IMG/VR virus record: IMGVR_UViG_3300022745_000116
Coordinates: 1 to 33,323 of that record
Length of the DNA: 33,323 nucleotides
From: a virus
Strand: one strand, 5' to 3'
Within the stretch, counting starts at the first letter, position 1. Each line of letters opens with the position of its first letter. The notes beneath the pieces are model-generated. The model made no database searches. It had not been told where the DNA came from and was given only the letters and a program-made list of their open reading frames with translations. Both the position numbers and the translations under genes were made by a program. Of the stretch, positions 1 through 33,323 are shown in pieces.

Positions 1-166
1 CTTCAAGCTCGTCTAAGTTCACCACGCGGTCAGTGAAACGTTTATCAAGGGCTTGGCCTACCACTTCCACAAGGTGAAAGGTTTGCAATTCCTGTGGGTA
101 TTTGGGCGCTTGTTTTGCACACCCTAGCAAACTAAGGCTTGCGACCAGCATTAAAATAATCTTCAT
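1..166 (-). CDS. Lipoprotein, possible outer-membrane spanin (partial)
   Basis: Read directly from the sequence: an ATG at 166 opens a minus-strand frame that stays open to the window edge (at least 55 residues), so the C-terminus is missing. The N-terminus is a lipoprotein signal: MK, a hydrophobic stretch, then the lipobox LLGC with Cys16 as the lipidation site. An AAAGGGG ribosome site lies 8 bases upstream. The gene starts 35 bases inside the end of the upstream gene (132-419), in a different frame. A membrane protein gene overlapped out of frame by a lipoprotein gene is the Rz/Rz1 spanin arrangement, which would fuse inner and outer membranes at lysis. That role is inferred: the mature part is not especially proline-rich, and it could be another phage lipoprotein. 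Confidence 0.6.
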   Translation of the reverse strand, partial: MKIILMLVASLSLLGCAKQAPKYPQELQTFHLVEVVGQALDKRFTDRVVNLDELE

Positions 167-419
167 AAGCTTTGCCCCTTTGTTCAGGTGTTGAGTTTGG
201 GTCATCAATGATTTTGTTGGCCGCTTCTTTTGCAGCACTTTGTTCTTTGGCTCTTGCATGGTCGTGAGCCCATTTCAACCAGTCTTCATAAAGTTGTTGC
301 CCGCCGTACCGCAAAGCCAAAGTGCCGACCCAACCCACAAATCCTGTAATGTTTAAGGCATTAAGGAAAAGGTTGATTAGAACGTTGACCAGAGCTTGAA
401 GCGCAGCGGGCATTTTCAT
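132..419 (-). CDS. Small membrane protein of the lysis-like cassette, possible i-spanin or holin
   Basis: A 95-residue protein with a hydrophobic N-terminal half (about residues 5-45, enough for one or two membrane segments) and a charged helical C-terminal half rich in Lys, Glu and Ala. AAAGG precedes the ATG, and the stop of the preceding gene is 2 bases away. It is followed by an overlapping lipoprotein gene, so it may be the inner-membrane partner of a spanin pair. The two adjacent hydrophobic stretches would also fit a holin. I recognise no family. Membrane association is visible; the lysis role is inferred from position after the tail genes. Confidence 0.65.
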   Translation of the reverse strand: MKMPAALQALVNVLINLFLNALNITGFVGWVGTLALRYGGQQLYEDWLKWAHDHARAKEQSAAKEAANKIIDDPNSTPEQRGKAYEDYFNAGRKP

Positions 420-421
420 AA

Positions 422-658
422 TTAAGCCTTTGGTGCTAGTTTAGCAATGAGTGCCAAAGCTGCATCGATAACGGCTTTGTCAATCGCTGCCCGTTGGCTT
501 TCAATCAAAGCGTCATCCCAAGCGCCTGGAATAACTTTTTCAATGGCGGTCAAAGCTGCATCAACAACTTTTTTGCCTTCTGATTGAACCAAAACCGTCG
601 CTTCTTGAACCGCGAAAGCTTTAGCTGCATCAACTAATTTTTGTTCCCATGGTTGCAT
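422..658 (-). CDS. Hypothetical alanine-rich helical small protein
   Basis: A 78-residue protein, predicted almost entirely helical, rich in Ala, Val, Ile and Lys with an amphipathic pattern, no clear membrane segment and no cysteine. A strong AAAGGGG site precedes the ATG by a short AT-rich spacer. It sits between two small membrane proteins in the lysis-like cassette and is probably co-transcribed with them. No family recognised. An amphipathic helical protein here could associate with the membrane or act as a holin regulator, but nothing in the sequence proves it. Confidence 0.6.
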   Translation of the reverse strand: MQPWEQKLVDAAKAFAVQEATVLVQSEGKKVVDAALTAIEKVIPGAWDDALIESQRAAIDKAVIDAALALIAKLAPKA

Positions 659-687
659 AAAATCCCCTTTACTTGTTAGCGTGATTG

Positions 688-948
688 CTAACCGTTAATT
701 CTGCCTTTTAGTTCGCCGATGGCAATTAAAATTTGGTTCATACTTTGCTGAAGCCCGTCGATTTTTTCCCAAATGGTTTTGTCTTTGTCATGGTTTTCTA
801 GCTTGTAGGTGTTGTGGTCTTGTTCTAAATATTTGACCTTGCTTTCAAGTCTTATGAACCAAGCCACAGCGGTGACAAACATTGAAAAAAGAACTAGGAC
901 ACCCGTCACCAATGACACCCAATTGTTTGCCATGTCTATTGCAACCAT
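688..948 (-). CDS. Holin-like small membrane protein with coiled coil
   Basis: An 86-residue protein with one clear transmembrane segment at about residues 10-32, followed by a charged heptad-like region (about 33-82) suggesting a cytoplasmic or periplasmic coiled coil. One membrane segment plus coiled coil, directly after the last fibre gene, resembles phage holins or haemolysin XhlA-type accessory proteins, although XhlA has its membrane segment at the C-terminus. The stop of the preceding gene abuts the start (TAAATG), implying translational coupling. Holin function is inferred; no endolysin is visible in the window. Confidence 0.65.
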   Translation of the reverse strand: MVAIDMANNWVSLVTGVLVLFSMFVTAVAWFIRLESKVKYLEQDHNTYKLENHDKDKTIWEKIDGLQQSMNQILIAIGELKGRING

Positions 949-3063
949 TTAGTTACCGACCCTTTTGATTGAGATAAATGAATCAATTGCTGCGGTGTAA
1001 ACCGAACCCGCATTTGTTTGTGAGTTGAAAACGTCAATCAAATCCCCAGCAAGTGCGGGCACGTCATGGCAAGTAAAATTTGTAAAAAAGTTTGTAACAC
1101 CAGCAACAGCCCAAGGCTGTGAGCGCACCACAGTGGCCGCATTTTTTCTTAGTGCAAATTGGTGTGCCCCTGCGCTAGCCCCCTGTTCAGCCACCTGAAA
1201 ACAAACGGCATAAGTGCCGGGGGTTGGGACCTTGAAGGCCCAAGAAGACCCTGTTGTCACCGCCGAGTGTGAGTCTTTTGTCTTGGTGTTAAATTGGATT
1301 GCCCCCGTTGCGGTAAGGGTTTGTCCTGCGCCATCTACAGTGTAGATAGCATTGACCGACTCTGTGGAAGCAACAACTGAAGGACCCGAAAGCCTAAAAA
1401 TTGAAAAGTTATTTTGTGAACCATCAGACACAGTAGAAAGTGAGCCACCAGAAGACTGGTTAACCATAACTCTAACGACATCACCCGCCACCAAATTTAA
1501 AATTTTTGACGTGGTTGTTGTGGTCACAATCGCCGATGAAGGCACACTATTTGAAATTGCCCGGTCTACGCTGTTGACTTGTATTTTAACAATTCGATTG
1601 CCCGTGGCATTTGCTGAAAAGCCGTTTTTGGCCTCAACATAATAAACCCCAGGGACCTGCACCACATAGGTGTTGCCAGAAATCCCACCCGCATTATCAA
1701 AAGCGACGGTGCCAAAAGTGGCCTGTGTGTCAGTGCCGCTTGTTACAAAGGCTTGGGCATTTCCCGAAACCACTTGTGCGGCAATCACTCTTGTATCGGT
1801 GTCGTTTGACATTTGAACATTTGACGACCAACCAGTGATTGGCACAATTGCATGAAAACTATAGCGTGTAGTCGCCGCACTAAGTGGCCCAAGGGCGCTT
1901 CCAATAAAGTTACCACCCGACGAGCTATAGAGGCAAAGCACAGCCGTCCCACAGGCATTTACGGTGCCGTCTATTTCTGTAGCACCTGAAAAGGCCGCAA
2001 AATACCCAAGGGATTGTGATTGTGCAATTGACGTGTTATCGACCTTTGTCGTGTCAATGGTGTACCCAGAAGGTAAAGCAAATTGATAAGTGCCGCTTCC
2101 CGCTGTGCCCGCTGCGGTCTGTTTAAATTCGTAGCGAAGCTCAATTGAGTCGCCAACCCTGCGCCAATACATTTTATCTTGGACAACCGTCCCTTTTGTC
2201 GGGTTTGTTGTTGTGCCCGTAATTGTGGCAACATAAGATTGCCAGTCAGTTACAACCGCCCCAGAAGGTGCCGTTTGTGGGCTAACCGAAAAGTCATCCC
2301 AGGTCATCGACACCGCACCAGCCGAAGCATTGATTGCCACAATGGCTAGGCGGTATTGGGTCGAGCTTGAAGTTGTTTGGAAGGTGCCAGTTACATAGCC
2401 CGTGCCACTTCCCTGGGTGATGCCATAAACACCAGAGGGCTGAATCCATGCACTTGCTGTGGTGTCGTAGATATAGACCGCAAAAGTGTTTGAGCTTGTG
2501 CCTGACAAATTTAAATTGGCAAGACCAGACACCACAGAATAATAGGCTTTGAAGGTTAAAACCTTTGCTTTGTCTGCGTTATCGATTGTAAACGGGCTTG
2601 AAATGAACCCTTGGCCCGCAGCCCATGCCGCACTTGAAGCCGTAGAAAGCGAATAAGTTTTTTGCAAAGGGCTCGAAGCCGTGGTTGCAAAAGTCGTGAC
2701 CGATGCCGCACCAGCCGTCACCGAACCTGTGGGAATAAGACTTGTCAGCGTAGTGTTAAATAGCGACCAGCCGGTTGTCGTATTGGTCTCAAAATCCCCG
2801 TTGCCGGTGTTGCCGTTGTAGTTTGAAAGGTAGTTTTTGCCGCCCGAGCTACCACCGATTTGGCCGGTTGTGATGGCGCTAGAAAGCTGTGAATTTATGC
2901 CATTGGCGGTGACATAAATTTTGGTGTCATTGATAAGCTGTGAAGCCGAACCGCCCGCTGCGGTCAGTTCAGAAAGTGACTTGACGTTTTCATTTTGGAT
3001 TTGCCCGGCACCAAGTGCTAGCTGTGTCCACAAGAAAAGCCCGGCTAATAAAATTCGCTTCAT
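949..3063 (-). CDS. Exported tail-fibre/adhesin-like protein with C1q-like domains
   Basis: 704 residues. It begins with a Sec signal peptide: MKR, a hydrophobic core to about residue 17, and a small-residue LALGAG cleavage region. After a Thr/Ser/Gly-rich stretch comes a jelly-roll carbohydrate-binding-like segment (about 93-265, starting with a GDFETN motif). Next is a phage fibre domain with the characteristic YWRRVGDSIELR motif (about 270-420). Two C1q/TNF-like beta domains follow (about 425-570 and 572-704), each with a PGxYxV strand and a later AGDxxxV strand. Four cysteines come in two close pairs. AGGGGGA precedes the start. Recognised as host- or surface-binding by domain type. A Sec signal on such a protein is unusual for a virion component: it may be exported rather than assembled in the cytoplasm. 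Confidence 0.75.
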   Translation of the reverse strand: MKRILLAGLFLWTQLALGAGQIQNENVKSLSELTAAGGSASQLINDTKIYVTANGINSQLSSAITTGQIGGSSGGKNYLSNYNGNTGNGDFETNTTTGWSLFNTTLTSLIPTGSVTAGAASVTTFATTASSPLQKTYSLSTASSAAWAAGQGFISSPFTIDNADKAKVLTFKAYYSVVSGLANLNLSGTSSNTFAVYIYDTTASAWIQPSGVYGITQGSGTGYVTGTFQTTSSSTQYRLAIVAINASAGAVSMTWDDFSVSPQTAPSGAVVTDWQSYVATITGTTTNPTKGTVVQDKMYWRRVGDSIELRYEFKQTAAGTAGSGTYQFALPSGYTIDTTKVDNTSIAQSQSLGYFAAFSGATEIDGTVNACGTAVLCLYSSSGGNFIGSALGPLSAATTRYSFHAIVPITGWSSNVQMSNDTDTRVIAAQVVSGNAQAFVTSGTDTQATFGTVAFDNAGGISGNTYVVQVPGVYYVEAKNGFSANATGNRIVKIQVNSVDRAISNSVPSSAIVTTTTTSKILNLVAGDVVRVMVNQSSGGSLSTVSDGSQNNFSIFRLSGPSVVASTESVNAIYTVDGAGQTLTATGAIQFNTKTKDSHSAVTTGSSWAFKVPTPGTYAVCFQVAEQGASAGAHQFALRKNAATVVRSQPWAVAGVTNFFTNFTCHDVPALAGDLIDVFNSQTNAGSVYTAAIDSFISIKRVGN

Positions 3064-3071
3064 AAATCCCC

Positions 3072-3446
3072 CTAAAATCTAGAATAACTGACCACAATGT
3101 CCGATGCGGTTGCGGGCGCATTGCCCGAGGTAAAGGTTATTGTTGACCCACTGATGGTGTAATGGGTTGTTTGTTTTTGCAATAAGCCGTTGACATAAAC
3201 TTCAACCGAAGCCGTTTGGGCTGGTGAAAAACTTAAAGTAAAAGAAAGATTTGTGCCGTTGACGGTGCCGGTCGGGACTTCCTGAACAAGTCCCGTTGAA
3301 ACCATGACCGGCCCGGTAATCGACGGCAAGCTATAGGTTTTGGAAGCATCCGAAGACCTGATGGTGTCGCCATCAATTGTTCTAGTCGCGGCCCCAAACG
3401 TTGGCACCACAAATAGTAGTGCCAAAAGGAAATTTAAAAAACGCAT
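3072..3446 (-). CDS. Small exported fibre-module protein
   Basis: 124 residues from the ATG at 3446. A longer TTG-started frame to 3458 exists, but GAGG six bases before the ATG favours the shorter form. A hydrophobic signal peptide (RFLNFLLALLFVV, then TFGA cleavage) precedes a mature protein of about 105 residues. The mature part has a short N-terminal motif (AATRTIDGDTI) resembling that of the next gene upstream, and a beta-rich module (GTVNGTNLSFTL to IVVSYSRF). That module also occurs inside the fibre protein at 4341-6080. No cysteine. Probably a surface-exposed beta-sandwich or adhesin-like module; exact role unknown. Confidence 0.7.
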   Translation of the reverse strand: MRFLNFLLALLFVVPTFGAATRTIDGDTIRSSDASKTYSLPSITGPVMVSTGLVQEVPTGTVNGTNLSFTLSFSPAQTASVEVYVNGLLQKQTTHYTISGSTITFTSGNAPATASDIVVSYSRF

Positions 3447-3470
3447 GACGAACCTCAAATCAGGTTAGGC

Positions 3471-4310
3471 TTATCGGCGGGCGATTTCATACCAAAGTGA
3501 CCCATTCCAAACGAGGGTCAAAGAAGAGTTTGTGCCACCCACCCAGGCACCATTCAAGGATAAGCCTGTGCCATCAGCCAATGTTACTGTGTTAGTTGCT
3601 GATGTTGAAACAAGAATAAGCTGTTGTCCAACGTTTGTGGCTGCGGCAATCTGCGGCGAAGCCGTAACGGTAACAGCACCACCGGACCCGGTGATAAATT
3701 GAATGTTGAAATAGTTTGTGCCTGAAAAGGTCACACCTGTTGCGGCTACAATGGCCGTTGGTGAAGCCTGTGAGCCGGTCACAGTAGGGATGCTAGAAGG
3801 TGCCGCTGCACTTGTCCAAGTTGAGCCGTTTGATGTCAGGATGTTGCCCGAAGTGCCTGGGGCCACAAGTGACACATTGGAAGTGCCCGCACCCACAAGG
3901 ACTGAACCCGAAGTCAACGTTGCCAAGCCCGTTCCACCGTTTGCCACTTTGACTTGGTTAACCAAGGAAGTGTCGGCTGAAATGCTGGTAATGTTGTTGG
4001 TTGTGCCTGAAATCGTTTTGTTGGTCAGGGTTGCGGTTGCCGCGTTTTTAGTGGCGTCAGAGGTATTGTCCACGGCTGATAAACCCACGTCAGACTTCGT
4101 GATGCCTGTGGGGGTTGAGATTGCCGGGCTGGTCAACGTCTTGTTGGTCAGCGTGCAAGTCTCATTTATCCCACAAAGTGTGCCCGTTACCGTTGGCAAT
4201 GTGATAGTGGCCGCACCGTTGGTGATAGCCGAACCATCAAGGACGCGGTTTGTTGCTGCGAAGGTCGTAGATGCAAAAAGCATCAGACCAAGAATTGCTA
4301 GTTTTTTCAT
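3471..4310 (-). CDS. Exported fibre-like protein with tail-fibre repeats
   Basis: 279 residues with a textbook Sec signal peptide (MKKLAILGLMLFASTTFA, cleavage after the final AxA-like TFA). The mature protein starts with a DG-motif module like that of the 3072-3446 protein. It continues with phage-fibre repeats (TLTNKTLTSP, GLSAVDNTSD) and ends in a beta domain finishing W-x-EI-x-RR. The same C-terminal domain closes the neighbouring fibre at 4341-6080. Two cysteines sit six residues apart early in the mature chain, suiting a disulfide. AAGGAG precedes the ATG. Fibre-like content is clear. Why it is exported is not, and it may be secreted or displayed rather than part of the virion. Confidence 0.75.
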   Translation of the reverse strand: MKKLAILGLMLFASTTFAATNRVLDGSAITNGAATITLPTVTGTLCGINETCTLTNKTLTSPAISTPTGITKSDVGLSAVDNTSDATKNAATATLTNKTISGTTNNITSISADTSLVNQVKVANGGTGLATLTSGSVLVGAGTSNVSLVAPGTSGNILTSNGSTWTSAAAPSSIPTVTGSQASPTAIVAATGVTFSGTNYFNIQFITGSGGAVTVTASPQIAAATNVGQQLILVSTSATNTVTLADGTGLSLNGAWVGGTNSSLTLVWNGSLWYEIARR

Positions 4311-4340
4311 TTTATTTACTCCTTGGCCTATGGCCTTTTG

Positions 4341-6080
4341 TTATCGTCTAGAAATTTCATTCCACAAAGCCCCATCCCAAATTAACCAAATGGAAGACTT
4401 TGCTTTCAAATCAACGGCACCATTTAAGTAAAGCCCGTTGCCGTCATTCAAGGTTATGTAATCAGTGTCGTCTTGTCCAATCAAGACCAGTTCATTCCCG
4501 ATTGCTGACCCGGCTGCAATTTGTGGGTTGGCCGTCACCGTTACATGGCCCCCCGTTGACTTTAAAAAGGCCACTTGGCGGGCATTACTTGTGGGGGTAA
4601 TGCCAGAAGTGCCGATGTTTAATGGCGCAGCCACGGTGCCTTGCGGGACCAAAGTGGGGGTTGGCGTTGGCGCTGGGGCCGTTGTGGCGTTGTAAACCAC
4701 AACCAGGCTTTGGGCCGTTGCGGGCTGAAAACCTGAACCAAACGTCAAAGTGGTGCCTGACACTGACCATTGGTTTGGTGGCTGGTGAACACCGGCAATA
4801 AACACACTCAAGCCCGCCGCACTGTCAGGGGCTTGGGAAAGTGTGAAGGTTTGGTTTACCCCATTTATGGTGCCGCTTGGCGTTTCTTGGAAAGGGTTAC
4901 CCCCACCTGCGCCGCCGCCACCAATAACCACATAACGTGAGCTTGAAACGTCAAACCACATTAAAGCCGCAGCGTTGTTTGGCAAACTCATGTCAAAGCC
5001 GCTAAAGGTAAAAATGCCGTTAGTGACGTTTGAATTTTTAAGGGTGATGGTTGCACCCGTTTTATTTAAAATTAAAAAGAACTGTTTAGTGGTTGAGCCT
5101 GTGATTGTAGCCACAGAAGCAAGCGAACTATTGCTTAATTTCACAACCGCTTTGGCCGGTGCAGGCATTGCCGCATTGGTCCCGGTGGTTGTTGAGTCGG
5201 TCACATCGTCGCCAATTAAGCGGCCAAGTGTAGCCAAGTCACCGTTGAAAGTTTTAGCACCACCAAAAATCTGCGAGCCGGTATTTACTAGACCACGCAA
5301 AGAAGCTGTGGCGTCCACAATATCTTGGGTGGCAAAAAAGCTCGGTAAATCTAGAACCGACTCACCAAGTGTTGGTCTATTTTCAGCGTCAAAAACTTCC
5401 CTGAATACCACCTTAATAGAACTTGCCGTCAGGTTGTAAGCCGTTTCGGTGCCGGAAATATTGACAAAGAAATTTAAAGTCCACACACCAGCGGCATAAG
5501 TCAGGCGGCCATAAACCCTGCGGCCCGAAGTGTCTTCAATGTAATCTAAAATGGTTGCGTCCAAAATCAGATTTCTATTGTCTGGGCTTGAGGTAATAAC
5601 CCCAGCCGAAGACGTTGAACCGCCCGCAACCTTTCCGCTCATTAAGCTTGTAACCACCTTTGTGGTGCCTGCGATTGAGCTAACGGTGATGCTTTGAAGA
5701 ACTGTAAAATATTTATTAAAATTTGCCAAAGTGTTGGCAGAAATCAAAGCACCGTCACCGGCTGCGCCTGTGTGAGCATGGCCTGTGGTCCCATTAAATT
5801 TTGCGTCGATTTTTCCCAGGGCTGTTTTATGGCTATCACCATTGGTTATAACAGTCTGTGACGCATAATTTTTCCTTGTAGCATCGTTGGTGCCACTCAT
5901 CCCAACGGCGTCGAAGGTCTCGTTCAAAGCTTGTTGGACGTTATCAACACTGGCCCCCGATTGGGACTGCGAATTTTGCAAGGCAAGAATTGCCACAGTG
6001 CTGGTATTTGGTGCCGTCCTAGATAGGAAAGCTGTATTGAACGTTGTTTGGTTTGCAATTTGGCCGTTAACTACCGACAT
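4341..6080 (-). CDS. Tail fibre / receptor-binding-type protein
   Basis: 579 residues, no signal peptide and no cysteine. The N-terminus (VNGQIANQTTFNTAFLSRT, then DNVQQALNETFDAVG) is typical of phage fibres that attach to the tail tip through their N-terminus. It is followed by a GHAHTGAAGDG collagen-like turn (about residue 145), central beta-rich domains, the module shared with 3072-3446 (about 400-470), a proline-threonine linker, and a C-terminal domain shared with 3471-4310 ending EISRR. GAGGG lies upstream of the ATG. It follows the tail-tip gene by 1 base. Likely recognises the host surface; assignment rests on domain style and position. Confidence 0.8.
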   Translation of the reverse strand: MSVVNGQIANQTTFNTAFLSRTAPNTSTVAILALQNSQSQSGASVDNVQQALNETFDAVGMSGTNDATRKNYASQTVITNGDSHKTALGKIDAKFNGTTGHAHTGAAGDGALISANTLANFNKYFTVLQSITVSSIAGTTKVVTSLMSGKVAGGSTSSAGVITSSPDNRNLILDATILDYIEDTSGRRVYGRLTYAAGVWTLNFFVNISGTETAYNLTASSIKVVFREVFDAENRPTLGESVLDLPSFFATQDIVDATASLRGLVNTGSQIFGGAKTFNGDLATLGRLIGDDVTDSTTTGTNAAMPAPAKAVVKLSNSSLASVATITGSTTKQFFLILNKTGATITLKNSNVTNGIFTFSGFDMSLPNNAAALMWFDVSSSRYVVIGGGGAGGGNPFQETPSGTINGVNQTFTLSQAPDSAAGLSVFIAGVHQPPNQWSVSGTTLTFGSGFQPATAQSLVVVYNATTAPAPTPTPTLVPQGTVAAPLNIGTSGITPTSNARQVAFLKSTGGHVTVTANPQIAAGSAIGNELVLIGQDDTDYITLNDGNGLYLNGAVDLKAKSSIWLIWDGALWNEISRR

Positions 6081-6081
6081 T

Positions 6082-6864
6082 TTATTGGCCCTCGGCTAGT
6101 CTAAAAATTAGTGGTTTTATTTCATAATAAAAAGGCAGATTTCTAGCGAAGGTCTCGACTAGCTCAAAGCCTGTGCCCGATTTATCTGTTGGTGTGCTTT
6201 CTAAAAGCAAAGGTTCAAACTCATCAGGACTTGAAACGTCTTCAATAAATTCAATGGGTGCTTTGGTGATGCAATATTCTAAGAAAGCCAAAGCATCTTC
6301 ATAGCCCGTCAGGTTTGTTTTAATTAGTGAGCCGGGGGGCTGGACAAGGTCATTGATAAAAAGAAGGTCGCATTTCATAAATCTTTCATCGCCAAATTTT
6401 TGCACGCTCACAAGGCCGCTTGCAGATTTTGAAACGGTTGAGTCTGAAGCCCTAAGATTTTGTTTTGTGGGCATATAATTTTGAAGGAAAAATTGCGGGT
6501 AATAAATGGACCCACTTCTTTCACCACCAATTATTGTGGTAATGCCCAGCGAATCAACAGAAGCAAAACCAAGAAGACTAAAAATAGAAGTTGATGCGTT
6601 TTCACCTGTTGCCCCCAAAGAGTCAAAAGACCCCGAACTTGTCAGGGTTATGATGCCGGTTTGATAGTCTACACTTAAAGAATAGTCATTGGACCCAACG
6701 CTGTTTAAAGCGTCGGCCACCACCTGCAAAAGTTTTGTGAGGGTGTAAGAACCCACAGGCACCACAGCATGGCGGGTGTTTGTGCCTTCCTTAAAATCAA
6801 TGTCGCGATTTGATATGTCCACAGTGTGGCCGTAACGAAAGGCTGAATAAACGCTTAAACTCAC
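6082..6864 (-). CDS. Tail-tip / distal-tail-like structural protein
   Basis: 260 residues, GTG start overlapping the tape-measure stop (GTGA), with a G-rich ribosome site upstream. The first half contains a beta domain with the signature VGSYTLTKLLQVVADALN, then a strand pattern ending in SLLGFA. Similar domains recur in phage and viral structural proteins, and one is present in the neck protein at 10859-11875. The second half is mixed alpha/beta without a recognised motif. Its place right after the tape measure is where Dit or other tail-tip proteins are encoded. Structural role is probable; Dit identity is not proven. Confidence 0.6.
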   Translation of the reverse strand: MSLSVYSAFRYGHTVDISNRDIDFKEGTNTRHAVVPVGSYTLTKLLQVVADALNSVGSNDYSLSVDYQTGIITLTSSGSFDSLGATGENASTSIFSLLGFASVDSLGITTIIGGERSGSIYYPQFFLQNYMPTKQNLRASDSTVSKSASGLVSVQKFGDERFMKCDLLFINDLVQPPGSLIKTNLTGYEDALAFLEYCITKAPIEFIEDVSSPDEFEPLLLESTPTDKSGTGFELVETFARNLPFYYEIKPLIFRLAEGQ

Positions 6865-8885
6865 ACCGCCCCCACTATGGTTGTGCCTTGTTGTTGAAAC
6901 GACTCTCTGATGACTTCGGCCAATTCGAGCCCGGTTTGTCTGCGGTCTAAAATGTTACCTTGGACAACCACTTGAACGCTTTGGCCGGGCGTCTCTGGTT
7001 TTTGTGTCTCGGTAGGGGTGAAAGAGCCACCACTTGTGGGGCTTGCAGCCACGCCACCACCGGACCCACCACCGCCGCCTGTGTCGCTTCCTGTGTTGCC
7101 GCTTGAAAGGGATTTCAACAATCCCCCCAGGGTGATAAGAGCTAAACCTGCGGCAATCGCTGGGCCGCCTGCCAACCCCACAATTGAAGCCTTGATGGCA
7201 TCAACCCCAAAACCAACGGTTAAGAAAGCGTTACCAATTTGAATGGCAATGTCACCCAGTAGGGCCAAAATGCCTTTTCCGAAAGCGTCGAAGACATTTT
7301 TACCCTGGGCCAAAGCCGCGCCCACACCCTGAAAGGTGCTGTTTAAATTTGAAAGCAAAATGGCTTTAATGTCCACTTGGGTCTTGGCTGTTAGCTCTTT
7401 GAGTTTTACTTGCAAAGCCACTTCAGCCGCCACACGTTTGTTGGCGTAGTCTAGCTGCAAAGATAAAAGGGCTGAATTTCTTTGTGCTTCTGTAAACCCT
7501 TTTTCTTTGGAATATTTGTCAGCAATTTCTTTTCTGGCAAGTTCAAACTGTTCTTCAAGAATGACCCGCTTTTGATTGTCGATGTCTTCAACGGTTCGGA
7601 TTTGCTGCCTGACATCTTCAATCAATGGAAGCTGTGCTTCTTGGATGCCAATGAAATCAGACTGGGCTTTAATTTGCAGGCCCAAAATCTGATTGTCTCT
7701 TGCCCTGATAGCTGCAAGCTGTTCAGCGGTCAATTTTGTAACCGCGTCACCCTGTTTTTCAGCCGCTTCTTTGGCTGATTTTGCAATCAATTCGCTTGTC
7801 TGGGTGGTAGCTTTTGCAGTCTGGTCAAAGAGTTTTTGTGTTTCAATAAGTTGAAAACGAAGCTTTTCAATCAAGTCGGTATTATCAAGTTTTTTTCTTG
7901 AGTCAAAAAACCCATCACCAAGCTTTTCATTTTCATTGGTCAGATTTTGGATTTGATAACCCAGGGAAATAATCTGCGCTTTGTAGTTTGCAGCTTGTTC
8001 AGTTTGCTTTTCAAATGTGGTTTTGGGCTTTTCCAATTCCACAACTTGCTTTAAGAAATTTGCAATTGCACCCGTGGCGGCTGCAAACTTTGAGCCCAAA
8101 ACAGAGTTTAAAAACAGGTCAAAATCTTCGGTCAATTCAGTGAAAGCAACGCCGATTTTTTTGACGTTTAAATTGTTTTCAATCAAGCCGCCTTGAACAT
8201 TCTTAAATTTATTTCCGGCTTGGTCCAAAAAGGCATTTAAAATGGCTTGCTGTTGCTGGGCCTTGGTCAGTTCACTAGATGTTAAACCGATGGCACTTGC
8301 ATAATCCCTAAAGGCTTTTTGCTGGTCAATGACCACACCCTGTGAGCGCAGCATCCTTGCGTTTGCCGTTTCAATTCCACGGGTGACTTCGGCAAAGCGT
8401 TCTTCAAGCGAACCACCAAGGGCCGCTGTAATTTTTCTGGTCACTTCTAAAACTTGTGGAAGTTTGGCCGCGTTGGACCCAAGCTCAATGATGGCACCGT
8501 TAGCAGTTTTTAAAAGTGAAGTCGTGTCAATCAAGCCGCCCGCAGACTTTTCAAGGCTTTCTTTTAGTTCAGACCCCACAAGGCCAACACTTTCGGCCAA
8601 GTTGTCAAACTGGACCCTGACAGCGTTGATTTTTTCGCCTTCGAGGGTTAGGTCAAATGCTTCTTTTATGATGACCCCAGTGGCTACAGCCGCAAGGCCG
8701 ATGGTGGCAAACGCCACATCAATGCCTAAAACGGCTTCCTTCACAAAGGAAAGCGGGTCAAAATTTAAAACGTCTTTTAGTTTTTTAGAACTATCGGCGG
8801 CCTGACCTTCAAGCTTTGCAAATGCGTCCCTGATTTGTTTTTCATCAAGGGCAAACTCAAATATTAACTTCTGGTCATCGGCCAC
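6861..8885 (-). CDS. Tape measure protein
   Basis: 674 residues, GTG start with AAGGGG upstream, overlapping the frameshifted chaperone gene by 11 bases. Mostly helical and Gln/Lys/Glu/Ala-rich. It has a hydrophobic segment at about 52-73 and a Gly/Ala-rich hydrophobic region at about 520-595, then a Gly/Ser/Thr-rich low-complexity linker (about 596-640) and a short C-terminal domain. Helical proteins with central membrane-like segments directly after the G/GT chaperones are tape measures, which set tail length and help DNA cross the inner membrane. At about 0.15 nm per residue the length predicts a tail near 100 nm. No lysozyme or peptidase motif seen. Confidence 0.9.
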   Translation of the reverse strand: MADDQKLIFEFALDEKQIRDAFAKLEGQAADSSKKLKDVLNFDPLSFVKEAVLGIDVAFATIGLAAVATGVIIKEAFDLTLEGEKINAVRVQFDNLAESVGLVGSELKESLEKSAGGLIDTTSLLKTANGAIIELGSNAAKLPQVLEVTRKITAALGGSLEERFAEVTRGIETANARMLRSQGVVIDQQKAFRDYASAIGLTSSELTKAQQQQAILNAFLDQAGNKFKNVQGGLIENNLNVKKIGVAFTELTEDFDLFLNSVLGSKFAAATGAIANFLKQVVELEKPKTTFEKQTEQAANYKAQIISLGYQIQNLTNENEKLGDGFFDSRKKLDNTDLIEKLRFQLIETQKLFDQTAKATTQTSELIAKSAKEAAEKQGDAVTKLTAEQLAAIRARDNQILGLQIKAQSDFIGIQEAQLPLIEDVRQQIRTVEDIDNQKRVILEEQFELARKEIADKYSKEKGFTEAQRNSALLSLQLDYANKRVAAEVALQVKLKELTAKTQVDIKAILLSNLNSTFQGVGAALAQGKNVFDAFGKGILALLGDIAIQIGNAFLTVGFGVDAIKASIVGLAGGPAIAAGLALITLGGLLKSLSSGNTGSDTGGGGGSGGGVAASPTSGGSFTPTETQKPETPGQSVQVVVQGNILDRRQTGLELAEVIRESFQQQGTTIVGAV

Positions 8886-9183
8886 TTCTACCCCTTAGCG
8901 CCATTTGTTCAGCCAGTTCTTTGGCTGTTATGGTGGCGGCTTCTGGTCTAAACTGTTGTGGGTAAGCATAACGGTGCATTTCCCGCAACATTTCTTCCCG
9001 CGCTTCCTGTTTTAGGTGCGGCAACATACTGATGTTAGCTTGTACTAAAAATTCACGGGCTTCAAGCACTGTAATTGCTTCCCACAAATCAGTGAAAGTA
9101 AAAACGTCAAGGCCCGTTATTTGGTCTGGGTGCAGGCCGTAAAACCTGCAAATTTTGGCAATTTTTAGGTCTTGGGGCTCTAG
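8875..9183 (-). CDS. Tail assembly chaperone, frameshift extension (GT-type T domain)
   Basis: This frame has no good start of its own; the only early candidate is a TTG (TTG TGG) at 9087 without a ribosome site. It is open back to the A-AAA-AAC slippery site at 9183-9189. Read as the -1 product, it adds 102 residues to the 86 residues of the gene at 9180-9440, giving a 188-residue fusion. The extension begins LEPQDLKIAKICRF and contains helical segments ending in AEQMALRGRSGR. The G/GT layout before the tape measure is conserved in many siphoviruses, where GT coats the tape measure and recruits tail tube subunits. The frameshift itself is a prediction. Confidence 0.8.
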   Translation of the reverse strand, partial: LEPQDLKIAKICRFYGLHPDQITGLDVFTFTDLWEAITVLEAREFLVQANISMLPHLKQEAREEMLREMHRYAYPQQFRPEAATITAKELAEQMALRGRSGR

Positions 9184-9440
9184 TTTTTTTTTGAGCCCAG
9201 CAAGAAAGTAAAAAACTCGGTGTAGTCATCACCATCAAAAAAAGTTAAATGCTCTTTGGAAAGACCAAGGTCCATGTAAAACTTTTCTAAAACGTTGATG
9301 GCGTCACCTGGGTCAGCTTCTTTCACCGCGTTTTGAACTTCAAACGCTTCAGACACCGCAGGTATTCTAATTTCAACCGTCACACCGTTGGGAAGTTTTA
9401 CTTTCCCAACTTTCTTTTTTACTTCAAAAACTTTTGTCAT
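9180..9440 (-). CDS. Tail assembly chaperone (G-type)
   Basis: 86 residues, ATG start with GGAG upstream, ending LGSKKN at the slippery A-tract. The N-terminal part is basic beta (KVGKVKLPNGVTVEIRIP), then an alpha region (EAFEVQNAVKEADPGDAINV). Position between tail tube and tape measure, small size, and termination exactly at a -1 slippery sequence identify it as the G-type chaperone that keeps the tape measure soluble during tail assembly. Chaperones of this kind are usually absent from the finished virion. It is the only in-frame product; a minority of ribosomes should continue into the 8875-9183 frame. Confidence 0.85.
   Translation of the reverse strand: MTKVFEVKKKVGKVKLPNGVTVEIRIPAVSEAFEVQNAVKEADPGDAINVLEKFYMDLGLSKEHLTFFDGDDYTEFFTFLLGSKKN
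9183..9189 (-). promoter_or_regulatory. Predicted -1 ribosomal frameshift site A-AAA-AAC
   Basis: On the minus strand the end of the G-type gene reads TCA AAA AAA AAC TAG: nine A residues, then C. The heptamer A AAA AAC fits the X-XXY-YYZ rule, and slipping back one base bypasses the TAG into a frame open for 102 further codons. A hairpin with 6-bp arms TGCAGG/CCTGCA (9131-9150) lies about 32 bases downstream, further than usual for a stimulatory structure. Location and geometry match the conserved tail chaperone frameshift of dsDNA phages. Confidence 0.8.
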
Positions 9441-9473
9441 TTAAAAAGCTCCAATCAAGCTGTTGATAAATTT

Positions 9474-10400
9474 TTAGATGCCCAGACCTGCGGCCCCGCC
9501 GTCACCGATAAGGAAGAACTGAATTTCTTTGTTCTTAGTGGTGTCAGGTTGAACAGTGAATTTCAAAGGAATGGTAGAAATTTTTTCACCTGAAAAAGTA
9601 AACTTGTCTAGCAACGCTTGGGCTTTCCAGAAATTCCAATCCTGTGTGCGGTCGGAAGCATCCAAAGCCACAGGATGAAGTCTCATGTAAATAGTTGGGA
9701 CTTGTTTACCCACAAGTGTTGGACCAAAACCGAAAGTGTCGATTTGACCCGCGCCAATTGGCAAGAATGGGTAGTGGCCCGCAGCGATGAAAGCCTGTTT
9801 TACAGACTCTTTATCGGTCTCATTTAGGGTAAAATCAACTTCCATGGGGGGATAACCTTTAACCAGTTTTCCCAACACTGTGGTGCCTGTGTGCTGACAT
9901 TTGATGTCTTCGGTGTCAGCTTTCAAACCAGACACAACAATTTCACCCTCAATGCAACCCGCTTCGCGCTCAATTTGACCAACAGTCAAAAGTTGAAAAG
10001 CAAAACCTGATTTGTTTACATCGTCTGGGTCGCGTGCAGGATTTGCAAATCCTGGGGCTGTTGCAACCAGTGTCACCACGTTGCCTGATGCTGTTGCATC
10101 AAAGCCCGCGACGTTGGTCAAAATAGCCGCAAGGGCCGTTGCCACCGCCGCCGCAGTCATTGGGTTGGTAATGCTGACCGCGTGTCCAGTCCAACCACCC
10201 GCAGGTGCAGGGTCTACAGAAGAACCAGTGTCAAACCAAGCGTAGTGTTTTGCACCAGCGGCATCTTGAAAAAGAAAATATTTTCCGGCAAGACTTGAAG
10301 TTGAAGAAGTTGGCACACAAGTGATTGCCTGAACCTGTGGCGTGTCTTTGCCCAGATAGACAAACATTGGTTGAATTTTTACGTTTGCGATATTGCTCAT
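9474..10400 (-). CDS. Major tail tube protein
   Basis: 308 residues, ATG start with AAAGGGGA upstream. An N-terminal segment (about 25-130) contains a module found in several phage virion proteins (HYAWFDTGSS, then an alanine-rich helix TAAAVATALAAIL and a SGNVVTLVAT strand). It may be an added surface domain. The rest is beta-rich with VDFTLNETDKESVKQAF and IPLKFTVQPD strands typical of tube subunits. It lies between the tail-terminator-like gene and the G/GT chaperones, exactly where the tail tube gene is expected. Assignment is by position and composition; no catalytic motif is expected. Confidence 0.8.
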   Translation of the reverse strand: MSNIANVKIQPMFVYLGKDTPQVQAITCVPTSSTSSLAGKYFLFQDAAGAKHYAWFDTGSSVDPAPAGGWTGHAVSITNPMTAAAVATALAAILTNVAGFDATASGNVVTLVATAPGFANPARDPDDVNKSGFAFQLLTVGQIEREAGCIEGEIVVSGLKADTEDIKCQHTGTTVLGKLVKGYPPMEVDFTLNETDKESVKQAFIAAGHYPFLPIGAGQIDTFGFGPTLVGKQVPTIYMRLHPVALDASDRTQDWNFWKAQALLDKFTFSGEKISTIPLKFTVQPDTTKNKEIQFFLIGDGGAAGLGI

Positions 10401-10418
10401 TGGCGTCCCCTTTTATTT

Positions 10419-10862
10419 TTAAACCGTTGGTAACTCTAAAACTATCACTAAGGAAAAATCGATTGTCAACCTAACCGCGTTGTCATTGGACCTAGACATG
10501 GGGCTGGGGTCAAAGTTTATCACTTGGACCGACTTAATTGAGGGCTGGGTCACGCGATTTTTGGCCATCATGGCCCGCTCAACTATCGCCTGACCCTTTG
10601 CAATAATATCATCGACATTTTGTGGAAGGTTCTTTGCAGCGGGGTAATAGAGGGTGATTGTAGCGTCACCGCTAAACTGAATAAATCTTGGCTGGTCAAT
10701 ATTTACCACCTTGAATTTACCCACAAGGATGTGAAAGCACCGCTTGTCTATGATGGTTTTGGGAATGTTATCTTCGTTAAAAGCGTCATTCCACTCAACC
10801 AACTTTGCGTCGGCTTCCTTTATCACTTTTCTAAAATAGGGGCGAACGTCTACAAAACTCAT
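10419..10862 (-). CDS. Tail terminator / head-tail joining-like protein
   Basis: 147 residues. Alpha/beta pattern: N-terminal helix (VRPYFRKVIKEADAKL), beta strands around residues 45-75, a helix (VDDIIAKGQAIVERAMM) and C-terminal strands (VRLTIDFSLVIVLE). Size, fold pattern and place just upstream of the tail tube gene match tail terminator proteins, which cap the tube and allow joining to the head. The start overlaps the stop of the neck protein gene (ATGA), so translation is coupled. Family not certain; another neck or tail-completion protein is possible. Confidence 0.6.
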   Translation of the reverse strand: MSFVDVRPYFRKVIKEADAKLVEWNDAFNEDNIPKTIIDKRCFHILVGKFKVVNIDQPRFIQFSGDATITLYYPAAKNLPQNVDDIIAKGQAIVERAMMAKNRVTQPSIKSVQVINFDPSPMSRSNDNAVRLTIDFSLVIVLELPTV

Positions 10863-11875
10863 CTTCTTAACAAGGTCCCACTAGAAATGTTGACTCGTTC
10901 TTCTGGGTCTACTTCGCCGTTTTTGTTGTAGTCTAGTTTTAAACTAGCTTGTTGTCTTGCCGCAAATTTTAGCTTTTCATACTGACCGGCTTTTTTCTGC
11001 CAAATGTCGTCAACAGAATTTTGAAAACTCATGCAAAGAAATTGCAACGTTTCAAACACTGACCACAGCTTCACATCTTCAAGGTCAAGAATATCAAATT
11101 TAGTAAGGCGGCGATTGTTCTTGTCGGTGTAGCCCGCTTGGTAAATCCAATCTAAAATTTGTTCTTGTGACCTTCTGTGCATATCTAGGAAAGATGCTCG
11201 GCCATCCCGCACCCAGTCCATAATGTTTGGCTCGTGAATTTTTAAATCTTGGTCTCTTGAAAAAAGGCCATCACCCTGTGGGGTGAAAACTTTTTGCCAA
11301 TAAATTTCAGATTGTGAAGTTGTGGCTGTTGCCACTTCTACAGTGATTTGTCGCAAGCCCGCTTCAATCACTTCACCTAAAAAATTCAAGCCCGCTGTTT
11401 TGTAGGGAAAACCCACAAGCGGCCAAAGATTTGTGTCTGGGTTTTTGTTATATTGAATTTCAACGGCGTTTGATACCGTCATAACAATTTTATTTTTTGA
11501 AGAAAGTGTCAAGGACCAGACCAAAGGACTTGCACCATTGAGGGCCGTTTGCATTTGGGCCACCAAGGCCGCAAAGCTGTAGGTGCCTGTTGCAAGGGGC
11601 ACTTCATACTCAAGCCCCGTTGACTTATCCAAAAAATAAAGTCTGTGCAGGGCCGCATCGATATCGAATTGAGCATCAGGCCAAAACCAGTCAGCGAACC
11701 AATTTTTCTGGTCGAGTGGGTCGAAGATGTCGAGTGTCGGGCCGCCCATTCCAGGCTGAACAGTGCAAATAGTAAAATCGGTCTCGTCTTTTGTTTTAAA
11801 AGACTTTGTGGCCGAAAACCTTGTTTGGTCTTTGATTTGAACTTGGTCTTCAATTTCTAAAATGGGTGATAACAT
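10859..11875 (-). CDS. Head-tail connector/neck-like protein with an EF-hand loop
   Basis: 338 residues from the ATG at 11875, which overlaps the stop of the preceding gene as TAATG. The frame extends to 11899, but the internal ATG has GGGG at proper spacing. Residues about 75-165 form a beta domain (signature ATGTYSFAALVAQMQTALN to LWPLVGFP) shared with the tail-tip protein at 6082-6864. The C-terminal 110 residues are helical and end with DYNKNGEVDPEE (10898-10933), a perfect EF-hand loop pattern with ligands at positions 1, 3, 5, 9 and 12. Lying just before the tail terminator gene, it probably belongs to the neck. Function is inferred; calcium binding is predicted from the motif only. Confidence 0.55.
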   Translation of the reverse strand: MLSPILEIEDQVQIKDQTRFSATKSFKTKDETDFTICTVQPGMGGPTLDIFDPLDQKNWFADWFWPDAQFDIDAALHRLYFLDKSTGLEYEVPLATGTYSFAALVAQMQTALNGASPLVWSLTLSSKNKIVMTVSNAVEIQYNKNPDTNLWPLVGFPYKTAGLNFLGEVIEAGLRQITVEVATATTSQSEIYWQKVFTPQGDGLFSRDQDLKIHEPNIMDWVRDGRASFLDMHRRSQEQILDWIYQAGYTDKNNRRLTKFDILDLEDVKLWSVFETLQFLCMSFQNSVDDIWQKKAGQYEKLKFAARQQASLKLDYNKNGEVDPEERVNISSGTLLRR

Positions 11876-12243
11876 TACAATGACCCCGCAAATAACCACA
11901 ATTGGTCAAGCTGTTGTGAAGTCCAACCCAGCATTTGGGCCACTTTGGCGACCAAAGGATTGTCACGTTTAAACGTCAAAGAATATTCCCACTCAATGTG
12001 GGCTAAAGATTTTTGTGGCTCTGGCAAAGTGTCGAGGCCATCGCTCACCTGTTGCATGGAAATGCCACTTAAAACCAAGGCTTGTTTGATTTGTCTTGGT
12101 GTCACATCAGGAATTTTTACAACGGGCGCTCGTGAAAAAACCGAAAGTCTTTCATCCCACTCGGCATCAGTCCAAGTCACACCCTGTGGCGATTCCATTT
12201 CACCAATTTTTTCACCCAAATAATTTAAAATGTCTCTTTTCAT
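11875..12243 (-). CDS. Small fibre-associated / fibre-assembly-like protein
   Basis: 122 residues, AGGGGGA upstream of the ATG. The C-terminal end (NPLVAKVAQMLGWTSQQLDQLW) resembles short helical motifs in small proteins encoded immediately after phage fibres, including fibre-assembly and XkdW-like proteins. The middle contains a TPRQIKQALVLSG helix pair. It directly follows the 1059-residue fibre gene, 8 bases away, so it may assist fibre folding or attachment. The resemblance is weak and no catalytic motif is present. Confidence 0.5.
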   Translation of the reverse strand: MKRDILNYLGEKIGEMESPQGVTWTDAEWDERLSVFSRAPVVKIPDVTPRQIKQALVLSGISMQQVSDGLDTLPEPQKSLAHIEWEYSLTFKRDNPLVAKVAQMLGWTSQQLDQLWLFAGSL

Positions 12244-12251
12244 AAATCCCC

Positions 12252-15200
12252 CTAGATGCTCACGGTAACGGTTGCACCCGTGCCGCCTGCGCCGCCTGTT
12301 GTGCCCGCGCCTGTAGCGCCAACACCGCCGGTTACTGGACCCACATGGGTGCCAGTCAGCAAGTTGAAGTTGATTGCATCGATGTAACCAGAGTCGCCAC
12401 CGTTACCACCTTGGCCCGGTGTCGCAAGGGCCGAGTTACCACCGTTGCCGCCCGTACCGCCCTGGCATTGCAAAAGACCCGTAACTGTTGGGCCTGATTT
12501 AAAGTTGTAGGCAAAGTAAATGTAGCCACCGCCACCGCCACCACCACCACCACCACCGCCGTTACCAGCCGCAGCCGCAGGGCCACCGGCACCACCGGCA
12601 CCACCCACAGATTGGATAAGATTGGAAGCTGTAGAAGCCGAAGTCAGCACCATGTCGGCATAAATGGCGACAACGCCGCCACCGGACCCACCACCGCCAC
12701 CGCCCCGAGCATTACCAACGGTCACACCGTCGCCACCGCCCGAAGACCCGCCACGGCCTGAACCACCACCAAGAATTTGTAAAGCTGCCCGCAAGAATTG
12801 GTTTTCAAATCGGCCCATAAGAACGCGATTGGAAGCCGCACCACCGGCACCCGCGGCACCACCTGCATTGGTCCCTGCGCCACCTGCGCCGCCCTGACCG
12901 CCATTGCCCCCATTACCAGGGGTGACACCCGTGGGTGCCGCAGCCGCCGTGCCCGCTGCCACAGTGGCGGTTGAGCCCGCTGTGCCAGCGTTGGACCCGC
13001 CCAACATACTGGACGCAAGAGCCGCGCCCGCTGTGCCGCCCGTTTGGACTGTGGCCGCACCACCCGCATTACCATTATTTCTGATGGCCCCGGCAGTTGT
13101 GGCGTTGGTTAAGTCAAGCGTTTGACAATAAATTGGATAACCTGCGGTGTTGATTTGAGCGCCCGCAAGAATTGTTAAAGTGTTGTAATAAACTGGACCC
13201 GTCAAAGTGACGTTTCCTGAAATGCTCACATTTCCTAAGTTACCGTCACCAAAGTCTTGGCCCAAGTTTTCTTGGTCCCAAGTCGGTACGCCACCTAGTG
13301 AACGCAGCAAATAAGTTGTAGTCCCCACAGGTAAACGAGTGGTGACGTTTGAGCTATTTCTGTAAAGCAAATCGCCCGCTGTTGTCAGGGGGTCAATCAG
13401 CAAAGTGCCACTTGCATTTGGTAAAATGTAAGCCCGGTCGGCGTTGTTGGCCGTGCCGTCGAAAGTTCTGACAAAGCCGTTTTCACCCTTCCAAGAAAAT
13501 TTGCCGGTGTTGTCAGCATAAAGGGCAAAACCAGAAGTTGGCGTTGTAACAGGGGTGGCAACCGTTTGACGTTCAAACACCATTTTTCCGGTGTTCACGT
13601 TGTCACCTTTTACCGTGGTTGCCCCGGTAATTGTGCCACCTGTTTTTTGAAAATATTGTGTGTGTGGGTCTGAAGTCGCGATGTGGGCATTTATTCCCAC
13701 AGTGACGCGGGCATCAGCCGCAGTAGAAAAATCAGAGATTGTGGCCGCAAGCTGTGTGCCTGTGTGGTTGCCACGTTGAACAGCATAAGCCTGAGCCGCA
13801 GCTTGTGCAGCGGCATCAGCCGCAGCCTGTGCCGTACTTACCGGCTTGGCGCTATCAGCGGTATTGTCCACATTGCCCAAACCGATGTTTGTCCTAGCCG
13901 TTGAAGCACTTGCAAGGTCTGAAAGGTTAGCAGATTTTTGAAGACTTGTGGCTTGTGCCGCAGCCGTTGCCGCACTTTGAGCCGAGGCAATCGCCGCAGC
14001 CTGAGCGGTCGATACAGGCTTATTTACGTCGCTCACGTTGTCCACATTGCCCAAATTTACATCTGTGGCTGTGATAACTACAGCACCAGTGCGGCCTTGA
14101 ACTGATGCCACCGCATCGGTATTGTCAACTTTGCCCCATTTAGTGCCGTCATAAATTGCCCAGTCCCCAACTTTCCAATCAGAAATCCCATCAAGGTTTG
14201 TGCTACCAGCGACATTGACAATGTAATAATAGCCTTTGGTGCCGACACTTGAAGCAAGGGCCGGTGAGTTGGAAGAAGCGTCCCAAGTTGATTGATAAAT
14301 TGAAGCCCCAAGGAGGCTTCCTGGGATTTGTGACAAAGGAATTTTTGAAGTCGCATCTAGTGTTGCAAGTCCAAGAGCCGCGCCCTTTTGGGCCGCAATT
14401 CTTGCATCAGCCGCAGTAGAAAAGTCAGAAATTGTGGCGGCTAGTTGTGTGCCGGTGTGATTACCTCGTTGAATTGCATAAGCTTGCACAGCGGCGTCAG
14501 CCGCAGCTTGTGCCGAGCTTACTGGCTTCACACTATCAGCGGTATTGTCCACATTGCCCAAGCCCAAGTTATTTCTTGAAGCCGAGGCCGAAGCTAAGTC
14601 AGAAAGATTGGCAGATTTTTGAAGGCTTGTGGCCTGGGCCGCAGCCGTTGCCGCAGCATCAGCCGCAGCCTGTGCGGTTGATACGGGCTTGGCGCTATCG
14701 GCGGTATTGTCCACATTGCCCAAACCGATGTTTGTCCTTGCCGCAGAGGCCGAAGCAACATCGGAAAGGTTCGCAGATTTCTGAAGGCTGGTGGCCTGGG
14801 CCGCAGCCGTTGCCGCAGTCTGTGCCGAAGCAATCGCCGCAGCTTGAGCCGTTGACACCGGCTTGTTTGCATCGCTCACATTGTCCACTTGGTCCAAATT
14901 TATGTCGGCTTTATCGCCACTTGTAGCTACAGCCGCAAGCCCTGTGATGGTGCTAGCGTCCTGTGTGCCTGTGTGGTTTGAACGTGAAAGCAAAAATGCG
15001 TCGGTGCTGTTCACTGTGGCGCCGCTTGCGATGCCATTTAATTTTGATTTGTCTGTTGGCGACATAAAGCCCGCCACAGAAGTGGTGGCAAGAGCGTGTT
15101 CAGTGCCGCCGCTTCCAACGTGTGAGCTTGGTACTTTGCCTGCGTTCAATTCATTGATAGCCGCCTGCACGTTTGTGGAAGACATACCGCCCGAAGGGGT

Positions 15201-15431
15201 GTGCGACACTTGGTCAGAGCTATAGTCACCACTTGCAGGCACTACAGCGCCCGAACGGCCTTTAAAACTTAAAACCCCACCACTTGAAAGAGCTTCAACG
15301 TCAACAAATGCGCGTGAGTCATCAATTTTGGTTAGGTGCCCGTTGGCCGCGTCCACAAAATAGAAAAACTCACCCGCGTTGGGTGTTGGAACGTCAGCCC
15401 TTGCATAAGTTTGATAACCATAAATGCCCAT
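12252..15431 (-). CDS. Long repeat-rich fibre with glycine-rich C-terminus
   Basis: 1059 residues, no signal peptide. N-terminal attachment-like region (1-95), HTGTQ turns, and five repeats of a GLGNVDNTADSAKPVS-type unit with alanine-rich helices (AQAAADAAATAAAQ) and LQKSANLSDLAS linkers. Then comes a central beta region (about 560-760) and a C-terminal third dominated by Gly/Ala runs, including twelve consecutive glycines, like collagen- or polyglycine-helix fibre tips. GAGGGGA precedes the ATG. It is encoded between head and neck genes rather than after the tape measure, so it may be a head or neck fibre, or a side fibre. The repeat and glycine architecture is visible; the attachment site is inferred. 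Confidence 0.8.
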   Translation of the reverse strand: MGIYGYQTYARADVPTPNAGEFFYFVDAANGHLTKIDDSRAFVDVEALSSGGVLSFKGRSGAVVPASGDYSSDQVSHTPSGGMSSTNVQAAINELNAGKVPSSHVGSGGTEHALATTSVAGFMSPTDKSKLNGIASGATVNSTDAFLLSRSNHTGTQDASTITGLAAVATSGDKADINLDQVDNVSDANKPVSTAQAAAIASAQTAATAAAQATSLQKSANLSDVASASAARTNIGLGNVDNTADSAKPVSTAQAAADAAATAAAQATSLQKSANLSDLASASASRNNLGLGNVDNTADSVKPVSSAQAAADAAVQAYAIQRGNHTGTQLAATISDFSTAADARIAAQKGAALGLATLDATSKIPLSQIPGSLLGASIYQSTWDASSNSPALASSVGTKGYYYIVNVAGSTNLDGISDWKVGDWAIYDGTKWGKVDNTDAVASVQGRTGAVVITATDVNLGNVDNVSDVNKPVSTAQAAAIASAQSAATAAAQATSLQKSANLSDLASASTARTNIGLGNVDNTADSAKPVSTAQAAADAAAQAAAQAYAVQRGNHTGTQLAATISDFSTAADARVTVGINAHIATSDPHTQYFQKTGGTITGATTVKGDNVNTGKMVFERQTVATPVTTPTSGFALYADNTGKFSWKGENGFVRTFDGTANNADRAYILPNASGTLLIDPLTTAGDLLYRNSSNVTTRLPVGTTTYLLRSLGGVPTWDQENLGQDFGDGNLGNVSISGNVTLTGPVYYNTLTILAGAQINTAGYPIYCQTLDLTNATTAGAIRNNGNAGGAATVQTGGTAGAALASSMLGGSNAGTAGSTATVAAGTAAAAPTGVTPGNGGNGGQGGAGGAGTNAGGAAGAGGAASNRVLMGRFENQFLRAALQILGGGSGRGGSSGGGDGVTVGNARGGGGGGSGGGVVAIYADMVLTSASTASNLIQSVGGAGGAGGPAAAAGNGGGGGGGGGGGGYIYFAYNFKSGPTVTGLLQCQGGTGGNGGNSALATPGQGGNGGDSGYIDAINFNLLTGTHVGPVTGGVGATGAGTTGGAGGTGATVTVSI
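13841..14910 (-). repeat. Five intragenic direct repeats in the fibre gene
   Basis: Copies of a roughly 55-60 bp unit encoding the NVDN-x-xD-KPVS segment lie at about 13841-13898, 14010-14066, 14521-14579, 14680-14740 and 14855-14910, separated by alanine-codon-rich stretches. The first and fourth share the run ggtattgtccacattgccca and continue almost identically. Such repeats allow fibre length to change by recombination. Confidence 0.75.
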
Positions 15432-15779
15432 TTAAATCCCCTCAACAATTCCATGATTTCTAAGGATGCCTGCGACCCTTAAAATTCTTTTAAAGAACAT
15501 CGATTTATTTTTAGCAACCACCGCCACTTTACCAGCGGGAATAAAATTAAAGTGACCCATTTGTTCAACATCGTCTTTTACAAAGCGAATTATGCCCCGG
15601 TTGATAACCACACCCCGGTTTACAAGCGGGCTTTTTAAAAGCATTTCTTGCCCCACAGGGATGGTGGCCGTTTGGCCCGCACTGACGGTTTGTTTTGAAA
15701 AGTTGTCAGGACTAGACCCGGTGCCATTTGAGCCCAGAAAATCAATTGTGCCTGTAAAGGGGTTAAATGTCTCTGACAT
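15432..15779 (-). CDS. Small virion-associated beta protein
   Basis: 115 residues. Starts with NPFTGTIDFLG, a phrase common at the start of small phage structural proteins. It continues with short repeated strands (LVNRGVVINRGIIRFV, then ILRNHGIVEGI) suggesting a beta-solenoid or beta-helix rung pattern. The ATG overlaps the stop of the upstream gene (TAATG), and its own stop abuts the fibre start (TAAATG), so it is translationally linked to the fibre. Possibly a fibre base or adaptor; no specific family recognised. Confidence 0.6.
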   Translation of the reverse strand: MSETFNPFTGTIDFLGSNGTGSSPDNFSKQTVSAGQTATIPVGQEMLLKSPLVNRGVVINRGIIRFVKDDVEQMGHFNFIPAGKVAVVAKNKSMFFKRILRVAGILRNHGIVEGI

Positions 15780-16048
15780 TACAGAAGCCCCCCGGTCAGG
15801 TCTGGGTCTTGTGGGGTTTGAAATTTTAAAGTGAGTGTTTTAAGGACCGTGCCAGTGAGGCCGCCTTGTCTGAACTTGTAAATGACATCATTGCCAAGAC
15901 ACTCTCGGGTGAAAGCGTCGGCTTCGCGGGGGGCTGCAAAAGGATTTGATTTGTCGCTGACCTTAATAAGCAAATCAGTGCCGTCACCGGGCGTGACTTG
16001 TTCACCTGATTTTTTTAGGACTTCGAGTCCATGGTCATTGACAGCCAT
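15779..16048 (-). CDS. Hypothetical virion-region protein
   Basis: 89 residues, ATG with AAAGG about 10 bases upstream. Mixed composition with beta strands near the C-terminus (GTVLKTLTLKFQTPQDPDL). One cysteine, no membrane segment. It sits between the capsid block and the fibre cassette and overlaps the next gene by the TAATG junction. It may be a small head, neck or fibre-linked component. I do not recognise a family. Confidence 0.55.
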   Translation of the reverse strand: MAVNDHGLEVLKKSGEQVTPGDGTDLLIKVSDKSNPFAAPREADAFTRECLGNDVIYKFRQGGLTGTVLKTLTLKFQTPQDPDLTGGLL

Positions 16049-16098
16049 CGGTTGAGCCTTTCACAGCCACAAATAAAAACCAATGACACCTTCGAGAC

Positions 16099-16209
16099 TT
16101 AGCTCAAAGGTGCGGGGTCATTTGAAATTGAGCTTACCGCTGCGCCTGGACCATAGTAATCAGTGTAGTCCAAGAAATTCAGAAGTGAGCCTGGGTTTAA
16201 AATAATCAT
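16099..16209 (-). CDS. Hypothetical 36-residue protein
   Basis: A short frame in an otherwise empty 157-base gap. Its ATG overlaps the stop of the upstream gene as ATGA, the same coupled junction used across this operon. The product is 36 residues (starts MIILNPGSLLNFLDYTDYYG, ends PLS), rich in Tyr, Ser, Pro and Leu. The rest of the gap (16049-16098) shows nothing. The coupling supports translation; the small size leaves doubt and no function can be given. Confidence 0.45.
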   Translation of the reverse strand: MIILNPGSLLNFLDYTDYYGPGAAVSSISNDPAPLS

Positions 16210-16478
16210 TTCTTAGCCATCCTTTTTTCGCGTTCGGCTTCGAGTGCAGCAAGGTAATCCTTGGTGCATTTTTCGCCTTTAGCCTTCTGTGCTTTAATTT
16301 GCACCATCAGCATATCGTTAGGAAGTCCAGAAATGTCAAAAGGCTTGGTTTTCAATGGACCCCCGACCTTTACAAGGTTGGTTTTGCGTCCCAAGAAGCC
16401 TTTAGGCTCTGGTGCTTTGGGTGCGGGTTTTACCACTTCAGTTTTTGGTTCAACTTTTTTATCCATTTTTTCTGCCAT
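16206..16478 (-). CDS. Hypothetical basic Lys/Pro-rich protein
   Basis: 90 residues. The first third is Lys/Pro/Glu-rich and probably disordered (KVEPKTEVVKPAPKAPEPK). The rest is compact, with a C-terminal charged helix (YLAALEAEREKRMAKK). AGGGGC lies just upstream of the ATG, and its start overlaps the end of the previous gene by 20 bases. Highly basic overall, which would suit nucleic-acid or capsid-interior contact, but no family is recognised. Confidence 0.55.
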   Translation of the reverse strand: MAEKMDKKVEPKTEVVKPAPKAPEPKGFLGRKTNLVKVGGPLKTKPFDISGLPNDMLMVQIKAQKAKGEKCTKDYLAALEAEREKRMAKK

Positions 16479-16680
16479 TGTATTGCCCCTTTTGATTTAT
16501 TGAGCCTGACATCAGGTCCATGCCTTTGTCATCAGGAACGAAGAACAAATTCCAGTTTTTGCCGTCCCACACAATTTGTTTAATTTCAATGCGGCCACCG
16601 AGTCGGTCACAAAATGCAGAAAGCCCGGTTTTATCCGGGCACCAAATGCAACGCAATCTTGTGGTTTTGGGAAGTGCCAT
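16459..16680 (-). CDS. Hypothetical small protein downstream of the decoration gene
   Basis: 73 residues beginning MALPKTTRLRCIWCP; the CIWC pair and a third Cys near residue 24 could bind metal, but there is no full zinc-finger spacing. The middle has a beta hairpin (IEIKQIVWDGKNWNLFFVPD). It begins 1 base after the stop of the exported decoration-like gene. A hairpin (arms GCCCGG/CCGGGC, 16623-16640) lies near its 5' end. Role unknown; position suggests a small head- or neck-related protein. Confidence 0.5.
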   Translation of the reverse strand: MALPKTTRLRCIWCPDKTGLSAFCDRLGGRIEIKQIVWDGKNWNLFFVPDDKGMDLMSGSINQKGQYNGRKNG

Positions 16681-16681
16681 T

Positions 16682-17131
16682 TTACAGTTTTGGCTTGTAG
16701 ACCAACACCATCATTTTCAATTTGCCCGCAGTCAAAGCCGCGCCCGCAATTGTCAAAGAAAGTTTTCCTTTGTTTGCAACGTCAGCATAAAAAGGCACGC
16801 CGATTGCGTATTGAGCGATGTTGTTCAAAGCGAAAGCCGCGTTGCTGTAAGACGTGGCAGCAAGGTAGCGTCCAGAGCTTGCAGCATCACCAAGGGCAAC
16901 CGTTGCGGCACCACCAGAAGTGAAAGCCTGTTCAACAGTGTAAAAACCGCTGACAATGTAAGAACCCGCTGGAATGGCTTTTTTGCCACAAAGATCGATA
17001 GTGCCGACCGCGCCGCCTTTGACTGCAAAGTCATAAGAACATTCTTGAAGTGAATAAACCCCACCTCCCATCATTGCGTGTGCGCTGATGGTGGCAAACA
17101 TTGAGATAACAAGAGCTAAGAGCATTTTCAT
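16682..17131 (-). CDS. Exported head-decoration-like protein
   Basis: 149 residues from the ATG at 17131; the frame extends to 17170, but AAAGGA 8 bases before 17131 marks this start. It opens with a Sec signal peptide (KMLLALVISMFATISAHA, cleavage after AHA). The mature domain matches the common capsid-associated beta domain found next to phage coat genes, with motifs FAVKGGAVGTIDL, IPAGSYIVSGFY, FTSGGAATVALGDAA and a terminal LTIAGAALTAGKLKMMVLVY. Two cysteines, 18 positions apart, could form a disulfide after export. It follows the coat gene across a terminator-like hairpin. Decoration proteins normally bind capsids in the cytoplasm, so the signal peptide is unexpected. Confidence 0.75.
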   Translation of the reverse strand: MKMLLALVISMFATISAHAMMGGGVYSLQECSYDFAVKGGAVGTIDLCGKKAIPAGSYIVSGFYTVEQAFTSGGAATVALGDAASSGRYLAATSYSNAAFALNNIAQYAIGVPFYADVANKGKLSLTIAGAALTAGKLKMMVLVYKPKL

Positions 17132-17168
17132 TTTAGTTTTCCTTTGTAAGAAGTTAAATTTAAATTCC

Positions 17169-17194
17169 AAAACTTAAACGGGGCCGAAGCCCCG
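17169..17194 (-). terminator. Hairpin terminator/attenuator after the coat gene
   Basis: Seven bases past the coat gene stop, the minus strand reads CGGGGC-TTCG-GCCCCG, a perfect 6-bp GC stem closed by a TTCG tetraloop, followed by TTTAAGTTTT. This looks like a rho-independent terminator, probably partial, that would raise coat transcripts over downstream genes. Alternatively it could protect the coat mRNA 3' end. Confidence 0.65.
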
Positions 17195-17201
17195 CTTTCA
17201 A

Positions 17202-18047
17202 TTAACCGATAGTAACAACCCGTTGGCCATCCAATTGCTTAATTCCAATCAGAGTGTCAGTGTTCACGCGGCTTGCACGCAAACCATCAACACCAAGGTC
17301 AAACTCTTTTACAGCCAAACCTTGTTGAGCGGCCATTGTCATAAAGCTAGTGTGAAACCAGTAAGACACGTTTCCAACCAAAGTTGTGAAGTTCGGTTTG
17401 AAACCCAACAATTGGGCAGGCAATTGACCGCTTGTAAGCGGGCTTCCTGAAGCCACAAAGTCAGAAGATGTAAAACCAGTGATGTTAAACACGTCATTCA
17501 ATTGTGAAGAACCAAGGACGCACTCGCGGTTTGCCATTGGGACGTTTTGAGCATCCAACAGCTTTTTAGCTGCCAAGATGTCAGAAAGAACCAAGGTTGT
17601 GCCAGAGCCGTAGGCAATTGATTGGTCAGGGTTCGCAGCGTTTGGCACAATCAAAGAAATGATAAGTTTTTCAATTTTCTTTTTGATTGCATAAACAGCC
17701 ATTTCTTTCAGTTTTTCAACGAAAGAAATTGATTGAAGTGACGCTTTGTTTGTCACAGCAAAATCTTTTACGATGCGCTGATTGATAACCAATTCTTGTT
17801 GGCTAACAGTCAATGCTTCAGCGTCAGCGCGGTCACCTTCGTTAAGCACTTCGCCGTCGTCAAACTCTGGCACTGTGGAAATTTTGACTCTATCGCCAAG
17901 GTTTTGAATTTCACCTTCGTAGTCGCGTGAAATCAAAGAATTGAAAGGCAGTTCAGCCAGAAGAACGTCATAAAATCTAGCCGACCACACCTGTGGAACG
18001 ATTAGACTTACACCTTCACCGACTTGCGTAGAAATTAACTGGTCCAT
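17202..18047 (-). CDS. Major capsid protein
   Basis: 281 residues, ATG start with a strong AAGGGG site. An N-terminal segment includes SARFYDVLLAELPFNSLISR. An extended beta arm follows (GDRVKISTVPEFDDGEV), then a spine-like helix region (FVEKLKEMAVYAIKKKIEKLI), and late strands around LGFKPNFTTLVGNVSYWFHTS. This is the pattern of HK97-fold coat proteins annotated as P22-coat-like in many siphoviruses. It lies directly after a scaffold-like gene and before a terminator hairpin, as expected for the most abundant virion protein. No N-terminal scaffold or protease domain is fused. Identification rests on pattern and strong context. Confidence 0.85.
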   Translation of the reverse strand: MDQLISTQVGEGVSLIVPQVWSARFYDVLLAELPFNSLISRDYEGEIQNLGDRVKISTVPEFDDGEVLNEGDRADAEALTVSQQELVINQRIVKDFAVTNKASLQSISFVEKLKEMAVYAIKKKIEKLIISLIVPNAANPDQSIAYGSGTTLVLSDILAAKKLLDAQNVPMANRECVLGSSQLNDVFNITGFTSSDFVASGSPLTSGQLPAQLLGFKPNFTTLVGNVSYWFHTSFMTMAAQQGLAVKEFDLGVDGLRASRVNTDTLIGIKQLDGQRVVTIG

Positions 18048-18068
18048 TTTTACCCCTTATGTTTTTGG

Positions 18069-18707
18069 TTAAGCTTTTCTTTGTTTAAATTGCAAAATCC
18101 CGGCTTTGTATTTTTCCTGATTTTCACGAGTGGGATTTTTTGTCATTTCCACTTCGAGCTTTTTCAGGGCCTCAATAGTCATGGGCTGGTCTGCGGTCGG
18201 GATAACACCCGGCGAGCTTGGATTTACTGACGCGGGTTTTGCCGTGAACCAGAAGGGGCGGTGAGCTTTTAAAAGCTGTGCCGCACTATCTGCACCATGC
18301 ACTCGAATCGAGCCCGTAGATGTAGCTTCAACAGAAATTGAATATTTGTCAACCATCAGGTCTAGGTCGCTCAAAGCACTTGGATTTATGCCTAGTTTCA
18401 TGCACTCGGTTTTCAGAGCCGAAAGCTTTTCATTTTGGATTATTGTCTCTTGCAGCATTTCATATTTTTTTAAGGCTGTTGCCGCTTCGGTCTCTTTTAG
18501 TTTTGCCAGTTCTTCCCAGTTCTTAGACTTTCGCAAAGCTTCTTCTTCTTTCATCTTCAAAGCGTTCTGTGCTTCAGTCCTTAGACGGCGTTCTTCTTCA
18601 AGTTGTTGCCGCATAATTGCTGTTGGGTCTGGCTGGACCACAGGCTGGGTGGCTTCCACAGGTGGTTGCGTCTCATCGATTGTTGGTGTCACGTTTTCTT
18701 CGGCCAT
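18069..18707 (-). CDS. Capsid scaffolding protein
   Basis: 212 residues. The N-terminal 35 residues are Glu/Pro/Val-rich and disordered, followed by a long charged coiled coil (about 30-105, with EEERRLRTEAQ and ALKKYEMLQE) and a basic C-terminal helix (ENQEKYKAGILQFKQRKA). A helical, acidic-to-basic protein immediately before the coat gene is the classic internal scaffold, whose basic C-terminal helix binds coat subunits during procapsid assembly. AAAGGGGA precedes the ATG. Related to DUF4355-type scaffolds by style; not proven. Confidence 0.75.
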   Translation of the reverse strand: MAEENVTPTIDETQPPVEATQPVVQPDPTAIMRQQLEEERRLRTEAQNALKMKEEEALRKSKNWEELAKLKETEAATALKKYEMLQETIIQNEKLSALKTECMKLGINPSALSDLDLMVDKYSISVEATSTGSIRVHGADSAAQLLKAHRPFWFTAKPASVNPSSPGVIPTADQPMTIEALKKLEVEMTKNPTRENQEKYKAGILQFKQRKA

Positions 18708-18741
18708 AGTCTTTCCCCTTTTTTAGTCTTGGGTTGGTTGG

Positions 18742-19287
18742 TTATTTGTAGCGCCCATCATTGAAAAGCTGTTGAAGCCTTTTTGCAAACAAATCTTTTA
18801 TGGTGCGGGTAATTGTGACGTTCCACTGTTCACCTTCGAGCGGGATAAACCTGCGGTCAACAATTTGAAATTCGCCTGTTGACGCATTAAAGGTGCCTTC
18901 ATTGTTGCCGAGGGCTTTGCCTTTAACATTTTTTGGTGCGTTGGGGTCAATACCCACAAATAGGGAAGTGCCAGCTTTGGCGGTGTTCTTAATTGCCACC
19001 AACCACTTTTGAAGTTCACCCGTTAGGTAAAGGTTCACAGGTCTGTTGGGCTTCAATCTTTTTCTAGTCTTGTCGTCGCCTGGGTATTTTGCTGGGTCTT
19101 TGTAAGCATTGAAGCGACCCCGACCCCGCACAGGTGAAAGACCCGATAGCATCGCTTTTTTGATTTGGCCGTCCACAACTTCTGATTGCACTTGTGCCAC
19201 AAATGCCGAGTTGACAACATCGGTTGTCAGCCGTTTCACGAGCCTTTGGTTGTCCATGCTCAACTTTATTTTTAGGCTGCCACTCAT
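18742..19287 (-). CDS. gpG-like virion morphogenesis protein, copy 2
   Basis: 181 residues. Motifs of the Mu gpG / virion-morphogenesis group are visible: an SPVRGRGRF turn (about residue 51), NLYLTGELQKWL (about 85), and a late RRFIPLEGEQWNVTI (about 145), followed by a C-terminal helix. The same three landmarks occur in the upstream gene (SPVSGGAWK, LQNTGELLDEL, RKFLPGEGQSYKQNI), so the two are diverged tandem paralogues. The genes overlap by 4 bases. Proteins of this group act at the neck or tail completion; which step each copy serves is unknown. Confidence 0.65.
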   Translation of the reverse strand: MSGSLKIKLSMDNQRLVKRLTTDVVNSAFVAQVQSEVVDGQIKKAMLSGLSPVRGRGRFNAYKDPAKYPGDDKTRKRLKPNRPVNLYLTGELQKWLVAIKNTAKAGTSLFVGIDPNAPKNVKGKALGNNEGTFNASTGEFQIVDRRFIPLEGEQWNVTITRTIKDLFAKRLQQLFNDGRYK

Positions 19288-19940
19288 AATAGGTCCAGTA
19301 AATCATCTTCTTCAATCACATCCAAAACATTTTTATTTCTAAAAGCTGCAAGCCTTAATTCAGCCGGACTAAGGTCCCCAAAAATTTCTTGAAGGGCTTC
19401 TTTCATATCGGCCTTTGTGGTGACATCGGCAAAAATTTCTTTCAAGTTTTGATCTTGGCCTTCGGCTAGAATGTCAGAAATAATTCTGTTCACTTCGCGC
19501 TCAATGTTTTGTTTGTAGCTCTGACCTTCACCGGGCAAAAACTTTCGCTCGGGTAATATTGATTTCCCTGAAAGATTATTGTGGCCGTCAGCCGCACCGG
19601 CACGCTCACCAAACACACCAATTTTTATCCCGTTTGACGTTTCCACAGTAGAAAGCTCGTCTAAAAGTTCACCAGTGTTTTGAAGGTCGGCTTTCTTGTT
19701 GCCGACATCTTTCATTTTTCTTTTGGCGTATTCTTTTGAAAGTGTTTTCTTCCAAGCGCCGCCACTCACTGGGCTTTTTTCTTCGCTCACGGCCAAAAGC
19801 GTTTGTTCAAGTAAATAGTCCCCGACTTCGGACTTGATTTGGGCCTTCTGGTCCTTGGAAATCTTCTGGGCCAAGTCCGAAAATAGGTCAATTTCAACGC
19901 TCGTTTCGCTGCCTGAAATGTTGACCTGTTTTACTTTCAT
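19284..19940 (-). CDS. gpG-like virion morphogenesis protein, copy 1
   Basis: 218 residues. Contains the family landmarks SPVSGGAWKKTLSKEY (about 57-72), ADLQNTGELLDEL (about 84-96), SGKSILPERKFLPGEGQ (about 124-140) and an amphipathic helix after it. An extra acidic C-terminal helix region (about 165-218, ending EEDDLLDLL) is absent from its paralogue. It sits directly after the portal with a 1-base overlap (TAATG). It likely acts in head completion or head-tail joining, with the two copies possibly forming stacked or mixed rings. Family resemblance is motif-level only. Confidence 0.65.
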   Translation of the reverse strand: MKVKQVNISGSETSVEIDLFSDLAQKISKDQKAQIKSEVGDYLLEQTLLAVSEEKSPVSGGAWKKTLSKEYAKRKMKDVGNKKADLQNTGELLDELSTVETSNGIKIGVFGERAGAADGHNNLSGKSILPERKFLPGEGQSYKQNIEREVNRIISDILAEGQDQNLKEIFADVTTKADMKEALQEIFGDLSPAELRLAAFRNKNVLDVIEEDDLLDLL

Positions 19941-21688
19941 TATGCATCAGCCAAAGGTTTGGTCTTTTTGATTGTTGGTTCGGGTGGTGGGGTGTTCTGT
20001 GCGGCTGGGTCCTGTTGGCTTGCAAACGGGTCAGCTTCAATGTTTTGATCTTGTGGCTGTATTGGCTGCCCATTGGCGTCCAACGCTTGCCCGGGGACCG
20101 GCAAACCGCTTTCCATTAAGCCTTGTTGCCGCTGCATTTGAAGCTCAATTTCATCGGCCATCATTTCTAAAAGCTTTTCCTTGGCCTGTTCTTCGGTAAG
20201 TCCAGGCTGGTCCTTCATTAAAATGGTGATTATGTTATCAAGCCCCAAGTCCATTCTTGTTTTGTAGTTTGCCAATTTTTCGGCCTCTGATTGAATGGGG
20301 CTTGGGGGCACAAACTCAATGCTTAAAAGCTGTTCTAAATTTTCTGGAAGAGCCAAGTCTTTTAGGCAGTCAACCAATTGGTCGCGGTAAGTGTCCAGGA
20401 AAGCTTTTACACCTTCCAAAATGCAAGGCTCTTTGTCTTTGAAGATTTGTTGCTGGTCGCTCACATCTTCTAGACTTTCGGCCTTGTCAATAATCATTGA
20501 AATGCCCGAAGCAAAGTCTTTGCCCCCAGCAAGCTGCGCACTCACGCCACTTGTTGATAGATTGTTGGTGGTTAAAAGCAGGGCCACATAAGCTTCGACC
20601 AGTTTCATCAGGTCAGCAAGCTGGGGGTTTGCAGATAGGAAGCCAAGTTTTGGCTCGGCTTGTTCATCTTTTTGGTATTCAATTTGGATGGCCTTGGTCG
20701 GTCCCACCTTGATTGATTTTGGCAGATTGGTCCCGGTCATGTAAAACTGACCATAACCCTGCACAATCCCCACATTGTTGTTGTGGGTAATCATTGAGTT
20801 GATAAGAATACCGCCGTCAACCAAGTCTTGGCCGCCTTGAGCCCAAAACGAGTTATCAGAGTCAATGGAATAATCCACAATCATTCTTGTCTTAAACGGG
20901 TTTTCATTTCCTGGGTTGCCTGGGTCGGGAATGATTTCACCGTTGGCATCGGTGGTGAAGTGAAAGTTTTCTGACCACCAAATATATTTTTTCTTTTCAC
21001 CTGCGCCTTCATCTTCTGGCACGTCGGCAATCGTTTGGTCCACACCATCACCCTTTGGCAACACTGTGGGCATTTGTGGCCGCACACCTGGGTCAAGGCT
21101 TGTAAAGTTTTGGATGCGGGGGCGATAGTCTGACAAGATGTGAACCATAGCTTCACTACGGTTGAAATAGTTTTCAATCACATCATAGTGGTGCGGCTGC
21201 AAAACTTCTGGCTTTAAACACCATTGAACGCTTTGCCCATCGGCTGAATACACTGGACAAGGCTTGTTGTAAAAACTCATGTTGCGATGAAGCTTCAAAT
21301 AACGGTTTGCGGTTTTCAGTTTTGAATTTAGGTCCAATTCTTTTTCAAGCTGTTCTAGCACCTTGGTGGCTTCTTCATTTGTGGTGCCATCATCTTTACC
21401 ACTTGAAACGGTTCGCTTCACACCGCTTGAATAAACTCTTGAAAGTTTATCGATAACTTTTCGGACTAGGGAAATATTTGAAATGGAATACCGCATTTCT
21501 AAAACGGTTTGAAAATCAAACTGTCTTAGAAGGTTTTCAATCACATAATAAAGCGTTTGGTCTTTGTAACAAAGATAACGGCGGTAAGACTCATCTTTCC
21601 TTCTAAGATTTTCAGAGCTTTCAATTTCAAGAATGACTTGTTTTCGCTTCTGTTGGTCCAGAATTTCATTTTCAAATTTAAGTCTCAT
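19940..21688 (-). CDS. Portal protein
   Basis: 582 residues, the usual range for large portals. Helical N-terminal region (1-120), a mixed wing/stem region, a long helical segment (about 430-510, including EKLANYKTRMDLGLDN) and a disordered Gln/Pro-rich tail (about 520-582, ending KKTKPLADA). It overlaps the terminase large subunit gene by 4 bases and precedes the gpG-like genes, the standard place for the portal, which forms the dodecameric DNA channel at the capsid vertex. No sharp motif defines portals, so context carries much of the weight. Confidence 0.8.
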   Translation of the reverse strand: MRLKFENEILDQQKRKQVILEIESSENLRRKDESYRRYLCYKDQTLYYVIENLLRQFDFQTVLEMRYSISNISLVRKVIDKLSRVYSSGVKRTVSSGKDDGTTNEEATKVLEQLEKELDLNSKLKTANRYLKLHRNMSFYNKPCPVYSADGQSVQWCLKPEVLQPHHYDVIENYFNRSEAMVHILSDYRPRIQNFTSLDPGVRPQMPTVLPKGDGVDQTIADVPEDEGAGEKKKYIWWSENFHFTTDANGEIIPDPGNPGNENPFKTRMIVDYSIDSDNSFWAQGGQDLVDGGILINSMITHNNNVGIVQGYGQFYMTGTNLPKSIKVGPTKAIQIEYQKDEQAEPKLGFLSANPQLADLMKLVEAYVALLLTTNNLSTSGVSAQLAGGKDFASGISMIIDKAESLEDVSDQQQIFKDKEPCILEGVKAFLDTYRDQLVDCLKDLALPENLEQLLSIEFVPPSPIQSEAEKLANYKTRMDLGLDNIITILMKDQPGLTEEQAKEKLLEMMADEIELQMQRQQGLMESGLPVPGQALDANGQPIQPQDQNIEADPFASQQDPAAQNTPPPEPTIKKTKPLADA

Positions 21689-22926
21689 CGGATTTTTACC
21701 TCGCTTGATGGCCTGTGGTCGCCACTAAAAGGAAATAGTATGTCACACATATAGTCAAGACCATCAGAAAAATGCGTTAGGTTGGGCGATTTCTTCGACT
21801 TTTCAAGCGTTATGATGTCTTGTTCAACACCTTGAAAGTCTTTTTTAATTCCTGGGCAACGCTTTGGGTTGATTTTTAACCGACCTTTGTCCAACAAATT
21901 ATTAACGTTCAATTGTCTTGTTCTAAAGCGTGGTGCCGCGTTCTTCACCCGCACTTCATAGCCCGCTTCTTTCAACACTTGGTTGTCGGGCTTGCCTTTG
22001 GTCGAGCGGGCATTGCCTGCGGGGTCTGGGTAAATGATTGTGTTGCCTGGTCGATAGCCTTTAGCTTGAAGTGCCGCAATCATTTTGCGGGTGTCATAAC
22101 CGTCGCCACCTTTTAACTCAATTTGGTCATTGGCCCCGAAAAAATAACCATAGTCTTGCCACAATGTCGCACAGAAAGGGTCAACGTTAAAGTCCATGGT
22201 GCAATGGAATTGGCCGCCAAAGTCTGGCTCAAGTGTTAGGTCATCATTCTTTTGTGGGTTGTAAGAATAATAAAAAAGATTTGTTGCCATGTTGACCCAC
22301 AGACCTTTGATGTAAGCTTCTTGCATCTTCTTGTCGTAGGTGTCAGTCAACAAATTCAGGTAGCTATCATTTAAGTTTTCAGCGTTGTCTTGGGTGTTGC
22401 CATAAAGCACTTTCAAATTCTTTGGTGGGTTTTCAATGAAGTAATCATAATATTCTGAAATGTAGCCTTCGGGGGTGCCCACTGATGCAATCTGAAGTTG
22501 TTTGGCGTTCTTAATTCGACAACGGCCAACAATTTCTTTGTAGCGCACTAAGGGCATCAACGTGACTTCATTTATTCCACAATAGGCCCAGTTAGGACCA
22601 CGCAATTTATTTTCAGCACTAGCAACGTAAAGCTTCCCAGGCGACCACGGGAATTGATACCACTTTTCAGTCTGGTGGTAGCGGTATTTTATGCCGTTGT
22701 TTTCTAAAATGTTTTCCATTTCAGGCATCACGTCACGTTTAAATTCTGGAAACGTCGGCACCACTAAGCCACCGTCATAAGGTGCATTGGCAGCCGATAG
22801 TTGTAAGAGCTTCAAACACAGGCCATAAGTTTTGCCACCACCAAAGCCCGTTGATAAGTGAAGCAAAAAATCTTTCGCTTTCATAAATTCGCGTTGGTGT
22901 GGGTTCAGCCTGGTTTTAACACTCAC
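21685..22926 (-). CDS. terL: Terminase large subunit
   Basis: 413 residues, GTG start overlapping the small-subunit stop (GTGA). ATPase: Walker A GFGGGKT at residues 27-33, Walker B at about 113-120 (AYCGINE, catalytic Glu120), and a coupling-type SVGTPEGY at about 150. Nuclease: first acidic residue in CTMDFNVDP (about 243), later acidic motif IIYPDPAGNARS (about 300), and a C-terminal HFSDGLDYM with further acidic residues. These are the ATPase-plus-RNaseH-like nuclease features of headful or cos packaging motors of the Terminase_3/6 type. It cuts concatemers and pumps DNA through the portal. Confidence 0.93.
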   Translation of the reverse strand: MSVKTRLNPHQREFMKAKDFLLHLSTGFGGGKTYGLCLKLLQLSAANAPYDGGLVVPTFPEFKRDVMPEMENILENNGIKYRYHQTEKWYQFPWSPGKLYVASAENKLRGPNWAYCGINEVTLMPLVRYKEIVGRCRIKNAKQLQIASVGTPEGYISEYYDYFIENPPKNLKVLYGNTQDNAENLNDSYLNLLTDTYDKKMQEAYIKGLWVNMATNLFYYSYNPQKNDDLTLEPDFGGQFHCTMDFNVDPFCATLWQDYGYFFGANDQIELKGGDGYDTRKMIAALQAKGYRPGNTIIYPDPAGNARSTKGKPDNQVLKEAGYEVRVKNAAPRFRTRQLNVNNLLDKGRLKINPKRCPGIKKDFQGVEQDIITLEKSKKSPNLTHFSDGLDYMCDILFPFSGDHRPSSEVKIR

Positions 22927-23459
22927 TTGGGGATGACTTCCATTTGTGCGTTGTAAGTGGTGTCGTCGCTTTCATCGTGCAATTCAAAGTCCATTGAAGG
23001 CCCGGCATCAGCAAAAGCATCGCCGCCAAGGTCTGACCACTTCATTGTGTTTTTAGACCACCAAACAAACATAGAAAAATTTATGTATTTGTCTTCTGTG
23101 GTGTGCTTCTGGGTCATGCACTCTTTAAGTCGCCATTCCCAATAACCGTTGAAATATGTGCGGCCTTGCTTTGCAGCTTCACCAAATTTTTTGTGCAGCT
23201 TTATCCAATTTCTAAACACGCTATCACTGATGCCCCAGCTTGTTAAAATGTAGCTGTGAGTGTTGCCCTCACGGCAATGGGCGATGTAGTCCTGTGGGTG
23301 AAAATTGGGGTCGTAGTGGTATTTGTTTTGGTTAGGTATTCCAACGGGTAGGACTTTAGGAAGGGCCTCGGGTTCTAGGTCTGGTTTGGTGTCCTTGCCC
23401 GTTGGTTTTTTGATAAATCTTCTTGGCTTAGGTGCCGAGGGACGCCGATTTGTCTTCAA
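22923..23459 (-). CDS. terS: Terminase small subunit
   Basis: 178 residues from a TTG at 23459 preceded by GGGG at good spacing; there is no early ATG. After a basic disordered N-terminus (1-45), a helix-turn-helix region reads YIAHCREGNTHSYILTSWGI and then SDSVFRNWIKLH, the W-x-W pattern of TerS DNA-binding domains. Aromatic helices follow (GYWEWRLKECM, FSMFVWWSKNTMKWSD), then an acidic tail. It lies immediately upstream of the large subunit with a 4-base overlap, and starts inside the end of the preceding gene. It recognises packaging DNA and regulates the motor. Confidence 0.8.
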   Translation of the reverse strand: MKTNRRPSAPKPRRFIKKPTGKDTKPDLEPEALPKVLPVGIPNQNKYHYDPNFHPQDYIAHCREGNTHSYILTSWGISDSVFRNWIKLHKKFGEAAKQGRTYFNGYWEWRLKECMTQKHTTEDKYINFSMFVWWSKNTMKWSDLGGDAFADAGPSMDFELHDESDDTTYNAQMEVIPK

Positions 23460-23850
23460 TGACTAGCCCCATTTCTTCAAAGGCCCCTACTGGTTTGCCT
23501 TCGAGGGTTGAAGCCATGTCAGCTTCTTGCTGTGCTTTTCGCTGTTCAGCTAGCCGTTGGGCTTCGGTCCGATACATCCTTGTAGCTTCCATTTCAATGG
23601 TGTGAACAAAAACCTTGGTCATTTCTTTTACTGACCATGCAAGCTCTGGAAGTGTGTGGGGCTTTCGCCCGGCTTTGACTTCCACAAGCTGTGCCGCTTG
23701 AAGTTCGCGTGCAAGGTTATCAAGTAAAACGTTTATTCGCGGGTGGTTGCCCTGTAAAAGTTTAAAGCGAAGCTCTGAACTGATTTCTTCGTGACTCATT
23801 TCAGTCAGTGCAGCCCTAAAGTGTTTAGTGGCAAACCGTCTAAATTCCAT
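23428..23850 (-). CDS. Hypothetical helical protein upstream of terS
   Basis: 140 residues, predicted mostly helical and charged, with a Gln/Arg/Glu-rich coiled-coil-like stretch (about 90-115, EAQRLAEQRKAQQEAD). No cysteine, no membrane segment. Its 3' end overlaps the terS start by 32 bases, so expression is tightly linked to packaging genes. Possibly a packaging accessory or head protein; no family recognised. The start follows the stop of the previous gene without a gap. Confidence 0.6.
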   Translation of the reverse strand: MEFRRFATKHFRAALTEMSHEEISSELRFKLLQGNHPRINVLLDNLARELQAAQLVEVKAGRKPHTLPELAWSVKEMTKVFVHTIEMEATRMYRTEAQRLAEQRKAQQEADMASTLEGKPVGAFEEMGLVIEDKSASLGT

Positions 23851-24144
23851 TTACTTGCTTTCAGGTGAAGGGATGAAAGTGGGTTGCATCCTTCCAAAGT
23901 AATTTGCAATGTGAGCGTTGAATTGCGTGGCAAGAAAGCCAAGCTCGTCAACCGTCATAGTGCTGTGACAAATTTCTGAAAGCTCACCAGCTTTGCCAAG
24001 GCCAAGAATAATAACCGCTTTGTATTTTCCACGCGGCATCTTGTCGAGCATATAGTCTGCGCCGATGACTGGAATTTCTTTTTGTTCAATCAAGCTTGGT
24101 GGCACTGATTTCAAATGTTGTTTTTTGCTTTGCTTCTTTGCCAT
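23851..24144 (-). CDS. Hypothetical small protein
   Basis: 97 residues. Basic N-terminus (KKQSKKQHLK) followed by an alpha/beta core with a hydrophobic strand (YKAVIILGLGKAGELSEI) and a helix (VDELGFLATQFNAHIANYF). Single Cys. The start overlaps the stop of the upstream gene (TAATG). It belongs to a three-gene block before the terminase genes. No recognised family or motif. Confidence 0.55.
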   Translation of the reverse strand: MAKKQSKKQHLKSVPPSLIEQKEIPVIGADYMLDKMPRGKYKAVIILGLGKAGELSEICHSTMTVDELGFLATQFNAHIANYFGRMQPTFIPSPESK

Positions 24145-24686
24145 TACATTTCCCCCGCGCCCGCTGGTGGTGCGCCTTTTTGTGCTTCTTGTGCTTCAAC
24201 CATGGCCGCCACAACGTTGTGCTTTCGGGCCTGGACTAAATCGGTTCTAATATATTCGGCTTCGTGAGTGTGGAAGTCGTAGTCATTCAATTCAACGGCC
24301 ACTTGTTGTCTGCGGCCTTTGATTTTCTTTACACTCATAACCATTGGGGGGCTGATGCTTTCAATTTCTGGCACAAGGTTATCTTCACCAGGACCTTGGG
24401 GCTTTAGCTTCACAATGTGGAAGTGGCCGCCAATGGCTGCGCTCTGTGCAAGCTGTTTACCATCGCTGTCATAGGTTCTGTAAACGTGCGTGTGTTCAAA
24501 CGGGTAAAAGTCTTGTGGGTTTTCATCGGGGTGATTTGCAAGCCCAATGCGTTTTAGCACTGGTGCAGGCATAAGTTTAAACATTGAGCTTTTAAACTCT
24601 TGCAGCTTTGAAAAGCTGTGTTCAATTCTTGTTGATTGTTTTTGGTCTGCGGTTCTTCGCACGACTTGCGGATTGCTTTTTGACAT
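24144..24686 (-). CDS. Histidine-motif protein, possible metal-binding or virion protein
   Basis: 180 residues with three histidine clusters: FEHTHVY (about 64-70), GGHFHIV (about 86-92) and YDFHTHEAEYI (about 136-146), each alternating His residues on a beta-strand-like pattern. This spacing could form a cupin-like or trimeric metal site, as seen in some phage spike tips, but no complete family signature is recognised. A disordered Pro/Ala/Gly C-terminus ends the chain. AAGGAA lies next to the ATG. A dyad at 24734-24757 lies upstream and may regulate it. Confidence 0.5.
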   Translation of the reverse strand: MSKSNPQVVRRTADQKQSTRIEHSFSKLQEFKSSMFKLMPAPVLKRIGLANHPDENPQDFYPFEHTHVYRTYDSDGKQLAQSAAIGGHFHIVKLKPQGPGEDNLVPEIESISPPMVMSVKKIKGRRQQVAVELNDYDFHTHEAEYIRTDLVQARKHNVVAAMVEAQEAQKGAPPAGAGEM

Positions 24687-24733
24687 TTCCTTGCCCCCAT
24701 TCAGTCAAGTTCTGTTTTGAAGGTTGTGGAAAG

Positions 24734-24757
24734 TTTTACAATTTGGCAAATGTAAAA
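24734..24757. promoter_or_regulatory. Inverted repeat upstream of the 24144-24686 gene
   Basis: TTTTACA and TGTAAAA flank a TTTG-GC-AAA centre, giving a nearly perfect dyad with one unpaired A. It lies in a 106-base gene-free interval, one of the larger gaps in the leftward operon. It could be an operator or a weak hairpin. No convincing -35/-10 pair was found beside it. Confidence 0.3.
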
Positions 24758-24792
24758 TGGAATTTTAGGGAAAGAACTAGCCGAACGGCGTG

Positions 24793-25008
24793 TCAAAGCC
24801 GTCCACGGCACAAAATCTGAAGGCACTCACGCAGGTTGTTCTTTTCTTTTTCGGTCAGGTGGGCTTGGGGCAGGTAAAGATGTATTGCGTCCCAAAGCTG
24901 TTGGCAGTTTCGCAAGATTTCTAAAGACTCATGCTCGTGCTTTAAGTCTTCCATGTCTTTGTCGATTTGTTTTTGAAGCTTGCGGCGTCGTCGTGTGAGG
25001 TATTGCAT
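24793..25008 (-). CDS. Hypothetical coiled-coil protein
   Basis: 71 residues from the ATG at 25008; a TTG-started extension to 25041 is possible but neither start has a strong ribosome site. Very basic start (TRRRRKLQKQ), a charged coiled-coil helix (about 10-30), then a Leu/Cys-rich helical part (CQQLWDAIHLYLPQA). No recognised family. The weak start makes this one of the less certain genes here. Confidence 0.4.
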   Translation of the reverse strand: MQYLTRRRRKLQKQIDKDMEDLKHEHESLEILRNCQQLWDAIHLYLPQAHLTEKEKNNLRECLQILCRGRL

Positions 25009-25061
25009 GGCCCATGATATCGTAAGACATGAGCCACGCAAATTTTATTTAGTTTTTAGGA

Positions 25062-25430
25062 CTATTGTTTAGGTGGCAACAAAATTGCCTTGATAGCGTC
25101 GAAAGCCGCTTGAACTTGTTCAACTTTAGCTTGGACATCAGCAACCGCAGCTTCTTCAAGCTGTTCTTTTGCAGTCATGTCTTCCAAAGCTTTTTGCAAG
25201 TCAGCCATTTTGCCATCAGCCAAAGCTTGAGCGTCAGCCATCGCTTTGTCGTCGATTGCTTTTTGAGCCGCAACCGCTGCATCAACGTCAGCCTGTGAAA
25301 GACCGCCGCCTTCTGGTTTTGGCGCATCAGCCATTCCCGCATCATAAGCAACACCCAATTGTTCAGCCAAAGCCGCTTTTTCAGCTTCTTGAACCGCAGC
25401 AACACCCGCGTCAATAACGTCTTGTTTCAT
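25062..25430 (-). CDS. Alanine-rich coiled-coil protein
   Basis: 122 residues from the ATG at 25430, chosen because GGGGG lies six bases upstream; the frame itself extends to 25493. Strongly helical, Ala/Asp/Lys/Gln-rich, with a Gly-Gly-Gly break at about residue 42-44 and a long heptad-like helix after it (DVDAAVAAQKAIDDKAMADA). Acidic overall. Composition resembles small phage head or scaffold-like proteins and the 78-residue protein at 422-658, but no family is recognised. Confidence 0.6.
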   Translation of the reverse strand: MKQDVIDAGVAAVQEAEKAALAEQLGVAYDAGMADAPKPEGGGLSQADVDAAVAAQKAIDDKAMADAQALADGKMADLQKALEDMTAKEQLEEAAVADVQAKVEQVQAAFDAIKAILLPPKQ

Positions 25431-25524
25431 TAGAACCCCCATGTCGAAAACTCTTAGAAAGAGTTGTTTTATTTTTAGCCACATTGATTGCAAGGCTCTG
25501 GCATGGCGGTGGGTTTTGCAAGAA

Positions 25525-25749
25525 TTATTTTTCTAAACTGGACTTTAGGGCTTTTTGCTGCGCTTCAAGCTCGGTGGCAATCCTGTGACCCTTGGCAATC
25601 ACCTTGTCGAAAGCCTTGACGTTTTGCTGGGCTTTTCGGCGAAGGATAAGAATATCAGCAAACAAAACGCTGACCGAAAAGACCACACCGGCACCAAAGC
25701 CCATGGTCAGCATCAAAAGGTCAACTATTGCGATTTGTGATAGCGTCAT
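25525..25749 (-). CDS. Small single-pass membrane protein
   Basis: 74 residues: a hydrophobic segment at about 5-36 (IAIVDLLMLTMGFGAGVVFS and beyond), RRK as a positive-inside stop, then a basic amphipathic helix (KAFDKVIAKGHRIATELE). This is the shape of a small holin, superinfection-exclusion or other inner-membrane protein. It overlaps the end of the upstream gene by 29 bases. The role cannot be settled: a second holin-like candidate is encoded at 688-948 next to the spanin-like genes. Confidence 0.6.
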   Translation of the reverse strand: MTLSQIAIVDLLMLTMGFGAGVVFSVSVLFADILILRRKAQQNVKAFDKVIAKGHRIATELEAQQKALKSSLEK

Positions 25750-26023
25750 TGTTTTCCCAAAGTGTTACTTCGTTTTGGCCCGCCCTAAAAGCTTGTTCTT
25801 CGGTTCGACATTGTTCAAGTCTTTTTCGCCAAAACTTTTGGTTGGGTAGTGGGTGCTTTGTCATCGTATTCCAACCCCGAGCGAAAGCGATTTCACACAA
25901 AGCCCTTTGGGTGTCAATAAGTCTTTTGTCTGCACCACGCACTGGTGCTTTTACTTCACCGGGGCGCTTTCGGTAATCGCTAAATTTAAAATAGGCCATA
26001 AGTTTTTTTAAAACCGTTTTCAT
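25721..26023 (-). CDS. Hypothetical basic protein
   Basis: 100 residues, strongly basic N-terminal half (VLKKLMAYFKFSDYRKRPGE), central helix (TQRALCEIAFARGWNTM), and an aromatic/basic stretch (KFWRKRLEQCRTEEQAF). Two cysteines, no metal motif. Start overlaps the previous stop (ATGA). Possibly nucleic-acid-associated by charge; no family recognised. Confidence 0.55.
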   Translation of the reverse strand: MKTVLKKLMAYFKFSDYRKRPGEVKAPVRGADKRLIDTQRALCEIAFARGWNTMTKHPLPNQKFWRKRLEQCRTEEQAFRAGQNEVTLWENNDAITNRNS

Positions 26024-26238
26024 TTTAAAAGTTCTAAAACTTCACTTGGCATCATGTTGTTGATAAAAACTTTTCGACCATTTTTAAGCGTCAATTTTGT
26101 GCCATCAAAATCTTTTATCATGCAAGAGTCTGACGGTGAAAGTCCTTCGTAACGATAAGTTTCGTCATGCTCAATTGACACAACTTCATTTGGGTCCACA
26201 AAAGTATTTGGCGCGATTTGTTTTAAATTACCACTCAT
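26020..26238 (-). CDS. Hypothetical small beta-rich protein
   Basis: 72 residues: N-terminal strand, a central acidic loop (PSDSCMIKDFDGTKLTL), then KNGRKVFINNMMPSEVLELL. The pattern of a target residue strand, NG turn and final short helix resembles FlbD-like or small regulatory beta proteins, but this is weak. AAGGAA precedes the ATG, which lies inside the end of the HNH gene (11-base overlap). Function unknown. Confidence 0.55.
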   Translation of the reverse strand: MSGNLKQIAPNTFVDPNEVVSIEHDETYRYEGLSPSDSCMIKDFDGTKLTLKNGRKVFINNMMPSEVLELLK

Positions 26239-26572
26239 GGTCTTCCTTCACTTTCTTTTTTAGTTTTGCACGTTCCATTTTGGTCTTAGCTTTGTGGCAC
26301 TCATCACAGAGACCCTGCAAGTTTTTTGAGGGTGTGAATAATCTTTTCAAATAATTCCCGTCAGCCACATCACCACAAGCTTCGATGTGGTCAATCTTGA
26401 GCTTCGGCGTTTTCTTTTTACACTGTTCGCAATAGGTCCAACCATTCTTGGTGCAGCGTTGGACACAAAGCTTGCGTGCGTGTGAGCGATGCCACACTTG
26501 GCGAAGCGCCGAGCGAATTTTTGAAATCTCTTTAGGGCCAAGCCCGTCAGTAGGTTTTAATTTTGTTGCCAT
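26228..26572 (-). CDS. HNH endonuclease
   Basis: 114 residues. Zinc ligands C48/C51 and C89/C92 bracket the beta-beta-alpha metal core: IDHI with D61-H62, N84 in the SKNLQGLC segment, and H93 in CDECHK, the standard HNH arrangement. Basic flanks suit DNA binding. HNH proteins near terminase genes assist packaging cleavage in HK97-like phages; here it lies about 2.8 kb from terS, so a packaging or recombination role is possible. The C-terminus ends DHEW, like three replication proteins in this window. Starts right after the previous stop (TAGATG). Confidence 0.9.
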   Translation of the reverse strand: MATKLKPTDGLGPKEISKIRSALRQVWHRSHARKLCVQRCTKNGWTYCEQCKKKTPKLKIDHIEACGDVADGNYLKRLFTPSKNLQGLCDECHKAKTKMERAKLKKKVKEDHEW

Positions 26573-26764
26573 CTAAAAATCACTTTCAGGTGCGCGGCTT
26601 TTAATTTCCCTTAAAATGTTTTCGGCCATGTTAACCAAACGTTTGGCGTTTATCCCACCGGGTTTTTCTAAATCGGTGACACAAATGCCATAGGAAAGAT
26701 AACCCGCCACAAGGGCTGCGGTTAAGGTCACAAGTTTTTCTTCATCCTGCATTTCTATTTTCAT
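26573..26764 (-). CDS. Hypothetical small helical protein, first gene after the iteron region
   Basis: 63 residues, helical (VTLTAALVAGYLSYGI, then AKRLVNMAENILREIKSR). The hydrophobic stretch is short and mixed, so probably soluble. AAGGGG lies next to the ATG. It is the first gene of the leftward block beyond the origin-like interval, so the promoter for the packaging/structural operon may lie just upstream. No family recognised. Confidence 0.6.
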   Translation of the reverse strand: MKIEMQDEEKLVTLTAALVAGYLSYGICVTDLEKPGGINAKRLVNMAENILREIKSRAPESDF

Positions 26765-27118
26765 TTTTACCCCTTTTTAAAGCGATTATTAGTTGAGTTT
26801 GTAGCACAAAAAACCTTGTAGACGGTGTAGACGGTTAAAATCAATGTAGACGATGAAGGCCACTTTTGACCCCTTTTAGTCATTTCAACAACTTAACCCA
26901 CAATGTAGACGGTGTAGACGGTGTAGACGGTATTTCCTATACGCGCATATACGCGCACATATACGGGTGTTTTTGCATAATATATAAGCATTTATCATTT
27001 CTATTACCATATATAGGAATTTACTGTCTACACTGTCTACATTGACCTTTTCATTTTGAAAATCAATAACTTAAGTGTAGACGGTAGCACTGTCTACACT
27101 GTCTACACCGTCTACATT
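26765..27118. other. Candidate replication origin with twelve 9-bp iterons
   Basis: This 354-base gap has no credible gene. It contains twelve copies of TGTAGACGG or one-base variants. Plus orientation: 26817 and 26826 (tandem), 26845, 26904-26930 (three in tandem), 27076. Opposite orientation: 27024 and 27033 (tandem), 27090-27116 (three in tandem). The two halves flank an AT-rich core (26934-27019) bordered by TTCCTATA/TATAGGAA and containing TATACGCGCA repeats. Iterons around an AT-rich stretch, beside a primase-helicase gene, is origin architecture. It may also hold a leftward promoter for the gene at 26764 (an AATAAT box about 30 bases before that start). Origin function is inferred. Confidence 0.65.
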
Positions 27119-29404
27119 TTACCAGTCTTCATCTTTCTTCCCTGTGGGAAATTTCCACAATTTCCGCACTTGACCCTCATCCCTGCGGCTCACCCTTTCA
27201 AGCCCCATCAACTTGAAAATCTTTCCCAAACGTTTTTGGTCAGCCAACGTAAATCGACCAGCCCCAGAAAAATCGGCTTCCATATTACAAATAAACATCC
27301 AAACTTTTTTAGGGTTTAAAAACTCTTCCTGTGGGTGTGTCTCAATGTAACGTTGCACGTCCCCTGCCCACTCGTCAGAAAAAAGTCTTGAAGCCTGTTC
27401 ATACTTGGCCGTAGCCCTCACTTCATCGTCGTCAAGCCAAAGGGGTTCGCCAAGTTTGTAACGTGCCACCGCTTCGGCCCATAGTTGGTCACGATCATTA
27501 ATCAGACTATCTCTTTCAAGCTCACCAACCACCACAGGCCAAAATCTTCTATTGCCCGTCTCGTCTTGTAAATACTCGTCTTGGTTGGTGCTACCAATGA
27601 AAACGCATTGGCGTGGGTAAGTGACCGCTTTACGTTCAAAAGCAAGCCTTGCCCGGTCTTCAGTCTTAGACAAAAAAGCCTTTAAGCTTTCAGCTTCGCT
27701 CTTATGGGCCGGGACCATTTCAGCCATTTCAATCAGCCATTTGCCTTGAATGTTGTTGATTGTGTCCTTATTGTTTGGGTCAATGTGGGCGTCACTGGTC
27801 CATTTAGGCCCGCCTAAGATGCTGATGGCCGAAGACTTACCGACACCCTGCCCCCCTTCTAGCACCAACATAGTGTCAAATTTCACCCCAGGTTTAAACA
27901 CCCGAGCCACAGCGGCCACCAGGGTCTTTGCACCAATGGCCCTGATGTATTTTTCATCGCCTTCAGCGTTTAAATAATCAATCAGCCAATTATTAAGACG
28001 CGGTTTTTTATCCCACACAAGGCTGTTCAAGTAATCCCGCACGGGGTGGTAACTATAGCGTGAGGCCACAAAAAGCACCGACTCCCAAACGTCCCCACTA
28101 CTGACTTCAATCTTCCATTTTCTGGAAAACCAATCCCTGATGGCAGTAATGTCAACGTTGCCCATTTCTTCGCCAACATAGTTTTTGCCTGTGATGCCCC
28201 AAGGTGGTTCGGCATGGTATTCAACAACGTTTGAAAACTCATTGTAGCGAACTGTGTTGGGTGCAAGGTCACGGGTCAAAATCATAGAGCGATTTTTCTG
28301 GGTGTTCAGCCGCTTGTTGTTTTTAGCCACGTCCAATTGCTGACGCCAATCAACCGCCGCATCGTCTTGAGCTTCGGCCTCGTCTTCTGAAATCATGTCT
28401 ATGACTTCGCCACCGTCATCAAAATCATTGGCCGGGTTTAACTCATCCTTAACCTTTGCAAGCTGTTGCAAAATCCATTTGGCCGCTGCCCGCCTATCAC
28501 CTTTTTCTAAAGCTTTTTCAGCGATGGCATTTGTGGGGTCAGTCATCACACTGACAATCAGTTCATTATCAAGCCTTGCCCCCACTAAAGCATTTAGACA
28601 GGCCATAATCATGGCGCTTCGGTCATTGTGATAACGGCCATCATCTTTCGCGTGGTGTATTAACTCTTTCACCCGGTCACTGACTGGCAGCGTGTAAACC
28701 TCAATGTCGTCTTTCAATTCCACAGGAAGGGCTTGGGCCTTTGAAATCTTTGCGGCCCGTATTTTGCCGGGGATAAACTCAACAAAGTCATCAACCGTTT
28801 TAGGCTCTATGGCCCATTCATAGGGGCGACCAGAATCGGGGTGTATTGAGGGCGGTAATACGCATTGTGAGTCATCCCCCATAAAAGTTAATTCCCAAGC
28901 CTTCGCAAGCCTAAAGCCCTTTTCAAGTTCTTCAGCCGTCAGAGCCGCCCGCTCTTGGTTGGTAATAGTTTTCTTGGATGGGGCCAGGTATTTTATTCTG
29001 TGGGCGCTTTCAGCAATTTGATAGCGCGGGGTCAGGTTTAACTCATGCACCTTTACATAGACGTGACGTGAGTGTTTATTTCTTCCACTCACCACAGTAG
29101 GTGAAAAGATAAATTCAGGGAAAACGCTTTCTAAGGCTTTTTCCATTTCAGCAAGATGCAAAGGGTCTTCTGACTTCACATCACAGTCAATAATGCCAAG
29201 ATAGAAGTTTTCCTTGCCTGGAAATTTTGAGACATAGCCTGGTCTCACCCCTACGTTGTAGCCCGGTTTGTAGCTATCCTTTAATTGGTCAAAAGTTTTT
29301 CTTTCCCTTTTGGTCCAATTGTTTTCAACCGGCACCTTTGATTTCTTATTAAGCCAGAGCAGGGCAAAGCCAAGCTTGTGCAGCTTCAACAATTCATTGA
29401 GCAT
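27119..29404 (-). CDS. Primase-polymerase / VapE-type helicase
   Basis: 761 residues, AGGA before the ATG. N-terminal prim-pol domain: DCD (D73, D75) as metal ligands, SRH (S112-H114) as the second motif, and a VLPPSIHPDSGRPYEW segment near residue 195 as the third. Middle linker about 240-400. C-terminal VapE/superfamily 3-like ATPase: Walker A GGQGVGKS at 517-524, Walker B-like WLIEMAEM, sensor FIGSTN, and an NRRFWP arginine motif. A single protein that makes primers and unwinds DNA is typical of phages and plasmids with their own origin. It lies on the opposite strand from the polymerase module, and its stop is 2 bases from the first iteron. The C-terminus ends KKDEDW. Confidence 0.93.
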   Translation of the reverse strand: MLNELLKLHKLGFALLWLNKKSKVPVENNWTKRERKTFDQLKDSYKPGYNVGVRPGYVSKFPGKENFYLGIIDCDVKSEDPLHLAEMEKALESVFPEFIFSPTVVSGRNKHSRHVYVKVHELNLTPRYQIAESAHRIKYLAPSKKTITNQERAALTAEELEKGFRLAKAWELTFMGDDSQCVLPPSIHPDSGRPYEWAIEPKTVDDFVEFIPGKIRAAKISKAQALPVELKDDIEVYTLPVSDRVKELIHHAKDDGRYHNDRSAMIMACLNALVGARLDNELIVSVMTDPTNAIAEKALEKGDRRAAAKWILQQLAKVKDELNPANDFDDGGEVIDMISEDEAEAQDDAAVDWRQQLDVAKNNKRLNTQKNRSMILTRDLAPNTVRYNEFSNVVEYHAEPPWGITGKNYVGEEMGNVDITAIRDWFSRKWKIEVSSGDVWESVLFVASRYSYHPVRDYLNSLVWDKKPRLNNWLIDYLNAEGDEKYIRAIGAKTLVAAVARVFKPGVKFDTMLVLEGGQGVGKSSAISILGGPKWTSDAHIDPNNKDTINNIQGKWLIEMAEMVPAHKSEAESLKAFLSKTEDRARLAFERKAVTYPRQCVFIGSTNQDEYLQDETGNRRFWPVVVGELERDSLINDRDQLWAEAVARYKLGEPLWLDDDEVRATAKYEQASRLFSDEWAGDVQRYIETHPQEEFLNPKKVWMFICNMEADFSGAGRFTLADQKRLGKIFKLMGLERVSRRDEGQVRKLWKFPTGKKDEDW

Positions 29405-29428
29405 TTTCTTGTCCTATTGATGTAAAAT

Positions 29429-29641
29429 TTATTTTTGCTGGGCCAAAATGTGACGATAACGGGGGCCATAGATTTCTTCAAATCCAAGCTTGCCATTTGT
29501 GAGTTGTTTTATTTTCACGGCGTTATCAAATTGTGGTGTTGCTTTCAGCGAATACCATTTATCTACTGTTGTGCGGTCTACATCTAGAAGCCTTGCCACT
29601 TCCAATGCGCCCAATTTATTTATCCAAGCTATGAAGCCCAT
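29429..29641 (-). CDS. Cro/CI-like HTH regulator
   Basis: 70 residues with a helix-turn-helix near the N-terminus: INKLGALEVARLLDVDRTTV followed by DKWYSLKATPQF. This resembles YdaS/Cro-like one-domain repressors that bind as dimers. GGGGGGA precedes the ATG. It is divergent from the plus-strand early genes across a 91-base control region, so it probably regulates both directions. No CI-type repressor or integrase is visible in the window, so lysogeny cannot be judged. The following primase gene is probably co-transcribed. Confidence 0.7.
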   Translation of the reverse strand: MGFIAWINKLGALEVARLLDVDRTTVDKWYSLKATPQFDNAVKIKQLTNGKLGFEEIYGPRYRHILAQQK

Positions 29642-29671
29642 TGTCCCCCCGAGTTATGGTTTAAAAATTTG

Positions 29672-29700
29672 TTGCATTGATTTAAAAGCTAGGGTTATTT
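29672..29700 (+). promoter_or_regulatory. Candidate promoter for the early rightward operon
   Basis: TTGCAT and TTATTT separated by 17 bases, 32 bases before the first plus-strand start. Weak -10 match. A GTTTAAAC palindrome (29712-29719) and the repeated GGTTTAAA (also near 29658) could be operator half-sites for the adjacent HTH protein. Confidence 0.35.
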
Positions 29701-29709
29701 GTTTGGCAA
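29681..29709 (-). promoter_or_regulatory. Candidate promoter for the HTH-primase operon
   Basis: On the minus strand TTGCCA and TTTAAA are separated by 17 bases, a plausible sigma-70-type -35/-10 pair 40 bases before the HTH gene start. It overlaps the candidate rightward promoter, so one bound regulator could affect both. Confidence 0.4.
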
Positions 29710-29732
29710 GGGTTTAAACGAGGGGATGAGTT

Positions 29733-29999
29733 TTGGCTTTGCGTGTCGGTGACGTGCTGTTTTTTCAACACCCTATTAGCGGTGAAATCAAAGTAAGCTT
29801 TGAAATGTTGGTTGAAAAGAATCACCACATTAAGAAGGAAGATGTCGAAAGATTTTTTCCTGAAAGTGCTAACGACATTTATTTTCTGGCTTACATCAAG
29901 CCCACACCCTTTGAGCGTATTATTGCAAGAAAAGAAAATGGTTTTTGTGTCATAGGCAACAAAAACAAATTTAACAAAACCAGAGGCCAAAGCCTCTAG
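29733..29999 (+). CDS. Hypothetical early protein
   Basis: 88 residues from TTG at 29733, preceded by AGGGG at 7-base spacing; the nearby ATG at 29726 is in a frame that closes after eight codons. Begins with a beta strand (LRVGDVLFFQHPISGEIKVS), then a helix (KKEDVERFFPE) and a short basic tail. No recognised family. First gene of the rightward operon, so expressed early. The last codons form a hairpin (arms AGAGGC/GCCTCT, 29982-29997), possibly affecting downstream translation. Confidence 0.6.
   Translation: MALRVGDVLFFQHPISGEIKVSFEMLVEKNHHIKKEDVERFFPESANDIYFLAYIKPTPFERIIARKENGFCVIGNKNKFNKTRGQSL
29982..29997 (+). other. Small hairpin at the end of the first early gene
   Basis: AGAGGC-CAAA-GCCTCT forms a 6-bp stem that includes the stop codon region of the first early gene. 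There is no U-tract after it, so it is unlikely to be a strong terminator. It could act as a weak attenuator or translation-coupling element before the next ribosome site (AAAGGAAG). Confidence 0.3.
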
Positions 30000-30012
30000 A
30001 AAAGGAAGAACA

Positions 30013-30096
30013 ATGGTAAAGAAGACGACAAAAAAAGCTACACCTAAAAAAGGTACTGCGAAGCCTTCAATGGGTAAAGGTGGCAAAGCGTGCTAA
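30013..30096 (+). CDS. Lysine-rich 27-residue micro-protein
   Basis: ATG at 30013 with AAAGGAAG just upstream; 27 codons then TAA. Nine of 27 residues are Lys (starts MVKKTTKKATPKK), with no acidic residue and a C-terminal Cys. Its end overlaps the GTG start of the next gene by 7 bases, implying coupled translation. Likely nucleic-acid binding by charge alone. The clear ribosome site and position in an otherwise packed operon argue for a real gene; no family can be recognised at this length. Confidence 0.5.
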   Translation: MVKKTTKKATPKKGTAKPSMGKGGKAC

Positions 30097-30548
30097 CCCA
30101 CACTCTCACCCTCACGGGCTCACATAAACAATTACAATCGGCGCTTGCCGCTTTTGCATCAACCGAAGAAACGGGCACGCTTTCAGACTCATCCCAAATC
30201 GAAAAGGCTCAACCTATTTCTAAAACGGCCAACAAAAGCGGTAAGCCCACTTTAAAAGAAACGGTGGCAGCCAAACAAAGCAGCGTGGAAGATTTTGAAA
30301 CAACAGAAGATTCTACGGGATTTGATGCATCAGAAGCTTCAGAAGAAGCCGACCTAGACGATGCGTTTGGACCCGCTGAAGAAGAAAAGAATTATTCATT
30401 GGCCGAAGTGCAAAAACTGATGGGTGCTTATGCGAAAGCTAAAACCCCAGCGGCGGCCCAAAAGCTTTTGACTAAATTCAAAGTGAAAAAATTGGCTCAA
30501 CTTCCACAGGTAAAGTTGAACGAACTAGCAAAGATTATTGAGCTATGA
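30090..30548 (+). CDS. Early protein with acidic linker
   Basis: 152 residues from GTG at 30090 (AAAGGTGG upstream). Three parts: a short N-terminal beta/alpha segment (LTHTLTLTGSHKQLQSALAA), a long acidic Ser/Glu/Asp/Thr-rich linker (about 30-100), and a compact helical C-terminal domain (YSLAEVQKLMGAYAKAKTPA, then AQKLLTKFKVKKLAQLP). Similar helical C-terminal domains occur in small phage proteins near replication genes. Overlaps the DUF2800 gene by 4 bases. It may modulate or connect replication/recombination proteins; function unknown. Confidence 0.6.
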   Translation: MLTHTLTLTGSHKQLQSALAAFASTEETGTLSDSSQIEKAQPISKTANKSGKPTLKETVAAKQSSVEDFETTEDSTGFDASEASEEADLDDAFGPAEEEKNYSLAEVQKLMGAYAKAKTPAAAQKLLTKFKVKKLAQLPQVKLNELAKIIEL

Positions 30549-31702
30549 AAAAAGCAGGGCTGAAAAATCACACCGACCGCAAACATTCCACTGTGGGGGC
30601 TTCACAGTCAGAACGGTGGCTAAATTGTCCTGGGTCGGTGCGACTATCGGCCCTAGCCCCTGTGCAGCCGGAAAGTGCGGCTGCAAAGCGGGGGACTGAA
30701 TACCACGAGCATTTAGAAAAATATTTAAAAGAGCTTCAATTTAAGGGCCAAGTAAAGGTGACTGACGAGCATGGCGAAGTGTTGTCGCCTGTTGTTGAAT
30801 ATATTGCCGACGCCATCACCGAACGGGGCATTGACGTTGATGAAGACTTTTACATTGAAAGCAAAGTGGTCCTAGACTTTATTGACCCTGATTGCTTTGG
30901 CACCATTGATGTGGCCTTGGCCGAGCCCTTTGGCACACTGGAAATTATTGATTTGAAAACAGGCTTTAAACCTGTGGACCCGGTGAAGAACACACAACTT
31001 ATTTATTATGCTCTTGGCATTGCCCATAAGTATGACTTCAACTTCCACACTGTGAAGCTCACCGTAGCGCAGCCAACCAACAAGGAAAAGCCGATTTCAT
31101 CTTGGGAAGCGCCGATAGCTGAAATAGAAGACTATGTTGAATATTTTAGTAAAGGGGTAAAGCGCACCAAAGACCCTAACGCAAAATTGTTTGCTGGGAA
31201 ATGGTGTCACTTTTGTCCTGCGGCTGCAACCTGCCCCGAGCTTATGAAAAAGACCTTGGGAAAAGTGCAAGAAGACTTTGAAGTGGTTGATAGCAAGGCC
31301 ATAGCTGTAAATGAAAAAGCTCTGACACCACAGAAAGTGGCACAATATTTAGAAAGTGCCGACCAAATAGAATTGTGGGTTGATGCCATCAGAAAAGTGG
31401 CAAAGACAATGCTAGAACAAAAGCAAGTCATTCCAGGGTGGGCATTGCTTCCAACAAGGCCGACAAGGAAATGGAAAGACGAAGCAAAAGCCTATGAAGT
31501 GGCAAAAAAGCTAAAGGTAAAATTTTACAAACAAGAAGCTTTGGGGCCATCACAGCTTGAAAAAACTTTGGGAAAGGACCATTTTGAAAAAGTTTTCGGG
31601 AAGCTTGTGAAAAAAGAAAGCGGTGGTTCACTTCGCTTGGGCCGTGTGCGTGACGTTGGTAATGATTTTGACGATGAACAAACAACAGAAAAGGAATGGT
31701 AA
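30545..31702 (+). CDS. DUF2800 family Cas4/AddB-like PD-(D/E)XK nuclease
   Basis: 385 residues. Nuclease core: GTIDVA with D122, EIIDLKTG with D136 and K138, and a downstream NTQLIYYALG QxxxY-like motif. Four cysteines fit the Cx(n)Cx2Cx5C pattern of Fe-S nucleases: C28 (WLNCPGS), C221, C224 and C230. This is the arrangement of AddB, Cas4 and Dna2-type domains. The C-terminal extension is charged and ends TTEKEW. In phages DUF2800 proteins accompany DUF2815 and PolA, and are thought to process DNA ends during replication or recombination. An AAGGA near its end serves as ribosome site for the next gene. Confidence 0.9.
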   Translation: MKKAGLKNHTDRKHSTVGASQSERWLNCPGSVRLSALAPVQPESAAAKRGTEYHEHLEKYLKELQFKGQVKVTDEHGEVLSPVVEYIADAITERGIDVDEDFYIESKVVLDFIDPDCFGTIDVALAEPFGTLEIIDLKTGFKPVDPVKNTQLIYYALGIAHKYDFNFHTVKLTVAQPTNKEKPISSWEAPIAEIEDYVEYFSKGVKRTKDPNAKLFAGKWCHFCPAAATCPELMKKTLGKVQEDFEVVDSKAIAVNEKALTPQKVAQYLESADQIELWVDAIRKVAKTMLEQKQVIPGWALLPTRPTRKWKDEAKAYEVAKKLKVKFYKQEALGPSQLEKTLGKDHFEKVFGKLVKKESGGSLRLGRVRDVGNDFDDEQTTEKEW

Positions 31703-31703
31703 C

Positions 31704-32318
31704 ATGATTGAAAAACAGTTAGCACCCAAGGTGCGAAAAGACCCGGACCACAAAGCAATTTACATAACCACAAGTCAGTTCAGGGTGAGCTTTCCAAAGC
31801 TTGTGGCCCCTGTGGCTTCAAGCGATGAAGAAGGGGCAAAGAAAAAATATTCCCTTTCAATGCTTTTTCCAAAAAAGCATGACCGCAAGTATTTGATTGA
31901 TGCCGTTAACGAAGTGGCAGCAATGACTTGGGGTAAGAAATTGCCCGCAGGTATGACAAAACCTTTCAAGGACGGCGATGCGCTTGAATACGATGGTTAT
32001 GCAGGCATGATGGCAATGAGTGGGTCATCTTCTGAAAACTTCCCTATCCAAACTTTGGGCCGCGATAAGCAACCATGCCCCCCTGCAAAGATTTATGCGG
32101 GATGCTGGGCACGGGCTTCTATAACCATTAAGGGTTATGAATACGGTAAAATTAAAAAGGGTGTGACGGTTTACGTTCAAGGCATCCAATTCTTGGCTGA
32201 CGATGAAGAGTTTGGTGGCCGCGATGTAGCTTCGGACTTTGGTGACGATGACCTAGGCGACATTGAAAGTTTTGACTCTGGGGCTGAAGCATCAGAAGAA
32301 GAAGCACAGGACTGGTAA
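31704..32318 (+). CDS. DUF2815 family ssDNA-binding-like protein
   Basis: 204 residues from ATG at 31704, eight bases after AAGGA; an in-frame upstream ATG at 31623 lies inside the previous gene and is unlikely. Core beta-rich fold (QFRVSFPKLVAP, KKKYSLSMLFPKK, IYAGCWARASITIKGYEYG, GVTVYVQGIQFLADDEEF), an OB-fold-like arrangement, then an acidic tail ending EEEAQDW. Acidic tails with a terminal aromatic residue recall T7 gp2.5 and bacterial SSB, where they recruit partners. Known members sit between DUF2800 and PolA genes. ssDNA binding is inferred from family context. Confidence 0.88.
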   Translation: MIEKQLAPKVRKDPDHKAIYITTSQFRVSFPKLVAPVASSDEEGAKKKYSLSMLFPKKHDRKYLIDAVNEVAAMTWGKKLPAGMTKPFKDGDALEYDGYAGMMAMSGSSSENFPIQTLGRDKQPCPPAKIYAGCWARASITIKGYEYGKIKKGVTVYVQGIQFLADDEEFGGRDVASDFGDDDLGDIESFDSGAEASEEEAQDW

Positions 32319-33323
32319 ATGCAAAGGCTCGTTTTAGATTTGGAAACTAGAAGCGAGCTTGACGTTAAAGAGGTGGGGCCGCACAAATACGCGGCCCACC
32401 CTTCCACAGAAATCATGGCCGTTGGTTACAAAATTGATAAAACCCCGGCCAAAGTTTGGCTTCCTTTGCAAGACCAAACTTTTCCAAAAGATTTAAAACA
32501 CGCACTTGAATTTTATGACCGCCGTGAGCCCACAAGAATTGTTGCCCACAACGCCGAATTTGAAATGGCCGTGTGGAATAACAAAGTCAAAAGCCAATTA
32601 AAATCACCACACCTGTGGCTAAATCAAACTTTTGTCACTTGCACCGCAGCCCGCGCCACGCACTTTGGCTATCCCAGAAAATTGGAAACGCTTGCCAAAG
32701 CTCTTGAGCTTCCCGCCGAAAAAAATAAGCAGGGCCACCGAGTAATGATGAAGCTCACCAAGCCCCGCACGGCTTGGCACAAAGATAGAACTGAAGAAAA
32801 GTGGCACGACGGTGAAATTGATTGGCTGTTACTGGCTGAATATTGTGCCACTGACGTTGAAGTGGAAGCAATGGTTGATGACATTGTGCCAGAGCTACCA
32901 CCCTTTGAAAGAAAACTGTGGGACCTAACGTGCAGAATAAATGCTGACGGTATTCTTACAGACCAAAATTTAATTAAAAAAGTCATCGACATGATGGCCT
33001 ATTTCCAAGAAAAATATTCCCAAGAGTTTGTGGACCTGACCGAGGGCCGGGTCAAAAAAGTTACTGAAATTGCCCAGTTTGTTAAATGGCTTTTTGACCA
33101 GGGCTGTGTCATTCCAGACCTGCAAAAACAAACCATCATTGATTATTTAAAAGTGGAAAAAGACCCAGTAGTAAAAAGGGCTCTTGAGCTTCGCCAACTT
33201 CTTGGCAAGTCATCAACCGCAAAATTTCAAAGTTTTTTTGACCGCGCCGATAACAGGGGTGTGGTGCGGGATTTGCTAGTTTATGGTGGTGCCACCCCAA
33301 CACTTCGCTGGTCGGGCTCTGGT
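32319..33323 (+). CDS. Family A DNA polymerase, N-terminal part (partial)
   Basis: The ATG at 32319 immediately follows the previous stop (TAAATG); the frame runs open to the window edge (335 residues seen). 3'-5' exonuclease motifs: LVLDLETRSE with D7 and E9, IVAHNAEFE (Exo II) and YCATDVEVE (Exo III). The polymerase region begins around WDLTCRINADGIL, then LGKSSTAKFQSF, and the visible end reads GATPTLRWSGSG, equivalent to the conserved motif A-preceding region. The C-terminal palm and fingers are outside the window. Phage PolA of this module replicates the genome with the prim-pol/helicase and SSB-like proteins. Confidence 0.93.
   Translation, partial: MQRLVLDLETRSELDVKEVGPHKYAAHPSTEIMAVGYKIDKTPAKVWLPLQDQTFPKDLKHALEFYDRREPTRIVAHNAEFEMAVWNNKVKSQLKSPHLWLNQTFVTCTAARATHFGYPRKLETLAKALELPAEKNKQGHRVMMKLTKPRTAWHKDRTEEKWHDGEIDWLLLAEYCATDVEVEAMVDDIVPELPPFERKLWDLTCRINADGILTDQNLIKKVIDMMAYFQEKYSQEFVDLTEGRVKKVTEIAQFVKWLFDQGCVIPDLQKQTIIDYLKVEKDPVVKRALELRQLLGKSSTAKFQSFFDRADNRGVVRDLLVYGGATPTLRWSGSG

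Follow-up and report, generated by a model that had tools for sequence, protein, structure and literature searches.

Tail fibres decide the host range of phages and, in the textbook account, are assembled in the cytoplasm. Phage T5 encodes Llp, a receptor-blocking lipoprotein that guards against superinfection and inactivation of progeny; we know of no fibre orthologues of Llp. Signal peptides and fibre modules are combined in the mosaic adhesive trimer (MAT) proteins of Bdellovibrio, which carry a signal peptide, phage-fibre-like modules and trimeric tips of TNF/C1q type (PMC10769870). In phage BPP-1, the Bbp9 fibre gene is followed by mtd, which encodes the receptor-binding protein. In Burkholderia phage BcepC6B, gp18 has a Bbp9-like N-terminus, and gp19 occupies the mtd position; gp19 was rejected as an Mtd relative, having gene position alone in common with BPP-1 Mtd and no similarity to it. 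BcepC6B gp19 and orf35 of Xanthomonas phage PBR31 are both signal-bearing fibre-like genes located after a signal-less tail spike or fibre and before holin/lysozyme genes. They are deposited as tail fibre or putative structural protein, the records noting no signal peptide, and none is reported on PBR31 orf35 in PMC10975493.

The window analysed here, 33,323 bases long, is the whole of an IMG/VR virus record. On its minus strand, the genes for the tape measure, a distal-tail-like protein and a signal-less fibre (fibre A) are followed by those of three predicted exported fibre-type proteins, P3, P2 and P1, then by a holin-like gene and small genes, with an Rz1-like lipoprotein gene at the contig end (Table 1). 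The tape-measure-like, distal-tail-like and fibre genes have counterparts in siphophage relatives. The terminase, about 28% identical to those of Guernseyvirinae-like phages, suggests only in broad terms a link with siphophages of Gram-negative hosts. A VapE-type primase-helicase and a second large signal-less fibre (12252-15431) are also encoded. The P1-P3 cassette shares with MAT proteins the succession of signal peptide, fibre shaft and adhesive tip, an analogy of architecture only. MAT proteins are adhesins of a cellular predator with a conserved β-rich domain of ~130 residues after the signal, whereas the window proteins are products of late genes in a phage and go together with a virion fibre, and the post-signal N-termini of their family are a short motif or an IQNEDVKS domain; profile search found no sequence match to MAT structures. 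As for Llp, P1-P3 are phage-encoded, are predicted to be exported and could shield progeny from a receptor; Llp, however, is a small lipoprotein and not a fibre. BcepC6B gp19 and PBR31 orf35 differ from the cassette by their mature N-terminal motif and tip, and by an upstream spike devoid of the fibre A C-terminal domain.

Table 1. Features of the tail and lysis region of the window.
Feature	Position	Strand	Remarks
Tape-measure-like protein	6861-8885	minus	common to signal-less siphophage relatives L061, L073, L079
Distal-tail-like conserved tail gene, upstream of fibre A	6082-6864	minus	common to signal-less siphophage relatives
Fibre A, signal-less	4341-6080	minus	residues 1-265 common to signal-less siphophages; C-terminal domain of ~88 aa
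Fibre A C-terminal Phage_depo_C-like domain, proposed docking end for exported links	4344-4607	minus	
P3, predicted exported fibre link, 279 aa	3471-4310	minus	signal peptide, NRVLDGSAI motif, TLTNKTLT shaft, Phage_depo_C-like C-terminal domain
P2, predicted exported short link, 124 aa	3072-3446	minus	signal peptide, TRTIDGDTI motif, DUF4183-like C-terminal domain
P1, predicted exported distal fibre protein, 704 aa	949-3063	minus	signal peptide = residues 1-19
P1, mature parts			N-terminal domain QIQNENVKS..SQLINDTKIYVTANG, beta-sandwich region, C1q-type tip ~424-561, C-terminal beta domain
Small holin-like membrane protein, directly downstream of P1	688-948	minus	weak PHROG matches

P1, P2 and P3 each open with an n-region, an h-region and a cleavage site of the classical Sec/SPase-I type, and Shine-Dalgarno-like sequences (GGGGG, GAGG, AAGGAG) precede the three starts. 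Cleavage is predicted between MKRILLAGLFLWTQLALGA and GQIQ in P1, MRFLNFLLALLFVVPTFGA(A) and TRT in P2, and MKKLAILGLMLFASTTFA and ATN in P3; cysteine is absent at all three sites, which thus have no lipobox. P2 starts at the ATG at 3446, the ORF list opening at an in-frame TTG at 3458, and a signal is predicted from either start. Signals were called with a heuristic score of our own instead of SignalP. Among the 42 non-overlapping ORFs of the window, only P1, P2 and P3 pass this score; the background pass rate is 5.5%, taken over 1041 ORFs of 100 residues or more from related viral loci, and shuffled N-termini of the three genes pass in 0.7%, 1.2% and 6.6% of cases. A fourth signal-bearing ORF (16682-17131, minus strand) was removed by the overlap filter and hence lies outside the 42. 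An earlier note on this DNA had proposed Sec signals on these three genes and a neighbouring fibre (fibre A) without signal or cysteine, and both descriptions hold.

The same note had suggested searching homologues for conservation of the signals, which are indeed kept in diverged phages, although signal-less orthologues exist. By the heuristic score, 40 of 44 family members are positive against 0 of 37 signal-less relatives, and the signals retain their character despite little sequence conservation. P3, P2 and P1 occur in the same order, all with signals, in L006, L007, L071, L074, L080 and L068 with L087, while P3 and P2 with signals are found in L004, L005, L084, L085 and L086. L074 has an extra ORF inserted between P3 and its signal-bearing P2. 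The order in diverged phages is signal-less fibre, P3, P2, P1 and lysis genes, where traced. These cassettes span sipho-, podo- and myovirus-type tail genes, several of the loci encoding myovirus baseplate genes; podovirus MW202898 has a signal-less T7-type fibre followed by a single signal-bearing protein that joins a P3 N-terminus to a P1 tip. Furthermore, an HMM of the mature N-terminal motif, built without the signal, matches signal-bearing ORFs only.

The signal-less orthologues offer the closest comparison. A four-gene module without any signal is present in six phages (L070, L073, L075, L076, L077, L079), whose P2' and P1' are orthologues of P2 and P1. Window P1 aligns end to end with P1' of L070 (38% over 720 columns, E 3e-112), and window P2 is 44-46% identical to P2', with a DUF4183-like C-terminal domain common to both. 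Four of these phages (L070, L073, L076 and L079 in IMG/VR) have the same tail-gene neighbours, P2/P1 orthologues and P1 N-terminal domain and tip as the window; they differ in lacking link signals and in a fibre A that ends in another C-terminal domain. In signal-less phages, the place of P3 is taken by a positional equivalent only, a gene whose N- and C-termini are both without homology to P3. P1' opens with M-x-K-IQNEDVKS, at the residue where mature P1 begins, and its start lies only a few bases past the P2' stop, leaving no room for a hidden upstream signal. The signals on P1 and P2 covary completely (7/0/0/6 phages, Fisher p 6e-4): signal presence is all-or-none across the cassette. A tree built from 81 columns of the P1 N-terminal domain had too little resolution for signal gains and losses to be counted. 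In L061, which shares tail genes with the window, the fibre A anchor is fused to a P1 tip (44% over 673), and this locus and L003 are the fusions counted as tail-fibre homology. Together with the P1 and P2 identities to fibre proteins of tail operons, they bear out the fibre- or adhesin-like modules recognised at the outset: by homology, P3, P2 and P1 are distal tail-fibre pieces, P1 being the C1q-type tip.

The first 265 residues of fibre A match signal-less siphophages, and its last 100 residues match, as do P3, P2 and P1, signal-bearing phages with myovirus and podovirus genes. The first set of loci had the C-terminal domain only in proteins whose following gene has a signal peptide, namely 11 fibres without a signal together with the exported P3s, the inserted ORF of L074 aside. 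Since these loci were partly fetched by P3 queries, 2.9 million viral contigs were scanned blind with the fibre A C-terminal domain as sole query. After merging of near-duplicates and omission of one contig end, eight new distinct phages were scored, and the next gene is signal-bearing in all eight (seven by script, and L204 by eye, with MFKYLLFIVLFFAEFTHA cleaved before Q); the chance of 7/8 at the 5.5% background is about 1e-8. Among phages with the same fibre A anchor, the next gene is signal-bearing in 2/2 whose fibre carries the domain and in 0/7 siphophages whose fibre has another C-terminus. In at least five phages (L003, L201, L203, L204, L210/L211) the exported protein has no fibre A C-terminal domain, and the pairing still holds; in several of the new cases it belongs to another type of protein. 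A motif R/K-x-(hydrophobic)-x-x-D/G-x-(hydrophobic) stands just past the signal in 17/19 proteins. The elements constant across the new cases are the domain on the virion fibre and the post-signal motif, and the pairing of this domain with a signal gene is the strongest new result. Conservation of the signals, their all-or-none covariation and their co-inheritance with one virion-fibre domain make the predicted export of fibre-type proteins well supported.

The C-terminal domain of fibre A is also that of P3 (48% over 82 aa) and is near Pfam Phage_depo_C. Mean pLDDT is 66 for the P1 model and 60 for that of P3, reaching ~90 over the last 90 residues of P3. Structure comparison aligns the P1 tip model with Caprin-2 C1q (Z 19.1, rmsd 1.6 over 129 residues) and with the phage phi812 spike (Z 18.6), and profile search relates P1 to the single-chain C1q head 5hkj (E 8e-13), so both approaches predict a jelly-roll of the C1q/TNF fold for the tip. 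The domain that ends fibre A and P3 shows a modest likeness to T4 gp9, gp10 and CBA120 TSP4 (Z 4.9-6.3, from weak models of pLDDT 60 and 66), these scores tying with or falling below those of glycan-handling proteins; the gp9, gp10 and TSP4 domains sit in cytoplasmically assembled baseplates or spike branches, without export. Because the domain is Phage_depo_C-like and glycan-handling proteins are among the structures it matches best, it may bind the receptor and not a fibre. PDB profile searches with this domain and with P2 as queries gave no significant match.

Mature P1, P2 and P3 contain 4, 0 and 2 cysteines, as stated in the earlier note, which took them to suit periplasmic disulfides. 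The pairing of the window cysteines was rejected as evidence by itself, signal-less P1 orthologues containing 1-10 cysteines too; the argument gains weight across the family. Even counts are found in 29/37 cysteine-having exported chains versus 9/20 non-exported ones, and cysteine density is twice as high in exported chains, statistics that are post hoc and drawn from related, phylogenetically non-independent sequences. The family-wide even counts and density fit oxidative folding.

The best reading, with a probability of roughly 0.55, is that the distal fibre is exported to the periplasm, where it folds, and that it docks onto a virion-borne stub at or after lysis. P3, P2 and P1 would be made as Sec precursors, exported and relieved of their signals, and would then fold and form trimers in the periplasm, in a host that is presumably diderm. 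Meanwhile, the virion would be assembled in the cytoplasm bearing only the signal-less stub, fibre A. Once holin, endolysin and spanin had opened the envelope, the links would dock onto the fibre A C-terminal domain through the post-signal motif, located a few residues past the cleavage sites, completing a fibre that would end in the C1q-type tip of P1. The sequences themselves display the signals, their conservation, the all-or-none switch, the orthology of signal-less forms and the one-to-one pairing of domain and signal gene; from these we infer that export takes place in vivo and that docking occurs, when it does so and how the links are ordered, and we regard the stub domain and the exported N-terminal motif as putative docking partners. 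In T4 and P22, particles can acquire tail fibres and tailspikes in lysates, which makes late addition chemically plausible. As a counterpoint, exported proteins and virions would meet only briefly, at lysis. Furthermore, the window virion may not depend on P1, given the second large fibre. Late assembly outside the inner membrane had been among several roles listed in the earlier note and appears to fit best; a decoy, also on that list and here taken to block the receptor, is the main rival.

According to that rival, the exported tips bind the phage receptor, either from the periplasm or on debris, so that superinfection is prevented or progeny escape inactivation, and are never virion-borne. 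The domain that P3 shares with fibre A is what a competitor would be expected to carry, the genes lie late, just ahead of the lysis genes, the P1 tip resembles trimeric adhesive C1q folds, and T5 Llp provides a precedent. However, the phages whose exported protein lacks the shared domain nonetheless keep the domain pairing, the P1 N-terminal domain is kept in exported and signal-less forms alike and would be needless in a free decoy, and none of the three proteins has a lipobox; this explanation is considered unlikely. Adhesins on the surface of the infected cell, serving aggregation, biofilm formation or attachment in the manner of the Bdellovibrio trimers, would account for the MAT architecture of signal peptide, phage-fibre modules and TNF/C1q-type tips (PMC10769870) and for the C1q-like tip of P1. 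Such a role is very improbable for genes that belong to the late tail operon and go together with a domain of a virion fibre, and whose products have no recognised outer-membrane anchor and, being expressed shortly before lysis, would be of little use for adhesion. Location in the late tail operon also led to lysogenic conversion being set aside.

It may also be supposed that the signal-like N-termini are unused, or export incidental, and that the proteins are ordinary tail parts assembled in the cytoplasm. Their signal-less orthologues must be made there, and the signal calls rely on a heuristic. This is improbable in view of the contrast between family members and signal-less relatives, the even cysteine counts, three or four adjacent genes bearing signals together, and a signal character kept while the sequence drifts; in particular, the all-or-none pattern is hard to reconcile with non-use.

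The arrangement of a signal-bearing gene after a fibre extends to other families. A Cupriavidus necator prophage has a signal-bearing fibre-like gene of another family after a T7-like fibre, and siphoprophages of Bradyrhizobium and Bosea have two such genes after a large tail protein. A second genome scan yielded signal-bearing fibre genes in Cupriavidus, Bosea and Rhizobium prophages, all of other families. A scan of 85,000 species with the P1 N-terminus found no relative, and sampling of the large contigs L085 and L086 (157-160 kb) for host genes gave no usable host marker. A literature search covering few subscription journals turned up no account of tail fibres with signal peptides or of their export, in line with the earlier suggestion of an undescribed phage export arm, of which the export itself is predicted. 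There is about an even chance that many tailed phages of diderm hosts build two-compartment fibres, consisting of a cytoplasmic stub on the virion and a Sec-exported distal arm that folds oxidatively in the periplasm and docks at lysis, the C-terminal domain of the stub and the exported N-terminal motif forming a swappable pair that spreads among sipho-, myo- and podoviruses.

Orthologous cassettes that differ by an all-or-none switch open this idea to direct testing, and genes of the same layout in cultured phages and in the Cupriavidus necator prophage bring a bench test within reach. If it is true, host-range proteins are missed by pipelines in which any gene with a signal peptide is taken for a host or moron gene. 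Secretion of the receptor-binding end and its addition outside would also allow host-range proteins to contain disulfides, and co-infecting phages could exchange them in the periplasm or in the lysate.

A second family of fibre-like proteins with predicted signal peptides comprises gp19 of BcepC6B, orf35 of PBR31, and a protein of a Cupriavidus prophage. These share the mature N-terminus LxNPAGSTxGQAI..APxWG, and their genes lie between the tail fibre/spike and the lysis genes. In two rhizobial siphoprophages, a large tail protein is followed by two signal-bearing fibre-like genes, and the 865-residue product of one such gene in the Bradyrhizobium phage contains 18 cysteines.

A single 45 kb phage contig (L005) carries four consecutive fibre-type genes with signals (960, 431, 345, and 577 residues), and the window's putatively exported P3/P2 gene cassette is also carried by two large phage contigs, L085 and L086 (157 and 160 kb). 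Two contigs binned to non-proteobacterial diderms harbor several signal-bearing fibre-like genes side by side, adjoining phage-like structural genes.

Coordinates of fibre-like and signal-bearing features
Feature	Locus	Position
BcepC6B gp19	L186	6001-7074
PBR31 orf35	L185	6001-6810
Cupriavidus prophage protein	L145	9293-10606
Bradyrhizobium phage ppBdUSDA122-1, gene pair region	L187	5890-9971
Bosea LC85, gene pair region	L153	9383-13201
Four-gene run	L005	3807-10783
Terriglobia MAG contig, neighbouring genes	L149	8435-16563
Obscuribacterales MAG contig, neighbouring genes	L142	4646-12268
Second large fibre	window	12252-15431 (-)
Fourth signal-peptide ORF	window	16682-17131 (-)

The window's second large fibre (1059 residues, no signal) has LGNVDNTSDANKPVSTAQ repeats and a glycine-rich C-terminus, and is likely a second adhesin of the virion. 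Directly following the major capsid gene, a fourth ORF with a predicted signal peptide (MKMLLALVISMFATISAHA|MMGGG) and two cysteines may encode an exported small virion protein or a cell-surface protein.

Follow-up and report, generated by a model that had tools for sequence, protein, structure and literature searches.

Tailed-phage virions are taken to assemble wholly in the cytoplasm. A gene lying directly after the coat gene in a 33,323-nucleotide stretch of viral DNA (IMG/VR record IMGVR_UViG_3300022745_000116, positions 1 to 33,323; here called the window) was characterised in a preliminary description as encoding a capsid-decoration-like domain fused to a Sec signal. The locus therefore poses the question of whether a capsid part can be exported and still decorate heads, or whether the domain has been moved to a periplasmic or surface role.

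The cement gene and its product

The open reading frame at 16682–17131 (−) encodes 149 amino acids plus stop (MKMLLALVISMFATISAHA|MMGGGVYSLQECSYDFAVKGG...), which profile and structure matches identify as the precursor of a cement (decoration) protein. Its first 19 codons (17075–17131 (−)), past which the signal-less homologues begin, specify the predicted Sec-type signal peptide MKMLLALVISMFATISAHA, with a positive n-region, an uncharged hydrophobic core and an AxA motif near residue 20 (AHA|M; cut site MKMLLALVISMFATISAHA|MM), followed by a soluble domain; here and throughout, signals were called by a rule-based scan and reading by eye. The remaining 130 residues (16685–17074 (−)) make up the mature all-beta cement domain. 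An AlphaFold2 model of residues 21–149, built from a 52-row alignment of homologues, reached pLDDT 92.2 and pTM 0.82 and replaced a poor single-sequence model (pLDDT 60). Both the model and its structural matches indicate the jelly-roll fold of cement proteins. Foldseek ranked the capsid chain of Pam1 highest (E 2.5e-6, TM 0.70), followed by the KHP40 and KHP30 cements, and VIA-align gave Z values of 11.6 for Pam1, 10.6 for KHP30, 9.9 for KHP40, 9.1 for GP4 and 8.6 for BPP-1; among its other matches were the R4C tail-complex protein (11.3) and the Carin1 capsid (7.0). Five of the six best structural matches are cement proteins, the sixth (8gtc_T) coming from a tail complex. The weaker Z values mean little alone, because the coat of an unrelated satellite virus reaches 8.1. 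Sequence comparison points the same way at sub-threshold level: the Pfam family of the BPP-1 cement (PF21190, Bbp16) scored 15.3 bits against a cut-off of 27.1 (E 0.025), and the BPP-1 chain was the sole match in a search of PDB sequences (E 0.89). Directly upstream, the gene adjoins that of an HK97-type major capsid protein (MCP; 17202–18047 (−); phrog_267 E 9.5e-16, and Phage_capsid_2 above its cut-off), and the window holds a single cement copy. The assignment of the predicted domain as a cement is sound when the structural ranking of the model is combined with the extent of the matches and the order of the genes.

The ATG at 17131 is preceded by the Shine-Dalgarno sequence AAAGGA (17140–17145 (−); duplex −5.6 kcal/mol), whereas the in-frame ATGs at the cleavage site, encoding M20 and M21, have none (+1.2 kcal/mol). 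Sequence evidence thus indicates that the signal region is translated, which counters the suspicion that the extension might not be. The mature domain has two cysteines, C31 (codon 17039–17041 (−)) and C48 (16988–16990 (−)), standing where signal-less homologues have the Tyr of an EYxYDF motif and the Ser of an LSxK motif, respectively; among the 52 aligned rows, cysteine in either column is common to the window and one relative only, L002. The decoration-type domain, its place directly after the coat gene and its two cysteines, all noted in the preliminary description, are therefore confirmed, and the fused signal with its AHA site holds up as a prediction.

Relatives, gene order and recurrence of the signal

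A scan with the single cement protein returned no close relatives, and the MCP served as the anchor of the survey instead. Phage records contained only weak cement relatives (in Cylindrospermopsis phages), and two other signal-bearing copies had no match among them, so that no cultured host could be named; a genome scan yielded only two MAG contigs, from Hydrogenedentota (without the gene) and Cyclobacteriaceae (signal-less), which may be binned phage contigs. Complete or partial cement genes were counted near 96 distinct MCPs, and the gene following the coat gene is usually this cement. Sixty-one copies begin at the domain without a signal (for example MSYFKNDNIQTAEYEYDFAVDGG) and 19, the window's included, carry one, while at 13 of the 96 MCPs, among them near relatives of the window, no cement was found, some contigs ending soon after the MCP gene. 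In L002, the nearest relative with the gene (MCP 88%, cement about 64%), both cysteines recur and the signal is present in a diverged form of its own; a signal is likewise found on 17 other distinct homologues that follow the MCP gene. The preliminary description would have doubted the signal had homologues started after it; most (61) do, but not the nearest or the 17 others, and the signal is accordingly real and recurrent. Its start has a good Shine-Dalgarno sequence in every signal-bearing copy, inner starts mostly having a weak one or none. Wider homologues outside the MCP group, read by eye, included none with a signal.

The cements fall into two subfamilies, marked by YDFAVDGG and GDDDDADGF, which match each other by profile and each include forms with and without a signal. 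An MCP tree of 91 rows, which does not separate gains from losses, requires nine changes of the signal (5–95% bootstrap range also 9), at least six of them forced by well-supported branches. Judged from this tree, the signal has been gained or lost at least six times among the relatives, usually together with a cysteine pair. The window and L002 form a pair within a clade of ten, whose other eight members (L140, L145, L148, L137, L161, L163, L165 and L168), the closest MCP relatives of the window apart from L002, have no detectable cement gene after the coat gene; the exported cement of the pair may for this reason have been acquired from outside. Cement copies number one per contig, at the MCP position, with L166 as the single exception, which indicates that the exported form replaces the cytoplasmic one. 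In L166 (L241:8738-9454) and L184 (4806-5402) a signal-less cement after the MCP gene is accompanied, 700–900 bp downstream, by a second, signal-bearing cement relative with 2–4 cysteines. The mature domain is under purifying selection (dN 0.07–0.43, with dS 0.5–2.7 or saturated), and residues conserved in the family are largely kept in the signal-bearing copies, although in the window and L002 this holds for only 68% of the conserved columns.

The two forms also differ in their position relative to a hairpin. In the window, a stem-loop, AAGCGGGGC-UUCG-GCCCCGUUU (17176–17197 (−)), lies in the gap between the MCP and cement genes. Of the terminator hairpin described at this place, only the hairpin is supported: the stem is 9 bp, but its tail is not T-rich and the scan made no terminator call on the coding strand, terminator and promoter counts there being at chance level. 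A hairpin after the MCP gene precedes the cement gene in 15 of 19 signal-bearing cases against 4 of 49 signal-less ones. Signal-bearing genes mostly start 68–111 nt past the MCP stop, behind the hairpin; signal-less genes mostly start 14–40 nt past it, most being separated from the MCP gene by about 20 nt or less, with the hairpin mostly after the cement gene, and in relatives lacking cement it follows the MCP gene directly. As read from these hairpin positions, the exported cement sits outside the MCP expression unit, and it may be expressed at a lower level or separately, as would suit the Sec channel.

Cysteine content is associated with the signal. Mature signal-bearing copies have two cysteines in 14 cases and none in five, while the 55 complete signal-less copies have none in 26, one in 24, two in three and three in two. 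Setting relatedness aside, even and odd numbers stand at 19:0 against 29:26 (Fisher 6e-5), and exactly two cysteines occur in 14/19 against 3/55 (Fisher 1.4e-8). The MCP tree offers four independent pairs, in which two cysteines go with the signal in 2.8 and against it in 0.0 on average, a result that is not significant with so few pairs. The sites of the pair differ between copies: C31/C48 in the window and L002 only, GFC..LYC in L014, GEC..GCK in L098, NCG..YCL in L100, SCA..ACT in L102 and GCA..KCF in L120, L122 and L127. Such differing sites are what would be expected if disulfides were gained repeatedly after export. Cysteine-containing proteins with a signal show an even-to-odd ratio of 26:6 over about 30 contigs, against 189:229 for other proteins (8e-5), and 16:6 (p 0.015) when the cement copies are left out. 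Five signal-bearing cements have no cysteine at all, so export cannot be explained by a disulfide alone.

Export signals are also found on the distal proteins of the window, where the preliminary description saw a theme common to the cement and three exported fibre-type proteins, and our scan agrees. Three consecutive virion-type genes each open with a Sec-type signal: a 704-residue protein with a C1q-like part and four cysteines (949–3063 (−)), a fibre-type protein without cysteine (3072–3446 (−)), and a fibre-type protein with the cysteine pair LCGINETC (3471–4310 (−)). The otherwise different uncultured podovirus MW202898 has a signal-bearing fibre with LCGINQSC. Among related contigs, signals on distal fibre and large proteins occur irrespective of a cement signal. 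Large signal-bearing proteins of 590–683 residues in L029, L004, L064, L120 and L180 have 10–14 cysteines, always an even number, and some have NYILNSGAE; these are candidate secreted receptor-binding proteins. Cases of a proposed exchange of TLVG..T for TLCG..C in signal-bearing fibres were too few to bear on the proposal. In L014 the next gene is likewise signal-bearing, its homologues elsewhere starting without a signal, and at L014:5727-7565 a homologue of the small 'DHGLEVLKK' gene (window 15779–16048) is fused to a signal and a long repetitive fibre-like part. The uncultured phage contig L266 has two fibre-type genes, each with its own signal peptide. The window also contains a 1059-residue gene (12252–15431 (−)) in which a long repeat (SLQKSANLSDLASASAARTNIGLGNVDNTADSAKPVSTAQAAA) occurs several times and whose end is rich in glycine.

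Decoration after export and its alternatives

We infer that the protein is a true cement that is exported, oxidised and joined to full heads once the inner membrane is breached at lysis, a reading whose chances we put somewhat above even. Translation from the signal-bearing start would give a Sec precursor, to be exported and cut after AHA; the mature cement would fold in the periplasm, form one disulfide between C31 and C48, and be kept apart from procapsids. Since heads are made inside the cell, an exported cement could meet them only when the inner membrane opens. The holin would then bring packaged, expanded heads together with concentrated, oxidised cement, and decoration would follow during or after lysis. 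Packaging need not wait for cement: the 13 cement-less MCPs, from relatives that persist, suggest that a shell lacking it can still be filled. The window has a lipoprotein-like ORF at 2–259 (−) (MKIILMLVASLSLLGC), and related contigs have several lipoprotein genes; these appear to resemble outer spanins, so the host is presumably Gram-negative.

That the exported form would perform the cement's job is argued from the one copy per contig at the MCP position, the kept residues and the purifying selection, and it is here that the principal competing explanation has to be weighed. A signal, relatives whose virions do without any cement, and the second signal-bearing relative beside a signal-less cement in L166 and L184 would all suit a domain that has left the virion for the host envelope, serving for example in superinfection exclusion, receptor masking or stabilisation of the envelope before lysis. 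Repeated replacement exactly at the cement locus, in both subfamilies, argues against such repurposing, as do the single copy (one exception), the ancestral place, the strong purifying selection and the retention of most conserved residues. Decoration after export, the first of the two options left by the preliminary description, is favoured on these grounds, and the move to a periplasmic or surface function seems unlikely to us, at perhaps one chance in several.

A further explanation is that the signal is weak or slow, so that a large share of the protein folds and decorates in the cytoplasm, or that a start at M20/M21, exactly at the cleavage site of the window, provides a cytoplasmic form. 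These codons lack a Shine-Dalgarno sequence, an ATG at that site is missing from L002 and most other signal-bearing copies, and the cysteine pattern matches an oxidising compartment, which makes such dual localisation rather improbable. Still more doubtful is an uncleaved hydrophobic N-terminus that anchors the protein in membrane or capsid and tethers heads to the inner membrane: long hydrophobic stretches occur in a few copies (L101, L115), but most have a classical n-h-c arrangement whose AxA immediately precedes the domain, signal-less homologues start where the mature N-terminus would lie, and the N-terminal loop of the Pam1 cement touches the capsid (PMC9698820), a contact that a hydrophobic helix would obstruct. 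An annotation artefact or chance untranslated extension, as the start of most homologues past this region might suggest, can hardly account for a Shine-Dalgarno sequence at the signal start only, a signal diverged yet retained in L002 and 17 others, and its association with cysteines.

Decoration of packaged heads by exported cement may belong to a more general pattern, which we advance tentatively and hold to be a little under an even chance: in a group of uncultured tailed phages, cement and distal fibre or receptor-binding proteins would pass through Sec, become oxidised in the periplasm and reach packaged heads and tails only once the membrane gives way. Evolution would have turned this route on or off several times. 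The data suggest that the particles of some phages are completed with components that mature outside the cytoplasm. If true, a Sec-exported capsid part that arose several times beside a sister form lacking the signal would give phage morphogenesis a final, extracytoplasmic step, explain phage use of disulfide-stabilised surface proteins and provide a natural system in which compartment sets the timing of decoration. The signal-bearing and signal-less forms of one family at the same locus make the question testable.

Relation to known systems

Cements of this fold are known; an exported one is not, as far as the literature searched reaches. No paper describing an exported capsid decoration protein was identified in that literature, which was judged mostly by title and abstract and covered few subscription journals. 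The jelly-roll cements of Pam1, KHP30/KHP40, GP4 and BPP-1 (Bbp16) resemble the window protein in fold and small size, and Bbp16 also weakly in sequence. Cements of this type sit on the outer face of the capsid, often as trimers at (quasi-)threefolds. The chains of solved relatives begin at residue 1 or 2, having been traced in virions from Met1 (BPP-1) and Ala2 (GP4) and hence without a cleaved signal, in contrast to the Sec signal and cysteine pair of the window cement (PMC3863775, PMC9698820). The 61 signal-less homologues (L013, L029 and L105, for example) belong to the same family and occupy the same locus right after the MCP gene, but differ in having no signal, mostly no or one cysteine, and a gene placed before the hairpin rather than after it.

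Late decoration has functional models in vitro, where T5 pb10 attaches to expanded capsids and to heads filled with DNA but not to procapsids (PMC5292684), and P22 heads, once expanded or mature, are bound by the phage L protein Dec (PMC7602432). Both bind only to expanded or mature heads and can be added to finished particles; their folds are unlike that of the window cement, and these papers describe no export signal. In Agrobacterium phage Milano, disulfides stabilise the virion, capsid decoration included, although these bonds are largely between different virion proteins and the passages concerned describe no export signal (PMC10491603). Signal-peptide endolysins, such as those of the J5a clade, are phage proteins exported by Sec before lysis (PMC8878798), and so share their route with the window cement while differing from it in being lysis enzymes and not parts of the virion.
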